The notes beneath the pieces are model-generated. The model saw only the letters and a list, made by a program, of their open reading frames with translations. It did no database searches and had not been told where the DNA came from. From positions 504,858-568,857 of the forward strand of contig NZ_JAFEUV020000003.1 in assembly GCF_017355915.2 (NCBI RefSeq): DNA of 64,000 nucleotides. Reading direction: 5' to 3'. The DNA comes from Telluribacter roseus (GTDB taxonomy: Bacteria; Bacteroidota; Bacteroidia; Cytophagales; Spirosomataceae). Below, in pieces: positions 1 to 64,000 of the stretch. Each line of letters opens with the position of its first letter. The first letter of the stretch is position 1. A program made the translations under genes and the position numbers.

Positions 1-2
1 TT

Positions 3-902
3 TACGATAAAGAGAAGGAGTCCTTAGAGAAAGTAGTAAATATTATTGAAGCTGATATTTTGTTCCCAACACCACATTTCGCAATCTCAAATGGTTTGAA
101 TAATGAAATTATAAAAGAACTAGATAGTGATTATGAAGAATATTCTAATGAAGAAGCTTTAGAAGCTGGTGTTCCTTATATTAAAAACTCTACATCATCA
201 ATAGTTTATCAATATTTCTTTGCAAATAATATAATTGAGAGAATTAAATCTGCAATTGTAGATGAAAATTCAATAACAATACAAAAGCTCAACACTATTG
301 AAAATAAAGGATGGGTTGAAAAATTTGAAAATATAAGTACTACAGTTGAAGATAGTATTTTTAACACTATAGCAAATAAAATATCTAGAAATGATGAGAA
401 TGAGGCATTGATTCCTGTAATGGAAGAATGTATCGCATTTTCAAGCAATAATGAAAAACTAAAGCACCAATATTCAAACTATGTAACAAGTTATTGTATT
501 TCTCAAGTTAATAACAATAAAATAGATAACTATAAAGCATTGACATTGATGAAAGGTGCTTATTTGCGTTCGCCAAATAATCCTAGAATTTGCAAGAACT
601 TTATAACTCTCATAAGGTATAACCTGTTGGATATACTTAATGATAGGACAAAGAAAACAATTGATATTTATAAATTACTAGATTGGGTAAAAAGCAATAT
701 TTCGTTGACATACAAACAAAATTGTAGTGAACTGAGCAATACCAGAAAAGAAATATTAAGTCAACTTAAAGCAAAAGGAGTGGATATTTCTTTGTTTGAA
801 GATAATGGTTTTGCTTCTACCCTTTCAGGACATTCTCTTAATTCTCAAGGTTTACAAATGAAGAAGGTTTTAACATATTTTAAAGAGTTGGGTAGTGTTT
901 AG
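3..902 (+). CDS. Hypothetical protein, 5' end cut by window edge
   Basis: The frame is open from the first bases of the window, so the visible 299 residues are the C-terminal part of a longer protein; the TTG at base 60 is not a convincing start. I do not recognise a family. The product is rich in Asn, Ile, Lys and Glu, with helical stretches that could be TPR-like, and has no obvious membrane segment. It lies 85 bases ahead of a J-domain-like gene and a GrpE-like gene on the same strand, so an Hsp70-related role is plausible. It could be the helical tail of an Hsp70-like ATPase or a separate client or adaptor. Base composition is clearly more AT-rich than the chromosome to the right, consistent with the integrated element it sits in. 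Confidence 0.6.
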   Translation, partial: YDKEKESLEKVVNIIEADILFPTPHFAISNGLNNEIIKELDSDYEEYSNEEALEAGVPYIKNSTSSIVYQYFFANNIIERIKSAIVDENSITIQKLNTIENKGWVEKFENISTTVEDSIFNTIANKISRNDENEALIPVMEECIAFSSNNEKLKHQYSNYVTSYCISQVNNNKIDNYKALTLMKGAYLRSPNNPRICKNFITLIRYNLLDILNDRTKKTIDIYKLLDWVKSNISLTYKQNCSELSNTRKEILSQLKAKGVDISLFEDNGFASTLSGHSLNSQGLQMKKVLTYFKELGSV

Positions 903-987
903 GAATCGACTAACTCAATCGATTGGTAAGATAATTGCTTCAGCCGTTAAATTTGGATGATGATGTGCCATTTTAAAAACTAAAGTA

Positions 988-1266
988 ATGAAAAATCCAT
1001 ATACAATATTAGGTATCAATCAAGACGCTGATAAAGCTGAAATAATGAGAGCTCAAATGTTTGCCATGAAAAAGAAAGAGTACCCCCTACAAGAAATTGC
1101 AGTTGCTGCAAAACAGCTTCTTGACCCTGCCAAAAGATTGGCTGCCGACTTTATGTTTCCGGCCAAGATAAAAGCTAGAAGAGTACAAATTATTCAAACT
1201 AATCTTGCCTATCAAGAGATAAAACCTAATGATTTGAATGAAAACGCATTTGAATCAATAAAATAA
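988..1266 (+). CDS. J-domain-like small protein lacking the HPD motif
   Basis: This 92-residue protein begins with NPYTILGINQDADKAEI, a typical J-domain helix I and turn, and continues with a basic helix II and a LLDPAKRLAADF segment resembling the end of a J domain. The HPD tripeptide that stimulates Hsp70 ATPase is absent; KKEYPLQ occupies that place. Similar HPD-less short proteins are, as far as I recall, found beside Hsp70-like genes in some bacteria. The stop is six bases before the next ATG, so it is almost certainly co-transcribed with the GrpE-like gene. Inferred role: a co-chaperone or Hsp70-binding adaptor that does not use the canonical HPD contact. Confidence 0.65.
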   Translation: MKNPYTILGINQDADKAEIMRAQMFAMKKKEYPLQEIAVAAKQLLDPAKRLAADFMFPAKIKARRVQIIQTNLAYQEIKPNDLNENAFESIK

Positions 1267-1272
1267 ATATTT

Positions 1273-1731
1273 ATGAAAGATGATATAGAATTACTTAAAA
1301 GTCAACTAAGTCGAATATTTGTCGAAAATCTTCAATCAAATAATTATTTAAAAAATGAGATTGAACATAAAGAAAACGAGAAGCGCGATTTACTAAAAGA
1401 AATGTCTCTGAACATTATTGACATCATTGATTCTTTCGAAAACATTGAGGAATGGATTGTTGAAAATGAGTATAACAAAATTGATGAGGTAAAAAGAACA
1501 ACAAGCAGATATAAAACAATTCACAAAAGGCTTTTGGGCCTTCTTCAATATCACGGAATCACTAAAATCGAATTTCCTGATAAAAGACTAATTGTAGGTT
1601 TTTGTGAAGTTGTAGAAACAGAAACAGACATGAATAGAAAAAATGATGAAATAATTTCAGTTATCAGAAATGGATATATCAGAGGAAAAGAGCTTATAAG
1701 GCCAGCACAAATAATTGTTGTAAAAAACTAA
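1273..1731 (+). CDS. GrpE-like nucleotide exchange factor
   Basis: This 152-residue protein has the GrpE layout: an N-terminal charged coiled coil (about residues 1-60), a short helical bundle, then a C-terminal beta domain with HGITKIEF and the family-typical ending in which GYIRGKELIRPAQIIV matches the usual GY-x-x-x-x-x-x-RPA-x-V-x-V pattern. GrpE proteins release ADP from Hsp70. It is shorter than housekeeping GrpE (about 180-200 residues) and sits in an AT-rich mobile region, so it is an accessory paralogue and I give no gene symbol. It follows the J-like gene by six bases, pointing to a dedicated Hsp70 system whose ATPase gene should lie left of the window. Confidence 0.8.
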   Translation: MKDDIELLKSQLSRIFVENLQSNNYLKNEIEHKENEKRDLLKEMSLNIIDIIDSFENIEEWIVENEYNKIDEVKRTTSRYKTIHKRLLGLLQYHGITKIEFPDKRLIVGFCEVVETETDMNRKNDEIISVIRNGYIRGKELIRPAQIIVVKN

Positions 1732-2006
1732 TGAAAGAAATATAAAATACTTTTTGCATTTCTACTATTTCTCTGTTTGGTAAATATGCCATACGGTTAC
1801 TACCATCTTGTAATGTTTGCAGGACTAAATGACTTTGCCATCTAAGCATATTATGCACACCAACATAGCAGACACACGTAAAATATTATTTATGTCGGAC
1901 TTGCTTTATTTCACAACCGATTTTTAAAAACGCACATGGCATTCAGATGTGGAACATTGTTGACGTAGTAGTTGGAATATTATTTGCTAACAGACAATTA
2001 CTTTAA
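1731..2006 (+). pseudogene. Decayed DUF6804-type small membrane protein gene
   Basis: No intact frame exists, but conceptual translation across frames gives a recognisable small membrane protein: NMPYGYYHLVMFAGLNDFAI, then NIIYVGLALFHNRF, and after another frame change MWNIVDVVVGILFANRQ. This matches the pattern I know for DUF6804 proteins (MPYGYY, IYVGLALLFQPF, WNIVDV). Damage seen: a frame change just after the ATG at 1731, stop codons in the middle of the reading frame, and a frameshift near base 1930. The ATG overlaps the stop of the GrpE-like gene, so the gene was once the next member of that operon. Confidence 0.6.
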
Positions 2007-2316
2007 CTTATATACTAGTTCATTTCAATAAGATGGAATCGAGCTCACAATGGACGAAGTGCTTACTGTGGAGTCCTTCTCTACGTCAATAATAGGCGAT
2101 ACTAATAAGAAGCATGTTTACAACCCTCCCTAAATTTTGCTAAAAATGTCCACATATTTAAAGACTGAATCATAAATAGGTTTCCGACTAAAAATATTTT
2201 ATCCTGTAATAACATGAAATTGATTATAGATAATATTGACGTAATTTCAAGGTTATATATCTAACTCATAGTTAAGCTACAATACTTGATATTATAATCG
2301 ATATATATTATTATAT
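2007..2316. other. AT-rich intergenic stretch, no gene seen
   Basis: This stretch lies between the DUF6804 remnant and the convergent integrase gene. All frames are broken by stops and I see no convincing hairpin terminator, RNA gene or repeat. The composition suggests degraded mobile-element DNA. Confidence 0.5.
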
Positions 2317-3564
2317 TTACCCTTTTATTGTACTCTGTAGTAGTTGTGATGCTTCTTTCTTTTTGTTATCCTCAAATGAACTTAAGTAATTTTCAGTAGT
2401 TTTTACATTGTCATGGCCTAAAGACTCTTTGATAAACTCTGTTGGATAACCTGCATTTTTTAATATTGTAGAAAAGGTATGTCTCGCAACAACTGTTGTG
2501 ACTTTTAGATATTCTATTCCTAAATCTTTACCAACTTCATTAAGCTTTTTATTGATTCTATTTGTAAATTCATTTATTCGAGCTTGTTTTGTTTTACTAG
2601 GCATGGACTCCTCAATGATGTTAAAAATTAAAGAATCCGCTGATGCAGGCTTTCTGCCCCAAATGTCTATAATCCTCTGAATTTCATCATTGATTGGTAC
2701 CTCTATTGTCTTTTCCTTCTTATTTGTATTTTTCGTCTTTTGTCTTACAAACCTAATATACCCTCCATGTATATTTTTGTACCTAAGTAAAGCTATATCC
2801 TTCATATTCATGCCGTTACAATTAAATGAGAATAGGAAGAAGTCAATAGCTCTGTGGGTGGTGCTCATCTCGACGTATCCGTAGCTACTTATCTTTCGTA
2901 TATCTTCGAGCTTAAGCGCTCTTTTCTTGTTTATAGATGTAGGGGGCTGAAACTTGTTTTTGCCAAAAGGGTATAGTTGACTATCAATCAAATCTTTGTC
3001 AATAAGTTCATTGAAGATAGCTCTGAGGTTTCTTGTATATATGCCTACTGTACTTGTCGAACGATGATTCATCCTCATCCATTCCTGGAATGATTTAAGA
3101 AAGTCGACCGTTACTTGTTGGAAGTGGAGTTTACCTCTGTTATCTGTGTACCCCTTTAACGCACTTAAGGTGAGTTGATAAGACTCTGCGGTCTTTAGTC
3201 TGTCCTCTTTCTCAAATTGCTCAATCTTAGCTTCAAGGGCTTTGAAGACATCCAATGGGTCTTTCTCTTTGCCAAAGCACCTTTCTTTGAACTCTTCCCT
3301 AGTATAGAAAGTCAAACTCTCCAGAATCTTACGGGCATTGATACATAAGGTATCAAGAATACGGCGCTTCGATTCGAAGAACAGGTCATTTCTAATGGTT
3401 TTACCGCTTTCGTAAGTTTTATATTCATTTACGCTAAAGCTAACTCCCGTTGAGAAAAGGTCCTGCTTACCCTTGAAGTAGATTTCAAGCTTTACTGGAT
3501 AGGTCTTATCCTTCTTTTGTCTCCTAGTATCAAGGTATACCTTTGCATTCGTTGTCCTTTGCAT
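2317..3564 (-). CDS. Tyrosine recombinase/integrase, Bacteroidota type
   Basis: This 415-residue integrase has an N-terminal arm-binding domain (about 1-100), a SAM-like core-binding domain (about 100-205) and a catalytic domain (about 215-400). The catalytic Tyr is in TTENYLSSF (Y393), with LGH at 382-384 and Arg361 in VVARHTFST. Two classical tetrad positions are changed: the first Arg aligns with Asn253 in CNGMNMKDI, and the His of H-x-x-R aligns with Val358. Similar NG-x-N and ARHS patterns occur in one common Bacteroidota integrase subfamily, so the change is probably ancestral rather than inactivating. The gene starts about 160 bases from the tRNA fragment at 3724-3769 and probably catalyses integration there. 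Confidence 0.9.
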   Translation of the reverse strand: MQRTTNAKVYLDTRRQKKDKTYPVKLEIYFKGKQDLFSTGVSFSVNEYKTYESGKTIRNDLFFESKRRILDTLCINARKILESLTFYTREEFKERCFGKEKDPLDVFKALEAKIEQFEKEDRLKTAESYQLTLSALKGYTDNRGKLHFQQVTVDFLKSFQEWMRMNHRSTSTVGIYTRNLRAIFNELIDKDLIDSQLYPFGKNKFQPPTSINKKRALKLEDIRKISSYGYVEMSTTHRAIDFFLFSFNCNGMNMKDIALLRYKNIHGGYIRFVRQKTKNTNKKEKTIEVPINDEIQRIIDIWGRKPASADSLIFNIIEESMPSKTKQARINEFTNRINKKLNEVGKDLGIEYLKVTTVVARHTFSTILKNAGYPTEFIKESLGHDNVKTTENYLSSFEDNKKKEASQLLQSTIKG

Positions 3565-3723
3565 AGCTTTATGTTATTTGCATATTATTTGCAATGCAAA
3601 TATGAGAATTATTGGCTAACCTTGTCAAGTTGTAGAGATAAAGAATGTGTATAAATCATTCATTTATAGATATATAAGGTACAAGTGTCATAAAGTGTCT
3701 TCTGTTGTCAACTCTATGGCACA

Positions 3724-3769
3724 CTGACTCATAATCAGGTGGTCCCAGGTTCGAGCCCTGGTGGGCCCA
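3724..3769 (+). other. Attachment site: 3' fragment of a CAU-anticodon tRNA
   Basis: The sequence folds as the anticodon arm, variable loop, T arm and 3' acceptor strand of a tRNA. The anticodon loop is CTCATAA (anticodon CAU, so Met or lysidine-modified Ile), the T arm is CCAGG-TTCGAGC-CCTGG and the acceptor strand TGGGCCC is followed by discriminator A. There is no GGGCCCA 5' acceptor strand or D arm upstream, and the base before CTGA breaks the expected stem pair. This is the footprint left when an element integrates into the 3' half of a tRNA gene; the intact copy should lie at the other end of the element, left of the window. Confidence 0.85.
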
Positions 3770-3780
3770 CGTTGAAAATC

Positions 3781-3819
3781 AAGCGCTTACATCTAGTACT
3801 AGATGTAAGCGCTTTTTTT
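3781..3819 (+). terminator. Perfect 17-bp palindromic terminator after the tRNA fragment
   Basis: A perfect 34-base palindrome with arms 3781-3797 and 3798-3814 is followed by a run of seven T. It is the original terminator of the tRNA gene whose 3' end lies just upstream. The A-rich bases on the other side are weaker, so it acts mainly on the plus strand. Confidence 0.85.
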
Positions 3820-3966
3820 ATTTGCACGTAGATTAGCATGCGTCATTTAGTTGTACGCTTACTATATTCTATAGTTGATAAAAATCATACACGAAAACGG
3901 GCAATCAGTTGGTTGAACTAAGACCTTACCATAAAGTAACCAGACAAGTTAATAATTCACCTACCA

Positions 3967-4275
3967 TCACCCAGGTAGTTGATTTGCCCTTTCCCACACG
4001 TCATTGTACAGTTCGGGATGTCGCTTAAACTGGGCGTGTACGTACGGACACAAGGGGATGACTTTCAGCGAGTGCTCACGGGCGTAGGCTACCATGGTCG
4101 TTAGTAGCTGGTGGGCTAGTCCTTTGCCTTCTGCTTTGGGGGATATTTCGGTATGGTATACAGTCAGGTACCTTGACGATATACCAATCACCATTTCGCC
4201 TAGAAGTTCTTCGCCATACTGAATGACGAATGCGCCGCGACGCTTGCCTGTAAGGGTGAGTTGTACCTCTTCCAT
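3967..4275 (-). CDS. Short GNAT-family N-acetyltransferase (YjdJ type)
   Basis: This 102-residue protein matches the small GCN5-related family (PF14542 type): a central HTEISPKAEGKGLAHQLL block with the acetyl-CoA pyrophosphate-binding G-x-G/A pattern, then VIPLCPYVHAQFKRHPEL. These proteins acetylate unknown small amines or proteins in the cytoplasm. The start is one base past the stop of the upstream NADP-oxidoreductase gene, so the two are translated from one mRNA. Substrate cannot be inferred. Confidence 0.85.
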   Translation of the reverse strand: MEEVQLTLTGKRRGAFVIQYGEELLGEMVIGISSRYLTVYHTEISPKAEGKGLAHQLLTTMVAYAREHSLKVIPLCPYVHAQFKRHPELYNDVWERANQLPG

Positions 4276-4276
4276 G

Positions 4277-4873
4277 TTAGTTCTTTTTGATAAGATTCAG
4301 CGTGGCGAGTGGTCCACCGGGAAATGACTGCATTTTTCCTCCGAAGGGCAGGCCACCCAAGTCTATTCCGGCGAATCCTGTTTTGGTAAGAATATCTTGC
4401 AGTACGTGCTTGGCTTCGGTATCATTACCTGAATAGAAGATCACACGCTTGCCGCCAGCTTCACCAGGATCAGCCTGTAAAATGGCTACGGGCAGGGTAT
4501 TGAATGCCTTGACCAGTTTAGCGCCCGGCAACAGGTCGGCGACTACCTCACTGGAGGTTTTGCCGCCCAGATCCGCGGGCTTGAAGCCGGGCAGAATGGC
4601 GTTGGTCGGGTCAATGACAACACGACCAGCCAGAGAGGGCAGGGTACCTACTACTTCGGCCAACTTATTCCAAGGAACCGACAAAAACACTACGTTGGCT
4701 CCGGCGGCTTCCGCCGTAGTAACGGCACGGGTATTGCCACCTAGTTGCCGGGCAACAGCCTGTAAAGATTCGGGACCACGGCTGTTGCTAATGAATACTT
4801 CGTAACCTGCGCGGGCTACGTGACTGGCGAAGGCCTGGCCGATGCCGCCAGTACCAATGATACCTATTTTCAT
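4277..4873 (-). CDS. F420-dependent-type NADP oxidoreductase
   Basis: This 198-residue protein begins MKIGIIGTGGIGQAF, a Rossmann dinucleotide-binding loop, followed by SNSRGP, where an Arg after the second strand suggests NADP(H). The rest fits the NADPH-dependent F420 reductase-like family (PF03807), including NVVFLSVPW and VIDPTNAI. Bacteroidota do not make F420, so a related hydride transfer on another cofactor or substrate is likely. It sits between pirin and GNAT genes on the same strand, about 105 bases after pirin. Confidence 0.85.
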   Translation of the reverse strand: MKIGIIGTGGIGQAFASHVARAGYEVFISNSRGPESLQAVARQLGGNTRAVTTAEAAGANVVFLSVPWNKLAEVVGTLPSLAGRVVIDPTNAILPGFKPADLGGKTSSEVVADLLPGAKLVKAFNTLPVAILQADPGEAGGKRVIFYSGNDTEAKHVLQDILTKTGFAGIDLGGLPFGGKMQSFPGGPLATLNLIKKN

Positions 4874-4978
4874 GAGAATTGGATAGTAAGTGGTGTTAAT
4901 TATCTGTTAAGAGTTGTCTTTCTGTTTATGAGCCAGGACTAGCCGTACAAATTGCCTGTACGGCTGTTCCGGCTGCCA

Positions 4979-5884
4979 TCAGCGTGCAGCTACACCACTC
5001 GTTGATGATAGTTCTTTATACTCGATCTGGCCGTACTTGCCGTTGAAAAAGTCCTGGTAAGCCTGGGCGATTTCCTGTAAGTTGTTCATCACAAAGGGCC
5101 CCTGGGCTACGATGGGTTCGGTATAGGGCTCACCACCAAAGACGATGACATCAGTGGGAGAGATCGTCGTATTGCTCAGCGTAATAGTACCTTCCTCTTC
5201 TCCAAAGACAACTAACTCGCTCTTGCCGTGCTTACTTCCACTGACTACTACCTCATCGTTAGGAATAAAAACCGCATACTCCAGGCCCGCTATAGTATCC
5301 AGCGCAAAGGTAGACTTGGCCTGGAGCCGTACGTGGTAGATAAACTGCCGGCTGTACGCTGTGACGGGCGAAGTCACGTCGCCATAGGTACCAATGACCA
5401 CCCGAAGTACACCCGCCTCGTCGGGCAGCAGGATTTCAGGTATATCATGGGGCTGCAGAGCCAGGTAATCAGGCGCTTCGGCTTTATTTTTGGCCGGTAA
5501 GTTTATCCAGAACTGCAGAGCATGTAATACGCCTCCCTGTTTCTGAAACTCTGGACTCGGGTTTTCATCGTGAATGACTCCGTTTCCGGCTTTCATCCAT
5601 TGCGCACCACCCCCTTCCACGATTCCGTGATGGCCACTGCTGTCATAGTGCTCCATGGAGCCGCTAAACAGGTAGGTAAAGGTGGTAATACCGCGGTGCG
5701 GATGGGCAAATTCGCCCGAGGGAGCCTGCGGTATCTGGGGTTTCTGCTCGGAAGGGTACAGGTGGTCCAGGAATACAAAGGGACCTACGGCCTGTACATA
5801 CCGGTTGGGAAGTAAGCGGTTGACCAGCAGTTCGCCTACTCTTGAGTTTTTGCCGCTGTAACTGGCTGCGATTGACTTTTTCAT
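4979..5884 (-). CDS. Pirin family protein
   Basis: This 301-residue bicupin has the pirin metal site: HPHRG (H61, H63) and NGVIHDE (H105, E107), with the same spacing as the iron ligands of human pirin. Some bacterial pirins have quercetinase activity and others act as redox sensors; which applies here is unknown. An in-frame extension reaches 5992, but the ATG at 5884 starts MKKSIAASYSG at the usual pirin N-terminus, so I place the start there. It lies downstream of a Crp/Fnr gene and upstream of the oxidoreductase and GNAT genes, all on the minus strand. Confidence 0.9.
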   Translation of the reverse strand: MKKSIAASYSGKNSRVGELLVNRLLPNRYVQAVGPFVFLDHLYPSEQKPQIPQAPSGEFAHPHRGITTFTYLFSGSMEHYDSSGHHGIVEGGGAQWMKAGNGVIHDENPSPEFQKQGGVLHALQFWINLPAKNKAEAPDYLALQPHDIPEILLPDEAGVLRVVIGTYGDVTSPVTAYSRQFIYHVRLQAKSTFALDTIAGLEYAVFIPNDEVVVSGSKHGKSELVVFGEEEGTITLSNTTISPTDVIVFGGEPYTEPIVAQGPFVMNNLQEIAQAYQDFFNGKYGQIEYKELSSTSGVAAR

Positions 5885-6019
5885 GGTTGTATTGCTTTTA
5901 GGATGAATAGTTTGACATCGTTTTGACAATACAAAGGTCGCATGGGTGGGGTCCCTTATCCGTTGACGAATGACGGAAAAACTTCTTGACATTTGTCAAG
6001 GGAAAAGGCGCATGAACAC

Positions 6020-6619
6020 CTACTGCCGGAGTGACTTATGGCGCACCCGGCTCAGTGTCTCGGGCGATATGCCCAGGTACGAAGCGAGCATATGCTGCGG
6101 AAATCGCTGTAAAAACTCAGGATGTACCTGTTTCAACTCGGCGTAGCGCTCTTCGGCGGTATAGCCAATGGAAGCGTGCAGGCGTTTCTGGGTTGCGATG
6201 AAGTTCCGCTGATCCAGTTCCCGGACCATTTGGGCAATAGCCGGCACCGTGCTGATCAACCCCTGTAGCTGAGCATTGGTAATGAGCAACAGCTCCGCCT
6301 CTTCCAGTGCATCAATATTGTACCTAGATGGAGTGAGCATGATAAAGCTCTCCCGGTCGCCAATCCACCAGTTTTCTACCGCAAAGTGTACTATATGCTC
6401 CACTCCCTTATCATCCACACTATACTGCCGCAGGGCGCCTTTCAACACAAAAGCAAAGTACTTACACACCTCACCTTCCTGTAATAGGTACTGCTTTCGG
6501 CGGAGCTTCTTTGGTGTAAAAGCCTGGGAGATCAGAGCGAAGTCGGCCTCGGAGAGGGGAGAGGAGGTATAGTGTTCGATGTAGGTACGTAAAGCTTGCA
6601 TAGCCTGGCTACTTATCAA
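6020..6619 (-). CDS. Crp/Fnr family transcriptional regulator
   Basis: This 199-residue protein has an N-terminal cyclic-nucleotide-binding-type beta barrel (about 20-135; FVLKGALRQYSVDDKGVEHI) and a C-terminal helix-turn-helix (about 165-199; MLASYLGISPETLSRVRHK). No cysteine cluster for Fe-S oxygen sensing is visible. A second possible start is six codons in. It is divergent from the alcohol dehydrogenase gene across 165 bases that include a small inverted repeat (CTTAC, seven bases, GTAAG) at 6648-6664, a possible binding site. It probably controls this redox gene neighbourhood. Confidence 0.88.
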   Translation of the reverse strand: MISSQAMQALRTYIEHYTSSPLSEADFALISQAFTPKKLRRKQYLLQEGEVCKYFAFVLKGALRQYSVDDKGVEHIVHFAVENWWIGDRESFIMLTPSRYNIDALEEAELLLITNAQLQGLISTVPAIAQMVRELDQRNFIATQKRLHASIGYTAEERYAELKQVHPEFLQRFPQHMLASYLGISPETLSRVRHKSLRQ

Positions 6620-6784
6620 TCATTATGTTGGTCAAAGGTGCTAACAGCTTACTTGTGGGGTAAGTGCTTAATGCCCCGAATATACATCAAAGGCGGTACA
6701 ATGGTAAAGGTAAGATGATGTATGGTGCAGTAGGGAAGTGGCACGACCTTTTTGACCTTCTGGAACTAAAAAACAAAGAGTACT

Positions 6785-7735
6785 ATGGCAAGAGAAATGA
6801 GAGCGGCGAGTTTTAGTGAATTCGGCGGACGCGATAAGGTAACGGTAGGTACTATGGAGCTTCCCGAACTGAAAGAGGGGGAGGTACTGATCAGGGTAAA
6901 AGCAGCCGGGGTGAATCCGGTGGACGCGGTGATCCGGGAAGGGTACTATAAGGATATGATGCCGCATCTGATGCCGGTGATACCGGGCTGGGATGTGGCC
7001 GGTGTAGTGGAGGAGCGGGGCCACGCCGCCAGACGCTTCGAGGTAGGAGATGAAGTATATGCCTACGCCCGCCGACCCGAAGTAAAGTGGGGTACCTTCG
7101 CGGAGTACATTATAATACCCGAGAGCTATCTTGCCCTAAGACCTCGGAACCTCAGCTGGGAGGAAACGGCCGGTGTACCCCTGGCGGGACTGACCGCCTA
7201 CCAATCGTTGTACGATGCCGGTAACCTGCAGGAGGGACAGAGCGTACTGATCATTGGAGCTTCCGGTGGTGTGGGTACTTTTGGTATTCAACTGGCGAAG
7301 GCCCGGGGAGCCGAAGTAGTAGGAGTCGCCTCTGCCAGGAATCATGCTTATATGCGGGAGCTCGGTGCTGATCATACCATTGACTACAAAGATCAGCACA
7401 TAGGGGAGGCGACCAAGAGGATATATCCTGACGGTGTAGACCTGATCTTTGACTGTACCAGCGGCGAAAGTCTGCAGCAAAGCCTGATGGCCCTGAAGCC
7501 AGGAGGTACGCTGGTTTCTATTCTGAATCAGGGGAAGGATCTTGACCCGGGTATTAACTTCAGGTTTGTATTTGTAGAGCCCCATGCTACTCAACTGTAT
7601 GCCCTTCGGGAGCTGGCTGAAGCCGGAAAGCTCAGGGTGCACGTGAGCAAGACGTATTCGCTGGATGAGGCAGCCGAAGCCCTGGAGCAAATCCATACGC
7701 TACATACGACCGGTAAGATAGTGGTGGTACCCTGA
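6785..7735 (+). CDS. NADP-dependent zinc-free alcohol dehydrogenase / quinone oxidoreductase
   Basis: This 316-residue medium-chain dehydrogenase has a GroES-like N-terminal domain (about 5-125) with VKAAGVNPVDAVIREG and a Rossmann domain containing GASGGVGTFGIQLAKARG (about 157-174). The catalytic-zinc Cys and His and the structural-zinc cysteine cluster are missing, which places it with quinone oxidoreductases. It reduces quinones or enals with NADPH in the cytoplasm. It is divergent from the Crp/Fnr gene and may be its target. A hairpin terminator follows the stop. Confidence 0.9.
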   Translation: MAREMRAASFSEFGGRDKVTVGTMELPELKEGEVLIRVKAAGVNPVDAVIREGYYKDMMPHLMPVIPGWDVAGVVEERGHAARRFEVGDEVYAYARRPEVKWGTFAEYIIIPESYLALRPRNLSWEETAGVPLAGLTAYQSLYDAGNLQEGQSVLIIGASGGVGTFGIQLAKARGAEVVGVASARNHAYMRELGADHTIDYKDQHIGEATKRIYPDGVDLIFDCTSGESLQQSLMALKPGGTLVSILNQGKDLDPGINFRFVFVEPHATQLYALRELAEAGKLRVHVSKTYSLDEAAEALEQIHTLHTTGKIVVVP

Positions 7736-7770
7736 GGTACCTAATTCATATATTGAGAATAACATACAAG

Positions 7771-7789
7771 GCGGTTTCGACCGCTTTTT
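7771..7789 (+). terminator. Rho-independent terminator with UUCG tetraloop
   Basis: Stem GCGGT/ACCGC around a TTCG loop, followed by five T. It lies 35 bases after the alcohol dehydrogenase stop codon. Confidence 0.75.
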
Positions 7790-7930
7790 ATGTTGTACAT
7801 CACTTCTGAATTTGTTTTGCGGAGGCAGACTTCCGACAGGTATAATACAGTCTGCTTACTTTCATACTTACACAGATCCTGTGTTTTGTAGAGGTACTTT
7901 GAGTCTCTTGGTACGTCAGCCGGTTTAGGA

Positions 7931-8062
7931 CTAACTCAGGGTCTTGACGTAATAGTATTTCTTGATTAGATTCTCAAAGGGCTCGGCCGTCTGGATGACC
8001 TCTTTCTTGTCCAGCTTCGTTTTCTGTACGCTGTACTGGCGTGTCATTGTTATCGGATTCAT
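7931..8062 (-). CDS. 43-residue protein of unknown function, copy 1
   Basis: A 43-codon frame from ATG at 8062 encodes a basic protein with the blocks MNPIT, RQYSVQK, TAEPFE and KKYYYVKTLS. It aligns without gaps to the 43-residue frame at 8321-8452: 34 of 43 residues are identical, and 14 of those 34 use a different synonymous codon, which indicates selection on the protein. The first 11 bases upstream of the ATG (TTATAGC...) are shared too. I recognise no family. There is no signal peptide or membrane helix, so it is probably cytoplasmic. A 255-base frame on the other strand is a shadow. Confidence 0.75.
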   Translation of the reverse strand: MNPITMTRQYSVQKTKLDKKEVIQTAEPFENLIKKYYYVKTLS

Positions 8063-8262
8063 GGCTATAACAGTTTATAAGTTCAACCTCATTTACGATA
8101 ACATCACCACTCTAGTTGACAGGCTTCACAGATCTGTGTTCCTACTACATCCCATTGCAAATCAAATACCAGTACTTTACGAAATATCCTTCTGGCGGGC
8201 AGGGGTGAAAAGGTGACAGAATGAATGTCAACTTGACAATTTTGATGTGTACTTTTCAGATT

Positions 8263-8292
8263 AGAATAGGCACTCCTAGGAGTGCCTATTCT
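8263..8292. repeat. Perfect 30-base palindrome between the two 43-residue genes
   Basis: Arms 8263-8277 and 8278-8292 are exact reverse complements, beginning AGAATAGGCACTCCT. There is no T-run on either side, so it is either a terminator without a U-tract for the 8321-8452 gene or a protein-binding site. Confidence 0.7.
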
Positions 8293-8320
8293 GCTGGTTT
8301 AGGTTAAGAATAGTCTAGTA

Positions 8321-8452
8321 TCAGCTCAATGTCTTGACGTAGTAGTACTTCTTGGTAAGCGCTTCAAAAGGCTCGGCGGTATGAATCTTCTCCTTCTTGC
8401 CATACTTACTCTTTTGTACGCTGTATTGACGGATGATGGTTATCGGATTCAT
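8321..8452 (-). CDS. 43-residue protein of unknown function, copy 2
   Basis: Paralogue of the gene at 7931-8062, with the same length and the same start context. The conserved C-terminal ten residues KKYYYVKTLS and the TAEPFE block are identical; the differences cluster at residues 6-7 and 15-33. The strong Lys/Tyr-rich end suggests nucleic-acid or membrane-surface contact, but that is only a guess. The gene is transcribed towards copy 1, with a 30-base palindrome just past its stop. Confidence 0.75.
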   Translation of the reverse strand: MNPITIIRQYSVQKSKYGKKEKIHTAEPFEALTKKYYYVKTLS

Positions 8453-8627
8453 GGCTATAAGTAGTTTGTGGTATATCTGTTAGATAGTTTTGGCCGGTCC
8501 GGGTTTAATCAGCTTATGTACTTTTTTGAATACGTTAGCAGGGCTCCATGCGCGTAGGGCGTTCCGGTTGTTTAGTCGGGAAGAGAGCAGCACGCAATAA
8601 CCCGCTCTGGAAATAATTTTTGATAGT

Positions 8628-8643
8628 ACTTGTATGTGCAAGT
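8628..8643. promoter_or_regulatory. Probable MarR operator, promoter of the MarR gene
   Basis: ACTTGTATGTGCAAGT, an imperfect palindrome with ACTTG/CAAGT arms, ends 23 bases before the MarR start codon. The reverse complement of the site at 9157-9172 matches it at 15 of 16 positions. A TACATTTA box at 8655-8662 may be the -7 element. Autoregulation by the adjacent MarR protein is the simplest reading. Confidence 0.6.
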
Positions 8644-8666
8644 AAATATTTTCATACATTTACCTC

Positions 8667-9137
8667 ATGCAGCAACAAGATAAGTTTAATACGCCTCATT
8701 TTGACCGCATCCGTCCGCAGTACTGTATCAATGGTAAGCTGCGCCGGCTGCACCGTATGCTCAATGCCGCCTACGAAAGCAAGTTCAGGCCGTATGGGTT
8801 GCAGGGAAGTATGGTATCCATCCTTTTTATTATCGGGAAGAGGAGGAACGTCAACCAGAAGGCCATTGCGGATATGCTGGTGCTGGATCAGTCGACGATG
8901 AGCAGGGACCTCAAAAAGCTGGTAGATAAGGGCTGGGTACATATAGCGAAGGGGCAGGACCCGCGGCACTCGGAGCTGTCGCTGACGCAGAAAGGCTATG
9001 AACTGGTAGAGACTGTTTCGCCCATCTGGGAGAAGCTGCATACTACCGTAGAGGGAATACTGGGTAAGTACAATATTCAGCAGCTGGACCTGATTACGGA
9101 GGCAATCCGGTCGAACCTGGACGACATAAAAGAGTAG
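8667..9137 (+). CDS. MarR family transcriptional regulator
   Basis: This 156-residue protein has the MarR winged helix: NVNQKAIADMLVLDQSTMSRDLKKLVDKGWV as recognition region (about 72-102), then the wing with GQDPRHSELSLTQKG, the DxR signature of the family. N- and C-terminal helices form the dimer. The gene is flanked by two nearly identical operator-like sites, one in its own promoter and one in front of the next gene, so it probably represses both. The ligand is unknown. Confidence 0.9.
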   Translation: MQQQDKFNTPHFDRIRPQYCINGKLRRLHRMLNAAYESKFRPYGLQGSMVSILFIIGKRRNVNQKAIADMLVLDQSTMSRDLKKLVDKGWVHIAKGQDPRHSELSLTQKGYELVETVSPIWEKLHTTVEGILGKYNIQQLDLITEAIRSNLDDIKE

Positions 9138-9156
9138 TCTGTTTTTTTACCTATAC

Positions 9157-9172
9157 ACTTGCACATACATGT
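9157..9172. promoter_or_regulatory. Probable MarR operator, promoter of the membrane protein gene
   Basis: ACTTGCACATACATGT differs at one position from the reverse complement of the site in front of the MarR gene. It ends 21 bases before the ATG of the membrane protein gene, where bound repressor would cover the promoter. Confidence 0.6.
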
Positions 9173-9193
9173 TTAACTTTATCTGCTAGCCCA

Positions 9194-9943
9194 ATGTTAC
9201 ATAACCTGCCCCTGTTTATCCCGGTCGTGTTCGCGCTCACTACGCTCGCTACCCTGATCTTCCTTCTGGCCACTGTACGGAAGAGTGGCGTTTCTACCTC
9301 CACGTTTAGCTATGTTACGATAGGTCTGCTGGTCTGGCTGGCGATCAAGGCAGCTCTGGCATTCACAGGTTTCTATAAAGATACTACGTCCGTACCGCCG
9401 AGGCTTATTTTTGCGGTAGGCCCTCCCTTGCTGGCTATTGTACTGCTGTTCTCCACCGGCAAAGGCAGGAGGTTTCTGGACCGGTTGCCGCTTTCCACCC
9501 TGACGTATACCAATGCCGTGCGGATACCCGTGGAGCTGGTACTGTATTGGTTGTTCCTGCACAAGACTATCCCGGAGCTCATGACCTTCACCGGACGAAA
9601 CTTTGACATACTGGTAGGGATGACGGCGCCCGTGGTAGCCTACCTGGGGCTGACGAATCAGTACATCTCAAAGCGGGTAGTACTGGTGTGGAACGTGCTG
9701 TCGCTGGGCCTCCTCCTGAATATCGTCTTTCACGGTATACTTTCGGCACCTACTCCTTTTCAGCAATTTGCCTTTAAGCAGCCCAACATAGCCCTGCTGC
9801 ACGCGCCGTTTATATGGCTGCCTACCTTTATCGTACCGGTAGCACTGCTTACACACCTGGTGTCGATCCGGCAACTGACCAGAGCTGCTGCCAGTTCTAC
9901 GGCGAATAGTAAGACTGCTATAAAGGCAGGACTGATTAACTAA
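9194..9943 (+). CDS. Hypothetical integral membrane protein
   Basis: This 249-residue protein has about seven hydrophobic segments (about residues 6-28, 37-57, 69-86, 106-125, 136-152, 160-182 and 203-224) with short polar loops, and a polar tail. No catalytic or transporter motif is recognised. It starts 56 bases after the MarR stop and carries a MarR-type operator in front, so it is probably the regulator's target, perhaps induced by a small molecule. Confidence 0.75.
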   Translation: MLHNLPLFIPVVFALTTLATLIFLLATVRKSGVSTSTFSYVTIGLLVWLAIKAALAFTGFYKDTTSVPPRLIFAVGPPLLAIVLLFSTGKGRRFLDRLPLSTLTYTNAVRIPVELVLYWLFLHKTIPELMTFTGRNFDILVGMTAPVVAYLGLTNQYISKRVVLVWNVLSLGLLLNIVFHGILSAPTPFQQFAFKQPNIALLHAPFIWLPTFIVPVALLTHLVSIRQLTRAAASSTANSKTAIKAGLIN

Positions 9944-9994
9944 GCAGAGCTTCTTCTGCCACTCTCATTCATTACTACTTTCAAGTACAATGTC

Positions 9995-10026
9995 ATAGAG
10001 CTGCGTTCATCCGAGCGTGGCTCTAT
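9995..10026 (+). terminator. Hairpin after the membrane protein gene
   Basis: Seven-base stem ATAGAGC/GCTCTAT with an internal loop, about 50 bases after the stop codon. Only a short T stretch follows, so this is a weak call. The rest of the 9944-10205 gap shows no gene. Confidence 0.4.
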
Positions 10027-10205
10027 TTCATTATAGGCTGATAGATTTTAACTATTCTAACTTTTTTCTAATCTGCTTTTAAGCCTCTTTTAATTCCGGT
10101 GTCTGATCATTGTGAACTGGATACAATACCTGCTGCAATGTATGATAGATCTGTCAGCAACTGTACCCACTATATCCTTCTTATTCTTAGACCTTCTCAC
10201 ATTAT

Positions 10206-11006
10206 ATGACACCGATCAGTGTTGTGATCATTACATACAACGAGGCGCAGGCGCTGCCCCTAACCCTACGCTCTGTTGCCTGGGCCGATGAGATTATAGT
10301 GGTAGACTCGGGCAGTACCGATGCTACGGTAGCATTGGCCGAAGGCATGGGTGCACGTGTCTTTCACCGGTCGTTTGATGGGTATGGTAGTCAGAAGCGG
10401 TACGCCGTAGGGCAGGCTACCCACGACTGGATCCTTTCCATCGATGCCGATGAAGTAGTGTCGCCGGAGCTGACCTTGGAGATCCAGCAGGTACTGCGGC
10501 AGGGACCCGGCTGCCAGGGGTACAGGTTCCCGATCTCGCTGGTGTACCAAGGGCGACTACTCCGGCACTCGGGTGAGTACAACAAACGGTTTCTGCGCCT
10601 GTTTGACCGCCGGACCGGTAACTACACCACGGATAACGTACACGAAAAAGTAGTGGTTACGGGGAAGGTAGGTACGCTCTCCAACCGGATATACCATTAC
10701 AGTTTTGAGAACATCACGGATCATTTCCTGAAGATAGATCGCTATACTACCATAGCCGCTCATGCTATGCATCAGAGAGGCAAACGGTCTTCCCGGCTCA
10801 AGGCCGTTTTTCGCCTCCCGCTGACATTCCTGCGCATCTATATATTGCGGTTGGGGATACTGGATGGCTACGAAGGCTTCCTGTGGGCGCTTTATATGTC
10901 GGTATATACCATGACCAAGTACACCAAGCTGGTGGAGCTTCAGAACAAAAATACAGTCATTACTACTCAGCCGGGTTATGTTCTGGAAACACTCGTCGCC
11001 CAGTAG
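10206..11006 (+). CDS. Glycosyltransferase family 2, LPS core type (WaaE-like)
   Basis: This 266-residue GT-A enzyme has VVIITYNEA, ADEIIVVDSGSTDAT and the metal-binding SIDADEVVSPEL (about residues 78-89). The pattern matches WaaE/KdtX-like beta-glycosyltransferases that decorate lipopolysaccharide core or related glycans at the inner face of the membrane. Its last 29 bases overlap the next gene, a polysaccharide deacetylase, so the two are translationally coupled. Confidence 0.88.
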   Translation: MTPISVVIITYNEAQALPLTLRSVAWADEIIVVDSGSTDATVALAEGMGARVFHRSFDGYGSQKRYAVGQATHDWILSIDADEVVSPELTLEIQQVLRQGPGCQGYRFPISLVYQGRLLRHSGEYNKRFLRLFDRRTGNYTTDNVHEKVVVTGKVGTLSNRIYHYSFENITDHFLKIDRYTTIAAHAMHQRGKRSSRLKAVFRLPLTFLRIYILRLGILDGYEGFLWALYMSVYTMTKYTKLVELQNKNTVITTQPGYVLETLVAQ

Positions 11007-11712
11007 GGTACGGGTACTTATGTACCATAAGTTTGATGAGAGCCGGTCCGACTACCTCACGGTTACCACTAGCCAGTTCAGGAAGCATCTGGCCGTACTG
11101 ACTGCGGAGGGGTACCACTTCATTACTTTGCAGGACTGGCTGTACCACATCTACCAGGGACTGGCGTTGCCGCCCCGGCCGGTATTGCTCACCTTCGATG
11201 ACGCCTATGTCAGTAACCTGACGCTGGCCTATCCGCTCCTGAAAGAGTACGGTGCCAGGGCCACGCTGTTTGTACCTACGGGCTACGTGGGTACCTCGTC
11301 GTCCTGGGACTCGGAGGCGGAAGACCTGCTGACGGTGGGGCAGTTGAGCCGGTTGGACCCGGAGGTGTTCGAACTGGCCCTGCACACGCACCAGCACCTC
11401 AACTACCGCGACGCATCGCCCGATGAGATGGCCAGTGACCTGAAAGCCTGCGTGGATTTCTTTGTTGAGCACGGGCTGCACTTCGTAAAGGCGCTGGCGT
11501 ACCCGTACGGGAGCCGACCTTCCGAGCCGCACCACTACGTGCAGATGCTTCGGGTGTTTCGGGAGAATAATATACAGGCGGCTTTCCGGATCGGGAACCG
11601 CATCAACCCGGCCGTTCCCAAAGACCTCTACGAAATAAACCGCATTGACATCCGGGGTACTGATTCGCTATTCACCTTCAGGAGGAAAGTCCTGCTCGGC
11701 CGGCTGTTCTAG
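10978..11712 (+). CDS. Polysaccharide deacetylase family protein (NodB fold)
   Basis: This 244-residue protein contains LLTFDDAYVSNLTLAYPLLKE-type NodB motif 1 (TFDD), LALHTHQHLNY (motif 2, a variant of H-S/T-x-x-H) and YPYGSRP. It removes N- or O-acyl groups from a surface glycan. It has no signal peptide and starts inside the glycosyltransferase gene. With the neighbouring glycosyltransferase and methyltransferase it forms a small cell-surface glycan set. Confidence 0.85.
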   Translation: MFWKHSSPSRVRVLMYHKFDESRSDYLTVTTSQFRKHLAVLTAEGYHFITLQDWLYHIYQGLALPPRPVLLTFDDAYVSNLTLAYPLLKEYGARATLFVPTGYVGTSSSWDSEAEDLLTVGQLSRLDPEVFELALHTHQHLNYRDASPDEMASDLKACVDFFVEHGLHFVKALAYPYGSRPSEPHHYVQMLRVFRENNIQAAFRIGNRINPAVPKDLYEINRIDIRGTDSLFTFRRKVLLGRLF

Positions 11713-11764
11713 TCTGTCTGCCATTTATAACACTCTCTGGAAAATTTCTTAACCATCATCTACT

Positions 11765-12358
11765 ATGAGTACTTTTTTTGAAAACGCAGAAGACCTCTTT
11801 AAGCGCAAGATACTTCGGAAGGATCGTGACCGCTGGAACCACCAGTACGCCAAAGGACAATGGAACAGCCTGGGCGACATCAAGGAGCTGGCGCGCTTCA
11901 GCGTTATAGCCGGCTATGCTCAGTACCTGAAGCCCAACGGCAGGATCCTGGAAATGGGAGCGGGCGAGGGATACCTGCAGCAGCGGTTCGACAAGACCAA
12001 ATATAGCCTGTACTACTCGACGGATGTTTCGGACGTGGCGATCGAGATGGGCAGAAAAAACGAAGACGAAAAGACCAGGTACCTGGTGGCGGATATGAAT
12101 ACCTACGAGCCGGATACTACCTTCGACTGCATCATCATCAACGAAGCCATCTACTACGCCCCCTCGGTGGAGGCAGTGCTGGATCGCTTTAACAAGTACC
12201 TGGCGGCAGAGGGGATCTTTATTGTGAGTATCAATGGCGATGAACGTAACGCCAACTGGCACCGGATGATGGACCAATGTACCTACCCCAAGATAGATGG
12301 TACTACGGTGATAGCTACCCGAAATACCTTTACCATCACAGTACTGGGTAAGAAGTGA
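11765..12358 (+). CDS. SAM-dependent methyltransferase (class I)
   Basis: This 197-residue protein has the Rossmann methyltransferase core: ILEMGAGEGYLQQRF (motif I, about residues 60-74), then YYSTDVSDVAIEMG and CIIINEAIYYAP. It resembles NodS-like N-methyltransferases. Its position 52 bases after the deacetylase fits methylation of the amine released by de-N-acetylation, as in nodulation factors, but this is inference from order alone. Confidence 0.82.
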   Translation: MSTFFENAEDLFKRKILRKDRDRWNHQYAKGQWNSLGDIKELARFSVIAGYAQYLKPNGRILEMGAGEGYLQQRFDKTKYSLYYSTDVSDVAIEMGRKNEDEKTRYLVADMNTYEPDTTFDCIIINEAIYYAPSVEAVLDRFNKYLAAEGIFIVSINGDERNANWHRMMDQCTYPKIDGTTVIATRNTFTITVLGKK

Positions 12359-12412
12359 AAATTAATGAAACGTAACTATTAATATGCTGATAATAAGTTG
12401 TTTATACATATT

Positions 12413-12463
12413 AATCGCGGCGGAATAATTGTGGAATTTGCAATTATCCGGCTGCGATTTTTG
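12413..12463 (+). terminator. Terminator after the methyltransferase gene
   Basis: Two-part stem (AATCGC/GCGATT outside, GG-ATAATTG/CAATTATCC inside) followed by five T. It ends the glycan operon before the DUF2693-like gene. Confidence 0.75.
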
Positions 12464-12498
12464 TTATATATACACAGAGAAAAAGAAAGAGATAGCTA

Positions 12499-12830
12499 TG
12501 AAAAACAGGATAGATTTAGACAGATCACAATTATTTACAACAGCATGGGCAGTACGTCCCGAGTGTTCCAGCTTTTCGGAAGCACTCAGCAAAGCCTGGG
12601 CTTCGCACAAGTTACGTGTAGCCATGAACGAAGGTATCGTGGCCTTTCTGTATAAGAAGAAAGACGGATCATTCCGTCCGGCGGCCGGTACGTTGCAGCT
12701 GGATCTGCTGTCGGCCCAGTATACACCGAAGGGCGAACGCGAAACGCAGCCTACTGTGCTGACGTATTTCGACGCTCAGCGTATGGACTGGCGCTCGTGT
12801 AAGGTGGCCAATCTGCTGCTGGCTGCCTAG
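12499..12830 (+). CDS. SH3 beta-barrel fold protein (DUF2693-like)
   Basis: This 110-residue protein starts at the ATG at 12499 (MKNRIDLDRSQLF); an upstream in-frame extension lacks similarity. The layout AWAVRPECSSFSEALSKAW, then VAFLYKKKDGSFRPAAGTL, then TYFDAQRMDWRSCKVANLL matches the small DUF2693/SH3-barrel proteins frequent in Bacteroidota, often on plasmids and transposons. They contain a WA-x-x-K helix and a [FY]-x-Y-x-KKDG strand. Function is unknown; nucleic-acid binding is a reasonable guess. It is a single gene, enclosed by terminators on both sides. Confidence 0.75.
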
Positions 12831-12867
12831 TAGAGAGTTTAGCAGAGTTATTTTCAGGTATACATAC

Positions 12868-12905
12868 AAAAAAGCCTCCCTTCCAGCAGAGGGGAGGCTT
12901 TTTCT
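12868..12905. terminator. Bidirectional terminator
   Basis: AAAGCCTCCC/GGGAGGCTTT stem with A-run on the left and T-run on the right. It serves the DUF2693-like gene on the plus strand and the convergent small secreted protein gene on the minus strand. Confidence 0.85.
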
Positions 12906-12954
12906 ATTACTAAATCCCAAAATCCGGCAAGCAACCGGAAATAAAAGCGTTTGG

Positions 12955-13284
12955 TTAGCGTACGGCCAGCGATTGCAGCAAGGTCTTCTGATTGAGCTTA
13001 GCTAGTTGCTGGGCTGAGGCTACGTAGGTGTGCAGGGCCTTGTCGAGTTTGCGACGGGTAGTACGTTTGCGGATATCCAGGCTCTTGTCTTTCAGTGTTT
13101 CTTCGTATACGAGCTGGTCCTGGTTGTGGTAAATACGGAAGGTCGACGTCACCGCGTCGGTCTTGCTTACTTCCACCACCCAGTGGTAGTGGCCGGTAGC
13201 AGGTTGAGACTGGGCCTGGCTCTTGGTGGTGCCGAATCCTGCGATCAGGCTCAGGCAAATCAGTGTTTTGAATAAATTTTTCAT
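12955..13284 (-). CDS. Small secreted hypothetical protein
   Basis: This 109-residue protein starts at ATG 13284 with a Sec signal peptide (MKNLFKTLICLSLIAGFG, cleavage after SQAQ). The mature part of about 85 residues has a WVVEV beta strand, FRIYHNQDQLVYEE and a basic helical tail. No family is recognised. It is probably periplasmic. A longer frame to 13335 exists but would bury the signal peptide. Confidence 0.7.
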   Translation of the reverse strand: MKNLFKTLICLSLIAGFGTTKSQAQSQPATGHYHWVVEVSKTDAVTSTFRIYHNQDQLVYEETLKDKSLDIRKRTTRRKLDKALHTYVASAQQLAKLNQKTLLQSLAVR

Positions 13285-13501
13285 GGCTAAGATGTTTTGT
13301 TTGAATTGATGGTTCAAAGCTACATAGCGTCTCAATTCGCCGCTTCAGAAATAGACGGTACTACTCCGTAGGTAGCTATTCGGCCCCAGATAAGCTACGA
13401 AAGCCATTTGTCGTCTAAAAAAAACCTTTTGTCGATAAAGTAACTATAAGAGTATAGGAAGCGTCAGATAGTTGTATTTTTGATATAAAAAAAGGTGCAT
13501 C

Positions 13502-14626
13502 ATGCTCGAGACGCTCATCTTTTCAGAAAAACGGAAGTACGTCCTGACCCGGCACACCCTGTTCTGGCTATGCTGGCTCTTATTCTTCACGTACATCTAC
13601 GCCCAGAAGTTCGTTACTATCAATCCTGAGCTGGCCTACATCAGTTCTTTTTGGGAGGCTCTTATCTATATGCCCATCCATATTGGTATGGGGTACGCCC
13701 TTATCTACTGGATTATTCCGGTGTACCTGCTACGCTCCCGCTACCTGATGTCCGTTTTACTGATGGCGGTTAGCATCGTACTGGCTGCATTGGTTTCTCA
13801 CTTTTTTACCGTCTGGTTTGTAGAACCCCTTCGAGACAGCATGGGGCTCCCCAATCCCAGATCAAATATGTTTTATGGGCTTATGGCGGGATTGCGAGGT
13901 ACCAACACCACCACCGGATTTACGGGTACCATTAAGCTGCTGAAATTCTGGTACCAGAAGAAAGTCGAAAACGAAACTCTGAAGCGCGAGAAACTGGCGG
14001 CGGAGCTGAATATCCTGAAAGGGCAGCTGCACCCCCACTTCCTGTTCAATACCCTCAATAACCTGTACGGACACATCGTGAGTGGGTCGGAGCACAGCGG
14101 CGATATCGTCCTGAGGCTTTCGGGACTACTACGCTACATGCTGTACGAGTGCAGCGCCGAAAAGGTATCGCTGCAAAAGGAAGTACATATGCTGGAGACC
14201 TACGTAGAACTGGAGAAACTCCGCTACGGCGACCGGCTGGATATATCCATGCGGATGCAGGGCGTGAAGGACACCCACCAGATTGCCCCCCTGATCCTGC
14301 TGCCCTTCGTCGAGAATGCCTTCAAGCACGGTACCAGTCAGATGCTGGACCAGGCGTGGATCTCTATTTCGCTGGATGTCTCGGAGCACTTCCTTACCTT
14401 TAAGGTAATCAACCCGGTAAGTACTGAGAGTACTACCAAGATAGAGTCGGGGATAGGCTTGGCCAATGTGCGCAAGCGCCTGGAAATGCTGTATCCACAC
14501 CGGCACCAGCTCAAGGTAAGCGACCAGGAGGAGACCTTTGTGGCTTATCTGAAGCTCACCCTGGACGAAGTACCCGTAGTACCTACCCACCAACCCAAAT
14601 CTGATAGCAGTTATGAGCTTGCCTGA
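13502..14626 (+). CDS. LytS/YehU-type sensor histidine kinase
   Basis: This 374-residue protein has four N-terminal membrane helices (about 18-38, 48-70, 72-92 and 93-110), a short coiled coil and a His_kinase domain with QLHPHFLFNTLNNLYG (phospho-acceptor His in 177-179), followed by an ATPase domain with LILLPFVENAFKHG. It phosphorylates the LytTR regulator, whose ATG lies 14 bases inside this gene. A TATTTTTG box at 13475-13482 fits the Bacteroidota -7 consensus. The signal is unknown; there is no extracellular sensor domain. Confidence 0.93.
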   Translation: MLETLIFSEKRKYVLTRHTLFWLCWLLFFTYIYAQKFVTINPELAYISSFWEALIYMPIHIGMGYALIYWIIPVYLLRSRYLMSVLLMAVSIVLAALVSHFFTVWFVEPLRDSMGLPNPRSNMFYGLMAGLRGTNTTTGFTGTIKLLKFWYQKKVENETLKREKLAAELNILKGQLHPHFLFNTLNNLYGHIVSGSEHSGDIVLRLSGLLRYMLYECSAEKVSLQKEVHMLETYVELEKLRYGDRLDISMRMQGVKDTHQIAPLILLPFVENAFKHGTSQMLDQAWISISLDVSEHFLTFKVINPVSTESTTKIESGIGLANVRKRLEMLYPHRHQLKVSDQEETFVAYLKLTLDEVPVVPTHQPKSDSSYELA

Positions 14627-15344
14627 ACCCATCCGATGCCTGATCGTGGATGATGAACCCCCCGCCCTGGAGGTACTGAAGACCTACCTGCGGGCCGTGC
14701 CTTCGCTCCGGTTGGTGGGAGAGTGCTCCAATGCGCTGGATGCCTACCACCAGTTGCAGCAACAGAGTGTGGACCTCCTGTTTCTGGATATACAGATGCC
14801 CCAGCTCCGGGGTACTGATCTGATGCGTTCGCTCAAAAATCCGCCGAAGGTGATATTTACTACGGCCTTCAGTGAGTACGCCATCGAAGGCTTTGAGCTT
14901 AGCGCGGTAGACTACCTGCTGAAGCCTTTCTCGTTTGACCGGTTCCTGAAAGCCGTGGATAAGCTCCACGTATCCGGCGAGGTACCAGCAGCCCTGCACC
15001 AGCAGGCGGCCAAAGTACCTGATACCAGTAGTCGTTCCGAGTTCCTGTACTTCCGGGTAGATCGTAAGATGGTGAAGGTGTACCTGGATGATATCTGCTA
15101 CGTCGAAAGCCTCAAAGACTACGTACGCATCGTCACCACCGACGGCCAACTTGTGACCAAACAGCCCATCTCGGCCGTAGAAGAAATGCTGCCGGAGCGC
15201 CAGTTCCGGCGTATCCACCGCAGCTTCCTGGTGTCGCTGGATAAGGTAACCAGCTTTACCTCCACCCACGTAGAGCTGGGTAAAAAAGAACTACCCATAG
15301 GTAAGCTCTACAAGCACGAGGTCGAAAAGGCACTGATGAGGTAG
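14613..15344 (+). CDS. LytTR family response regulator
   Basis: This 243-residue protein has a receiver domain (about 1-125; phospho-acceptor D59 in LLFLDIQMP, Lys in LLKPFSF) and a LytTR DNA-binding domain (about 140-243; YFRVDRKMVKVYLDDICYVE, then FRRIHRSFLVSL). It is the partner of the overlapping kinase. A damaged second copy of its DNA-binding end lies at 15,991-16,057 and 16,819-16,893. Confidence 0.93.
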   Translation: MSLPEPIRCLIVDDEPPALEVLKTYLRAVPSLRLVGECSNALDAYHQLQQQSVDLLFLDIQMPQLRGTDLMRSLKNPPKVIFTTAFSEYAIEGFELSAVDYLLKPFSFDRFLKAVDKLHVSGEVPAALHQQAAKVPDTSSRSEFLYFRVDRKMVKVYLDDICYVESLKDYVRIVTTDGQLVTKQPISAVEEMLPERQFRRIHRSFLVSLDKVTSFTSTHVELGKKELPIGKLYKHEVEKALMR

Positions 15345-15498
15345 GGAGTAGCCTTTAGTTTTTAGGTGTTAGGTATTAGCTTGAAGCAAAAGGATAAGGA
15401 TGGGTAGTTACTTTAATTCTCCTTTACCTACTTAGTATTCTAGATGTTTGGTCAGAGTAGGAGCCGGTACTTAACAGTTAACCTGTTACGTGCAATTC

Positions 15499-15945
15499 TT
15501 AACTGTCAAGCAACCTCCTATGATAGTTGACCTGACCTAGGTGATAAGTTAAGTGCGTGGCCAGGTGCACCAGCAAATATTCAGTAGAGGTCTTCTGATC
15601 AAATACCAGGATAGGATATTCATTCGCTAAAGCACCCTCATCCAGGCTATCCAGTGAGTTGTTAACTACCTCAATGGTGTTATCAATCTGGCTGAGCAAT
15701 TCTTTCCGGGAAACATCTTTTAAGGAAAACTCCAGCTCTCTGTTTCTTACATAGCCTGTTTTTCCGATTTCCTTTCCTATATACGTATTGAGGTTGCCTA
15801 CCAGGTGCAGGCAAAGGTTTCCGGCTGAGTTAGCAATAGCTCCTTCCACCTTCCATAGGTTTTCTTCCTCCTTATACAATTCTACTTCGGCTCGTAATCT
15901 ATTTAAGTCTCTCGTGAACAGCGTTTTTAACGTTTCTATTAACAT
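15499..15945 (-). CDS. DinB superfamily protein (DUF1572 type)
   Basis: This 148-residue four-helix-bundle protein has LHLVGNLNTYIG with a metal-site His (about residue 47), and near the end LLVHLATHLTYHLGQVNYHRR with further His residues (about 127, 131 and 135). DinB-fold enzymes act as metal-dependent thiol transferases (bacillithiol- or mycothiol-type). GC content is lower than the chromosome around it. It is convergent with the LytTR gene. Confidence 0.82.
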   Translation of the reverse strand: MLIETLKTLFTRDLNRLRAEVELYKEEENLWKVEGAIANSAGNLCLHLVGNLNTYIGKEIGKTGYVRNRELEFSLKDVSRKELLSQIDNTIEVVNNSLDSLDEGALANEYPILVFDQKTSTEYLLVHLATHLTYHLGQVNYHRRLLDS

Positions 15946-15990
15946 CTGTCTTATTTCTTAATTATGTATTCAGGCGCAGTTATAGCTTCT

Positions 15991-16057
15991 TGTAAGATGG
16001 TCAAAGTGTACCTGTATGACATACGTGCTACATCAAAATCCTCAAAGACTACATATG
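15991..16057 (+). pseudogene. LytTR regulator remnant, left fragment
   Basis: These bases align with 15,063-15,127 of the intact LytTR gene (the RKMVKVYLDDICYVE to SLKDYV region) with scattered substitutions and a small length change. The reading frame is broken. Similarity stops abruptly just before the end of the SGNH hydrolase gene. Confidence 0.75.
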
Positions 16058-16059
16058 AA

Positions 16060-16806
16060 CTAAGGAAATGCGAGGAATGATACTTGTAGTTCGCCTAGCT
16101 TTTTGTAGCCTGCTGCATTCATATGGATAGGGTCGGTGTAATACAAATGCTTGTTATAGATGTTATAACCCCCTAAGGCAAACTGATCAAGAACCGGTAT
16201 TCCATGAAGCTCACAAATCCTTTTCTGCATGTCAACGTACCGGCTCATCCCTTGTGCATATAAGGGATCGTACCCGCCTCGGTCATTAAAGGCTTTGCTC
16301 GATGTAAAAAAGTAGATAACAGCACGAGGGTTGATCTCGTAGATCTTTTTTATACAGTAGTTAATTCCCCCAGCCTGGGTAGTTAATTTTGCCTTGTCAT
16401 ACCCGTCAAACTCTGTATAATCGGTATAATTTCCAACCTCCCTATGATTGGTATAGTCATTCGTTGAAGCCCAAAGAATATAAATGTCAAATACACCAGC
16501 ACCATCCACTTGCTGCTGAAGGGACTTGCCCTGTAAGGAAGAAAAACCCGCGCCACCCACTCCGTAATTAGTAATGGTCATTCCCAGGTGCTCTTTCCAC
16601 ATACTCTTGGCGCTATCACTTGCCGGAATCACAGAAACAGAGCCACCAAAGACAGCTACCGACTTTCCATAATTCAAGGATTCTTTAAGCTTCGATGGCT
16701 CAATCTTATTTTGTGAATAAACACTGCCCGAAAGTAGGAGAAGAAAAAGGAGCAAATAGCTTATTCTTGCTTTTGTAACCAGATCTATATTTTGTTGCTT
16801 CTGCAT
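16060..16806 (-). CDS. Secreted SGNH/GDSL-type hydrolase
   Basis: This 248-residue protein has an N-terminal signal anchor or signal peptide (about 12-31, ending SVYSQ) and an SGNH core: VAVFGGSVSV (block I, Ser nucleophile, with G in place of the usual D), GVGGAGFSS (block II Gly), ASTNDY (block III Asn) and YYTDPIHMNAAGY (block V Asp/His). It probably de-esterifies a glycan or lipid outside the cytoplasm. It lies inside a broken LytTR copy on the opposite strand and is lower in GC than flanking genes, so it looks like a late arrival. Confidence 0.82.
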   Translation of the reverse strand: MQKQQNIDLVTKARISYLLLFLLLLSGSVYSQNKIEPSKLKESLNYGKSVAVFGGSVSVIPASDSAKSMWKEHLGMTITNYGVGGAGFSSLQGKSLQQQVDGAGVFDIYILWASTNDYTNHREVGNYTDYTEFDGYDKAKLTTQAGGINYCIKKIYEINPRAVIYFFTSSKAFNDRGGYDPLYAQGMSRYVDMQKRICELHGIPVLDQFALGGYNIYNKHLYYTDPIHMNAAGYKKLGELQVSFLAFP

Positions 16807-16818
16807 ATATTTACCTAT

Positions 16819-16893
16819 GAGGAGTTGGGAAAAAATAGCTACCCATCGACAAAATCTACAAGCACGAGTTCGGAAAGGCGCTGATGTGATAGG
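16819..16893 (+). pseudogene. LytTR regulator remnant, right fragment
   Basis: These bases align with 15,270-15,345, the last residues (ELGKKELPIGKLYKHEVEKA) and stop codon of the intact LytTR gene. There are frameshifts. Together with the left fragment it shows that about 140 bases of the ancient copy were replaced by the 750-base hydrolase segment. Confidence 0.75.
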
Positions 16894-17095
16894 TGCTTAG
16901 AAGTTAAATTTTACAAACAAGCGGTGACTTTCAAGGGTGTTATTTGATTCGCATAACGTCAATCGGCTTGGCGTTCGGTGGGGAATTGTTGTTCGTCCAG
17001 CCCTGAACTGAAGCCGATAAGATTTATTGATGATGAAAATATGAACTAAAGTTGAATGTTGGACTTCATGCTGGAACAGTAGCTGACAGGTGCAA
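16894..17095. other. Intergenic sequence left of the unknown membrane protein gene
   Basis: No gene is seen. It contains GGCTTGGCGTTC at 16,970-16,981, loosely mirrored by an inverted GGCTTGACGC on the far side of the next gene (17,884-17,893), which may be cassette borders. Confidence 0.35.
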
Positions 17096-17845
17096 TTAGC
17101 TGATATTTTGTTCGTCGTGCCCCACTGACGCCAAACCGCTGTTGGTAGCAGTGCTTTTTGTCCAACTGAACGTTGCCTCCCTTGTCAGGTAAGCCTTTTC
17201 AATTGCAAGGTCGTTGCTAAACGTGTCAATGATGGTTTGTAAAAGTTCCTGCTTGTTGAATGTTCCCTTTGTCCGCCTAACGTCAACGTAATTCTCTCTT
17301 GCTAATTTATCTGTCAGTTCTCGAACAGTTTGGAAGTCTAAAGTCTTGCCTAACTTTTCTGCAATCTTTATTGCTGATAAAAAGAACACAATGCCACTCA
17401 ACGCAATTTTCCAGTCATAGAAAAAAGCAGCAAGCGACAATAAAAAGCCAATTACAAATGTCAATGCAAGCCAGCCTGGATAGGTCAAGATTTTAATGTC
17501 TGTGCCAACAGCCCTTTTGAATTCCTTTGCCTTTTGTCGGCGGTCACGGCTTGGAAACAGGTCTGAAAGTTTGGTGTCAAGCTGGATATTGTTACGGCTA
17601 ATTTGTAGTGTCGAAGCAATAGCTTTACGAACTCGATAGAAAGCTTGCTGTTTAGTGCAGTCGTCACGATGTTCGTAGCTAATGTGGCTTTCAAAAACGT
17701 CGAACAGGTCGCCAAATGTCTTGATGTGGAAGAATGCGTTCTTGTCGAACTTTAAGCCAAATGACTTTTCAAGTTTTACAACGACGTCAAAGATGTCTTC
17801 GTCTTCGTAGTCGTCCAGTTTTGCTGTAGTATCGAGTTCTGTCAT
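17096..17845 (-). CDS. Hypothetical membrane protein with acyl-carrier-like segments
   Basis: From the ATG at 17845 the protein has 249 residues (an upstream start at 17890 is also open). Residues about 10-50 (DVVVKLEKSFGLKF to FGDLFDVFESH) resemble the helices of acyl carrier proteins but lack the DSL serine. A second similar segment follows (RVRKAIASTLQISRNNIQL). Then come two membrane helices (about 127-165) and a polar C-terminal region. I do not recognise a family by name. Lower GC and distinctive flanks suggest acquisition by transfer. Confidence 0.6.
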   Translation of the reverse strand: MTELDTTAKLDDYEDEDIFDVVVKLEKSFGLKFDKNAFFHIKTFGDLFDVFESHISYEHRDDCTKQQAFYRVRKAIASTLQISRNNIQLDTKLSDLFPSRDRRQKAKEFKRAVGTDIKILTYPGWLALTFVIGFLLSLAAFFYDWKIALSGIVFFLSAIKIAEKLGKTLDFQTVRELTDKLARENYVDVRRTKGTFNKQELLQTIIDTFSNDLAIEKAYLTREATFSWTKSTATNSGLASVGHDEQNIS

Positions 17846-17890
17846 AGCATTGCTACCAACTTGTAAATAGACGAAGGTTTTATGCGTCAA

Positions 17891-18190
17891 GCCAAATTTT
17901 ATACTTTATTGAAAGAATTCCAAATTGCTTGATTACCTAAATTCAAATATCTGTATACCAGTAATTTATGCGAGGATATGTACTAAAGCGGGCTTTGGGA
18001 ACACAAAGAAATGTATTGCGCATTTTGTATTGATGCTTCATCTAAACAATTCAAGATACGCACATCAAATAGCCCCACTTCCGATTCAACCTTTGTATTT
18101 GCGGTTGGTGTTCCTTTTAGGTGCGTACATCTCTTTGAGAGCTGGTTGCAAGACCTTACCGCCTCACTACCTGTTACAGCTACCCCCTAA
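17891..18190. other. Intergenic stretch, no gene seen
   Basis: This 300-base stretch changes from AT-rich to chromosome-like composition. The one open frame continues antisense into the mannosidase gene and is not convincing. No hairpin terminator or RNA is recognised. Confidence 0.4.
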
Positions 18191-20497
18191 CTACCTACCC
18201 GACAATGACGGCGGGGCATCTTCCGGCTTTGCGCCCCACTGCTGGTTGGGCTGTCTGCCCATGCGTAGTATCAGAGTACCTCCCTGCTGGATTTCCTGAT
18301 GCGTGAGGTAGGTGCGGGTGAAAGTTTTGCCATTGAGCGTAGCCGACTGGATGTACGGAGCCTGCTCAGATACCCCCTGCGCCCGGATCGTAAACTTCTT
18401 TCCATTGTCTAGATTGAAGGTGACTTCTTCCACAAGCGGACTGCCCAGTACGTAGTTGGGACTACCCGGACATACGGGATACAGGCCCGCCATACTGAAA
18501 GCCAGCCAGGCCGACATCTGTCCGCCATCTTCGTTGCCGCTCAAGCCACCGGGCGTAGTAGAGTACTCTTCCCGGGCAATCCTGCTTACCCAGCGCTGCG
18601 TTTTCCAGGGCTGCCCGGCGTAGGCGTACAGGTAAGCGATCTGGTGGTTGGGCTCGTTGCCGTGCCAGTAGTGTCCCTGCTCAAACAGCGTATCCAGTTT
18701 GGCATTGAATCGTTCTTTTCCACCCATGATCCGGCTGAGGCCGGCGACATCGTGCGGTACAAACCAGGTATACTGGGCCGGTGAGCCTTCGGTGATGAAG
18801 GAGGCGCGCTTGGCAAACGGATCAAAAGGGGTAATCCAGCGGCCATCGGCGTGGCGGCCCCGGGCGTAGCCGGTGGTAGGGTCAATGACGTGCTGGTAGT
18901 TGAGGGCCCGCTGCTTGAGTTTGGCGGCATCGTCTTTATGACCCAATCCTTCGGCCAGTACCGACAGGCAGTAGTCGTCGTAGGCGTACTCCAGGGTGCG
19001 TGATACCTGCTCCTGCTTGTGAAAAGCCTCCTTCACCGGGTCTTCCAGCGGTACATACCCATATTGCAGGTAAGACTTTAAGGCGCGGCGGCCTTGTCCG
19101 GCTTCGTAGCTGGCTGGGTCAGCATTGGGTTCAAAGGCATTTTTGCGCAGGTACGTATAGGCTTTTTCTACGTCAAAATTGCGGATGCCTTTTACATACG
19201 CATCGGCCATCACTGACATCACGTGGTCACCGATCATGGCGGCCGTGTACTGGTTCCAGCAGGGGAATATCGGCATCCAGCCACCTTGTTCGGCCTTCAT
19301 GGTGAGCGACTGCATCATGTGAGCCGTTTGGCGGGGATCGAGCAGAGTATGCAGGGGAAGCGAGGCCCGGAAGGTGTCCCACAGGCTGAAGTCGCAGTAG
19401 TAGTCAAATCCATTGGCCGTCATGATGGATTTGCCACCGGCAAACGAAGGGTACTTCCCATCTGCATCCGAGAACAGGCGGGGCGACAGCTTGGTCCGGT
19501 ACAGGGTACTGTAGAAAAGCGTCTTGTCCTCTTCAGAACCCTTTACCGCCATTTTACCCAGTGACTGGTTCCAGATGGTCTCGTTGGTCTTGCGAATGGC
19601 TTCCAGGCTCTGAGTACCTATTTCAGCTTCCAGATTACGACGGGCTCCTTCTATACTGGTGAATGAGGTACCTATGCGCGCCGTAACGACCAGTTTCTTT
19701 GATCCGAATCCGACGTACGCGCCTACACCATCTCTTTGACCCTGTCCCTGAGCGGTAGCCGTATTGGCCCGTACGGCATCCTTAGCCCAGGTACCATACT
19801 GCGTAATAGGCCGGTCAAACCGGATCACGAAGTACCCGCTGAACCCAGCCGGCTGTCCCGATCCCTGGTAGATGCGGTGGACGGGGTTATAGCCTACTAT
19901 TTCACCTTTCTCCGGAAATACCTGTATAAAGCCTTCTCCCTCGTCACTATTCGGCTCCACTAGTACATAAGCTTCTCCGTCCCTCTCAAAGGTGAAGCGC
20001 ATGAGGCCCGAGCGGGCGCTACCGGTAAGCTCCGCCGTGATGGCATAGTCGTCAAGGCGGGCCTTATAGTAAGCCGGGCTGGTAACTTCGGTTTCGTGCC
20101 GATAGGCCGAGGCCCGCTCATCGGGTTTTACTTTCAGGCTACCCGATAGGGGCATAATAGTCACGCTGCCGTAATCCTGCACGCAGGAGCCGTTGAGCCA
20201 GTGCGTACCACGGAAGCCCTGCATCTTTTGGTCATTATAGTAGTAGGGCGCTATGCACTTGGTTTCGGTGGCGCGAGTCTGCGGGGTCCATTGCGTCATA
20301 CCGTAAGGAGTACCTACTGAGGGCAACGTCTGGCCTTTAAGCTCACTGCTGGCTTCGCTGTGCTGCCGGGCACTCTCGGTATTGGCCGGGGCGGTACCGA
20401 TCAGCGTATTAACGTACGAAACGGGAGCTTTCTGGGCTAACGAAACAAAGCTTTGGGTGACTATGAGCAGACAAGTAAAGGCTAAAGGGAACTTCAT
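18191..20497 (-). CDS. GH92 family alpha-mannosidase, secreted
   Basis: This 768-residue protein has a signal peptide (cleavage after about SLAQ, residue 22) and then the GH92 two-domain layout: an N-terminal beta sandwich (about 25-260) and an (alpha/alpha)6 domain. Signatures include GTAPAN near the N-terminus, GNEPNHQIAYLYAYAGQPWK (with the catalytic Glu) and GNEDGGQMSAWLAFSMAGLYPV. Length is normal. GH92 enzymes are calcium-dependent exo-mannosidases, mostly alpha-1,2, acting on host or fungal N-glycans. It stands alone, without SusC/SusD neighbours. Confidence 0.95.
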   Translation of the reverse strand: MKFPLAFTCLLIVTQSFVSLAQKAPVSYVNTLIGTAPANTESARQHSEASSELKGQTLPSVGTPYGMTQWTPQTRATETKCIAPYYYNDQKMQGFRGTHWLNGSCVQDYGSVTIMPLSGSLKVKPDERASAYRHETEVTSPAYYKARLDDYAITAELTGSARSGLMRFTFERDGEAYVLVEPNSDEGEGFIQVFPEKGEIVGYNPVHRIYQGSGQPAGFSGYFVIRFDRPITQYGTWAKDAVRANTATAQGQGQRDGVGAYVGFGSKKLVVTARIGTSFTSIEGARRNLEAEIGTQSLEAIRKTNETIWNQSLGKMAVKGSEEDKTLFYSTLYRTKLSPRLFSDADGKYPSFAGGKSIMTANGFDYYCDFSLWDTFRASLPLHTLLDPRQTAHMMQSLTMKAEQGGWMPIFPCWNQYTAAMIGDHVMSVMADAYVKGIRNFDVEKAYTYLRKNAFEPNADPASYEAGQGRRALKSYLQYGYVPLEDPVKEAFHKQEQVSRTLEYAYDDYCLSVLAEGLGHKDDAAKLKQRALNYQHVIDPTTGYARGRHADGRWITPFDPFAKRASFITEGSPAQYTWFVPHDVAGLSRIMGGKERFNAKLDTLFEQGHYWHGNEPNHQIAYLYAYAGQPWKTQRWVSRIAREEYSTTPGGLSGNEDGGQMSAWLAFSMAGLYPVCPGSPNYVLGSPLVEEVTFNLDNGKKFTIRAQGVSEQAPYIQSATLNGKTFTRTYLTHQEIQQGGTLILRMGRQPNQQWGAKPEDAPPSLSGR

Positions 20498-20667
20498 CAG
20501 GCGTTATTCATTGATTAGGTACTAAGGCAAAGACTGTTTACGGCCCCTTTTACCCTTATGACAGGAGTAGCATCTCCATTAGGGTTAAAGGGCGCAAATT
20601 ATGGATTTTATATCCTTTTTGTCTTACTTGGGTTTTTGAACCAGGAGCTGAAATTAACTACTGACCT

Positions 20668-21516
20668 ATGAATGTACACATCATCAACACAGGCTTTTTC
20701 AAACTGGACGGCGGAGCCATGTTCGGGGTAGTACCTAAGGTACTCTGGAACAAACAGGTACCGGCCGACGAAAACAACCTGTGTAGCTGGGCCATGCGCT
20801 GCCTGCTGGTCGAAGATGGCGATCAACTTATATTGATAGATACGGGGCTGGGTGATAAGCAGGACGAGAAGTTCTTCGGCCACTACTACCTGCACGGCGA
20901 TGATACGCTGCTGGGCTCTATCCGTAAAGCCGGATTCGCGCCCGAAGATGTGACGGATGTACTGCTGACCCACCTGCACTTTGACCACGTAGGCGGAGCG
21001 GTAAAGTACGACTCCACCCGCACCAGGCTAGTGCTTACCTTCCCCAACGCTACCTACTGGTCCAACGAAGAGCACTGGGAGTGGGCCACGGAGCCTAATC
21101 CACGCGAGAAAGCTTCTTTCCTGAAAGAAAACATCCTGCCCATCCTGGACTCAGGACAGCTGGGCTTTGTGGATAAGGCGATGTCGCCTTTTAAGAATAT
21201 TGACTTCATACACGTAGATGGCCATACCGAACAGATGATGCTGCCCGTGATCCGCTACCAGGGGAAGACCATCATCTACATGGCCGATCTGGTACCTTCT
21301 TCGGCACATGTGCCACTGCCGTGGGTGATGGGCTACGACGTAAGGCCGCTGCTGACGATGCAGGAGAAGGAAGAGGTACTGCAACGGGCGGTGGATGAGC
21401 AGTGTATCCTGCTGTTTGAGCATGATGCCACCTACGAGGCTGCCCTGGTGGAGCAGACCGAGAGAGGCATACGGATCAGTGAACGCGGCGCCCTGCGTGA
21501 CTTGCTGGGGCACTAA
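20668..21516 (+). CDS. MBL-fold metallohydrolase (lactonase-like)
   Basis: This 282-residue metallo-beta-lactamase fold protein has HLHFDHVGG (H102, H104, D106, H107), IDTGLGD before it, and HVDGHTEQMM plus FEHDATYE for the remaining metal ligands. It resembles N-acyl-homoserine lactonase or quorum-quenching-type hydrolases, but substrate cannot be assigned. It has no signal peptide. It is 59 bases upstream of the patatin gene on the same strand. Confidence 0.88.
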   Translation: MNVHIINTGFFKLDGGAMFGVVPKVLWNKQVPADENNLCSWAMRCLLVEDGDQLILIDTGLGDKQDEKFFGHYYLHGDDTLLGSIRKAGFAPEDVTDVLLTHLHFDHVGGAVKYDSTRTRLVLTFPNATYWSNEEHWEWATEPNPREKASFLKENILPILDSGQLGFVDKAMSPFKNIDFIHVDGHTEQMMLPVIRYQGKTIIYMADLVPSSAHVPLPWVMGYDVRPLLTMQEKEEVLQRAVDEQCILLFEHDATYEAALVEQTERGIRISERGALRDLLGH

Positions 21517-21575
21517 ACTTTCATCCGCTCTGCCTCGTTACTTATGTACAACAACTAAGGTACGCATAGGCTAGC

Positions 21576-22364
21576 ATGAAGATTGGATTAGTACTTTCGG
21601 GCGGAGGCGCCAGAGGCATTTCGCATCTGGGGGTAGTAAAAGCCCTCGCAGAGCGGGGCATCACGCCTCATATTATCAGCGGCACCAGCTCAGGTGCCGT
21701 GTTTGGGGCGTTGCTGGCCTACGGCTATTCACCCGATGAGATTCTGGATATCGTTACCAATAAAGTAAGTATTGTACGGCAGCTGCGGCCAGCCATTGGG
21801 AGTGGGGGGCTGCTCAGGATCAACCGGCTCGAAGATACCATCCGTACCTATATACCCGAAGACTCTTTCGAATCGCTGAAAATCCCGCTGGTGGTCAATG
21901 CCACGGATGTATGTGCCGGGGAACTGGTGTACTACCGCGAAGGCGAACTGATACGTCCGGTACTGGCTTCCTGCTGCTTGCCCGGCCTATTTGCTCCTTA
22001 TGAGTACCAGGGGCGCCAACTCGTGGATGGCGGGGTACTTAACAACCTGCCGGTGGAGGTGATTGAAGAGGAGGCCGACTACATTATAGGCGTTCACTGT
22101 AACCCTTTCCCTGTCAAGGAAACCGTGTGCAGTACCCGTGAGGTACTCTTCCGCAGTCTGCTGCTGGCGGTGCACAATCGTAATAAGGAGCGCTTTACGA
22201 GATGCCACCTGCTGATCGAGCCCCCTCGGCTATGCGACTACCAGGTATTTGATATGGGTAAGGCCCGGGCTATGTTCGACCTCGGCTACGACTACACCCA
22301 CCAGTTCCTGGAGGAGTCGCCCATGCTGGCCCTGAACCATGCATCCAGTGATACTTCCAAATAA
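21576..22364 (+). CDS. Patatin-like phospholipase (RssA/NTE type)
   Basis: This 262-residue protein has the oxyanion loop GGGARG (residues 9-14), nucleophile GTSSG (S38) and catalytic Asp in LVDGG (D151). These are soluble acyl hydrolases of membrane lipids. It follows the MBL-fold gene closely, probably as one transcript, and ends at a strong terminator. Confidence 0.92.
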   Translation: MKIGLVLSGGGARGISHLGVVKALAERGITPHIISGTSSGAVFGALLAYGYSPDEILDIVTNKVSIVRQLRPAIGSGGLLRINRLEDTIRTYIPEDSFESLKIPLVVNATDVCAGELVYYREGELIRPVLASCCLPGLFAPYEYQGRQLVDGGVLNNLPVEVIEEEADYIIGVHCNPFPVKETVCSTREVLFRSLLLAVHNRNKERFTRCHLLIEPPRLCDYQVFDMGKARAMFDLGYDYTHQFLEESPMLALNHASSDTSK

Positions 22365-22401
22365 TTCAAAGCACCTTCTGCCGTTTGTACAACGGCTACA
22401 A

Positions 22402-22435
22402 ACAAAAGGCGCCGACTGGTATCGGCGCCTTTTGT
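22402..22435. terminator. Bidirectional terminator
   Basis: Stem ACAAAAGGCGCCGA/TCGGCGCCTTTTGT with a six-base loop, symmetric A and T runs. It is shared by the patatin gene (plus) and the YfhO gene (minus). Confidence 0.9.
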
Positions 22436-22460
22436 CATAATCTATGTAAGTAAAGGAGAA

Positions 22461-24941
22461 CTAGACCTCTTTCCGGCGGGCGTTTACATAGAAAGCACCG
22501 CCAATCAGGGCCAGCAGCAGGATAGAACTGATAAGCTCCACGGTAAAGCCCGCGCTTACCGAAACCGGCTCAAACCGGAACGTAATGGTATGCTTACCAG
22601 CCGGTACCCGCAGGGCGCGTAGTACGTAGTTGGCGCGGAGCATTTCGGCGGGCTGACCGTCGATCGTTACCTTCCATTCATCCCGTACGTTGTAGTAGAT
22701 CTCCGAGAACACAGCCAGCTGATCGCTGCTGGCGTTGCTTTCGTATACCAGTTCGTTGGGCTTATAGCTGGTGAGCCGGATGCTGTTGGCGGAGTCGGAC
22801 CGGATGGTCAGGCCCTGCAGCTGGCTGGCGAAACGGTTGTCCAGGACGGCCGTACGGCGGGGTTGTATGGTATCCAGTGCTTTCATTTCGGCATCTGCGT
22901 TAGGTACCAGTACATACCGGTCTACAAACCAGGCGTGGCCCAGCGCATCAGGGTTTGGCTGGGCTACGGGAGTACCCTCCTGACCCGGCGTAATGATGTA
23001 CTTGGTGTTGAGCATGTTCAGGATACCCGGATTGGCGTTCTGTTTGGCAATCTGGTTCTCGATCAGCTCCTGGTAGCGACGGAGCTTGGCTCCGTGGTAG
23101 CCCCCAATGGATTTGTGATAGTAAGAGGCCTCCGCATTATTAAATGTATTACGCATGACATCCAGTACCCGGAAGTTCGGGTCGGGGTCTTGCAGGATCT
23201 GCTGGTCGGCCGGGTTAGGCGAAAAGATAGACTGAGCGGCCTGCTTGCTGACAAAGTCATCGTTGTTGAGGTACCTTTTGCTAACCCCAAACATATCAAT
23301 GATCACCAGGATCAGCAGCGAGGGGTACACCAGAGCGGCTTTGATCTTCTCCTTAGACCACAGCCAGATGATACCGGCAGCTAGCAGAATAAAGATAGCC
23401 GACCGGAAAGCGTCACCACGCAGCATGCTGGTACGGTCCTGAACGATGGCCCGCATGATTTCTTCGGCAAAGGCCCGGTTCTGAGTACTTTGTGTGAGGC
23501 TGTCAATAAACTGGGGGTCATTGTTGCCCCGGAAGCCCAAGAACAGCGTAGGCACCAGGGCCAGCAGCAGACAGAATCCGGCGGTAATACCGACACTGAT
23601 AGTCAGTGGGCGCGTTAGTTCGGTGGCAGTGAGCTTCTTCTGAGCAATATCCCGTAGCGTAAGACCGGCCATCATCACCAGCAGGAGCTGCACCAGATTC
23701 AGGATCATGGTAACGGCCCTGAACTTATTGAACATCGGGAAGTAGTCGAAGAAGAAGTAGTTCAGTGCGGCGAAGTTCTTACCCCAGGCCCAGATGACGT
23801 ACAGGAAGGCTACCCCCAGTATCCACCATTTAAGATGGCTTCTGACAATGAACATACCCAGTATAAACAGGAAGAATATAATAGCACCGGCATAGGCAGG
23901 GCCACCGGTCATGTACTGGCCACCCCAGTAAAGTGGGAGAGCCTGTACGAAGTTACCCGCATTGGCCGCGTCGACACCCCGGTTGACGAGGGTCTTGTAC
24001 GTTTCCGAACTGACATCCAGCGAGCCCTGTGAGGGACCACCGTACAGGTTAGGAATGAGCAGCGTAAATGTCTCAAAAATACCGTAGCTGTACTGGAAGG
24101 CATACTCCTTATCCAGACCATCCTGCCCGGGCTCCGGCTTGGTCGCGGAGGGAGTACTTAGCTCCGACTTACCCCGGATGGTTTCCTTGGTATAATCGTA
24201 GGCATTCCAGAGGCGGGTGGTGTGGGTACCAATGGCCACTAAACCGGCCAGGGCCAGTCCACCCAGTGTCAGCACGAGCTGGCGGCTTTGTCCGCGTTTG
24301 ATCAGTGCTACGCTTTCCATAATGACCAGCACCACTATACCCACACCCAGGTAGTAGGTGATCTGTAAGTGGTTGGCGTAGAGCTCCAGTGAGAAGAACA
24401 GCGCCGTGAGCGCCGCGCCGCTTAGCCAGTGCTTACGGAAGGCCAGCAGTACACCCGCCACTACACCCGGGGCATAGCCTAGAGCCAGGATCTTGGATAC
24501 GTGCCCGGCTTCCAGGCTGGTGGTATAGTAGGAGGCAAAGGCATAGGCTACGGCTCCCATGGCCGATATCCAGCCGTTGGCCCCCAGTACCAGCAGCAGT
24601 ATGTACGCGCTGATCATCGTGAGCAGGAAGTAGTTGGCAGGGGCCGGGAGTACGCTATTGACGGCCCGCCCCAGCTTGGTAGATAAGCTACCGGGGTAGT
24701 CACCCGCGATCATGTATGCGGGCATCCCGCCAAACATGCTATTGGTCCAGGCCGACCATTCACCGGTTTTTTCGTGGTGTTGAGCAACCTCCTGAGCCGC
24801 GCCCCGCGCCTGAATATCGTCGTACTGGTTCAGGCGTTTTCCATTAAGCACCGGAGAGGCATACATGAGTGAAAGTAATGCAAAGCCCAGGACAGCTACC
24901 AGATGTGGCCATAGACGTTGCCACGAGATAATATTTTTCAT
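22461..24941 (-). CDS. YfhO family membrane protein
   Basis: This 826-residue protein has about a dozen membrane helices, an early loop with NQYDDIQARGAAQEV (the acidic pair typical of GT-C-fold transferases), a large extracytoplasmic C-terminal domain (about 570-790) and a last helix. In Gram-positive bacteria YfhO glycosylates lipoteichoic acids using lipid-linked sugars; in Bacteroidota the substrate is unknown. It is a single-gene unit. Confidence 0.92.
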   Translation of the reverse strand: MKNIISWQRLWPHLVAVLGFALLSLMYASPVLNGKRLNQYDDIQARGAAQEVAQHHEKTGEWSAWTNSMFGGMPAYMIAGDYPGSLSTKLGRAVNSVLPAPANYFLLTMISAYILLLVLGANGWISAMGAVAYAFASYYTTSLEAGHVSKILALGYAPGVVAGVLLAFRKHWLSGAALTALFFSLELYANHLQITYYLGVGIVVLVIMESVALIKRGQSRQLVLTLGGLALAGLVAIGTHTTRLWNAYDYTKETIRGKSELSTPSATKPEPGQDGLDKEYAFQYSYGIFETFTLLIPNLYGGPSQGSLDVSSETYKTLVNRGVDAANAGNFVQALPLYWGGQYMTGGPAYAGAIIFFLFILGMFIVRSHLKWWILGVAFLYVIWAWGKNFAALNYFFFDYFPMFNKFRAVTMILNLVQLLLVMMAGLTLRDIAQKKLTATELTRPLTISVGITAGFCLLLALVPTLFLGFRGNNDPQFIDSLTQSTQNRAFAEEIMRAIVQDRTSMLRGDAFRSAIFILLAAGIIWLWSKEKIKAALVYPSLLILVIIDMFGVSKRYLNNDDFVSKQAAQSIFSPNPADQQILQDPDPNFRVLDVMRNTFNNAEASYYHKSIGGYHGAKLRRYQELIENQIAKQNANPGILNMLNTKYIITPGQEGTPVAQPNPDALGHAWFVDRYVLVPNADAEMKALDTIQPRRTAVLDNRFASQLQGLTIRSDSANSIRLTSYKPNELVYESNASSDQLAVFSEIYYNVRDEWKVTIDGQPAEMLRANYVLRALRVPAGKHTITFRFEPVSVSAGFTVELISSILLLALIGGAFYVNARRKEV

Positions 24942-25137
24942 GCAGATACAGAGTCGAATACGTCTTTTTTCTCAATTTTGTGAGCGACGGTTGTTCGGGA
25001 AGATCAGGTTAAATTTCGATTAACTGTCACAAATATAGAAGTATTGCCGTATGTTTGGGATATTAAGTAGTAAGCTTCTTTTGAGGTATTTCAACTAAAA
25101 AACGATAGTCTTTCACTTTTTTTAAGAAAATACCCAA

Positions 25138-25145
25138 TAAATTTG
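25138..25145 (+). promoter_or_regulatory. Promoter -7 box of pfkA
   Basis: TAAATTTG exactly fits the Bacteroidota TAnnTTTG consensus, 75 bases before the pfkA ATG. No clear -33 TTTG is seen; the upstream stretch is T-rich. Confidence 0.55.
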
Positions 25146-25220
25146 CGGCCGTTGTGTCAAAACAGAGAATATTCTGACGCAGGTCTTAATTTTAGCGTAG
25201 TAGTAACCTGACCATTCTAC

Positions 25221-26195
25221 ATGAAAAGAATTGCTGTATTTACCTCCGGTGGAGATGCTCCTGGTATGAACGCTTGTATCAGAGCGGTAGTACGGGGTGC
25301 GGTGTATCATGGAGTCGAAGTGTATGGAATAAGAAGAGGATATAGCGGCATGATTGCCGGAGATATATTTCAAATGTCTTCCCACTCAGTGAGTAATATC
25401 GTACAACGAGGCGGGACTATCCTTAAGTCGGCCCGAAGCAAGGAGTTTATGACTCCCGAAGGACGCCGCAAAGCGTATGATAAGCTGCAGGAGCACGGTA
25501 TCGAAGGACTGGTAGCCATCGGTGGAAACGGTACATTTACCGGAGCCATGACTTTTAATAACGAGTATGGCATCCCCACGGTAGGAGCACCGGGTACCAT
25601 TGATAACGACCTGTACGGAACAGACTATACCATTGGCTTCGACACCGCCGTGAATACGGCTCTTGATGCCATTGACCGTATCCGCGACACCGCCAGCTCG
25701 CACGACCGGGTATTCTTTATTGAGGTAATGGGGCGTGACTCCGGGTATATCGCCATCCAGTCAGGTATTGGTGGAGGCGCTGAGCTCGTGATGGTACCTG
25801 AGGTATTAACACCTATTACGGAAGTAGTGGAAACACTTCGTCAGGGATGGAGCCGCTCCAAGGCTTCTTCGATTGTAGTAGTGGCAGAAGGTGAAGAAGA
25901 AGGAGGCGCTGCTGAAATAGCTGATAAGATCAAGAGTCAGATAGCAGAAGATATTGATATGCGCGTGACCACGCTAGGGCATACGCAGCGTGGTGGATCT
26001 CCCTCGGCCTACGACCGTATCCTGGCGAGCCGCCTGGGGCTTGGTGCGCTGGAAGGACTCCTGGCCGGACAGAAAAACGTAATGGCGGGTATCATCAACA
26101 ATGAGCTGGTGTATACTCCGTTTGAAGACACCATTCGCCTGCCTAAGCCGATCAACGAAGACCTGCTGCGTATGGTGAAGATCCTGAGCATATAA
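25221..26195 (+). CDS. pfkA: ATP-dependent 6-phosphofructokinase
   Basis: This 324-residue enzyme phosphorylates fructose 6-phosphate to fructose 1,6-bisphosphate. Motifs: FTSGGDAPGMNA (residues 7-18, ATP site), AIGGNGTFTGAM, PGTIDNDLYGTDYTIGFDTA (catalytic Asp in TIDND) and EVMGRDSGYIA. Gly in GGNGT rather than Asp (as in GGDGS) is a feature of some family members. The length matches bacterial PfkA. Promoter and terminator both flank it, so it is monocistronic. Confidence 0.96.
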   Translation: MKRIAVFTSGGDAPGMNACIRAVVRGAVYHGVEVYGIRRGYSGMIAGDIFQMSSHSVSNIVQRGGTILKSARSKEFMTPEGRRKAYDKLQEHGIEGLVAIGGNGTFTGAMTFNNEYGIPTVGAPGTIDNDLYGTDYTIGFDTAVNTALDAIDRIRDTASSHDRVFFIEVMGRDSGYIAIQSGIGGGAELVMVPEVLTPITEVVETLRQGWSRSKASSIVVVAEGEEEGGAAEIADKIKSQIAEDIDMRVTTLGHTQRGGSPSAYDRILASRLGLGALEGLLAGQKNVMAGIINNELVYTPFEDTIRLPKPINEDLLRMVKILSI

Positions 26196-26220
26196 GCAGA
26201 TTTGATATTTAAAGGCTAAG

Positions 26221-26245
26221 AAAGCCACCCCAGCGGGGTGGCTTT
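26221..26245. terminator. Bidirectional terminator of pfkA and the YdcF gene
   Basis: Perfect 11-base stem AAAGCCACCCC/GGGGTGGCTTT with a three-base loop, between convergent genes. Confidence 0.85.
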
Positions 26246-26250
26246 CTCTG

Positions 26251-27024
26251 TTAGCAATAGCCCACTAGCTTATACACCATGTACCCGATCCACTCGTGCC
26301 AGAGCAGGTGCGAGTAGCCCACTACCTCCGGGTCGGGTACCAGCAGCTGCTTTACCGAGGGTGCAAAGTCGCCCCCGTAAATATCGGCCGGAAACGTATC
26401 AGTCGCTATACCGGCTTTTTCAAAACACCCCTGCGCCCGGCGCAGGTGAAACGCCGAGGTAATGAGCAGGTACTTACCGGCCGGAAACCGGCTTTTGAGT
26501 ACAGTCGCCGAGTTGACAGCGTTCTCGCGGGTGTTGCGCGAAGTACCTTCCAGTATGATATCGCCCGGTGCCACCCCCCACTGTGCCAGCAGGGCTGCCG
26601 CCTGCTGCCCATCGCCCAGGTTTTTCGCCATTTTATCAGGATGGTCTCTTCCGCTGATCAGGATTTTCCGGATCTTGCCGGCCTTGTACAGCAGGTACGC
26701 CTGCATAAAGCGATCGGCGTGATTGCCAAGTCCGGGATGGTCTACCTTCAGGCTCGGTACCGATATCATTCCCCCCGTTAGTACCACCCCCACATCGTAC
26801 GTCTGCTGTAATGAATTAATGTTTTTCGGCTCGTGTTCCCACCAATTGTAGGCCCGGCTCACCAGGTAGCCATTTGAGATCAGGTACAGGGTCACCAGGG
26901 CGATCAATACTGCCCTTTGGGAGTAGGTTTGTTTCCTGATAATGAGCGAAAACAGGAGCAGTAAGAGTACAATGCTGAAGGGCATCAGCAGGAAGTCGAG
27001 GGTTTTGGACAGAAAATAGAACAT
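26251..27024 (-). CDS. YdcF/SanA family membrane protein (DUF218)
   Basis: This 257-residue protein has two N-terminal membrane helices (about 8-25 and 35-54) and a DUF218 domain: VGVVLTGG, ILISGRDHPD, GVAPGDIILEGTSRNTRENA and LITSAFHLRRA. The family includes ElyC and SanA, linked to envelope integrity and carrier-lipid metabolism. It is divergent from the thioredoxin-like gene. Confidence 0.9.
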   Translation of the reverse strand: MFYFLSKTLDFLLMPFSIVLLLLLFSLIIRKQTYSQRAVLIALVTLYLISNGYLVSRAYNWWEHEPKNINSLQQTYDVGVVLTGGMISVPSLKVDHPGLGNHADRFMQAYLLYKAGKIRKILISGRDHPDKMAKNLGDGQQAAALLAQWGVAPGDIILEGTSRNTRENAVNSATVLKSRFPAGKYLLITSAFHLRRAQGCFEKAGIATDTFPADIYGGDFAPSVKQLLVPDPEVVGYSHLLWHEWIGYMVYKLVGYC

Positions 27025-27061
27025 TATGGGTACGATACTGTGGGTTGTGTCGTTTTGAGGT

Positions 27062-27069
27062 TAAATTTG
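27062..27069 (+). promoter_or_regulatory. Promoter -7 box of the TlpA-type gene
   Basis: TAAATTTG fits the Bacteroidota -7 consensus and is followed 27 bases later by the ATG at 27097. Confidence 0.5.
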
Positions 27070-27096
27070 CGTATAGAAATTAACACGTGTAAAAGT

Positions 27097-28506
27097 ATGA
27101 AAAAAGGGTTTATTGGCAGGTGGTTTATGACGGCGCTCCTGCTGGGTGTCTGCTGGTCAGCCTCGGCACAAGGGTACCGGATCGAAGCCACGCTCAAAGG
27201 CCTGAAAGATGCCTCCTGTATTCTGGGACATTATAGCTACAGTAACAAGCAGTTTTTTTCAAAAGATACCGCTCAGGTCGATGCTAATGGACACATGGTA
27301 TTTGAAGGCAATACGCCACTACCGGGAGGTCTGTACCTGGTACTGCTGCCGGGCCAGCGCCGCTGGGTAGAGCTGATCTATTCCGGAAAAGAAACCAATT
27401 TCTCCTTCGTAGCGGATACGGCCGAGATCGTGAAGAGCATGGTCGTCAAAGGCTCTAAGGAAAATGAGATTTTCTATGCCTACCAGAACGAGCTGCGCCG
27501 CATTATGGAAGGAGGAGGGGCGGATGCGCAGAAGCAGTTTACGGATTATCAGAAACAGTTTCTGAAGGAGCAGGCGGGTACATTTACCGCCAAGCTGTTG
27601 AAGGCTTCCATGGAACCCGAGATACCGGCAGCCCCTAAGCTTCCCAATGGCAAGTCGGACTCTACGTGGGTATTTAACTACTATAAAGCCCACTACTGGG
27701 ACCAGTTTGACTTCACGGATGACCGCCTGCTGCGGACACCCTTTATACAGCCCAGGCTGGAGCGGTACTTCAAGGAACTGGTCGTACAGGTACCTGATTC
27801 TATCATCAAGGATGTCGATGCCCTGATCAAAAAAGCGGCGTCTAACAAAGATGTCAAGTCGTACCTGATCTACTACATCACCAGCGAGTATGAAAATGCC
27901 AAGGTAGTAGGTACCGAGGGCGTGTTTGTACACATGGCCGAGAAGTACTACCTCACCGGTGAGATGGAGGTCTCGGCCGACGCCCGCCGACGTATCGGTG
28001 AGCGGGTAGCCAGTATGAAGCCCCTGCTGGTAGATAAGATCATCCCTAACCTGACGCTGTCAAATCCGGAGAAGAAGCCGGTGAGTATTCACGGGATCAA
28101 GGCCGACTATACGGTACTGTTCTTCTACTCGCCCACCTGCGGCCACTGTAAGGAGGCGGCTCCGAAGCTGAAAGAGTTTTATGAAAAGAATAAGGCTACC
28201 GGCGTGAAGGTACTGGCTATCGCCACCGACCAGAGCCCCGAGGAGTGGAAGCAGTACATTAGTACCTACAAGCTGGGCGACCTGCTGCACGGCTACGACT
28301 ATACCTTCCGTACCGACTACCGTACTCAGTACGATGTATTCTCGACGCCTACGATCTACGTACTGGATAAGAACAAAAAGATTATTGCCCGCCGGATGCC
28401 GGTTGAGCAACTGGAAGATTTCTACAACTTCTACCGGAAAAGCCACGAGGCGAGCCCCGCGCCTAAGAAGCCAGCCGCTACCGGAGTATCGAAGAGCAGC
28501 AAGTAA
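27097..28506 (+). CDS. TlpA-type thioredoxin with DUF4369 and DUF5106 domains
   Basis: This 469-residue periplasmic protein starts at ATG 27097 with a signal peptide (cleavage after about WSASAQ, residue 25). A DUF4369-type beta domain follows (about 27-130), then a helical DUF5106-type domain (about 150-310) and a C-terminal thioredoxin domain with SPTCGHCKEAAPKL (CxxC near residues 346-349). A basic tail ends the protein. Such proteins reduce or isomerise disulfides of exported proteins. The upstream GTG-like extension to 27040 is not needed. Confidence 0.9.
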   Translation: MKKGFIGRWFMTALLLGVCWSASAQGYRIEATLKGLKDASCILGHYSYSNKQFFSKDTAQVDANGHMVFEGNTPLPGGLYLVLLPGQRRWVELIYSGKETNFSFVADTAEIVKSMVVKGSKENEIFYAYQNELRRIMEGGGADAQKQFTDYQKQFLKEQAGTFTAKLLKASMEPEIPAAPKLPNGKSDSTWVFNYYKAHYWDQFDFTDDRLLRTPFIQPRLERYFKELVVQVPDSIIKDVDALIKKAASNKDVKSYLIYYITSEYENAKVVGTEGVFVHMAEKYYLTGEMEVSADARRRIGERVASMKPLLVDKIIPNLTLSNPEKKPVSIHGIKADYTVLFFYSPTCGHCKEAAPKLKEFYEKNKATGVKVLAIATDQSPEEWKQYISTYKLGDLLHGYDYTFRTDYRTQYDVFSTPTIYVLDKNKKIIARRMPVEQLEDFYNFYRKSHEASPAPKKPAATGVSKSSK

Positions 28507-28523
28507 TATATTCATAAAGTACC

Positions 28524-28559
28524 AACAGAAGAGGGCGCCCAGGGGCGCCCTCTTCTGTT
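28524..28559. terminator. Perfect 17-bp stem terminator
   Basis: AACAGAAGAGGGCGCCC and its exact complement are separated by two bases. It ends the TlpA-type gene. No long T-run follows, but the stem is very strong. Confidence 0.75.
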
Positions 28560-28584
28560 ATGGGGATAGGGAAATACGAAAGGT

Positions 28585-28671
28585 GTCGCTCCTACGGAGC
28601 TTTAAAGGCTATTTTATCCCTCTTGTTCTACTTAGCTATCGCTCCTACTTAGCTATCGCTCCTACGGAGCT
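28585..28671. repeat. Intergenic palindromic and tandem repeats
   Basis: TCGCTCCTACGGAGCT occurs twice (28,586-28,601 and 28,656-28,671). The second follows two tandem copies of TTAGCTATCGCTCCTAC (28,632-28,648 and 28,649-28,665). The GCTCC-TAC-GGAGC core is a hairpin. This looks like a REP-type element; similar hairpins are, as I recall, common in Cytophagales intergenic DNA. Confidence 0.75.
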
Positions 28672-28752
28672 GGATAAAGGTATAAGTACTATTTGCCTCG
28701 TTTAGCTGCGCAAATACTTGACTCAATCACTCCATCACAATTCACTCAATAA

Positions 28753-29901
28753 TCAATACCTCGCGTAGTAGTTGCGTAGCTTGCTGGTGAGGCGGTCGTA
28801 GATGGGCTTGCTGAACTCCACGAACAGCTGCTGGGGTGGGGGAGGCAGTAGCTCACGGCTGTTGCTCATGCGTTTTTGATCGGGAGTAAGGGCACGCTCA
28901 TCGCCGTTGTAGTTGGCCCACTCACAAAACCAGTTAAATTCACCCGGAAACTTTTCCTGGTATACCATACGACGGCTCCCAAACTCCTGGATCTGCATGT
29001 CCAGTATACCGCTTGAGTGCACCGTTTTGCGGTTACGGTTGAGCTTAGCCGTTACTTTGTTATAGACAGGTACCTTTTTGCCTTCTACGGTAGCTTCGCC
29101 CACCTTGACGCTATCCTTGCTGGTGACGGTTTCGGATTTGGTTTCCACGAGCGTTTGCCCTACCACAAAGTCATCAAACTGCAGCCGGACCACGTGGTCG
29201 GGACGTAGCCTGATGTCGGAGGCCTCTTCGGGAGTGTAGAAGCGTACAAACTTGTTGAGGCGACGGTTGGTCTGCAGAAACTCGTTGACGCGCTCCTGGA
29301 AGTACTCGTTGCTGAGCTGGTAAGCGCGTGAACTAACCAGTACCTGCTCCACCACTACCTTAAACGAGGCCTGCTCGTAGGCTTCGTCGAGCCGGCGCGT
29401 CACATCCTGGTAGTTGGGGACAATACCATCCACCCGCTCAAAGTGGGTGTAAGCCCGGCGGGCATTTTCCCGCCCTCCCTGGCTCAGCAGTCGGTCCGCC
29501 TCGGCGTAGCGGTCGGCGGCGGCCTTATGGCGGGCTTCTTTTTCCTCGTCGTAGTAACTGCGGGCTGTTACGAGCTGGGCGCAGCTACGGCAGCTGCGAA
29601 GGGCATCGTACAGGCGGTTGAGGCTGGTATAGGCTTCGGCTACCGGTTCCCAGCGAAATGGCTCCACGGATTTTTCGTAGCGCTCTATATCATCCAGGTG
29701 CAGCTGCAGGGCCAGCGGGTAGGCTTCTTTCAGTATGTCAGCGGAGGTTGTGTGGCGCGGATTGTCCTTGAGCTTTTCAACGGCCCGGTACACCGACTCA
29801 TCGTAGTCGCCGCGGCGAAGTGATTTTTTGGCTGACCGGCAGCCGTCCAGCGTCAGCAATAGAGCTATTGCCAACAGAGAGTAATAGAGGAAGTTTTTCA
29901 T
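28753..29901 (-). CDS. Conserved lipoprotein with TPR-like helices
   Basis: This 382-residue protein begins with a lipoprotein signal peptide (lipobox LDGC, Cys20). Residues about 25-210 are helical with repeated Tyr and Ala-Leu patterns typical of TPR-like folds, with a CRSC pair near residue 100. The C-terminal part (about 225-370) is beta-rich. It probably sits on the inner face of the outer membrane. I do not recognise a named family. It ends at 28,753 behind the repeat region; the DUF58 gene lies upstream on the same strand. Confidence 0.75.
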   Translation of the reverse strand: MKNFLYYSLLAIALLLTLDGCRSAKKSLRRGDYDESVYRAVEKLKDNPRHTTSADILKEAYPLALQLHLDDIERYEKSVEPFRWEPVAEAYTSLNRLYDALRSCRSCAQLVTARSYYDEEKEARHKAAADRYAEADRLLSQGGRENARRAYTHFERVDGIVPNYQDVTRRLDEAYEQASFKVVVEQVLVSSRAYQLSNEYFQERVNEFLQTNRRLNKFVRFYTPEEASDIRLRPDHVVRLQFDDFVVGQTLVETKSETVTSKDSVKVGEATVEGKKVPVYNKVTAKLNRNRKTVHSSGILDMQIQEFGSRRMVYQEKFPGEFNWFCEWANYNGDERALTPDQKRMSNSRELLPPPPQQLFVEFSKPIYDRLTSKLRNYYARY

Positions 29902-29953
29902 GACTAGGGCTTGTTGAGTACTTAAGTCAACTGCAACCCAAATTTCATGAAAA

Positions 29954-30868
29954 TTATTTCATTTTAGAACGCTTTACTAGATAGGCGGTCAAAATAGGGT
30001 CAAAACCGTGCGCAATATCGGCTTCAATGAAATCGATCTTGTACTGACCACACTTAAGCTTCAGGTCCCGGTAGAAGGTTTTGACGTACTGCTGGTAGTG
30101 GTCACGTACCTGGTGGGGTTGCACCTTTACGCGGTCTCCCGTCTCCAGATCTATAAACTCGTAGGGGCGGTCTTCAAAGGCAAACTCCTCCTCAGTACGG
30201 CGATCTGTGACGTGGAAGAGCAGTACCTCGTGGAGGTTGTGGCGCAGGTGCTGCAGCGCCGAAAACAGCTGTTCACTATGCTCAATATCATCAAACATAT
30301 CGCTGAATATAACTACCAGCGAGCGCTTCTGAATTTTCTGTGCGATTAGGTGAATCACCTCCGCCACCGAGGTCTTTTTCTGCGGGCGGGGCTTTTGCAG
30401 GAGGCTGTCCAGCTCGATCATGATCTTATGCACGTGCGAGGGGGTAGACTTTACCTGGGTCTGTACCTCGATCTGATCCGAGAAGGTACAGAGACTCACG
30501 GCGTCTTTCTGCCGCTGGAGCAGGTGCGAAAGGCTGGCCGCCGCCATGATACTAAAGGTCATCTTGCCGTAGCCGGGCTCGGGATAGTACATGGATGATG
30601 AGGTGTCCAGCAGGATGTGGCAGCGCAGGTTGGTTTCCTCCTCGTAGCGCTTTACAAACAGGCGGTCCGTTTTACCGTACACCTTCCAGTCGATATGCCG
30701 GGTAGTTTCGCCGGTATTGTACAGGCGATGCTCGGCAAACTCCACCGAAAATCCGTGAAAAGGCGACTTGTGAAGGCCCGTAATAAAGCCTTCGACCAAT
30801 TGCTTGGCCAGGAATTCAAGGTTGCCAAATTCGCGGATTCGGGCCAGATCCAATGGACGACTACTCAT
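29954..30868 (-). CDS. DUF58 domain protein (von Willebrand A-like)
   Basis: This 304-residue protein has the DUF58 signature GEFAEHRLYNTGETTRHIDWKVYG-like region (about 40-65) and a vWA-like core with LLDTSSSMYY (MIDAS DxSxS, about 90-99). These proteins work with MoxR AAA+ ATPases, often in aerotolerance or stress operons. No MoxR gene lies in the window next to it, only the lipoprotein gene downstream, so the partner is encoded elsewhere. Confidence 0.9.
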   Translation of the reverse strand: MSSRPLDLARIREFGNLEFLAKQLVEGFITGLHKSPFHGFSVEFAEHRLYNTGETTRHIDWKVYGKTDRLFVKRYEEETNLRCHILLDTSSSMYYPEPGYGKMTFSIMAAASLSHLLQRQKDAVSLCTFSDQIEVQTQVKSTPSHVHKIMIELDSLLQKPRPQKKTSVAEVIHLIAQKIQKRSLVVIFSDMFDDIEHSEQLFSALQHLRHNLHEVLLFHVTDRRTEEEFAFEDRPYEFIDLETGDRVKVQPHQVRDHYQQYVKTFYRDLKLKCGQYKIDFIEADIAHGFDPILTAYLVKRSKMK

Positions 30869-30955
30869 ACTTGAGTGGGGGTTCAGGTAAAAACGTATTC
30901 CTTTTAATAAGTATATACAACGTATTATTTACCCCCCTAGTGTAAGCCCGGGTAG

Positions 30956-31453
30956 CTACTTAGGCCCCCGGTTACCACCTGTAGTCGTAGTGACTGCCTT
31001 TTTGATAAGGGTGGATACTATTTCGCCGGTACTTTGCAGAACGGTTTCGTGCGGGGCCAGAAGTACCATGCCTTCTATGCCAATGACCCGTATGACCACG
31101 TCCGCTACACCGTGACCAATCAGGCCCAGTTTACCGGCGGCTGCCTTACTAACGTCGATGAGGCGGTTCTTGTTTTCGGCGAAGGGACCCCGGTCATTAA
31201 TACGGACTACTACGGTGCGCTTGTTGGACAGGTTAGTCACCTCGACCATGGTGTTGTGAGGGAGGGAGCGGTGAGCTGCGGTGAGCTCTTCGCTGTTAAA
31301 GATTTCTCCGAAATAAGTTTTACGGCCATCAAAATTTGGGGAGTAGAAGGAGGCTCGTCCTTTTTCGGTTTCTCCTAAGTCTGCTTGTGCTTTCAAAGAC
31401 ATAGGAGCGGTAAATAATAGGGTTAAAAAAACTACGAACGCATATGACTTCAT
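30956..31453 (-). CDS. RlpA-like septal ring lytic transglycosylase
   Basis: This 165-residue secreted protein has a signal peptide ending at about residue 22 (SLKAQ) and one double-psi beta-barrel domain: KGRASFYSPNFDGRKTYFGE, LTAAHRSLPHNT and VVVRINDRGPF with the conserved Asp. RlpA enzymes cleave peptidoglycan strands lacking stem peptides. The C-terminal SPOR domain of longer homologues is absent. Confidence 0.9.
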   Translation of the reverse strand: MKSYAFVVFLTLLFTAPMSLKAQADLGETEKGRASFYSPNFDGRKTYFGEIFNSEELTAAHRSLPHNTMVEVTNLSNKRTVVVRINDRGPFAENKNRLIDVSKAAAGKLGLIGHGVADVVIRVIGIEGMVLLAPHETVLQSTGEIVSTLIKKAVTTTTGGNRGPK

Positions 31454-31657
31454 GCCTTGAGGGTTTGGTGAAACATAAGGCCGAATAAGCTCTGTAGTAG
31501 ACAGATAATCAAGTTATTCGACCGGGCAAGCGTTACTATGGTAGCCCAAATATAAAGTAATGTAAAATTAAGAACCTAAATTTTATTTATAATTTCATGT
31601 ACTTTCTTGAAAAGTTTATAAAGCAATATTTGGATGTTCCTATTATTCTTTCTAAAC

Positions 31658-31690
31658 TTTTGGTGAAAAGCAATAAACTTTCTATTTTAG
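31658..31690 (+). promoter_or_regulatory. Promoter of the PUR-type protein gene
   Basis: TTTTG at 31,658-31,662 and TATTTTAG at 31,683-31,690, separated by 20 bases, fit the Bacteroidota -33/-7 promoter. The start codon is 29 bases downstream. Confidence 0.6.
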
Positions 31691-31719
31691 CGTTTGATTA
31701 ACCATAAATCCTAGACATA

Positions 31720-32040
31720 GTGGAAGACAGAGAGAAAATCTACTCCAAACGGGTCAGAGCGGGAAAACGTACTTACTTCTTCGATGTTCGCTCAACGCGA
31801 TCCAACGATTACTACCTTACCATTACTGAAAGTCGCCGTCACCCACAGGGAGATGGATTCACGTACGAAAAGCACAAGATGTTTTTGTACAAAGAAGATT
31901 TCGACAAGTTCATTGATGCACTCCAAGAGGCTGTTGACCATGTCAAAACAGAGCTTATGCCCGATTTTGATTTTACTCAGTACGAGGCCAAAGCCGATGA
32001 ACTAGACGGCATAGGAACCACCGAACTGAAGTGGGAGTAG
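31720..32040 (+). CDS. PUR-family DNA/RNA-binding protein (DUF3276)
   Basis: This 106-residue protein starts at GTG 31,720. It has the PUR fold pattern: KIYSKRVRAGKRTYFFDVR, then NDYYLTITESRR and HKMFLYKEDFDKFIDALQ. It is a small single-stranded nucleic-acid-binding protein conserved in Bacteroidota and spirochaetes. The GTG start is chosen because no upstream ATG is in frame and the MEDREKIYSKR N-terminus matches the family. Confidence 0.92.
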   Translation: MEDREKIYSKRVRAGKRTYFFDVRSTRSNDYYLTITESRRHPQGDGFTYEKHKMFLYKEDFDKFIDALQEAVDHVKTELMPDFDFTQYEAKADELDGIGTTELKWE

Positions 32041-32068
32041 GGAATAAGTCGTTTTTGTAAGAAAAGGC

Positions 32069-32099
32069 AGCCTTCGGAAATGGAATCCGAAGGCTTTTT
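32069..32099 (+). terminator. Terminator after the PUR-type gene
   Basis: Stem AGCCTTCGGA/TCCGAAGGCT followed by TTTT. Confidence 0.85.
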
Positions 32100-32120
32100 A
32101 GTTTTTCGGGCTATAATTGG

Positions 32121-32128
32121 TAATTTTG
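32121..32128 (+). promoter_or_regulatory. Promoter -7 box of ychF
   Basis: TAATTTTG fits the TAnnTTTG consensus and lies 38 bases before the ychF ATG. Confidence 0.55.
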
Positions 32129-32165
32129 CACCATATTTTTCAAACTGTTGATTACCAACTAAGCA

Positions 32166-33266
32166 ATGAGTCTTCAATGTGGGATTGTAGGATTACCAAA
32201 CGTAGGGAAATCCACCTTATTTAACGCCATATCGAGTGGCAAGGCCGAAGCGGCCAACTATCCATTCTGTACCATCGAACCTAACGTGGGCGTAGTTACT
32301 GTGCCCGACGAGCGGCTGGACATACTGACCGAACTGGTAAAACCCCAGAAAGTAATACCTACTATCATGGAGTTTGTGGACATCGCCGGACTGGTAAAAG
32401 GAGCCAGCCAGGGAGCCGGACTCGGTAACAAGTTTCTGGCTAATATCCGTGAGGTAGATGCGATTGCCCATGTGATCCGCTGCTTTCAGGACGAAAACGT
32501 CGTGCACGTAGAGGGCCGCGTGGACCCTGTATTTGATAAGGAGATCATCGATGCCGAGCTGCAGCTCAAAGACCTGGAGTCGGTAGATAAGAAGATACAG
32601 CGTATCGATAAAGCGGCCCGGGTAGGCGACGCCAAAGCCAAGACCGAGCTGGAAGTACTTAAGATGTACAAGGCAGCCCTCGAAGCGGGCCGTAACGCCC
32701 GTAGCGTAGATGTACCCGAGGAGGACAAAAGAGCAGCCATCGGTGACCTGCAGCTACTGACCGCCAAGCCGGTGATCTACGTAGCCAACGTGGACGAAGA
32801 CTCTATGCTGACTGGCAACGAGTACTCCGAAAAACTACGGGAAGCCGTAGCCCACGAAGGAGCCGAAGTAATAGTACTCTGCGCGGCCATCGAATCACAG
32901 ATTGCCGAGATCGAAGATCCCGAAGAGCGACAGTTGTTCCTGGAAGAGTTTGGCCTGGAGGAATCTGGGCTTAGCAAGCTCATCCGGGCTTCGTACAGCC
33001 TGCTCAACCTGATTACCTACTTTACCGCTGGTGTTAAGGAAGTACGCGCTTGGACTATCGTACGGGGTTGGAAAGCACCTCAGGCTGCCGGCGTTATTCA
33101 TACTGACTTTGAGCGAGGCTTTATTCGGGCTGAGGTAATTAAGCTGCCTGACTACCAGCAGTACAAAACTGAGGCCGCTATCAAAGATGCCGGTAAAATG
33201 GCCGTTGAAGGAAAAGAGTATGTGGTGAAGGACGGTGATATCATGCACTTCCGTTTTAACGTATAG
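32166..33266 (+). CDS. ychF: Redox-regulated ATPase YchF
   Basis: This 366-residue Obg-family P-loop protein has GLPNVGKST (residues 8-16), DIAGLVKGASQGAGLGN (G3 region) and a TGS-like C-terminal domain containing RAWTIVRGWKAPQAAGVIHTDF-type sequence (about 300-320). YchF prefers ATP over GTP and binds ribosomes, with a role in stress signalling. Its own promoter and terminator make it monocistronic. Confidence 0.96.
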   Translation: MSLQCGIVGLPNVGKSTLFNAISSGKAEAANYPFCTIEPNVGVVTVPDERLDILTELVKPQKVIPTIMEFVDIAGLVKGASQGAGLGNKFLANIREVDAIAHVIRCFQDENVVHVEGRVDPVFDKEIIDAELQLKDLESVDKKIQRIDKAARVGDAKAKTELEVLKMYKAALEAGRNARSVDVPEEDKRAAIGDLQLLTAKPVIYVANVDEDSMLTGNEYSEKLREAVAHEGAEVIVLCAAIESQIAEIEDPEERQLFLEEFGLEESGLSKLIRASYSLLNLITYFTAGVKEVRAWTIVRGWKAPQAAGVIHTDFERGFIRAEVIKLPDYQQYKTEAAIKDAGKMAVEGKEYVVKDGDIMHFRFNV

Positions 33267-33300
33267 CGATAGTAACTAACGAGTTATATCTACTTATAGA

Positions 33301-33334
33301 GCAAAAAAGGCGCGATACTTCGCGCCTTTTTTGT
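33301..33334. terminator. Bidirectional terminator of ychF
   Basis: CAAAAAAGGCGCGA/TCGCGCCTTTTTTG stem with a four-base loop and symmetric A and T runs, between convergent genes. Confidence 0.9.
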
Positions 33335-33393
33335 GTACTACCTACTGTTCAACGTTCAGTTCATTTTGCGCTAAGCAAAGAGAATGAGTAGTA

Positions 33394-33819
33394 TCAATAG
33401 TTGGGGAATGTATCCGGCCGCATATCATCCTCCATATGCGCCAGTTCCTTATGCATCATAGCCCGGAAGGTGCGCGCCATATGAATAAGGTTATCGACCC
33501 GGTACTGGGCTTTTTTCATCAGCCTTACATTCTGGCCGGCTTCGATCAGCTGGCCGAACATTTCCCGCAGAGCAAAAAGCTCATCTACATGAACCGAAAA
33601 ATCCTGTACAATGTACATCTGGAATCCGCGGTCTTCCTGCTGGGGAAAAAATAGGACCAGGTGGAAATCCTTGCCCGAGAAGAAGGAGATAACCTTGTTA
33701 TCATCGAAGCTATGTGGCATTTCCTGATGGTCTACCAGACAATCAATAATATCAGCTTCATTTCTTGTTATATACAAATTGGGAGTAAGATACTGGCTGG
33801 TTTCGATGTATTTATTCAT
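33394..33819 (-). CDS. Hypothetical protein, 141 residues
   Basis: The protein has an N-terminal mixed region with hydrophobic strands (HLVLFFPQQ, MYIVQDFSV) that look like a small alpha/beta domain, and a Met- and His-rich helical C-terminus (about 90-135). There is no signal peptide or membrane helix. I do not recognise it. It stands alone between the ychF terminator and a 300-base intergenic gap. Confidence 0.65.
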   Translation of the reverse strand: MNKYIETSQYLTPNLYITRNEADIIDCLVDHQEMPHSFDDNKVISFFSGKDFHLVLFFPQQEDRGFQMYIVQDFSVHVDELFALREMFGQLIEAGQNVRLMKKAQYRVDNLIHMARTFRAMMHKELAHMEDDMRPDTFPNY

Positions 33820-34125
33820 AGCGTCTCTTAGTATTAATTGCGTTTCACCACACGATTGGCTTTTTCTCTGGTTACAAATCTATTAGTATAACGCAGAAAG
33901 CATAACTATTCATATTAGTTCTTTAATTATTGCAAGACGTAGTTATTTTGTATTAAGAGCCTGTTTTTAGGAAATATCCAAAAAATAACTCCCGAGGCTA
34001 TTGCTGAAAAGCAGTAGTTGTAAAAAATACACTTTCCATCCGAAAAGAATGGTTTTAGGAAAGGAGGTTGACCGTAGAAAAAAAAATAAAAAAATTGGGC
34101 CGTCTTGTAAAGATGCAATGCAGAA
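33820..34125. other. Intergenic stretch with poly-A run
   Basis: AT-rich, about 305 bases. On the minus strand the A-run at 34,076-34,093 would be a T-run past the stop of the T9SS plug gene, so it may act as a weak terminator. No gene is convincing here. Confidence 0.4.
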
Positions 34126-35418
34126 TCAGCGTCGGCGGTTCCATTCGACGGTTCGGTAGCCTACCAGGAGGTCTGAGCGTCCGGCCGGTGGTCTGAAATA
34201 GACCAGTATGTCATAGTCATTCTCGGTATTAACGTAGTTGCCTTCAATTTGACCTTCGTCGGGTGATTTTGATCCTTTCTCCACCACGGCATAGTTATAA
34301 TTAACTACCCCCTGTTTGAGTAATATCACCGCGTTGTAAGCCTGGAGGTCGCGGTTGTAGGTCATTCGGTTGAGGTCGTTGAGCAGCCACAGGTTAAAGG
34401 CCCCGTTGACGTACAGGGCAGCCCCCGGCATCTCGGGCATACGCAGGGTAAATACCACAGGTGTATAGTCCGCTTCCACACTACCATTGCCCGACTCTCG
34501 GTGGTCCACGATGTACTGACCGTTGAAGTCGTCCATGCTCAGGTACCCACCCGTGGCACGAGGCTCATCCCGCGAAAGTATGAGTCGTGTAAACTCGCCC
34601 AGCCGCTCTATCTCGTAGATACCAAAGCCGCGGGCGGCCAGCGTACGACTGTCAAAGTAGCGGTATTCATTGCCGCCCTGAAAGGTATTCTCCAGATTGA
34701 AGAACTGATACTCAAGTACCTGATCAAAAGGCCGGACATTGGTAGGCTTGAAGCCGGTCTTGGCATTGTCCCAGCGGAAGTTCTTCCGGATGACGACCTT
34801 CAGGTCAGTCTGGGGCGAAATGAGCCGGTAGCTTTTATAATCAATACTGAAATCAATCTGCTGGTGCGAAAACTGCTCCTGTATCCCCTGTGAGAAACGG
34901 GCCTGAGCTGCTATATTTACTTTATTCTCATAGAACATAAAGCGTCTCGACAGGACGGGCTTCCGCTCCCGTTCGGAATAGACTACCAGCACGTAGTTGC
35001 CGGATAGCTTTACCCGTGGTACCTCAAACCGATAATGATAGTAGGGAACCTTGGTACTGAACGACTGGGCAAAGGTAGTGATGGGGTAGTCGTTGTACTC
35101 GTAGGTGTACTCGATATCGTTCAGGTCGGAGCGACTCCAGTCGGCGTTGCAGTGGATGATCTTGGCCCGAAAGCCCCGGTAGTCGGCCGTGAGGTCATCA
35201 AACTCCAGGATAAGCGGCCGGTCAGCGGCAAGAGGCAGGATGGCCGGACTCAGGAACCGCCGGGGATCTTCGGGATTATCTGCCGCCGGATACAGCATTG
35301 CCGTCTTGATGGTCTCGCTATAGATATAATCCTCCAGCCTGACCTCAGCCGTAGTCTGGGCGAGGCTGACCTGGGTGGTAACTACTAAATATATAAATAG
35401 AGCAATAATACGCTTCAT
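34126..35418 (-). CDS. Type IX secretion system plug protein (DUF5103)
   Basis: From ATG 35,418 the protein has 430 residues with a signal peptide ending at SLAQ (about residue 19). It matches DUF5103 proteins: VRLEDYIYSETIKTAMLYP early, FDDLTADYRGFRAKIIHCNADW and a C-terminal Ig-like part ending in DLLVGYRTVEWN. The Flavobacterium homologue plugs the SprA outer-membrane channel of the T9SS. A frame extension to 35,472 precedes the signal peptide and is unlikely to be used. The M43 protease at 57,207 carries the T9SS sorting tail this machine exports. Confidence 0.9.
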   Translation of the reverse strand: MKRIIALFIYLVVTTQVSLAQTTAEVRLEDYIYSETIKTAMLYPAADNPEDPRRFLSPAILPLAADRPLILEFDDLTADYRGFRAKIIHCNADWSRSDLNDIEYTYEYNDYPITTFAQSFSTKVPYYHYRFEVPRVKLSGNYVLVVYSERERKPVLSRRFMFYENKVNIAAQARFSQGIQEQFSHQQIDFSIDYKSYRLISPQTDLKVVIRKNFRWDNAKTGFKPTNVRPFDQVLEYQFFNLENTFQGGNEYRYFDSRTLAARGFGIYEIERLGEFTRLILSRDEPRATGGYLSMDDFNGQYIVDHRESGNGSVEADYTPVVFTLRMPEMPGAALYVNGAFNLWLLNDLNRMTYNRDLQAYNAVILLKQGVVNYNYAVVEKGSKSPDEGQIEGNYVNTENDYDILVYFRPPAGRSDLLVGYRTVEWNRRR

Positions 35419-35642
35419 GAATATCAGGTTTGGCGGAGTAACAGGCGTTGGAAGGAAGGCATGTTGTTGCACTATACCTATGATCTAGCCTGCGAGTAAT
35501 TTTTATATAAAACGTTCAAATTACTGTGCCTGCTATGAAAGTAAAACATACCAGGACTTCTTTTACGTCCTTTTTGATAAAAGAGTATATTAAAGCTAAT
35601 TTTTATTGAAGAGCACCTAAACTATTCCCAGTCTAAAACCAA

Positions 35643-36929
35643 ATGAAAAAGGTACTACTAATACTACTGATGGGAGCTGCGTTGGAGGCCGCCAGCCAGT
35701 CGTTGAGCCCCGTTGAGAAGAAAATAATTGAACACGTCGCTACCAACATGCCCAAAACCGAAAAGCTACTGGAAGAGGTAGTGAACATCAACAGCGGTAC
35801 GCTGAATAAAGAGGGCGTACGGCAGGTAGGGGAGCGACTGGGGAAGGAGTTTGAAGCGCTGGGATTCACCACCGAATGGGTATCACTGCCTGACTCACTC
35901 AACCGGGCGGGGCATCTGGTGGCTTATCGTAAAGGTACCAAAGGTAAGAAGCTGTTCCTGATCGGCCACCTCGATACGGTATTCGAAAAGTCGATGCCTT
36001 TTACGCCCTATACCCGCCTCAACGACTCCACCGCTACCGGTCAGGGCGTTAATGATATGAAGGGAGGAGATGTACTGGTGGTGGCGGCTTTGCAGGCGCT
36101 GCATTCCCAGGGACTACTCGACGATACGTCTATTACCATCTACTTCACGGGCGACGAGGAAAGCAGCGGCAAGCCTACGAGCATCAGCCGGAAAGACTTC
36201 ATTGAGCGGGCCAAACAGCACGATATAGCTCTGGCCTACGAAAATGCCCAGGGATTCAGCATAGCGACTACGGCACGCCGCGGGATCAACGACTGGCGAC
36301 TGACTACCTACGGCAATACCGGCCACTCGTCGGGTATATTCTCCAGGTATGCCGGGTACGGAGCAATCTATGAGTCAGCCCGTATTCTGGACCAGTTCCG
36401 CGTGCAATTGAGCCAGGAAAAGTACCTGACCTTCAATCCGGGCGTAATCGTGGGCGGTACGGAAGTAAACTATGACCCCATGCAGGACAAAGGCGAAGCC
36501 GTAAGTAAGACCAACATCATCTCTAAAAAGGTAATGGTTACGGGCGACCTGCGCTACCTGACCGACGCGCAGAAGAATGCGGCCCGGGCCAAAATGAGAG
36601 CTATAGTAGCTAAGAGCTTGCCGGGGACCCGCGCTGAGATCACCTTTACGGATGGTATACCGTCCATGGAGCCTACGGCCGGCAACGCCAGAGTACTGCA
36701 GGCCCTGGATAAGGTAAGCCGTGATATGGGGCTGGGTGCCGTGAAGGCGGGTGATCCGGGCTCACGCGGAGCCGGTGATATCTCGTATGTAGCCAAGTAC
36801 CTGGATAGCTTGGATGGTCTGGGGGCTTCGGGCAAGGGAGCTCACGCGCCCGGCGAAACCATCAACCTCAAAGAGTACCCCGCCCTGATCCAGCGCTCCG
36901 CACTGCTGATCTACCGCCTGACGCGCTGA
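35643..36929 (+). CDS. Secreted M20 family metallopeptidase (glutamate carboxypeptidase-like)
   Basis: This 428-residue protein has a signal peptide (cleaved near residue 19) and an M20 zinc peptidase: GHLDTVF (H109, D111), GQGVNDMKGGD (bridging Asp138) and TGDEESSG (catalytic Glu172, ligand Glu173). An inserted dimerisation domain follows. It resembles CPG2-type carboxypeptidases that release C-terminal glutamate, for example from folates or peptides. It ends 66 bases before the Uma2 gene. Confidence 0.9.
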   Translation: MKKVLLILLMGAALEAASQSLSPVEKKIIEHVATNMPKTEKLLEEVVNINSGTLNKEGVRQVGERLGKEFEALGFTTEWVSLPDSLNRAGHLVAYRKGTKGKKLFLIGHLDTVFEKSMPFTPYTRLNDSTATGQGVNDMKGGDVLVVAALQALHSQGLLDDTSITIYFTGDEESSGKPTSISRKDFIERAKQHDIALAYENAQGFSIATTARRGINDWRLTTYGNTGHSSGIFSRYAGYGAIYESARILDQFRVQLSQEKYLTFNPGVIVGGTEVNYDPMQDKGEAVSKTNIISKKVMVTGDLRYLTDAQKNAARAKMRAIVAKSLPGTRAEITFTDGIPSMEPTAGNARVLQALDKVSRDMGLGAVKAGDPGSRGAGDISYVAKYLDSLDGLGASGKGAHAPGETINLKEYPALIQRSALLIYRLTR

Positions 36930-36969
36930 GTACTTGGTGGGGCAGGCAAAGATTTTGATTCTGTTTATG

Positions 36970-36977
36970 TATTTTTG
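36970..36977 (+). promoter_or_regulatory. Promoter -7 box of the Uma2 gene
   Basis: TATTTTTG fits TAnnTTTG and lies 18 bases before the ATG at 36,996. Confidence 0.45.
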
Positions 36978-36995
36978 GTAAAACAGCCGGAAGTT

Positions 36996-37574
36996 ATGAC
37001 TGCACAACCTCAGAAATACTACTCCCCGGAGGAGTACCTGGAACTGGAACGGGAAGCTGATTACAAAAGCGAGTACTACCGGGGCGAGATATTTGCCATG
37101 GCCGGAGCCGGTCATAACCACAACCGGATCGTGGAGAACCTTACCGGTGAGTGTTACATTTACTTTAAAGGTAAGTCCTGCCGTACCTATTCCAGCGACC
37201 AGCGGATACACATTCCGGCTAATGGCTTGTACACCTACCCAGACCTGATCGTGGTATGTGGGAAGAATGAGTACCTGGATGACAAGAAAGATACTATCCT
37301 TAACCCGACTGTACTGATAGAGGTACTTTCGGAAAGTACCGAAGCCTACGACCGGGGTGAAAAGTTTCACTTTTACCGCAGTATACCTGCGCTTAAAGAG
37401 TACGTACTGATCAACTCTCGTGCGGTGGCCGCGGAGGTATTCCGGAAGAATGATGAGGGCATCTGGATGCTGGCCTCAGAGGCCTATGCCATTGACAAGA
37501 ACATTGAACTGGCTAGCGTAGGGCTCACACTGGCCATGCAGGACATCTACGCCCAGACGGAGGACCTGGTGTAG
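36996..37574 (+). CDS. Uma2 family endonuclease-like protein (DUF820)
   Basis: This 192-residue protein has the restriction-endonuclease-like fold of Uma2 proteins: YYSPEEYLELEREADYKSEYYRGEI, then TYPDLIVVCG (PD of the PD-(D/E)xK site) and PTVLIEVLSEST (ExK-like strand). Most are lone genes that expand in cyanobacteria and some Bacteroidota; their role is unknown. The ATG at 36,996 is preferred over the TTG at 36,975. Confidence 0.9.
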   Translation: MTAQPQKYYSPEEYLELEREADYKSEYYRGEIFAMAGAGHNHNRIVENLTGECYIYFKGKSCRTYSSDQRIHIPANGLYTYPDLIVVCGKNEYLDDKKDTILNPTVLIEVLSESTEAYDRGEKFHFYRSIPALKEYVLINSRAVAAEVFRKNDEGIWMLASEAYAIDKNIELASVGLTLAMQDIYAQTEDLV

Positions 37575-37610
37575 GTATGGCATAACATAAATAGAAACTC
37601 CAGTATTAAT

Positions 37611-37653
37611 AAAAAGGGAAAGCCCGTACGACATCGCACAGGCTTTCCCTTTT
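37611..37653. terminator. Bidirectional terminator of the Uma2 and ABC-F genes
   Basis: AAAAGGGAAAGCC/GGCTTTCCCTTTT stem with a 16-base loop, between convergent genes. Confidence 0.85.
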
Positions 37654-37711
37654 CATCTATCAGTGAATCATTCTTCGCTACTTTTCATTTCTCACTTTTC
37701 ACTCATCAACC

Positions 37712-39649
37712 TTACCCTGCTAGTTCCTCTACTTCCAGCATGGCTACTTCCCAGGCTTCGGTTGTAGCGGCCAGCTTTTTCTTAGTATGGGCGTAATCGT
37801 CGTTGAGCTTATTCAAAGTGTCTTTTTCGTGGTACGAGCTGGGGTCGGCCAATTTGGCTTCCAGTTCCTTTTTCCGCTTCTCCAGTTCAGTAATCTTCGC
37901 CTCCAGTTCCTCTACCTGCTTCTGAGCTTGTTTCAGAGCCTTCTGGCTTTCGCCGTTCGAGCTGGTGTTCTTCTTAGGTTCAACCGGCTGAGGAGCCTTT
38001 ACCTGCGGTGGGGCACTGCTTACTATTGATTTCTCACTTATAGCCGACTGTATTCCACGTTCTTCCAGCCAGATGTTATATTCTTCGAATGTACCCGGAT
38101 ACTCCTTGATCTGATGATCTTCGATGTACCAGATCTTATTCGCGATATTCTCTACAAAATAACGGTCGTGCGAGACTACAATATAGCTACCCTCGTACTG
38201 CTGCAGCGCCTGGATCAGGATGTTCACCGACTGCATGTCGAGGTGGTTGGTAGGCTCATCAAGCAGCAGGAAGTTGGCCTGTGACAGCAGTACCTTCGCC
38301 AGCGCTACCCGTGACTTTTCACCTCCCGATAGTACCTTGATTTTCTTGAACACATCGTCACCCGAGAACAGGAAGCAACCCAGTACCGTCCTGAGCTCAG
38401 TTTCGGTCTTGGTAGGGTTAGCGTATTTCAGCTCTTCGATGAGGTTGTGCTCGATGTTAAGTGATTCCAGCTGGTGCTGCGCGTAGAACGTAAACGATAC
38501 GTTGTGACCCAGACGGCGCACGCCCTCGATAGGCTCAGTACCGGCTACTACGCGTAGAGCGGTAGATTTACCCCGTCCGTTGGCACCAATCAGGGCGATC
38601 TTATCACCACGCTCCATGCTGATGTTGGTACGGTCCAGAATCACCTTCTCGCCGTAAGCCTTGGATGCATTCTCGAGCTGGAGTACGTGACGTCCCGGCT
38701 GGGTCGTAAACTGGAACCGGAAGTGTACACGGGCGTTTTCGTCCAGTACTTCGTCTACTACATCCATGCGCTCCAGCGATTTTACCCGGCTCTGTACCTG
38801 GCGTGACTTACTGGCCTTGGCTTTAAAGCGCTCGATAAAGCGCTCCGTCTGGCGAATCTTGGCCTGCTGGTTTTCGTAAGCGCCGCGCTGTATCTCGTTG
38901 CGGAGAGCTTTTTCTTCTATATAGAAAGAGTAGTTACCCGAGTACAAATTCAATTTAGCCCCTGATACTTCTACAATGGTATCCACCACATTGTCCAGGA
39001 ACTCTCTATCGTGTGAAACCACGATGACGGCACCTTCGTAGCTTTGTATATATTTTTCTACCCACTGGATAGAGGGAAGGTCCAGGTGGTTGGTAGGCTC
39101 ATCAAGCATGAGGAGCGAGGGCTTCTGCAGGAGTAGCTTGGCTAGCATTACCCGCATGCGCCAGCCTCCCGAGAACAGTCGAAGGGGCCTGTGCAGATCG
39201 TCGGTCGAGAAACCCAGACCTTCCAGAATGGCCTCAGCCTTAGACTGGATCGTGTAACCGTCCAGGGCCTCAAATTCATCCTGTACACGGGCCAGCTTAT
39301 CCACGAGTTCGTCGCGGTAGTTGTGCTCCATGTCGTGCAGGATCTTATCCATCTGTACCTGTAGCTGATTCTGCCGCTCGAAGGCCTGCATTGCTACCGA
39401 CAGGATAGAGTCGTCGCTCTGGTAGGAAAGCAGATCCTGATTCAGAAATCCAATGCTACAGTCACCCGACTTGGAGATAGAACCTCCGTCGGGCTGGTAT
39501 TCGCCAATGATCAGTCGCAGCAGGGTTGATTTGCCCGTTCCGTTCAGACCAATAAGTCCAATTTTCTGCTTGGGCTTGATGTGCAGCGAAGCACCTTCAT
39601 AAAGGGCACGGTCGCCGAGGTAGTAATCGAGGTTGGTTATCGCAATCAT
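37712..39649 (-). CDS. ABC-F family ATPase (ribosome-associated)
   Basis: This 645-residue protein has two ABC domains: Walker A GLNGTGKST (about 34-42) and GANGRGKST (about 354), signatures LFSGGWRMRVMLAKLLL and VLSGGEKSRVALAKVLL, and Walker B LLMLDEPTNHLD / LLLDEPTNHLD. Between them is the P-site tRNA interaction linker with many Arg and Lys, and at the end a coiled coil (about 555-640). No membrane segment exists. Similar proteins (Uup/YheS type) rescue stalled ribosomes. Confidence 0.93.
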   Translation of the reverse strand: MIAITNLDYYLGDRALYEGASLHIKPKQKIGLIGLNGTGKSTLLRLIIGEYQPDGGSISKSGDCSIGFLNQDLLSYQSDDSILSVAMQAFERQNQLQVQMDKILHDMEHNYRDELVDKLARVQDEFEALDGYTIQSKAEAILEGLGFSTDDLHRPLRLFSGGWRMRVMLAKLLLQKPSLLMLDEPTNHLDLPSIQWVEKYIQSYEGAVIVVSHDREFLDNVVDTIVEVSGAKLNLYSGNYSFYIEEKALRNEIQRGAYENQQAKIRQTERFIERFKAKASKSRQVQSRVKSLERMDVVDEVLDENARVHFRFQFTTQPGRHVLQLENASKAYGEKVILDRTNISMERGDKIALIGANGRGKSTALRVVAGTEPIEGVRRLGHNVSFTFYAQHQLESLNIEHNLIEELKYANPTKTETELRTVLGCFLFSGDDVFKKIKVLSGGEKSRVALAKVLLSQANFLLLDEPTNHLDMQSVNILIQALQQYEGSYIVVSHDRYFVENIANKIWYIEDHQIKEYPGTFEEYNIWLEERGIQSAISEKSIVSSAPPQVKAPQPVEPKKNTSSNGESQKALKQAQKQVEELEAKITELEKRKKELEAKLADPSSYHEKDTLNKLNDDYAHTKKKLAATTEAWEVAMLEVEELAG

Positions 39650-39890
39650 AGGACAAAGGTACGGCGAAAGTATGAATATCAGTGACTCACACCAGAGGAA
39701 TAGTAAATAGTTTATCCATAAAAATAACGGATAAAAGAGTGCAGTTGGTTCAGTGCTAGTATACCAGTTTCAACTAATAGTTCAATTTTGACGGTTGATC
39801 CCCTAAAAGCTACAACTCAATCCAATGCCGCTTTTGGGAGCGGAGCTTTTGCAACATTTTTGCTGAAAATAATTACTACATCTAATAGCC

Positions 39891-40499
39891 ATGAAAAAAG
39901 TATTCATTCTTTCGCAGTTAGCCCTGGTTTTGGGGGTATTCAGTTTCTTTATGATGAGTTGCCAGGAAAGCGGTGGTGAAGGCTCACCATTGGAGCCAGG
40001 AGGATTTGGAAACAATCCACGCTCTAAAGTACCCGCCGAACTGGTAGGAGCTTACTGGCATGTGGGCACGTTTTCGATGACCAACTTCACCAAGTACGAT
40101 GGTAGCTACGGCGGCAACGCCAATGAGGTGGCGACCGGGTACCGGTTTGTCAACGACAAGGGCGATGCGGAGCAGTACTTCTACTGGACCAAGAACAGCA
40201 CCTACTGCCGCGACCAGATCCTGGGCTACCGTAAAGGTACTGTGGTATTTGATACTCAGAAAAAGACCTTTACCTTCTACGCCGCCAGCGGATACTACCG
40301 CCGGTATAGTTCCTGCGGAACCAGCCAGTCGCCGGGCTACGGGGAGAAAAAAACGTACGGAGCGGAGGATCTGTATCCCAACTACAAGGCCCACTACGAC
40401 AACTATGAAATAGTCAAAGAGAACGGTAAAACCATCTGGCGCATCCGGTTCGAGGACAATTCAAAGCTGGACTACATGCGCACCGAGGAGCCTAAGTAG
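39891..40499 (+). CDS. Hypothetical lipoprotein
   Basis: This 202-residue protein has a lipoprotein signal (lipobox MMSC, Cys24), a Gly/Glu-rich linker with LEPGG and a beta-rich domain containing GTFSMTNFTKYDGSYGGN, QYFYWTKNSTYCRDQ and YYRRYSSCGTSQ; the two mature-part cysteines may form a disulfide. No family is recognised. It is probably anchored at the outer membrane. It stands alone, upstream of the nitrate cluster. Confidence 0.7.
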   Translation: MKKVFILSQLALVLGVFSFFMMSCQESGGEGSPLEPGGFGNNPRSKVPAELVGAYWHVGTFSMTNFTKYDGSYGGNANEVATGYRFVNDKGDAEQYFYWTKNSTYCRDQILGYRKGTVVFDTQKKTFTFYAASGYYRRYSSCGTSQSPGYGEKKTYGAEDLYPNYKAHYDNYEIVKENGKTIWRIRFEDNSKLDYMRTEEPK

Positions 40500-40627
40500 C
40501 TAGTATAGTAAGTGTGTTATAGAGTATCTTCTAATAATTGGTGTTGAAGGTTGTTGAAAAAGGGAAACGGGAATCTTTTCATCCAAACAATGTTGTAGTT
40601 TTATCCTGATAAAACCGACAGAAGGCA

Positions 40628-41254
40628 ATGAATAACCTGTTTCCCATTTTTCTTAAGCTCAACAATGACGACCTGCACACTCTCATCGTGGGAGGCGGCT
40701 ACGTGGGGTTGGAAAAGATAACGGCGGTACTGGACAATGCTCCCGAGGCTACCATTACTCTGGTAGCACCCGAGATCCGTGATGAGATTCGTACGATCGC
40801 CAGTGAGAAGCCACGTGTAACGCTAATTGAGAGAAAGTTCGAAGATCAGGATCTGGATGAAAAGGACCTGGTGATCGTGGCTACTAATGATAAGGAGGAG
40901 AACAAGCGGATCAAAGCCGTAGCCCGTGCCCGCCATATCCTGGCCAACGTGGCCGATACACCCGACTACTGCGACTTCTACCTGTCATCAGTGGTTAAGA
41001 AGGGGAATCTGAAAGTAGCTATCTCTACCAATGGCATGTCGCCTACGCTGGCCAAGCGCCTGCGCGAAGTACTAACCGACGCCCTTCCCGACGATCTCGA
41101 AACGGCTATGCAGCAACTCCGCGAAGTGCGCGAACTACTACGGGGTGACTTTGCCTACAAAGTAGAAGAGCTAAACCGAATTACGGAGGTATTGGTTAGT
41201 AAAGGAGAAAAGGCGGCCGCCGCTGCGGAGGAAAGCAAGAAAGGAGAAGAGTAA
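40628..41254 (+). CDS. Precorrin-2 dehydrogenase / sirohydrochlorin ferrochelatase (CysG N-terminal type)
   Basis: This 208-residue protein has the CysG/Met8 N-terminal layout: NLFPIFLKLNNDDLHTLIVGGGYVGLEKI (NAD-binding), then VIVATNDKEENKRI and CDFYLSSVVKKGNLKVAISTNGMSPTLAKRLRE. It oxidises precorrin-2 and inserts iron to give siroheme, the cofactor of the nitrite reductase at 51,920. The methyltransferase half of CysG is the separate CobA gene at 50,873. Confidence 0.92.
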   Translation: MNNLFPIFLKLNNDDLHTLIVGGGYVGLEKITAVLDNAPEATITLVAPEIRDEIRTIASEKPRVTLIERKFEDQDLDEKDLVIVATNDKEENKRIKAVARARHILANVADTPDYCDFYLSSVVKKGNLKVAISTNGMSPTLAKRLREVLTDALPDDLETAMQQLREVRELLRGDFAYKVEELNRITEVLVSKGEKAAAAAEESKKGEE

Positions 41255-41341
41255 TTAGCGAAAAGTACTTTGTGAACTAAGAATTCTGTGGGTTATAGTC
41301 ATACACAGACTATCGAATTCAGAATTCATAATTTTAAGCAC

Positions 41342-41941
41342 ATGCTACACGGACTGGTATTGAGTGGGGGAGAGAGCCGCCGGATGGGGCAGGACAAAGG
41401 ACTTCTGACTACGGATCAGAAGCCTTGGGTAGTTCAGGCGGCCCGGTTGCTGGAGAGCCTGTACCTGCCCGTGACCGTCGTGGTGCGTGAGGCTCAGTTA
41501 GAGCCTTATTCAGAGTTGGTTCAACCACCGATTGAGCTGGTTATGGATGCTGATTTATCCATTGGTGGGCCGTTAAAAGGTATGCTTACAGTACATCAGC
41601 TTTACCCTAACCACGACTGGCTGGTACTGCCCTGTGACATGCCGGATATGACAGCCGGTATCTTGTCTAATCTTATAGACTTCTATAAAGCCAATCCTGA
41701 CTGCACCGCCTGGGCTTTTAGGGATGAGGCACGCTGGCAGCCGCTACCGGGTATATATTCAGCACAACTACTGTCGCATCTGTTGGAAAAACTACATAAG
41801 GACGAGCTACGCCAGACGGGCCTTAAGCAGATACTGGAAGAAGGATATACCGGAGAAATGCCCGTGCTGGAAGACTTCAAGCCAGCCTTCCAAAACTATA
41901 ACTCACCAACTGATCTGGAAGGTAGAGATCAAAGCTGGTGA
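41342..41941 (+). CDS. mobA: Molybdenum cofactor guanylyltransferase
   Basis: This 199-residue protein (ATG 41,342; an upstream GTG in frame is less likely) has GLVLSGGESRRMGQDKGLL, the nucleotide-binding loop of MobA, followed by LPCDMP with the metal Asp. It joins GMP to molybdopterin, giving the bis-MGD cofactor needed by the nitrate reductase at 44,065. It lies 87 bases after the siroheme gene in the same direction. Confidence 0.9.
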   Translation: MLHGLVLSGGESRRMGQDKGLLTTDQKPWVVQAARLLESLYLPVTVVVREAQLEPYSELVQPPIELVMDADLSIGGPLKGMLTVHQLYPNHDWLVLPCDMPDMTAGILSNLIDFYKANPDCTAWAFRDEARWQPLPGIYSAQLLSHLLEKLHKDELRQTGLKQILEEGYTGEMPVLEDFKPAFQNYNSPTDLEGRDQSW

Positions 41942-41964
41942 GTCACTTGTTTTAGTATGATCTT

Positions 41965-42435
41965 TTATTGAATCCCAAACTCTCTCAACGCCCGCGGGAA
42001 GTTCTTGCCTTCGTGTCCTGAGCGGCTCAGCTTCACCAACGCGAAGCGTTGCAGGGTATTAAGCTGCAGCCATTGGTCGAGCGTTAGTGGAGTACACTCC
42101 CATTCCAGCGCTTTTTGCTGAATCTCGTCGGGTACCTCACTGACTACGTCCCAGGCCGCATCTACGGGAGGAAGTTGGCTGGCCTCGTGCCCCGTACGCT
42201 GCCTGACCAGCTCTTCAAGGTACTCCCGATAATCAGCAATCTCAGCTTCGGTATGACAGGGCAGATAAGCCAGTTGCTCTTTTTCCTCCACGCTTAGCTT
42301 CACCCACTCGGGTAGTTTCAGCTTAATGCCGCAAGTATCGAGCTTGTACCGCACGATCATCGGGATACACCGGAAGGTGTCTACAAAATCGCTTTCAAAC
42401 TTAAAGAAATGAGTCTCGATGGCTAGTATGTTCAT
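41965..42435 (-). CDS. Nitrate reductase-associated protein
   Basis: This 156-residue protein matches the conserved nitrate-reductase-associated family (PF09655): FESDFVDTFRCIPMIVRYKL near the N-terminus, then KLKLPEWVKLS and YLPCHTEAEIADYREYL. The family occurs next to assimilatory nitrate reductases in cyanobacteria and Bacteroidota; its function is unknown. It follows the rubredoxin-fusion gene by 38 bases on the same strand. Confidence 0.85.
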   Translation of the reverse strand: MNILAIETHFFKFESDFVDTFRCIPMIVRYKLDTCGIKLKLPEWVKLSVEEKEQLAYLPCHTEAEIADYREYLEELVRQRTGHEASQLPPVDAAWDVVSEVPDEIQQKALEWECTPLTLDQWLQLNTLQRFALVKLSRSGHEGKNFPRALREFGIQ

Positions 42436-42473
42436 TGTTTCTCTTCGGCTAAAATATAAAAACTATCTCTTTG

Positions 42474-43946
42474 TTACCCTATTTCCTCCACCTCACTGCT
42501 AAGCTCTACCAGTTGCATGTCAGCCTTAGCGGCATCACAGGTGGGACAGGTGTAGCGGTCGGGCAGCTGCTCGAAAGGTACACCGGCAGGTACTTCATTC
42601 AGAACATCGCCGTAGCGTTCGTCATAGATGGTGAGGCAGTGAGAGCACTGGTGACCGTATATAGCTGGACTGCTAACCGGGGCGGCCGCTTCTTCCTCGT
42701 TGAATCGAACTACTTCCAGATTAGACATATACCGGCGGGCACTGAATTTGCGACACAGACGCTCCAGTTGGGCAGGAACGTGGATTTTCAGGAGCCCCTT
42801 TTCAAACAGGTAGTAGGTACGGCTGTTGGGGTTGAAGTTGTCGGTAAAATAGATATCGTACACACTGAAAAGCGACAGTTGGCCTATCTGAAACAGGGGA
42901 CGCTTCCGTACCAGTACCGAGCCAAATACCTCCGACTTGGGACGGGTCTGGATGCCAAAGCACAGGCCGAAAGTACGGGTGTCGTGCTTATCGAAAAAGC
43001 GTACTATGTAATTCTTAAGTTGAGCTCCTTCTTCATTATGATCTTCGGTTTGCCAGGCCAGTTCGTTGGCCGCGTGACGCACGTTGATGTTGTTCCGGCC
43101 CAGTACCTGACTCCACTGCGTCCGGTTCTTCTCTTCAATCCCTTTGATGATCAGTGACTTCCAGGGGGTAATGCAGATCTCGCCAATGCGGGTTTTCAGG
43201 CACAGCGTACATACATCCAGCAGGAATGAGATAGAAAACTGCTCGTCGCGGCGGTACAGTCCCAGCCAGGTACGCTGTCCGTAGCGGTTAAAGCCTTCAT
43301 AGTAGGGGAGGGTAAAGTCAGGTAGCTCTACCTCGCCAGTGGCAGGTTGCGTGATGAATTTGCGTTGGCCCGTTACAGACTGGTACAACGACTCCTCGTC
43401 GCGGTGTCCCTCCGAAAGCATGGCTTCTTCCACACTACGAGCCAGACGGGCAATATCGTTGGTATAGATGAGCTCGCGCCAGCGAAACACCGAATTACTC
43501 TGCTTGGGGCGCACGTACAGGTACCAGAAGTGGGGTACCGCCGAAGCTATGAAGTTGAGGTTTCCGGTAAAGAACGGAGTGAAACTCTGGTTGGAGTCGG
43601 ACAGATTGATCTTTAGCTGAGGCTGGTAGTCAAAGCCGTCCAGTACCATATGATACTCGCTTTCGCTCAACCACTGTCCCGTCCGGAATACTTCTTCGGC
43701 ACAGTAGGAGCTGATAATATTGGGATACCGCTCCGTATTAAGTTCGTAGCTTATCTGTTTCTTTTTCAAGTCCTGCTCCAGGAAGCGCATGTCTTCGTAG
43801 TGCACGGTCATGAGCAGCTGCTGGCGGGCGCCAAAGCGTACCTTCCGGACTTTGGCTTCGTAAGCCAATGACAGGATATCGTGCAGGGTACCCGGTGATA
43901 CAATGCCGCCGGGTATATTGATCTTTACGTTATAATAGTCGCGCAT
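42474..43946 (-). CDS. Nitrite/sulfite reductase-like protein fused to rubredoxin
   Basis: From ATG 43,946 the protein has 490 residues. Two ferredoxin-like half domains of the NirB/sulfite reductase family are present (IPGGIVSPGTLHDILSLAYE near residue 10; SFLLDVCTLCLKTRIGEICI near 240), but the C-x5-C plus C-x3-C cysteines that bind the 4Fe-4S/siroheme centre are missing. The C-terminus (about 430-475) is a rubredoxin with CSHC and CPTC pairs. Inferred role: electron carrier or assembly factor for the nitrate or nitrite reductase, not a reductase itself. Confidence 0.8.
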   Translation of the reverse strand: MRDYYNVKINIPGGIVSPGTLHDILSLAYEAKVRKVRFGARQQLLMTVHYEDMRFLEQDLKKKQISYELNTERYPNIISSYCAEEVFRTGQWLSESEYHMVLDGFDYQPQLKINLSDSNQSFTPFFTGNLNFIASAVPHFWYLYVRPKQSNSVFRWRELIYTNDIARLARSVEEAMLSEGHRDEESLYQSVTGQRKFITQPATGEVELPDFTLPYYEGFNRYGQRTWLGLYRRDEQFSISFLLDVCTLCLKTRIGEICITPWKSLIIKGIEEKNRTQWSQVLGRNNINVRHAANELAWQTEDHNEEGAQLKNYIVRFFDKHDTRTFGLCFGIQTRPKSEVFGSVLVRKRPLFQIGQLSLFSVYDIYFTDNFNPNSRTYYLFEKGLLKIHVPAQLERLCRKFSARRYMSNLEVVRFNEEEAAAPVSSPAIYGHQCSHCLTIYDERYGDVLNEVPAGVPFEQLPDRYTCPTCDAAKADMQLVELSSEVEEIG

Positions 43947-43955
43947 GGGTTTTTG

Positions 43956-43986
43956 TGCTTTAGGCAATAGGCTGTATGCTTTAGGC
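43956..43986 (-). repeat. 31-base leader motif, copy A (upstream of the rubredoxin fusion)
   Basis: On the minus strand this reads GCCTAAAGCATACAGCCTAT and onward, ending 9 bases before the ATG. It matches 27 of 31 bases of the motif just before nirD (54,524-54,554). Confidence 0.7.
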
Positions 43987-44064
43987 TTTTGTCTCCCTGG
44001 CTTGTGTCTCCACAGGCCTTAGTACCTGGCTGCCAAAATGGCGCAGGTACTTCAGTAGGTAAGT

Positions 44065-47000
44065 TTAGGTACCTGCTACCAGTACAGGTTCGTTCATTTT
44101 TTCCAGGATGCTTCGTACTTCGGGGCGGCATGAGCCGCAGCCCGTACCGGCGCCGGTTTTCTGACACAGTTGCTTGAAATCGGTGCATCCGGCCTGAATG
44201 GCCCGCTCAAGATTACCCTGTCCCACATTGTTGCAGGAGCAGACCAGCTTTCCTTCCACCGGGTCGGCTTGCTTACCGGAGCGCAGCAGTTGGAGACGTT
44301 TCTCCGAGAGCTCTACGCCGTTGGCAATTAGGTCGCGGAATTCCAGGAACTCGTTCTTGTCGCCTACCATAATGGCACCTACCAGCTTGTCGCGGTAGAC
44401 GATACATTTCTTGTAATAGCGTTGCGATTTGTCAATAAATACAATCTCCTCGTAGTCGGGGTCGTTAGGCGGCGCTTCGGGCATGCCAATGCTGCATAGG
44501 TGCAGGCCTTCCATCTTGAGAATATTCATCGATACGCTTCCCTTGTAAGGCGTAGTGATATCGCCGAGTATATATTTGGCGGCTACTTCGGCCTGTTGTT
44601 CGGCGGCCAGCGTGATCCCCCACATTTGCCCGCGCCATTGAGCTATCTCACCGGCGGCAAATATGTCCGGGTCAGAGGTCTGCAGGTAGTCATTCACTAC
44701 TACACCGCGGTTGCATTCGAGTCCGGCTTCGCGGGCCAGCTCTATACTGGGTACCGTACCAATGGCCATTACCACTACTTGGCAATCAAGGCGACGACCT
44801 GATTTGAGCTGGATACTTTCCAGTTTGTCAGTACCGTGGAAGGTTTGTACTTCATCGTTGAAGAATACCTCAATGCCCCGGTCCACCAGCTCCTGGTACA
44901 GCAGCTCGCCTGCCAATGGGTCCAGCTGGCGCTCCATGAAGCGGCTGATCCGCTGGATAACCGTTACCTGCACGTTGATTTCACGAAGCGATGCGGCCAG
45001 TTCCAGTCCCAGCAGTCCCCCCCCTACAATAACCGCGTGCGGATTGGACTGCTGCAGGAAGGGGAGGAGCGAGTCGGCATCCAGGCGGGAACGCATGTTG
45101 AAGATACCCTCCATCCGAGGGACTCCCGGTGGCATGAAAGCCCGGCTACCCGTCCCGAGGAGGAGCTTATCGTAGCTGTGCTCACGCCCCTCAGTATCGG
45201 TCACTACTTTATTTTTTCGGTCAATGTGAACAATACCTACGCCTTTATGAACCGTAATATTGGCCTCGGCAAACTGGTCCTCCCGTAGCTTTACCAGTTG
45301 CTCCCACTGCTGAGCGCCACTGATGTAGTCGGGTAGGAGCACCCGGTTGTAGAAGGGGTAGATCTCTTTGGAAAATACATGTATCTCATCCTCCTGATTC
45401 ACCGAGCGGTACGCGTTGATAAATCCAAGGCCCGCTGATCCTGCTCCGATGACAATGATCTTCTCCACCGGCTTGCGATAAGGGACTACCTGTACGGCTG
45501 AGAATTTGAAATCAGGTTCTTTGGAACGGGGATCTACCAGGGAGCTGGTCAGGTTATTGGCGCGGCCCAGGTTGCTGTTCAGGATCTTGCCCCAATGCAT
45601 AGGCAGGAAGCACACACCCGGCCGTACATCCTCTGTAACCTGAGCCTTCACCCGTACTTCCCCACGTCGACCTTTGATTTCAACTAGTTGTCCATCCTTA
45701 ATGCCACGAGCATGTGCATCGTTGGGATGGATCTGCAGGAAAGGCTGAGGAGTATGCTGGTTCAGTTTGGCGACCCGACCCGTCTTGGTCATGGTGTGCC
45801 ACTGGTCACGGATACGGCCGGTGGTCAGTACCAGCGGGAAGTCCGCATCAGTACCTTCAGACGCATTCTCATCGGGTACCGCATGAATCTGCGCCCGCCC
45901 ATTAGGGGTATAGAATACTTTATCAGCGAACAGCCGCTTCGTACCTGCTGTTCTCTGCTCATTACTTAAATCATTATTCCCCCTTTCCTGCTTTCCTGCT
46001 TTCTTCCCTTCCTCCGCAGCGGCGGCCGCCTTAACAAACGGCCACTGCACACTGCGACGCTCTTTAAGTACCTCGTAGCTGACACCCGTTACGTCTATGT
46101 TAGTACCTGCGGTAATTTTGGTATATTCTTCGTATACCTGCGAAGGGCTGGTATAGTTGAATGCTTCGCCAAAGCCCATTTTCTGAGCAAAGCGCCAGAT
46201 GATTTCGGCATCGGGAAGGGCTTCACCGGGAGCATCCAGCACCTTAGGCAACCGTGTAATGCGACGCTCGGCATTGGTCATGGTACCTTCCTTTTCGAGC
46301 CAGGCGGCAGCCGGAAGTACCACATCGGCAAATTGTACAGTATCCGCCCGATTGGATACGTCCTGTACCACCACAAAGCGAGCCCCTTTCAGAGCCTTTT
46401 CTACGGCGTTGGTATCGGGCATACTCACCATTGGGTTGGTATTGATGATCCAGATCGCCTTCAGCGGAGCGCCGCCCGATTTATCATTAGCCAGTGCCTC
46501 AAACATCTCCGTAGCCGTCAGGCCGGGTTTGGCGGCGATGTGAACAGGAGCATTCCAGTACCGCTCTACTTCTTCCCGGTGGGCGGCGTTGGTAACGTCG
46601 CGGTGGCCGGGGAGTATGTTGGCCAAGCCACCTACCTCGCGTCCACCCATGGCATTGGGCTGTCCCGTCAGGGAGAAAGGACCGTTGCCAGGGGTACCGA
46701 TGCGCCCCGTGATGAGGTGCAGGTCTATGAGGGAAAGGTTTTTATTGACTCCTACGACCGACTGATTCATGCCCATGGTCCAGAGGGACAGGAAACCCTT
46801 AGAGCGACCGATCAGGTCCGCAGCCTTTTCAATATCTTCTACAGGTACACCACATAGGTCAGCAGCCTCAGTTAGCGTCCGCTGCATTACCTGCTCGCGG
46901 TAAGCCGTGAAGCCATCTGTATGGTTTACTATAAATTCTTCATTGATGTATCCCTTCTCGATCAGCAGACGGCCAATGGCATTGTTGAGAACAATGTCGG

Positions 47001-47673
47001 TGCCGGGGCGAATGGGCAGATGCAGATCGGAAGAGCGGGCCGTGTCGGTCCGGCGGGGATCTACGCATATAATCTTCACGTCAGGATTGGCCGCTTTATG
47101 CGCCTCGATGCGCCGCCATATAATGGGATGGCACCAGGCCGGATTGGCTCCCTGTACGTAGAATACGTCCGCCTCCTCAATATCATCGTAGCATACTGGT
47201 ACCGAGTCCTCGCCGAGCGTCAGCTTATAACCCACTACGGCCGAGCTCATGCAGAGCCGGGAGTTGGTGTCGATGTTGTTGGAACCTATGAATCCTTTAA
47301 TGAGCTTATTGACGAGGTAGTACTCTTCAGTCAGGCACTGACCCGATACGTAGAAAGCTACTGAATCAGGACCGTATTTCTGAATAAGTGCCCGAAATAC
47401 GGCAGCGGTACGCTCAAGGGCAGCATCCCAGCCGACGCGCTGCAGGGGCATAGAGCGGTTGAGGCGCATCTGCGGGTACAGGAGCCGGTCTGACTGATCT
47501 GAAACAGTGTAATGCAGGTTCATACCCTTGGAGCACAACATCCCGCGGTTAGATGGATGTTCTTTATCGCCTTCTACGGTCAAGCGTCCGTTCGGTTCCT
47601 GCTTTACCACCACTCCGCAGCCCACGCCACAGTAGCAACAAGTGGTTTTATGTCGAGTGGTTTTTGGATTCAT
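44065..47673 (-). CDS. Fused assimilatory nitrate reductase: molybdopterin, FAD/NAD(P) and [2Fe-2S] domains
   Basis: This 1202-residue protein starts with a 4Fe-4S motif C12-x2-C15-x3-C19-x27-C47 and a bis-MGD oxidoreductase (about 5-725; SRLCMSSAVVGYK, a molybdopterin-dinucleotide-binding C-terminal part). An FAD/NAD(P) reductase domain like the N-terminal half of NirB follows (about 735-1135; IIVIGAGSAGLGF, GGGLLGLELA). A BFD-like [2Fe-2S] domain ends it (about 1141-1195; CSCNN, GAGTGCGSC). It reduces nitrate to nitrite in the cytoplasm, probably taking electrons from NAD(P)H or ferredoxin. Residues about 548-573 form a low-complexity insertion. Confidence 0.93.
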   Translation of the reverse strand: MNPKTTRHKTTCCYCGVGCGVVVKQEPNGRLTVEGDKEHPSNRGMLCSKGMNLHYTVSDQSDRLLYPQMRLNRSMPLQRVGWDAALERTAAVFRALIQKYGPDSVAFYVSGQCLTEEYYLVNKLIKGFIGSNNIDTNSRLCMSSAVVGYKLTLGEDSVPVCYDDIEEADVFYVQGANPAWCHPIIWRRIEAHKAANPDVKIICVDPRRTDTARSSDLHLPIRPGTDIVLNNAIGRLLIEKGYINEEFIVNHTDGFTAYREQVMQRTLTEAADLCGVPVEDIEKAADLIGRSKGFLSLWTMGMNQSVVGVNKNLSLIDLHLITGRIGTPGNGPFSLTGQPNAMGGREVGGLANILPGHRDVTNAAHREEVERYWNAPVHIAAKPGLTATEMFEALANDKSGGAPLKAIWIINTNPMVSMPDTNAVEKALKGARFVVVQDVSNRADTVQFADVVLPAAAWLEKEGTMTNAERRITRLPKVLDAPGEALPDAEIIWRFAQKMGFGEAFNYTSPSQVYEEYTKITAGTNIDVTGVSYEVLKERRSVQWPFVKAAAAAEEGKKAGKQERGNNDLSNEQRTAGTKRLFADKVFYTPNGRAQIHAVPDENASEGTDADFPLVLTTGRIRDQWHTMTKTGRVAKLNQHTPQPFLQIHPNDAHARGIKDGQLVEIKGRRGEVRVKAQVTEDVRPGVCFLPMHWGKILNSNLGRANNLTSSLVDPRSKEPDFKFSAVQVVPYRKPVEKIIVIGAGSAGLGFINAYRSVNQEDEIHVFSKEIYPFYNRVLLPDYISGAQQWEQLVKLREDQFAEANITVHKGVGIVHIDRKNKVVTDTEGREHSYDKLLLGTGSRAFMPPGVPRMEGIFNMRSRLDADSLLPFLQQSNPHAVIVGGGLLGLELAASLREINVQVTVIQRISRFMERQLDPLAGELLYQELVDRGIEVFFNDEVQTFHGTDKLESIQLKSGRRLDCQVVVMAIGTVPSIELAREAGLECNRGVVVNDYLQTSDPDIFAAGEIAQWRGQMWGITLAAEQQAEVAAKYILGDITTPYKGSVSMNILKMEGLHLCSIGMPEAPPNDPDYEEIVFIDKSQRYYKKCIVYRDKLVGAIMVGDKNEFLEFRDLIANGVELSEKRLQLLRSGKQADPVEGKLVCSCNNVGQGNLERAIQAGCTDFKQLCQKTGAGTGCGSCRPEVRSILEKMNEPVLVAGT

Positions 47674-47782
47674 AGGTAGTAAGCTTTTAGGTAGTAGTTT
47701 GTAGCTGTTAGCTGTATTATTAGGTCAATGAAATGATAAGTTCTGTCCCGGAAGTACAGGCTGCCGGGACAGATTTTAAATG

Positions 47783-49102
47783 CTAAGCAGTTACGGCTAC
47801 CTCAGCGTTTTCTGCTTTTTCTATTTCTACACTTTCTTTTTCAAAGCGGGTCAGGGCTACGATGGCACCTACTACGGCTACGGCTACGCCGATGTACATG
47901 AAGGCCTGGGCGTAGGTTATAGCGCTGGACTTGAAAAGGAAGCCCGCCAGTACCGCGCCTACGTTACCACCCGCTCCTACAATACCACTCACCGAGCCCA
48001 TGGCCTTGCGGTTGATAAAAGGTACGATGGCGTAGGTAACTCCGTTGGCCATTTTCAGGAACATGGCGAAGCCCAGCATCATAATGACTGCGTATACCAT
48101 ATTTCCAGATTGGGAGAACAGAGCAATACCCACTCCTTCCATAGCAAGCAGTAAGGCTAATAGAACTCCCTTACCACGCATCCCGTACTTGCCACCTACT
48201 TTATCCGCTACAATGCCACCCATAGCCCGGGCAAACAGGTTCATGAATCCAAAGGTACCCGCCAGTATACCGGCCGTAGTCAGGGTAGCTCCGAAGCGCT
48301 CGGCGAAGTAGAGAGCGGCTACGTTGTCAAAGGTGATCTCGATACCGAAGCAGGCGCCGTAGGCTAGGAACAGGATCCAGGTGCGGGGATCTTTGGCCGC
48401 CATGGCCAGGGTACCTTTCGCTTTGGGAGAAGCAGCTGTATTAGTGGCCTCGATTTCGTCGAAGTTACCAGCCGGGGTGTCTTTTGTATTGAAGTAGTAC
48501 AGTACCGACAGCACCAGCAGAATTACCCCCGGTACTACCATGGCCAGGCGCCAGGCCGAAGCGGGCAGGTAGCCCATGCCTACAAAAGCGGCAAAGATCA
48601 GCGGCATGACCATGTTGGTAACACCACCACCCAGGTTACCCCAGCCACCGGCTACGGCATTGGCCGTACCTACGATCTTCTTGTCAAACATCACCGAGGT
48701 GTGGTACTGGGTAATTACGAAGGAAGCTCCTATGACGCCAATAGCCAGGCGGAACAGCAGGAATGATTCGTAGCTGTTGGCAAAGCCTACCAGAATGACC
48801 GGGATAGACGAAACCGCCAGCAGCGCCGAGTAGGCTTTGCGAGGGCCCCAGGTGTCACACAGGCGTCCGATCAGTACGCGGGCTATAACGGTAGCGGCTA
48901 CGGAAGCGATGATGGTATTACCAATCTGCTCTTTGGTAAGGCCCAGGTCATCCTTGATGATCTTCATTAGAGGAGCAATACCGAACCAGCCAAAGAAACA
49001 GAAAAAGAACGCGATCCAGGTCAGGTGAAACGTCTGCATCTGGATACCCTTGATGCTGAATATATTGAGCTTTTCGAGCGGTTTGTTATGTATAGTTGAC
49101 AT
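47783..49102 (-). CDS. narK: Nitrate/nitrite transporter of the major facilitator superfamily
   Basis: This 439-residue protein has twelve membrane helices and the nitrate-nitrite porter signature AGGWGNLGGGVTNMVMP (about 150) plus a matching GIVGAGGNVGAVLAG (second half, about 370). It brings nitrate across the inner membrane. It lies 109 bases upstream of the nitrate reductase and 75 bases downstream of the outer-membrane channel gene on the same strand. Confidence 0.93.
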   Translation of the reverse strand: MSTIHNKPLEKLNIFSIKGIQMQTFHLTWIAFFFCFFGWFGIAPLMKIIKDDLGLTKEQIGNTIIASVAATVIARVLIGRLCDTWGPRKAYSALLAVSSIPVILVGFANSYESFLLFRLAIGVIGASFVITQYHTSVMFDKKIVGTANAVAGGWGNLGGGVTNMVMPLIFAAFVGMGYLPASAWRLAMVVPGVILLVLSVLYYFNTKDTPAGNFDEIEATNTAASPKAKGTLAMAAKDPRTWILFLAYGACFGIEITFDNVAALYFAERFGATLTTAGILAGTFGFMNLFARAMGGIVADKVGGKYGMRGKGVLLALLLAMEGVGIALFSQSGNMVYAVIMMLGFAMFLKMANGVTYAIVPFINRKAMGSVSGIVGAGGNVGAVLAGFLFKSSAITYAQAFMYIGVAVAVVGAIVALTRFEKESVEIEKAENAEVAVTA

Positions 49103-49177
49103 GATTTCAGATCAGTTTATGAGGTTAATACATTGGACTATGTGGCGCCGAAGCAGCAGCGGGGGGAGGTCCGTCTG

Positions 49178-50542
49178 CTAGTTTTTAGCCAGAAAATCAG
49201 GTTTAATGTTGATCATCAGATAAGCCCAGTTGGCATTGCTGCGGGCGTTACTCACTCCCTTGACGGCCGCCAGCGTAGGCGTAGTAAAGAAGGTACAGTA
49301 GCCGCCCTGCAGACCGATGGTCTTGGTGATGCTGTAGTTCATGATCATATCCAGCTCGGTACCGTAGCTGCGGCTTAGTCGGTTCTGATCGCTGCTCATG
49401 ACGGAGGTGGCGCTGGCAAACTCGTGCAGATCCGTATTGATTGAAAAGCGGGGTGATACCTTGATAATGCTGCTCAGGTAGTAGTCTACCAGGCCGCCCT
49501 TGCCAAAGCCGTCGGCTACGTAGAAGTAATCCATCTGTCCCCAGAACTTATGAGGCGTTCCGTACAAGGGGTCGAAGCGGCGGTTACCGGTTGAGCCGAC
49601 CCCGTTGCCCGAGAGGTAGTCCACCCCGGGGCCGATGGCAAAGCGCTTGTTGACAGCGTAGAGGGTACTCAGTGAGTAGGTATAAGCGCGCAAGTTAGCC
49701 CCGTCCTTATCCTTTCCGCTCTGCAGGTAGGCGCTTGCGGTCAGGCTGATGCTTTTGCCCAGTCTGGTATTCAGGTAAGGCCCCACAGTCACCCGGCTCC
49801 AGGTACCCCCGACAGGTGCTTTGGCGCCGGTTTCGTTGAGGGTGTATTTGTTAAAATCGTCTTTTAGAACCAGGAAGGAGGCGTTGCCGGCTTTGAACTG
49901 CTTACCGAGGTAGAGGAACTGCATCGACTTGTACATAGTACCGATGGCGTTGGTACCGGCGGCGTAGCCCGTAGGTACGCCATTGTACAGAGTCCCGCTT
50001 TTGAGTTCACCATTCTGGTTGAAGGCTACTCCCAGGTGCGCCACAAAGCCATTGTGGTTGTACTTCAGGAGGGCTGCATCGTGGCGGCGGGCCTGCTGGA
50101 GCCAGTCAAGGTTGCCGAGCAGTCGGCTATCTTCGTATACGAGTTCCTGGCGTCCTATTTTCAGCGATAAGTCCTTGCCGGTTTTGGTGATGTTAGTATC
50201 CAGCAGGCTGATTTCGGCCCAGGCTTCGTGTACCATCAGGCCATTCTGAGCTGGATTGGTAATACGGTTGTTGGTAGAGGCATCCTGTCCCCATACGCGT
50301 ACATCCTGAATAGCCGTGAAGAACTTGGTACGGTAGCCCGCGTAGCCAAAGTTGAGGCGGGTACGCTGCGAAGTAAAGAAGGCAGCATCCTGACCTACCT
50401 GTAAGGGAGCTCCGAAACCATCGCGAAGTTCGGTGCGGGTACGGACCTGCCCGGTGAAGCTGAATTGAGCCGCTGATTCCCCGGCCGTCAGAAATCCGGC
50501 TAGCAGAAATCCTAAGGAAAATATCTTGTAAATGCTGTGCAT
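49178..50542 (-). CDS. Outer-membrane beta-barrel, alginate-export family type
   Basis: From ATG 50,542 the protein has 454 residues with a signal peptide (ends near GESAAQ, residue 25) and alternating amphipathic strands: FSFTGQVRTRTELRDGFG, LSLKIGRQELVYEDSRLLGN, ending in WAYLMINIKPDFLAKN. The RQEL-x-YEDSRLLG pattern matches the alginate_exp family (PF13372). Its position in front of NarK suggests diffusion of nitrate across the outer membrane; this is inference. A 120-base open extension upstream lacks a start. Confidence 0.75.
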   Translation of the reverse strand: MHSIYKIFSLGFLLAGFLTAGESAAQFSFTGQVRTRTELRDGFGAPLQVGQDAAFFTSQRTRLNFGYAGYRTKFFTAIQDVRVWGQDASTNNRITNPAQNGLMVHEAWAEISLLDTNITKTGKDLSLKIGRQELVYEDSRLLGNLDWLQQARRHDAALLKYNHNGFVAHLGVAFNQNGELKSGTLYNGVPTGYAAGTNAIGTMYKSMQFLYLGKQFKAGNASFLVLKDDFNKYTLNETGAKAPVGGTWSRVTVGPYLNTRLGKSISLTASAYLQSGKDKDGANLRAYTYSLSTLYAVNKRFAIGPGVDYLSGNGVGSTGNRRFDPLYGTPHKFWGQMDYFYVADGFGKGGLVDYYLSSIIKVSPRFSINTDLHEFASATSVMSSDQNRLSRSYGTELDMIMNYSITKTIGLQGGYCTFFTTPTLAAVKGVSNARSNANWAYLMINIKPDFLAKN

Positions 50543-50830
50543 GAGTGAGAAAAATGAAAAAAGTAGTAGCAGGGACAGACGAGCGGCCACGCCTGAACGG
50601 TAATAAGGTGCTGTACGTGTTCCGGTTACAGAAACCGGCCTGAGAGTTCGGACCGTACCCAAGGGAGGATATAGGTACTTAATTCCGAGAGGCTGAAGTA
50701 CAAGTGGGCAATGGGCAGAAAAGGTGATACTACCCGTGCCGGCGCCCCGTGCCGGAGCCTGAGATTTGCTTTACCTGAGTTTTTTCATTTTCTTTGAATC
50801 GTTTGTGTTAAACATAGACAACCCTGTTAG
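50543..50830 (-). promoter_or_regulatory. Long GC-rich leader before the outer-membrane channel gene
   Basis: On the minus strand the leader has three CTCAGG copies, a direct repeat GCCGGCACGGG / CCGGCACGGGG and a CCGG...TTTCTGTAA...CCGG hairpin. A TATGTTTA box at about 50,800 may be the promoter. I matched it to no known riboswitch. Confidence 0.35.
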
Positions 50831-50871
50831 GCCGATCCATAAGGTGCCCCCACACCGGATCGGCTTTTTTT
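50831..50871 (+). terminator. Hairpin with T-run between cobA and the channel gene
   Basis: GCCGATCC/GGATCGGC stem followed by seven T on the plus strand. It lies directly past the stop of cobA on the minus strand, where it probably also stops transcription. The T-run points the other way, and no plus-strand gene is known upstream. Confidence 0.65.
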
Positions 50872-50872
50872 G

Positions 50873-51640
50873 TTAGTGACCAGCGATCGACAGGCTCTGC
50901 AGGTACTCCGTTACATACGACGGATGCATAGCCACTACTTCACCAATCACGATTATTCCTGGTCCGGGCGCCCCCACGCCTTTTTCCATAACTAGTTGCG
51001 GCATTTCCCACGCCTGTCCTACTATACACCGCTCATCGAGGCGGGTACCGTTCTGGATCACCGCCATGGGCATATGTCCCCGGCCAAACTGCGTGTACAT
51101 AGCGCATATTTCATTCAGCTTATTCATACCCATCAGTACTACCACGGTGGCCCTTGACTGAGCCGCCAGCTGCAGGTCTTCGGACATTTCGCCGCTCCGG
51201 GTAGTACCCGTAATCACCCAGAAGCTCTCGCTCACGCCCCTACGCGTAACGGCTATGCCTTGCGAGGCCGGTACCGCTATACAGCTGGATATACCGGGTA
51301 CTACTTTACATTCTATACCATAGCGTTTGGCGTATTCGATTTCTTCGTGCCCGCGGCCAAACACAAAAGGGTCGCCGCCTTTGAGTCGTACAACGTGCCC
51401 CCGCCTGATAGCCAGGCGTACGATAAGGGTATTAATTTCTTCCTGGGTGAATGAGGCATTTCCAACGCTCTTGCCTACGTAGATCTTCATCGCCTGCTCG
51501 GGCGCATACTCCAGTAGTGATGCATTAGCTAATTCATCATATAGTACTACATCGGCCTGCTCCAGCGCTTTGATTCCTTTCAGGGTGATCAGTTCGGCGT
51601 CGCCTGGTCCCGCACCCACTAGTGTTAGCATTGGCTTCAT
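50873..51640 (-). CDS. cobA: Uroporphyrinogen-III C-methyltransferase
   Basis: This 255-residue SUMT has VGAGPGDAELITLKG (residues 7-22), VRLKGGDPFVFGRG and GISSCIAVPASQGIAVTRRG. It adds two methyl groups to uroporphyrinogen III to give precorrin-2, which the enzyme at 40,628 turns into siroheme for NirB. It is divergent from nirB. Confidence 0.95.
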   Translation of the reverse strand: MKPMLTLVGAGPGDAELITLKGIKALEQADVVLYDELANASLLEYAPEQAMKIYVGKSVGNASFTQEEINTLIVRLAIRRGHVVRLKGGDPFVFGRGHEEIEYAKRYGIECKVVPGISSCIAVPASQGIAVTRRGVSESFWVITGTTRSGEMSEDLQLAAQSRATVVVLMGMNKLNEICAMYTQFGRGHMPMAVIQNGTRLDERCIVGQAWEMPQLVMEKGVGAPGPGIIVIGEVVAMHPSYVTEYLQSLSIAGH

Positions 51641-51833
51641 ATCTTCTTTATATTATATAGTGAATGTTGGAAATGTACTACGGTTAGTATTTTGTTGCTA
51701 TCCTGATTAGTTGGTTCAAAATTATGGGTATAATTTTAAAAAACAATAGATATGGCGAAAAATAGGTTTTAAAAATGACTGATTTGAAAAGAAAATATTA
51801 GGAATTGTAAAAAACACCATTTAGTTTTGATTG

Positions 51834-51856
51834 ATGATTACGGGGAGGGTAATCAT
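51834..51856. promoter_or_regulatory. Inverted repeat in the cobA-nirB intergenic region
   Basis: ATGATTAC and GTAATCAT, exact inverted repeats separated by seven bases, lie 63 bases before the nirB ATG in an AT-rich divergent promoter region. This looks like a dimer-binding operator; the neighbouring NarL-type regulator is one candidate. Confidence 0.5.
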
Positions 51857-51919
51857 AATACTATTAAAATAGTGCAATAAAAGGACAGGGTTATTCAACT
51901 TTACTAGTTATTAGTAACT

Positions 51920-54439
51920 ATGAGCGTAAACACAAACAAACGGATCGTTGTAGTAGGCAACGGGATGGTAGGCTACAAATTCTGCGAAAAGCTGATAGCC
52001 AAGGCTAAAAGTGATCAGAAATTTGAACTAACGGTTTTTGGTGAAGAGCCTCGTGCTGCCTATGATCGTGTACATCTGAGCGAATACATAGCAGGAAAAA
52101 CAGCAGATGAGCTTCAAATGGCTCCCCTGAGCTGGTACGCCGAGAATGATATAAGGCTGTACCTGTCTGACCCCGTAGTAGATATTGATCGTCAGCGTAA
52201 GGAGGTACGGTCGCATCATGGACTTATAGTACCTTATGACTATCTGGTGCTGGCTACCGGCTCGGGAGCTTTTGTACCCGCCATTGCCGGGGTGGAGAAA
52301 GAGGGGGTCTTTGTGTACCGTACTATAGAAGACCTGGATCTTATACAGTCGCACGCCCGGAAGGCACGCCGTGGCGCTGTGCTGGGTGGAGGACTCTTGG
52401 GGTTGGAGGCTGCTAAGGCCCTGCTGGATCTGGGTCTGGAAGAGGCGCACGTAGTAGAATTTGCCCCCCGGCTCATGCCCCGGCAGATCGATGAGGCCGG
52501 TTCGGGCATCCTTCAGCGCCAGCTCGAGTCACTGGGCCTTAACATACATCTTTCCAAAAGTACCCAGCAAATCCTCGGTGGAGATACCATAGAAGGTATG
52601 CAGTTTGCCGATGGCACTGTACTGGATGTCGATATGCTCGTTATTTCGGCCGGTATCCGTCCGCGCGATGAAGTAGCCAAGGCCGCTGGCCTGGAAACGC
52701 ACCCGCGCGGAGGTATTGTGGTAGATAACTTTATGCAGACCTCTGATCCGGCCATATTCGCCATTGGTGAGTGTGCCCTGGCGCATCAGATGATCTATGG
52801 CCTGATAGCACCAGGCTACGAAATGGCTGATGTGGTAGCGGCCCGCCTGACCGGCGAAGAGAAGGAGTTCAAGCCTTACGATATGTCTACAAAGCTGAAG
52901 CTGATCGGTGTAGACGTAGCCAGCTTTGGTGATCCGTTTGTGGAAGAACCCGCCTGCCGTACCATCACGTATGAGAACAAAGCCAAAGGCATATATAAGC
53001 GTATCAATGTAACGCCCGATGGCAAGGAGCTACTAGGGGGTGTACTGGTAGGAGATGCGGAGCAGTACAACATGCTGCTGCAGACCTGCAAGAACAAGAC
53101 CGTACTTCCGCCCGACCCCGAAGACCTGATCCTGGGTTCACGGGGTGGTGAGGAGGCCGGTGCTGGTGTGATGTCACTGCCCGACGATGCCCTGATCTGT
53201 TCGTGCGAGGCGTTGACCAAGGGCATGATCTGCCATGAGATTACCGAGAATAACCATACTACCATAGATAGCCTCAAGAAAGCGACCAAGGCTTGTACCG
53301 GTTGTGGCGGATGTGCTCCGCTGGTCAAGGACCTGATACAGGGTACCATGAAGCAGCAGGGATTGTACATCCGTAATATCATCTGTGAGCACTTTGATTA
53401 CACCCGTCAGGAGCTGCTGGATATGGTGAAGATGAACGGCTACCGGACCTTCAGCGAAGTAGTGGAAGGCTTGGGTAAAGATGATGGATGCGAGACCTGT
53501 AAGCCACTGGTGGCCTCTATACTGGCCAGCCTCTGGAACGAGAACGTACTCGAAAAAGGCCGCGCTACGATTCAGGACTCCAACGACCGCTACCTGGCCA
53601 ATATCCAGAAGGGTGGTACCTACTCAGTAGTACCCCGTATACCCGGCGGTGAGATTACTCCTGACAAACTAATTGTAATAGGTGAAGTAGCTAAGAAATA
53701 CGGCCTCTATACCAAGATCACTGGTGGACAGCGTATAGACCTGTTCGGTGCCCACGTGAGCGATCTGCCCAAGATTTGGGAAGAGCTTATCGCGGCCGGT
53801 TTTGAGAGTGGTCATGCGTATGGTAAAGCGCTACGAACGGTTAAGAGCTGCGTAGGATCTACCTGGTGCCGCTTCGGTGTGCAGGATTCGGTATCATTTG
53901 CTATTGAGGTAGAAGAACGCTACAAAGGACTTCGTGCTCCCCACAAATTGAAATCAGCGGTATCAGGCTGTATCCGTGAGTGTGCCGAGGCGCAGAGCAA
54001 AGACTTCGGTATCATCGCGACCGAGAAAGGGTGGAACCTGTACGTATGTGGCAACGGTGGCTCCAAGCCCCAGCACGCCCAGCTACTGGCAACGGATGTG
54101 GATAAGGAAACCTGTATCCGCTACATAGACCGCTTCCTGATGTTCTACATCAAAACTGCCGACCCACTAACCCGTACCGCTACCTGGCTCAACAAGATGG
54201 AAGGTGGCATGAGCTACCTCAAAGCCGTGGTCGTAGACGATGTACTGGGAATAGGAGAGGAGCTCGAGCAGGAAATGCAGACCCTTGTTAACAATTTCAA
54301 GTGTGAGTGGAAAGAGGTAGTAGACAATCCGGAACTGCGCAAGCGTTTCAACCACTTTGTCAACGCCCCCGAGGAGAAGGACCCCACTGTCCAGTTTGAC
54401 GACATGCGCGATCAGAAGCGCGCGAAGGAGTGGGCGTAG
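51920..54439 (+). CDS. nirB: Assimilatory nitrite reductase large subunit
   Basis: This 839-residue protein has an FAD/NAD(P) reductase part (1-410; VVVGNGMVGYKF and GGGLLGLEAAKAL), a BFD-like [2Fe-2S] domain (about 423-470; ICSCE, ACTGCGGC) and a siroheme/4Fe-4S nitrite reductase core (about 550-800) with CVGSTWCRFG and SGCIRECAEAQ, supplying the cluster cysteines. It reduces nitrite to ammonium with NAD(P)H. The long N-terminal architecture matches NirB. nirD follows 122 bases on. Confidence 0.96.
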   Translation: MSVNTNKRIVVVGNGMVGYKFCEKLIAKAKSDQKFELTVFGEEPRAAYDRVHLSEYIAGKTADELQMAPLSWYAENDIRLYLSDPVVDIDRQRKEVRSHHGLIVPYDYLVLATGSGAFVPAIAGVEKEGVFVYRTIEDLDLIQSHARKARRGAVLGGGLLGLEAAKALLDLGLEEAHVVEFAPRLMPRQIDEAGSGILQRQLESLGLNIHLSKSTQQILGGDTIEGMQFADGTVLDVDMLVISAGIRPRDEVAKAAGLETHPRGGIVVDNFMQTSDPAIFAIGECALAHQMIYGLIAPGYEMADVVAARLTGEEKEFKPYDMSTKLKLIGVDVASFGDPFVEEPACRTITYENKAKGIYKRINVTPDGKELLGGVLVGDAEQYNMLLQTCKNKTVLPPDPEDLILGSRGGEEAGAGVMSLPDDALICSCEALTKGMICHEITENNHTTIDSLKKATKACTGCGGCAPLVKDLIQGTMKQQGLYIRNIICEHFDYTRQELLDMVKMNGYRTFSEVVEGLGKDDGCETCKPLVASILASLWNENVLEKGRATIQDSNDRYLANIQKGGTYSVVPRIPGGEITPDKLIVIGEVAKKYGLYTKITGGQRIDLFGAHVSDLPKIWEELIAAGFESGHAYGKALRTVKSCVGSTWCRFGVQDSVSFAIEVEERYKGLRAPHKLKSAVSGCIRECAEAQSKDFGIIATEKGWNLYVCGNGGSKPQHAQLLATDVDKETCIRYIDRFLMFYIKTADPLTRTATWLNKMEGGMSYLKAVVVDDVLGIGEELEQEMQTLVNNFKCEWKEVVDNPELRKRFNHFVNAPEEKDPTVQFDDMRDQKRAKEWA

Positions 54440-54453
54440 GGGTAGTGTATAAT

Positions 54454-54477
54454 GAAAAGTGAAAAGTGAAAAGTGAA
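54454..54477 (+). repeat. Short tandem repeat GAAAAGT x3
   Basis: Three perfect copies of GAAAAGT in the nirB-nirD spacer. Similar stretches occur at 37,677-37,704. Confidence 0.7.
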
Positions 54478-54523
54478 GAACGGACGAGGGGGCAGTACCG
54501 ACACAATTATCAAAGAACAAATT

Positions 54524-54554
54524 GCCTATAACATACAGCTTATAGCCTAAAGCA
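54524..54554 (+). repeat. 31-base leader motif, copy B (upstream of nirD)
   Basis: GCCTATAACATACAGCTTAT and onward, ending seven bases before the nirD ATG; 27 of 31 bases match copy A upstream of the rubredoxin fusion gene, in the same orientation to the start codon. Confidence 0.7.
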
Positions 54555-54561
54555 AAATAAA

Positions 54562-54915
54562 ATGGAACTGATAGCTGATAAAAAAGACCGAATTACCTGG
54601 CACCTGGCCTGTCACCAAAGCGATGTACCCGAAGAAGGCGGCGCCTGTGCCCTTATAGAAGGCAAGCAGATTGCCATCTTCCACTTTACCCGCCGGGGTG
54701 AGTGGTACGCTACTGACAACGAATGTCCGCACCGCCAGCAGATGGCCCTGTCGCGGGGTATGATCGGCAGCCAGCAGGGTGAACCCAAGGTAGCCTGTCC
54801 TTTTCATAAGAAGACCTTCTCTCTGAAAGACGGCTCGTGCCTGAGCGGGGAGGAGTACAAGATCAATACCTACCCCATACTGGTAAAGGATGGGCTGGTG
54901 TACATAGGAATATAG
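54562..54915 (+). CDS. nirD: Nitrite reductase small subunit, Rieske type
   Basis: This 117-residue protein has a Rieske-type cluster motif: ECPHRQ (C55, H57) and CPFHKK (C79, H82), with both cysteines and both histidines kept. In many NirD proteins these residues are lost; here a [2Fe-2S] cluster is likely. It assists NirB. The kinase gene starts five bases after its stop. Confidence 0.93.
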   Translation: MELIADKKDRITWHLACHQSDVPEEGGACALIEGKQIAIFHFTRRGEWYATDNECPHRQQMALSRGMIGSQQGEPKVACPFHKKTFSLKDGSCLSGEEYKINTYPILVKDGLVYIGI

Positions 54916-54920
54916 GACTA

Positions 54921-56342
54921 ATGGATCAACTGGATCGTCAGGTTGCCCGCCGACTTACCCGCTTTTACGTAGTAGCGCTACTGATGGTAGCGCTACTGAC
55001 CATAAGCGGCCTGCTACTGGTGAGGCGTACGCTGGAAGATCTCAACGACGACGGCAGGGTCGTCAACGTAGCGGGGCGGCAACGGATGCTGAGCCAGCAA
55101 CTGACCAAGCTGTCACTGCTGCGTACGCAACAAATGACCCATGCCGACGTGGCTAATTTTGATTCGGTACTCCATACCTGGCATCAGAACCACGAGCAGC
55201 TACGGAATGGGCTACTACGGATGGAAAAAACGTACGTGGTACGTAAAAGTGAAGTACTGGATAGCATGTTCGTTCAGCTCGAGCCCGTGTTTCAGTCCAT
55301 TTACAGTGGTTTTAGAGTGATCAGTAGCCCGCAGGCGTCTGTTCAGGATCGAGCAGAGGCCCTGCGGGTAGTGCTGGCTCAGGAGCCAGCCTTTTTGCGC
55401 CAGATGGATCAGATTGTATTTCAGTTTGATGCTGAAAGTCTGGCCCGGGTCCAGTACCTCGAGCGCATGGAGTGGTTACTGGGGCTGGGAACCTTGCTGA
55501 TCCTGCTGGTGGAAGGGATGTTTATTTTCAGACCAGTCGTAAAGTACACGCAGAAGGTGATCCAGATGCTTACTCGCTCGGAGGAGGATCTGCGGCAGAC
55601 CAATGAACGGCTGGCGGCTACCAATCGTGAACTGGTAGCGACGCAGGAGGAACTCCTGCGGATGACCGAAGAAAAGTACCAGCTGCAGGCAGCCAGGGAA
55701 AAGATCAGGTCGGCGGCCTTACTGGAAGGCCAGGAAGAGGAGCGCCGGCGCTTTGCGCGCGAGCTGCACGACGGTATCGGACAGATGCTGACCGGAGTAA
55801 AGTTGCACGCCGAGAAGCTGAAGCAAGTACCTTTTCCGGAAGAAAAACAGCGCAAGCGGTTTGAGGACCTGCGTGAGCTGATCCAGGAAACTATTCAGAC
55901 CACCCGGCAGGTGTCGTTCAACCTGATGCCATCCGTGCTGAGTGACTTCGGACTGGAAGCAGGGTTACAGCTGCTTTCTGATCAGGTGGCTAGCTCGTCA
56001 GGTATTCAGATCCATTTTGAGGGCTCTGGTGAAGATAAAAGGCTGCCGCCGGCTACCGAAATTGGCTTGTACCGGATCGTACAGGAAGCCCTGCATAATG
56101 CGGTCAAGCACGCCAGGGCAAAGGTAATAGAGGTAAAGCTTAAACGAAACCGGGGAAAGATTACGCTTTGCATTGAAGACGATGGCAAAGGATTCGATCC
56201 AGGAGAAGCAGGAAAAAACGGAAGGGAAAGCCAGATGGGGAGTGGCATTGAAAACATGCGCACCAGGGCCAGTTTATTAGGAGGTGAAATGAAGCTCAGC
56301 TCCAGACCGGGTAAAGGAACAAAGATTTTAGTTGTAATATAG
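54921..56342 (+). CDS. NarX-like sensor histidine kinase
   Basis: This 473-residue kinase (ATG 54,921, five bases after nirD) has a membrane helix (about 15-34), a periplasmic PilJ-like domain beginning VNVAGRQRMLSQQLTKLS (residues 48-65, resembling the NarX P-box), a second membrane helix (about 185-203), a coiled coil, a HisKA_3 domain with FARELHDGIGQML (His near 283) and an ATPase domain. By analogy with NarX it may sense nitrate or nitrite. The upstream frame to 54,837 overlaps nirD and is not used. Confidence 0.88.
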   Translation: MDQLDRQVARRLTRFYVVALLMVALLTISGLLLVRRTLEDLNDDGRVVNVAGRQRMLSQQLTKLSLLRTQQMTHADVANFDSVLHTWHQNHEQLRNGLLRMEKTYVVRKSEVLDSMFVQLEPVFQSIYSGFRVISSPQASVQDRAEALRVVLAQEPAFLRQMDQIVFQFDAESLARVQYLERMEWLLGLGTLLILLVEGMFIFRPVVKYTQKVIQMLTRSEEDLRQTNERLAATNRELVATQEELLRMTEEKYQLQAAREKIRSAALLEGQEEERRRFARELHDGIGQMLTGVKLHAEKLKQVPFPEEKQRKRFEDLRELIQETIQTTRQVSFNLMPSVLSDFGLEAGLQLLSDQVASSSGIQIHFEGSGEDKRLPPATEIGLYRIVQEALHNAVKHARAKVIEVKLKRNRGKITLCIEDDGKGFDPGEAGKNGRESQMGSGIENMRTRASLLGGEMKLSSRPGKGTKILVVI

Positions 56343-56365
56343 TAGTACACTCCATCTCAACAGGT

Positions 56366-57037
56366 ATGCCAATTAAAGTATTAATCGCCGACGACCACTC
56401 CGTAGTGAGGAAAGGAATCTTGAATTTGCTGGAAGATGAGTCCGACATTGAAATAGTTGGAGAGGCTTCGGATGGCGACGAAGCCATTGACCTGATTCCG
56501 GTTACACATCCTGATGTGCTTTTACTGGATATAACGATGCCCCGTATGTCGGGTATCGAAGTAGCCCGCGAAGCCTCACGGCTGTACCCGGAGGTAAGGA
56601 TACTGGTGTTTAGTATGCACAATAATCCGGATTATATACTCAATGCCGTACAGAGCGGAGCCGCCGGGTACCTGCTCAAGGATACTGATCAGGAAGAGAT
56701 ACTTAAGGCGGTGCGTGCGGTGGCAGCCGGTGAACTATACTATCCACCCAATGCCTCTTCGGTCATTATCCGGAATCTGGTGGTACCAAAAAATAGTTAC
56801 CGGCAGACAGAAAGCGGTATAGGTGCCAGCACGGCGGCATCCATCTGGAACAAGATTACCCCCCGCGAGTACCAGATCCTGCAGTGCCTGACCGAAGGGA
56901 TGAGCAGTAAGGAAATAGCCGAGCGCTTTGATGTAAGCCCGCATACCGTAGCTAACCAGCGTGCCAGTATTATCCGGAAAGCCCGTGTCAAGAACACCGC
57001 CGAGCTGGTGAGTATAGCCCTACGGGAACAGGCCTAG
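56366..57037 (+). CDS. NarL-type response regulator
   Basis: This 223-residue regulator has a receiver domain (D55 in VLLLDITMP, LLKDTDQ with the conserved Lys) and a LuxR/NarL helix-turn-helix (about 170-223; TPREYQILQCLTEGMSSKEIA, then VSPHTVANQRASIIRKA). It starts 24 bases after the NarX-like kinase, so the two form one two-component system. Targets are probably the divergent nitrate and nitrite genes. Confidence 0.92.
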   Translation: MPIKVLIADDHSVVRKGILNLLEDESDIEIVGEASDGDEAIDLIPVTHPDVLLLDITMPRMSGIEVAREASRLYPEVRILVFSMHNNPDYILNAVQSGAAGYLLKDTDQEEILKAVRAVAAGELYYPPNASSVIIRNLVVPKNSYRQTESGIGASTAASIWNKITPREYQILQCLTEGMSSKEIAERFDVSPHTVANQRASIIRKARVKNTAELVSIALREQA

Positions 57038-57130
57038 ATGTAGAACTTAGGTAAAGTAGGGGCAGGGGATACATACCATCTTCTGTTCAGGACTCTACTT
57101 AAGTGTAGAAGCAGTTATAGATAAATTAGA

Positions 57131-57179
57131 TACCCCCGGCGTGAACACCATCTACTGGTGGTCCGTACGCCGGGGGTAC
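57131..57179. terminator. Composite hairpin terminator of the nitrate cluster
   Basis: Outer stem TACCCCCGGCG/CGCCGGGGGTA with an inner CACCA/TGGTG stem, between the convergent NarL-type and protease genes. Only a weak T-run follows. Confidence 0.75.
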
Positions 57180-57206
57180 TTTGTATAAGGTTGCTGCGAA
57201 GCAATC

Positions 57207-59582
57207 CTAGAACTTCACAATTCTTTTTCGAGTCGTTACCTCACCCAGTACTACCTCAACTACATAGGTACCTGGTGGCAATTGCCGTATATCCAGCGGA
57301 TAATTGGCCGACTCAGTATCTTTCCGGAACCTGCGTTGCAGCATGGCTACACCAGCTTGGTTATATAGCGTTAGCTGTACATCGCCCCGCAGCCCATTCG
57401 TCATCGTCAGGGCCATCAATCCGTCGCTGGGGTTGGGACTTACCTCTACCGTTTTGCCGAACAGGTTATCCGGAGTAGGCTCGTTGCCTAGTACGGGCTG
57501 GTCTGTACGAACGTAAAGCGTTACCGCCGCACTGTCAATACATACATCTGCTCCGCCACCTTTGACGTAGTAGGTGGTAGTTTGGTTAGGCCGGGCCGTT
57601 ACCTGTGGACCAATGGTCGAATTAAGATTGGTAGCCGGGGCCCAGTTATAGATACTGGCTCCGCGTGCCTGCAGGGTTACCGATTCTCCCGGATTGATAA
57701 ACTGCGTGGAGGCGGCTAACTGTACCGAAGGCTTCATACCCGCCCGGGCGGTAATATCGTGCGCAATGTTCAGACCCGTGCGACGCAGGAACAGGTCCCA
57801 CTCGCCCTCAGCGTCCTGTTCCCAGGACGTACCGCGTAGCGCCTCTCCGTTGCGGGTCGTAACTACTGCCACCGAATCACCGTCGTAGTCGAACTGAACC
57901 CCCACATGGAAACCAAGGCCGAACAAAGGCACCGGGCGGTCAAAGCCCACTTCGGTAGGTCGGTTGTTGGCTACGTCGCTCAGGATCTGGCGCAGAGGTA
58001 CTTCTTTTTCCTCTAGTATGGCCCCCGGACCGCCCTGGAAGCCCCGGGCATTCCATACTACTACCGTGACGGTCTCTTCGGTATTGGCCCCTCGTCTGGC
58101 GTAGGCTTGTCCAAACCGGATGGATGCACTGGTAAGGGTGGTGTAGCCCAGCTGATTATCAAACTTCTCCGAAATGGCCCTGATCCGGCGTCCATTATGC
58201 CCGGATACATAGCCAATGCGGGTGGTATCGGGTATGAGGGTACGGGTACCTGAGAAGTTGGTCAGGTCGGCGCAGAGGCCTACATTCAGTACTTCAATGT
58301 AGTTTTCTCTAATCAGGCTGTCAACACCCAGCGAATTGCGTACTACCAGCTTCACCCGGAAGCGACCAGGCTGGTTGTAGGTAACGATTGGGTTCTGTTG
58401 ATTGGTAGTAACAGGAGTACCTCCTTCAAATGTCCACTCCCAGCTCGTAGGGAAGTTGATGGATAGATCATAGAACTGCACCTGTCCGCCGAGCAGGATC
58501 TGCTGGGTTTCGGCCCGGAAGTTGGCGCGTGGTGGGCCGGCTACCATGGTTCCACAGAGGTTGGAACGGGTCAGGGTATTGCGCCGGGGGCTCATTTCCA
58601 TGACGGCCCGCATCCTCCGCTTTTGATCCTGCGTGAATATATTCATACAGGCATCGTCGGAGTAGTCCATGTAGTTCTGGACCATATTGACGTTACCGCA
58701 GCTTACCCGTCCTACCGGGCAGCCCCGGCTTTCGCTGGCCTGCGGAGGGGTATCATCCACAAAGTCATTGCCGCAGTTGGCATCTCCCCATATATGGCGC
58801 AGACCCAGCCAGTGGCCGGTTTCGTGGGTGAGCGTACGTCCCTGATTATAGGGGGCAGGCATGTTGCCGAAGTTCCCCTTCAGTACATTTCCGAACGACT
58901 GGTACCGCATCACCACCCCGTCCGTGTTGCGCGGGCTGTTATTTGGTATACCCGGCAGGCCCGACTGACTGGGAAATTGTGCATAACCCACCAGCGACTC
59001 CGAGGAGGCAAAGTCAACTACCCAGATGTTATAGTACCGGTCCGGATCCCAGATACTGGACGGTTTCAGGAGATTTTCAATATCATCACGGGTCCAGTTG
59101 GCACGGTTCCCGTTGATCCGGTTGATACCCGGCTCGGCCATGGGGCGTCCCTGTTGATCAAAGCGGGACAGACAGAACTCTATTTCAATATCAGCACCGC
59201 GAGGGTCATTGTTAAAGCCGGGAGTACCGGGAGCGCGCCGAAAATCTTCGTTAAGGGTTTCGATCTGGGCCTGGATCCGGGCTACGCTCAGGTTGCGACC
59301 CTGGCCTACGGCTTCGCCACTATGGACAATATGTACGATAATAGGTATGGTCAGTACTTCGTCCATTACCCGGCCTCTTTTTTCAAGCTCTTTACGCTCG
59401 GCGATCTTCTGCTGAAGGGCGCGCTCAAATTCCGGCAAAGTACCTAACTGAGGGTACTTTGCCCTGAGCAGACTATCCATGTGCATGGTAGCACAGTGTT
59501 CATGATCATGCTGGGCTACCGCTGCCGGTACTGATATAAATAATGCAAAGAAGTAGACAAGATATGCGTAAAGACGATTCAT
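57207..59582 (-). CDS. Secreted M43 family zinc metalloprotease with T9SS sorting domain
   Basis: This 791-residue protein has a signal peptide (about 1-23, PAAVAQ) and a pappalysin-type catalytic domain with HETGHWLGLRHIWGD (about 243-257, HExxHxxGxxH). PKD-like (about 370-450) and further beta domains follow, and a type A T9SS sorting tail ends it (VSPNPSDGLMALTMTNG to TTRKRIVKF, about 715-791). It is secreted to the surface or medium by the T9SS and cleaves proteins. It ends the nutrient-uptake locus behind the two lipoproteins. Confidence 0.93.
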   Translation of the reverse strand: MNRLYAYLVYFFALFISVPAAVAQHDHEHCATMHMDSLLRAKYPQLGTLPEFERALQQKIAERKELEKRGRVMDEVLTIPIIVHIVHSGEAVGQGRNLSVARIQAQIETLNEDFRRAPGTPGFNNDPRGADIEIEFCLSRFDQQGRPMAEPGINRINGNRANWTRDDIENLLKPSSIWDPDRYYNIWVVDFASSESLVGYAQFPSQSGLPGIPNNSPRNTDGVVMRYQSFGNVLKGNFGNMPAPYNQGRTLTHETGHWLGLRHIWGDANCGNDFVDDTPPQASESRGCPVGRVSCGNVNMVQNYMDYSDDACMNIFTQDQKRRMRAVMEMSPRRNTLTRSNLCGTMVAGPPRANFRAETQQILLGGQVQFYDLSINFPTSWEWTFEGGTPVTTNQQNPIVTYNQPGRFRVKLVVRNSLGVDSLIRENYIEVLNVGLCADLTNFSGTRTLIPDTTRIGYVSGHNGRRIRAISEKFDNQLGYTTLTSASIRFGQAYARRGANTEETVTVVVWNARGFQGGPGAILEEKEVPLRQILSDVANNRPTEVGFDRPVPLFGLGFHVGVQFDYDGDSVAVVTTRNGEALRGTSWEQDAEGEWDLFLRRTGLNIAHDITARAGMKPSVQLAASTQFINPGESVTLQARGASIYNWAPATNLNSTIGPQVTARPNQTTTYYVKGGGADVCIDSAAVTLYVRTDQPVLGNEPTPDNLFGKTVEVSPNPSDGLMALTMTNGLRGDVQLTLYNQAGVAMLQRRFRKDTESANYPLDIRQLPPGTYVVEVVLGEVTTRKRIVKF

Positions 59583-59631
59583 GGACTTCGGCTAGGGTAA
59601 AGTACTTACATTTCGGGTAGATCTATTTACC

Positions 59632-60135
59632 TTATTTGGTGGAAGAGGTAAACATGAAACGGTAACTGGCATTGATACCCGAAAGCTCGTCCAGGTACAC
59701 TTCCAGCGTCATGCTGGTTTCCGTCAGTGATTTTACAATAAAGGGCAACCGGGCATTGGCCAGAACCGGAAGTACAAACTCCAGCGTAGCGTTGGCATTG
59801 GTAAATGTCCACTGATCGGTGAGTAGTACGCTGGGTTCGTTGGACGAACATTTGGTCGGACCATTGGTATACTCGAACCGGCGCTCGCTATTGGCATAGA
59901 ACACAAACTGATCGTCGGCTTCGCAGGTATATTCAAACAGGTTTCGGGCCGGCACTACTGGGGATTCCTCTCCTGCGTCTATAATCTGAAACGAAGTGAG
60001 CGTCCAGGTTTTATTATCCTTTCCCGTCAGCAACTGTGTATAGGTAAGTGGTTGCGGCTCTATTTTTTCCGAGCATCCGGCCTGCCATAACACCAGAAAA
60101 AGCGCAGCTACTGATTTTAGTTTATATAAGTTCAT
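59632..60135 (-). CDS. Lipocalin-like lipoprotein
   Basis: This 167-residue lipoprotein (lipobox WQAGC, Cys21) has a KTWTLTSF strand and a following beta-rich region with YTCEADDQFVFYANSERRFEY and WTFTNANATLEFVLP, typical of lipocalin-like/DUF5004-type surface proteins. Its role beside SusC/SusD is unknown; ligand binding is possible. Confidence 0.7.
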   Translation of the reverse strand: MNLYKLKSVAALFLVLWQAGCSEKIEPQPLTYTQLLTGKDNKTWTLTSFQIIDAGEESPVVPARNLFEYTCEADDQFVFYANSERRFEYTNGPTKCSSNEPSVLLTDQWTFTNANATLEFVLPVLANARLPFIVKSLTETSMTLEVYLDELSGINASYRFMFTSSTK

Positions 60136-60181
60136 GGTAGCAATAAGTTTTACATTCAGAGGTTAGCCAAAGTCAGCTTGT

Positions 60182-61024
60182 TTACCGCCGGGGCGTAAAG
60201 GTGAATGGTACAGTAATAACAGTATCTTTTGTCTGGCTGTAAGGTAGTTTTATCTGCAGGTTCAGCACGATAGCTCTGTTCTGGGGGTTCCAGACCCCAT
60301 TTCCGCGCAGGGTATCGTACGGGCTGGGTAGTTCGGACGTAACCTGCGTTGGAATCGTCAGCGTATTATCACCATTATCAACAAAGGTGAGCGTAGGCCG
60401 TACCGCATTAAGCCCAAACAGGCTATTCTGCCCGAGGCCTATGTTCCAGTTCGTGACCAGGTACTCCCGGCAGTTCTGCCCCAAAGGCATAATCTCGATA
60501 TTGGATACCGTCTGGCTGGCTCCCTGTCGTGCACCTGTATAGAACCCACTCAGGAGGCAGTCGTCCTGGATGGTCAGGCGGAGCTGCCTTCCAATATTAC
60601 TATTCGATCCAAAGCCTACCTGCAGATCGTTGTTACTTACGTCCGTGAGGGTAAAAATGATGTCCTGTGAGCCAAGAATATTGTTGGCGTTGTTGATCAG
60701 TCGTACCGTAAATGTTCCAAAGGATTGGTTAGCCGGTATGGTAACGCTTCCTCTGGTACCCTCAATGACATAATCACGACCCTCACGGGCATTGCCACTG
60801 ATGGTGTAGTTGACGGTAGTAGCCTGATTGACCGGAGCACCTACAACATGTACTTTCACCTGAATGGGCTGCCCAATGCTCTCCTTAAAAGTGAGCGTGG
60901 TATCGGTGAAGCGTACGTGAGCCGGGCCATCAAAAAGAATGCGTTGCTCCTCACAGGAGGCGAGGGCAATCATTCCTCCCAGAAAACACAATATGAGTAC
61001 TTGCTTGATATGTTTCATTATCAA
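60182..61024 (-). CDS. DUF4843-type surface lipoprotein
   Basis: This 280-residue lipoprotein (lipobox LASC, Cys24) has an early FDGPAHVRFTD stretch, a Calx-beta-like domain (about 40-150; TVNYTISGNAREGRDY, VTIPANQSFGTFTVRLIN) and a C-terminal beta domain. Such proteins lie downstream of SusD and bind ligand at the cell surface. A start six bases later is also possible. Confidence 0.78.
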   Translation of the reverse strand: MIMKHIKQVLILCFLGGMIALASCEEQRILFDGPAHVRFTDTTLTFKESIGQPIQVKVHVVGAPVNQATTVNYTISGNAREGRDYVIEGTRGSVTIPANQSFGTFTVRLINNANNILGSQDIIFTLTDVSNNDLQVGFGSNSNIGRQLRLTIQDDCLLSGFYTGARQGASQTVSNIEIMPLGQNCREYLVTNWNIGLGQNSLFGLNAVRPTLTFVDNGDNTLTIPTQVTSELPSPYDTLRGNGVWNPQNRAIVLNLQIKLPYSQTKDTVITVPFTFTPRR

Positions 61025-61044
61025 TCTAAATCAGGATGTAGTTT

Positions 61045-62463
61045 TTAATAACCTGGGTTTTGGGAGCCTCTCAGGGCCTGATTTCGCTGTATTTCGCTCT
61101 GCGGAATAGGCCATAGCTGAAACTTGGTATTCCAGTTCGGGGAGAATGCCGACATTACCGGATCCAGACGGCCCGTACGCTTAAGGTCAAACCAGCGGTG
61201 GCCTTCAAAGGCCAGCTCGTAGAGGCGCTCATTTTCGATGGTGGTCAGAGCCTGTTCCTGAGTAGTCAGTGTGACAGCAGGCGCTTTGGCCCGGGTACGA
61301 AGTACATTGATATCAGCCTGAGCGCCGTTGTTACCGGTCAGACGCCCCAGACGAGCACGGGCTTCGGCCCGGATCAGGTACATTTCGGCCAGTCTGAATA
61401 TGTGAATGTTGTTGTTGGCATCGTCAGGTGCTCCATACTTCCGCACGGTCCAGCCGTTGTCGTTACCACGCTGCTGGGTAGAGTTGAAGCTGATCGTCTG
61501 CCTGCGTTCCCCGGCGGCATTGGAGATAAGCTCCTGAATAATCTTGTTGGAAGGAATCACTTCACGACGACCTACCAGAATGTTGTTCAGGCCAAAGGTA
61601 GAGGTACCGGGATCATCGCTGGAGTTATTGGCGTAAGCCACTTCCAGAATGGTCTCATCATCGTACTCCGTAGAAATAACGTCGGCAAAAGCGGCAGGAA
61701 GCGTTTGACGGCCACTACTGATTACTTCGGTAGCCGACTGTTCAGCTTTGGTCCAATCCTGCTGGTAGAGGTAGTACCGGGCCAGGGCAGCCCGGGCGGC
61801 GTTTTTGGTAGCAAAGGTCTTGCTCGTAACCCGATCACCGTAGGTTTCGGGTAGGTCAGGAAGAGCAGCCTGGTAGTCAGCCAGTACCGCCTGTAGTATA
61901 TCCTCCCGGCTGGCGCGGGGAATGTTACGGTTAGTGGCAATGTCGGTAGTGGTTACCCGCGGAATGCCCCCATACGTATGAACCCCAACGAAGTAGGCAA
62001 AGCCCCGCAGCAACCGCGCTTCGGCCAGTACCTGCTTGCGTGTAGCCTCGGTAACACCAGGCACCGAGCCAATACGTTCTTCTATGAAGTTGGCCAGATA
62101 TACGGTATTATAAATAGCGCCCCAAAGTGCCTCGGCCGCCGCGTTGGCCGCCGTGATCTGTTTATTACCTAACTCATTATACAGCGTAAATGTACCGTTG
62201 TGCTGGATATAATCAGCGGTGAAGTCACCGGCTATGACCATGGGAGCACCCATGCCCCGGAAGGCATTGTACAAGCCCAGGCGTACGGGCTGAACATCCG
62301 AGGCTTCATTGAGCACCAGCTCATCTACCAGCAGATCCACCGGGTCAGGTTGTAGTACTTCCCGGCAGGAGGTAGCCAAGAGCAGGAGGGCCGCCAGTAG
62401 CGGAAATGCCTTCCTGGCCCGGGTTAACGAACTATATATGGTATGCTTGGCAAGAATAGTCAT
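61045..62463 (-). CDS. RagB/SusD family nutrient-uptake outer-membrane protein
   Basis: This 472-residue protein has a lipobox (ATSC, about residue 33), a SusD-like N-terminal helix-rich TPR region (LFIEER-like, AEARLLRGFAYFVGVHTYGG at about 147-166) and a C-terminal part with EMYLIRAEARARLGRL, NVLRTRAKAP and ERLYELAFEGHRWFDLKRTGRLD. It caps the SusC pore and delivers ligand. It follows SusC directly (22 bases). Confidence 0.96.
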   Translation of the reverse strand: MTILAKHTIYSSLTRARKAFPLLAALLLLATSCREVLQPDPVDLLVDELVLNEASDVQPVRLGLYNAFRGMGAPMVIAGDFTADYIQHNGTFTLYNELGNKQITAANAAAEALWGAIYNTVYLANFIEERIGSVPGVTEATRKQVLAEARLLRGFAYFVGVHTYGGIPRVTTTDIATNRNIPRASREDILQAVLADYQAALPDLPETYGDRVTSKTFATKNAARAALARYYLYQQDWTKAEQSATEVISSGRQTLPAAFADVISTEYDDETILEVAYANNSSDDPGTSTFGLNNILVGRREVIPSNKIIQELISNAAGERRQTISFNSTQQRGNDNGWTVRKYGAPDDANNNIHIFRLAEMYLIRAEARARLGRLTGNNGAQADINVLRTRAKAPAVTLTTQEQALTTIENERLYELAFEGHRWFDLKRTGRLDPVMSAFSPNWNTKFQLWPIPQSEIQRNQALRGSQNPGY

Positions 62464-62485
62464 GTATATGATGATTAACTGTTGA

Positions 62486-64000
62486 TCAGAACGTAATAGT
62501 AGCCCCTAGTAGCATGGTCTTGACCTGTGGCAGCGTAAAGTAATCGATGCCCTGAGCAGCCGTGGAGCCATCCAGTGTACTTACTTCCGGATCGGCGCCC
62601 GAGTAGGGGGTAAACGTCAGCAGGTTGGTACCCGACACAAACACCCGTACCGTGCTCAGCTTAGCCCGGCTTACCCACTTTGGTGGTACCGTGTAGCCAA
62701 ACGACAGGTTCTTAAGGCGGATATACGAGCCATCCTCCAGGAAGCGACTGCTGTGGTAGTTATTGTAGGTGTTGCCGAATACGTAGCGAGGTACATCCGT
62801 AACATCTCCTTCCTGCCGCCAGCGGCGCAGAGCGGCCACACTCTGGTTATTTTCTATGTCAGCTCCGGTATTGACCAGTGTTGTATTGGTAAAGTTCAGG
62901 GTCTTGTTGCCGTACATGAACTGGAAGAAAACACTCAGGTCAAACCCTTTCCAGGTAACGCGGTTGGTGAGGCCACCAAAAAACTTGGGCTGGGCGGTAC
63001 CAATCACCTGACCGTCTTCGGGGGTAATACGCCCGTCGCCGTTAAGATCTTCATAAATAGCATCACCGGTGGCTGGGTCAACCCCCAGGAACTTGAGGCC
63101 CCAGAAAGTACCCAATGGCTGCCCCTGCAGAATAGCGTTGGTAGCCCCCACACCGTTGGCTTCGTACCCGCGGTATAGCGTATCCTGGTTAGCCAGGGAA
63201 ACTACTTTGTTAATATTTTTGGTGATATTCAGGTCGGTTGTCCAGCGTACAGCCCGATCAACGTTAACGGTCGAAGCCGTAAACTCAAAGCCTTTGTTGG
63301 AGATTTGACCGATGTTACCCTGTATGCTACCAAAGCCCGTAGTAAGTGGTATGGGCTCCGCGAAGAGCAGGTTATCGGTAAGGTTGCTGTACACATCAGC
63401 GATCAGCGACAGGCGCCCGTTGAAGAACGACGCGTCAAAACCTACGTTAGCCTCACGGGTGCGCTCCCACTGCAGGTTAGGGTTGCTGAGGTTGGAGGGT
63501 CCTACTCCGGTAGCTCCGTTGTAGGTGACACTACCCCAGGTCCCCAGAAAAGCGAAGCTGCCGATGCGCTCGTTACCGGTAAAGCCAACGCTACCCCGGA
63601 GCTTGAGATCGCTGATAAAGTCCAGCGACTGCATGAATGGCTCCTGCGAAATCCGCCATCCGGCCGATAGGGAAGGGAAAAAGCCGAAGCGGCGATTCTG
63701 CCCAAACCGGGACGAACCATCGTAGCGGGCCGTAAAGCCAAACAGGTACCGGTCGTCGTAGTCATACTTTACTTCTCCAAAGAAAGACACCAGGCCATTC
63801 TGCCCGAAGCCGGAACTACCGGCATCCACAATACCCGCTGAGCCTATGTACGTAAAGTCATCACTCGGAAATATACGTCCCTGAACCGATGAAGAGCGTC
63901 CCTGAGTATGGATGATTTCGTTACCGAGCAGGGTATTGAAGTGGTGCTTGTTGTTTAGCGTCAGGTAGTAGGTAAATACGTTGGAGTTGATAAGGGTGTA
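62486..64000 (-). CDS. SusC/RagA family TonB-linked outer-membrane transporter, C-terminal part
   Basis: The frame stays open to the right edge; upstream of base 63,829 it reads TYIGSAGIVDAGSSGFGQNG and similar, so the gene continues beyond the window. At least 504 C-terminal residues are visible, all barrel strands: GFTARYDGSSRFGQNRRFG, SAGWRISQEPF, LRGSVGFTGNERIG, YIRLKNLSFGYTVP and the C-terminal MLLGATITF. It imports a nutrient across the outer membrane with TonB energy, together with SusD. Confidence 0.95.
   Translation of the reverse strand, partial: YTLINSNVFTYYLTLNNKHHFNTLLGNEIIHTQGRSSSVQGRIFPSDDFTYIGSAGIVDAGSSGFGQNGLVSFFGEVKYDYDDRYLFGFTARYDGSSRFGQNRRFGFFPSLSAGWRISQEPFMQSLDFISDLKLRGSVGFTGNERIGSFAFLGTWGSVTYNGATGVGPSNLSNPNLQWERTREANVGFDASFFNGRLSLIADVYSNLTDNLLFAEPIPLTTGFGSIQGNIGQISNKGFEFTASTVNVDRAVRWTTDLNITKNINKVVSLANQDTLYRGYEANGVGATNAILQGQPLGTFWGLKFLGVDPATGDAIYEDLNGDGRITPEDGQVIGTAQPKFFGGLTNRVTWKGFDLSVFFQFMYGNKTLNFTNTTLVNTGADIENNQSVAALRRWRQEGDVTDVPRYVFGNTYNNYHSSRFLEDGSYIRLKNLSFGYTVPPKWVSRAKLSTVRVFVSGTNLLTFTPYSGADPEVSTLDGSTAAQGIDYFTLPQVKTMLLGATITF

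Follow-up and report, generated by a model that had tools for sequence, protein, structure and literature searches.

Envelope-stress regulation by sigma factors has been described in several lineages. Promoters of the gamma-proteobacterial sigma-E system (RpoE/RseA) carry a -35 element with AAC, GGAACTT, and a -10 element of the TCTGA/TCAAA type, skp being among the targets, and to our knowledge that regulon holds no counterpart of the 43-residue protein considered here. The locus analysed below resembles this system in that its sigma factor matches solved sigma-H and sigma-E chains, and differs from it in phylum and in its -35 element, which is TTAAACC. Within Bacteroidota, excerpts of one report describe CirY/CirZ of Phocaeicola vulgatus, an ECF sigma/anti-sigma pair with a co-transcribed spy gene, where cirY, spy, and two genes further downstream went up once the anti-sigma gene had been deleted (PMC13114119); as far as these excerpts go, CirY/CirZ with spy is the nearest described relative of the sigma locus discussed here. 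The two are likened by gene order, with ECF sigma and anti-sigma genes followed by a Spy-type chaperone gene in P. vulgatus and by a putative one at the present locus, and not by sigma sequence, and the same excerpts mention neither a promoter motif nor a 43-residue protein (PMC13114119). According to part of another report, SM6, an ECF promoter class in Flavobacterium psychrophilum, is marked by a CGT box at -10, and the genes under its control include a sigma/anti-sigma pair and several type IX secretion genes (PMC9723704). SM6 and the promoter described here are both of the ECF type and from Bacteroidota, but the latter has TCTAAC at -10 and other targets. An excerpt on the ECF sigma factors of Bacteroides thetaiotaomicron mentions a -10 of the TGTT type (PMC12596196). 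A literature search with subscription papers largely outside its scope, and with the motif letters themselves not queried, had nothing among the papers listed on a TTAAACC-N17-TCTAAC motif or on the 43-residue proteins.

The window, meaning the whole stretch of 64,000 nucleotides of Telluribacter roseus that was analysed, contains the following features around the small genes:

7768 to 7787, plus strand: terminator-like hairpin, called by the terminator scan, with the oxidoreductase gene on one side and copy 1 on the other.
7931 to 8062, minus strand: 43-residue gene, copy 1 (MNPITMTRQYSVQKTKLDKKEVIQTAEPFENLIKKYYYVKTLS), 34/43 identical to copy 2, with synonymous sites saturated.
8263 to 8292, no strand assigned: perfect palindrome of 30 nt after copy 2, read from the sequence.
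8321 to 8452, minus strand: 43-residue gene, copy 2 (MNPITIIRQYSVQKSKYGKKEKIHTAEPFEALTKKYYYVKTLS), with a syntenic orthologue in T. humicola (88%) and a dN/dS of 0.10 against it.
8479 to 8508, minus strand: ECF-sigma-type promoter TTAAACC-N17-TCTAAC, with the -35 at 8502-8508 and the -10 at 8479-8484, 26 nt before the ATG.

The initial annotation had proposed that the two minus-strand reading frames are functional paralogues of a new small-protein family, and most of its particulars hold: the coordinates are correct, both frames run from ATG to stop and encode 43 residues, 34 of which are identical, and the start context is common to the two copies in the stretch TTATAGCCATGAATCCGATAAC around the start; the number of synonymous codon differences in the identical positions, given as 14, is 16 by the present count. 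Between the copies there are 35 nucleotide differences (stop codon included), distributed as 4, 8, and 23 over codon positions 1, 2, and 3, and when the same number of differences was placed on one gene at random, so few amino-acid changes without a stop arose in 0 of 20000 trials. Over ten gene pairs, the observed conservation was reached, per 20000 placements, 0 times in eight pairs, once in one, and 7 times in another, and spurious reading frames are ruled out by this test. The values of dN range from 0.05 to 0.33 over all ten pairs, with dS from 0.5 up to saturation; wherever dS is not saturated, dN/dS is 0.07-0.18, which indicates purifying selection and, together with homologues in three other genomes, supports the reading as functional paralogues. 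Those homologues, for which the initial annotation had suggested a search, are all in frame and of the same length as the window genes, and the family that they form is very narrow. The genome of T. roseus holds exactly two copies, both in the window. Across the family, 21 of the 43 alignment columns never vary, and most of these fall within two blocks, YSVQK and TAEPFE-L--KY--VK-LS. From its substitution pattern, the pair is best read as real genes of a narrowly distributed small-protein family. The novelty of this family is borne out by the absence of any Pfam, NCBIfam, or PADLOC match for any member (0 Pfam families at E <= 10 and 0 PADLOC matches); it is new, yet a small orphan protein in a stress regulon is an already known kind.

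Regarding its distribution, one copy is found in T. humicola, 88% identical to 8321-8452 and lying between a MarR gene and an oxidoreductase gene, the same place as in the window; one (65%) is on a contig of a Persicitalea metagenome-assembled genome (G014), and one (58%) is in a genome of the host's own family (G004), where the neighbour genes are different. A five-sequence profile found members in 4 of 222 family genomes, of which the own genome is one, and no convincing further member appeared among the matches listed for the order sample (390 genomes) and the phylum sample (395), the best extra match among those listed being weak (E 3.6e-4, 23 bits). From these two samples, 16 of the 27 weak-match loci supplied were read and all were rejected as family members: 12 carry one recurring frame matching only approximately positions 1-29, and the other four are partial matches, one of them within a frame of 437 residues. 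The recurring open frame, seen across Bacteroidota (L039, L042, L045, L046, L022, L025, and others), weakly resembles residues 1-29 at no more than 23 bits and is possibly antisense to a conserved gene.

Two genomes, G024 and G012, are closer relatives of T. roseus than G004 by the transketolase-like protein (94% each, vs 91%), and neither is among the genomes matching the small-protein profile; because of this absence, the family is patchy and the small protein would be dispensable for the stress response. On the Persicitalea contig, the small gene adjoins a histidine kinase/LytTR pair (L016, 39-1978); the corresponding pair in the window, with identities of 65% and 69%, is located at 13502-15344, 5-7 kb from the small genes, and this proximity in both contigs hints at a functional or ancestral link. 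Old linkage followed by losses would fit better than recent transfer. Synonymous sites are saturated between copy 1 and copy 2, and dS is 0.5 between copy 2 and T. humicola, so that the duplication should predate the split of the species; in T. humicola the small gene is separated from the oxidoreductase gene by approximately 140 nt, copy 1 is absent, and this species either lost copy 1 or never kept it. A search for the oxidoreductase neighbour in eight relatives at E <= 1e-60, run without a positive control, returned zero matches and is uninformative on the empty site.

The regulatory context of the family comes from its promoters. TTAAACC-N17-TCTAAC, identical in motif and with a spacer of 17 nt, stands upstream of four of the five small genes, its end 24-28 nt from the ATG; it was first spotted by eye in these promoters themselves and then tested genome-wide. 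Exact sites number 6, 6, 2, and 3 in the whole genomes of T. roseus, T. humicola, G004, and G014, against 0, 3, 2, and 1 for a reversed-pattern control; with up to one mismatch there are 11 sites in T. roseus and 14 in T. humicola, the control giving 5 and 11, and the T. humicola count by itself says little, since 14 hardly exceeds 11. The decisive point for the motif is the conservation of its sites between the two Telluribacter genomes: 10 of the 11 T. roseus sites (up to one mismatch) have a matching site before the orthologous T. humicola gene, with one site lacking a partner in T. roseus and four in T. humicola. Nine of the ten conserved sites precede genes with an apparent signal or lipoprotein sequence, and the tenth precedes the 43-residue gene, export being judged by eye and the two large proteins being assigned without a Pfam scan. 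The nine genes encode two short secreted proteins, a DUF4890 protein, two lipoproteins, a Gly-zipper lipoprotein, a large secreted protein, a large outer-membrane-type protein, and an HMA-domain protein; the DUF4890 and HMA proteins are above the Pfam cut-off and the Gly-zipper lipoprotein is below it. The site of the Gly-zipper lipoprotein gene lies 333-334 nt upstream of the start. Before this gene, 22-23 nt past the motif, there is a tiny reading frame (MKQEKRSWNEVFIETNASKD in T. roseus, L065; MKQGKRSWYEVFSKTDA in T. humicola, L068), which may be another small protein or a leader in the same regulon.

A matrix trained on 21 sites, no small-protein promoter among them, places its best position of the whole window at 8479-8508 (21.2, vs 12.0 for the next). 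In three relatives, apparent conserved coding sequence upstream of the sigma gene scores as high with this matrix (20.6-22.0), and a score of approximately 21 is therefore no proof when taken alone. In a profile search over 14 genomes with the small-protein promoters unseen, the T. humicola site was second overall (E 7.3e-5), the G004 small-gene site had E 0.013, and the window's site was last among the 12 listed for T. roseus (E 0.91); the Persicitalea small-gene site was not among the matches at E <= 1. Eighteen further loci matched by the profile were read, of which eight precede an apparent exported gene, one a sigma gene (in G040), and one a protein with a membrane span, the remaining eight being neither and including the best-scoring locus (L109, E 0.0018). 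The OmpH/Skp gene of G009 has a site with one mismatch, and loci in G004 and G012 precede, by eye, Spy-like and secreted homologues.

There are 37 Sigma70_r2 matches in the T. roseus genome, and the sigma gene that carries the site in G040 is orthologous (71%) to the T. roseus gene on locus L077. The order at L077 is an ECF sigma gene, an anti-sigma gene, and an LTXXQ-like gene, the third with LTXXQ and Metal_resist matches that are both below the Pfam cut-offs, and the anti-sigma and its membrane span being assigned by eye. Among solved structures, the nearest to this RpoE-like sigma are chains of sigma-H, sigma-E, and SigW, with PDB entries 6in7, 1or7, and 6jbq matching at E 1.5e-26 to 2.8e-23. 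A search for its orthologues in 59 genomes yielded 50 matches from 47 genomes, and the loci supplied for reading numbered 30. In 28 of these 30 loci, TTAAAC is found in the stretch from the sigma stop codon to the following gene, vs 594 of 6000 random windows equal in length. At this sigma/anti-sigma junction, TC.[AGT]A stands behind it with a spacing of 17 in 23 loci and of 18 in five (28/30); no other spacing from 10 to 25 occurs except 23 and 24, in one locus each. T. roseus, T. humicola, and G004 belong to the loci with a spacing of 18, and the T. roseus site, whose -10 is TCTTAC, fails the spacing-17 matrix (-3.2). In the two exceptions, L147 and L150, the spacing is 17 and one letter of the -35 is altered. 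Scored with the matrix, 20 of the 30 junctions exceed 8, vs 99 of 2703 control windows, suggesting that the anti-sigma might be produced by direct feedback from the sigma's own type of promoter. As to position, the junction motif (L137-L166) lies at the sigma stop codon, or no more than 70 nt past it, in 28 of the 30 loci.

Directly before the sigma gene, a strong site is present in G040 (21.6) and G054 (26.7) and a weaker one in G047 (11.0) and G012 (8.8); in the own genome, there is no motif site directly upstream of the sigma gene. A T. roseus match 478 nt upstream lies within the neighbouring transketolase-like frame and was not taken as autoregulation, and similar matches 272-724 nt upstream in nine other loci, among them the three at 20.6-22.0, were presumed to be coding likewise. 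When 28 loci of other sigma genes were scanned, three had a match of at least 9 (9.0, 9.4, and 13.0). From the pattern of sites, we conclude that the RpoE-like sigma probably recognises the motif and, by means of it, drives expression of its own anti-sigma.

In summary, the same type of promoter is found at the gene 8321-8452, at the exported-protein genes, and at the sigma locus, and for this reason the gene is very probably induced by the RpoE-like sigma in envelope stress; the wider reading, that a small-protein family exists of which at least one member (8321-8452) is a target of this sigma in envelope stress, is probable. The proposed chain would begin with envelope damage, upon which the membrane anti-sigma encoded beside the sigma gene would be inactivated; the freed sigma would then read TTAAACC-N17-TCTAAC promoters, a step well supported by sequence, so that exported chaperone-like proteins, lipoproteins, and outer-membrane-type proteins would be made from the sites described. 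The same response would also make one small protein without a visible export signal. This protein is basic and, by eye, shows no signal sequence or membrane span, and cytoplasmic action is thus presumed; as a soluble, basic cytoplasmic effector, it might dock on a partner, with the invariant YSVQK and TAEPFE-L--KY--VK-LS segments as the contact, and would most likely tune either gene expression or the inner face of the envelope while the response lasts. The docking step by itself is tentative, its likelihood being put near one in three, and the adjustment that might follow is of low certainty as well. Most newly found small proteins come with no functional clue, whereas the conserved promoter here ties anonymous small proteins to one identifiable sigma and its envelope-stress targets and gives them a regulon address; the motif could also serve to trace the envelope-stress regulon through Cytophagales genomes.

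These real genes could alternatively act mainly as RNA, each being a sigma-dependent small RNA with a short reading frame and a dual function. E. coli sigma-E makes regulatory RNAs that lower the synthesis of outer-membrane proteins, and copy 2 stands alone as a short unit flanked by a sigma-type promoter and a strong palindrome, and it is the sole member without a visible export signal, by eye, among the ten conserved sites; nevertheless, the dominance of third-position differences and the low dN/dS where dS is unsaturated indicate that the peptide is kept, and 0 Rfam matches were found in the window at the gathering score, which leaves a main role as RNA improbable.

A direct action of the protein on RNA polymerase or the ribosome, as for the epsilon subunit YkzG/RpoY, with feedback as part of the sigma response, is likewise improbable. 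The family profile has only two matches in the PDB (E 0.9 and 3.3), with no YkzG chain among its matches up to E 10, and in PHROGs only two families of one member each (E 0.05 and 0.23). One alignment-based model folds as beta-beta-alpha-beta with a mean pLDDT of 84, but the other four of the five models have a pLDDT of 49-61; the single-sequence model is poor (pLDDT 66), a C-terminal helix being its only notable element. Structure alignment of the uncertain beta-beta-alpha-beta model against 60 chains gave five with Z >= 2, values so low being common by chance, the best two being a 56-residue chain from an entry for an archaeal 70S ribosome (Z 3.1, 2.1 A, 38 residues) and YkzG 4njc (Z 2.8, 2.4 A, 35 residues), the latter of similar length to the small protein. 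These two chains, together with the basic character of the protein and its want of a visible export signal, speak for such an action, whereas Foldseek returned no match against the PDB at E <= 0.001 and there is no sequence match in Pfam or to any YkzG chain in the PDB. No fold is ruled out by being absent from the VIA list. The more specific proposal that the 43-residue protein has an epsilon-like fold, binds RNA polymerase or the ribosome, and retunes expression in the sigma-E-like response is a long shot; if true, it would define a new class of small stress regulator, encoded within the regulon that it modulates.

That the genes are patchy selfish or defence-type cargo in the chromosome (a toxin, a bacteriocin, or a mobile small ORF) is very unlikely: the presence in 4 of 222 family genomes and the different neighbours in G004 fit such cargo, but no homologues were found in the plasmids, viral contigs, and phages searched or with PADLOC, the gene is syntenic in two Telluribacter genomes, the Persicitalea histidine kinase/LytTR pair beside it speaks for old linkage, and no hydrophobic segment is visible by eye.

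Returning to the preferred reading, in which copy 2 is a target of the RpoE-like sigma, the two copies are not equivalent, as the conserved promoter is present only at 8321-8452. The spacer between them is 258 nt, and within the 258 nt upstream of copy 1 there is no motif, the best matrix score being -1.2. The palindrome at 8263-8292 has no T-run, and the terminator scan made no call there; T. humicola has a palindrome of 34 nt at the same place, both arms being altered alike, and the element might terminate transcripts from either strand. Expression of copy 1 could come from read-through or from a different promoter. The low dN of this copy indicates that it has been under selection, and in the proposed chain it would have arisen by duplication before the two Telluribacter species parted and then either have left the control of the promoter or rely on read-through from copy 2.

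Elsewhere in the window, a gene of the GrpE family (E 1e-15) lies at 988-1731, behind a short reading frame with a sub-threshold DnaJ match, and an integrase gene (2317-3564) is near it; the GrpE/DnaJ-like genes form a partial Hsp70 helper cluster on a possible mobile island.
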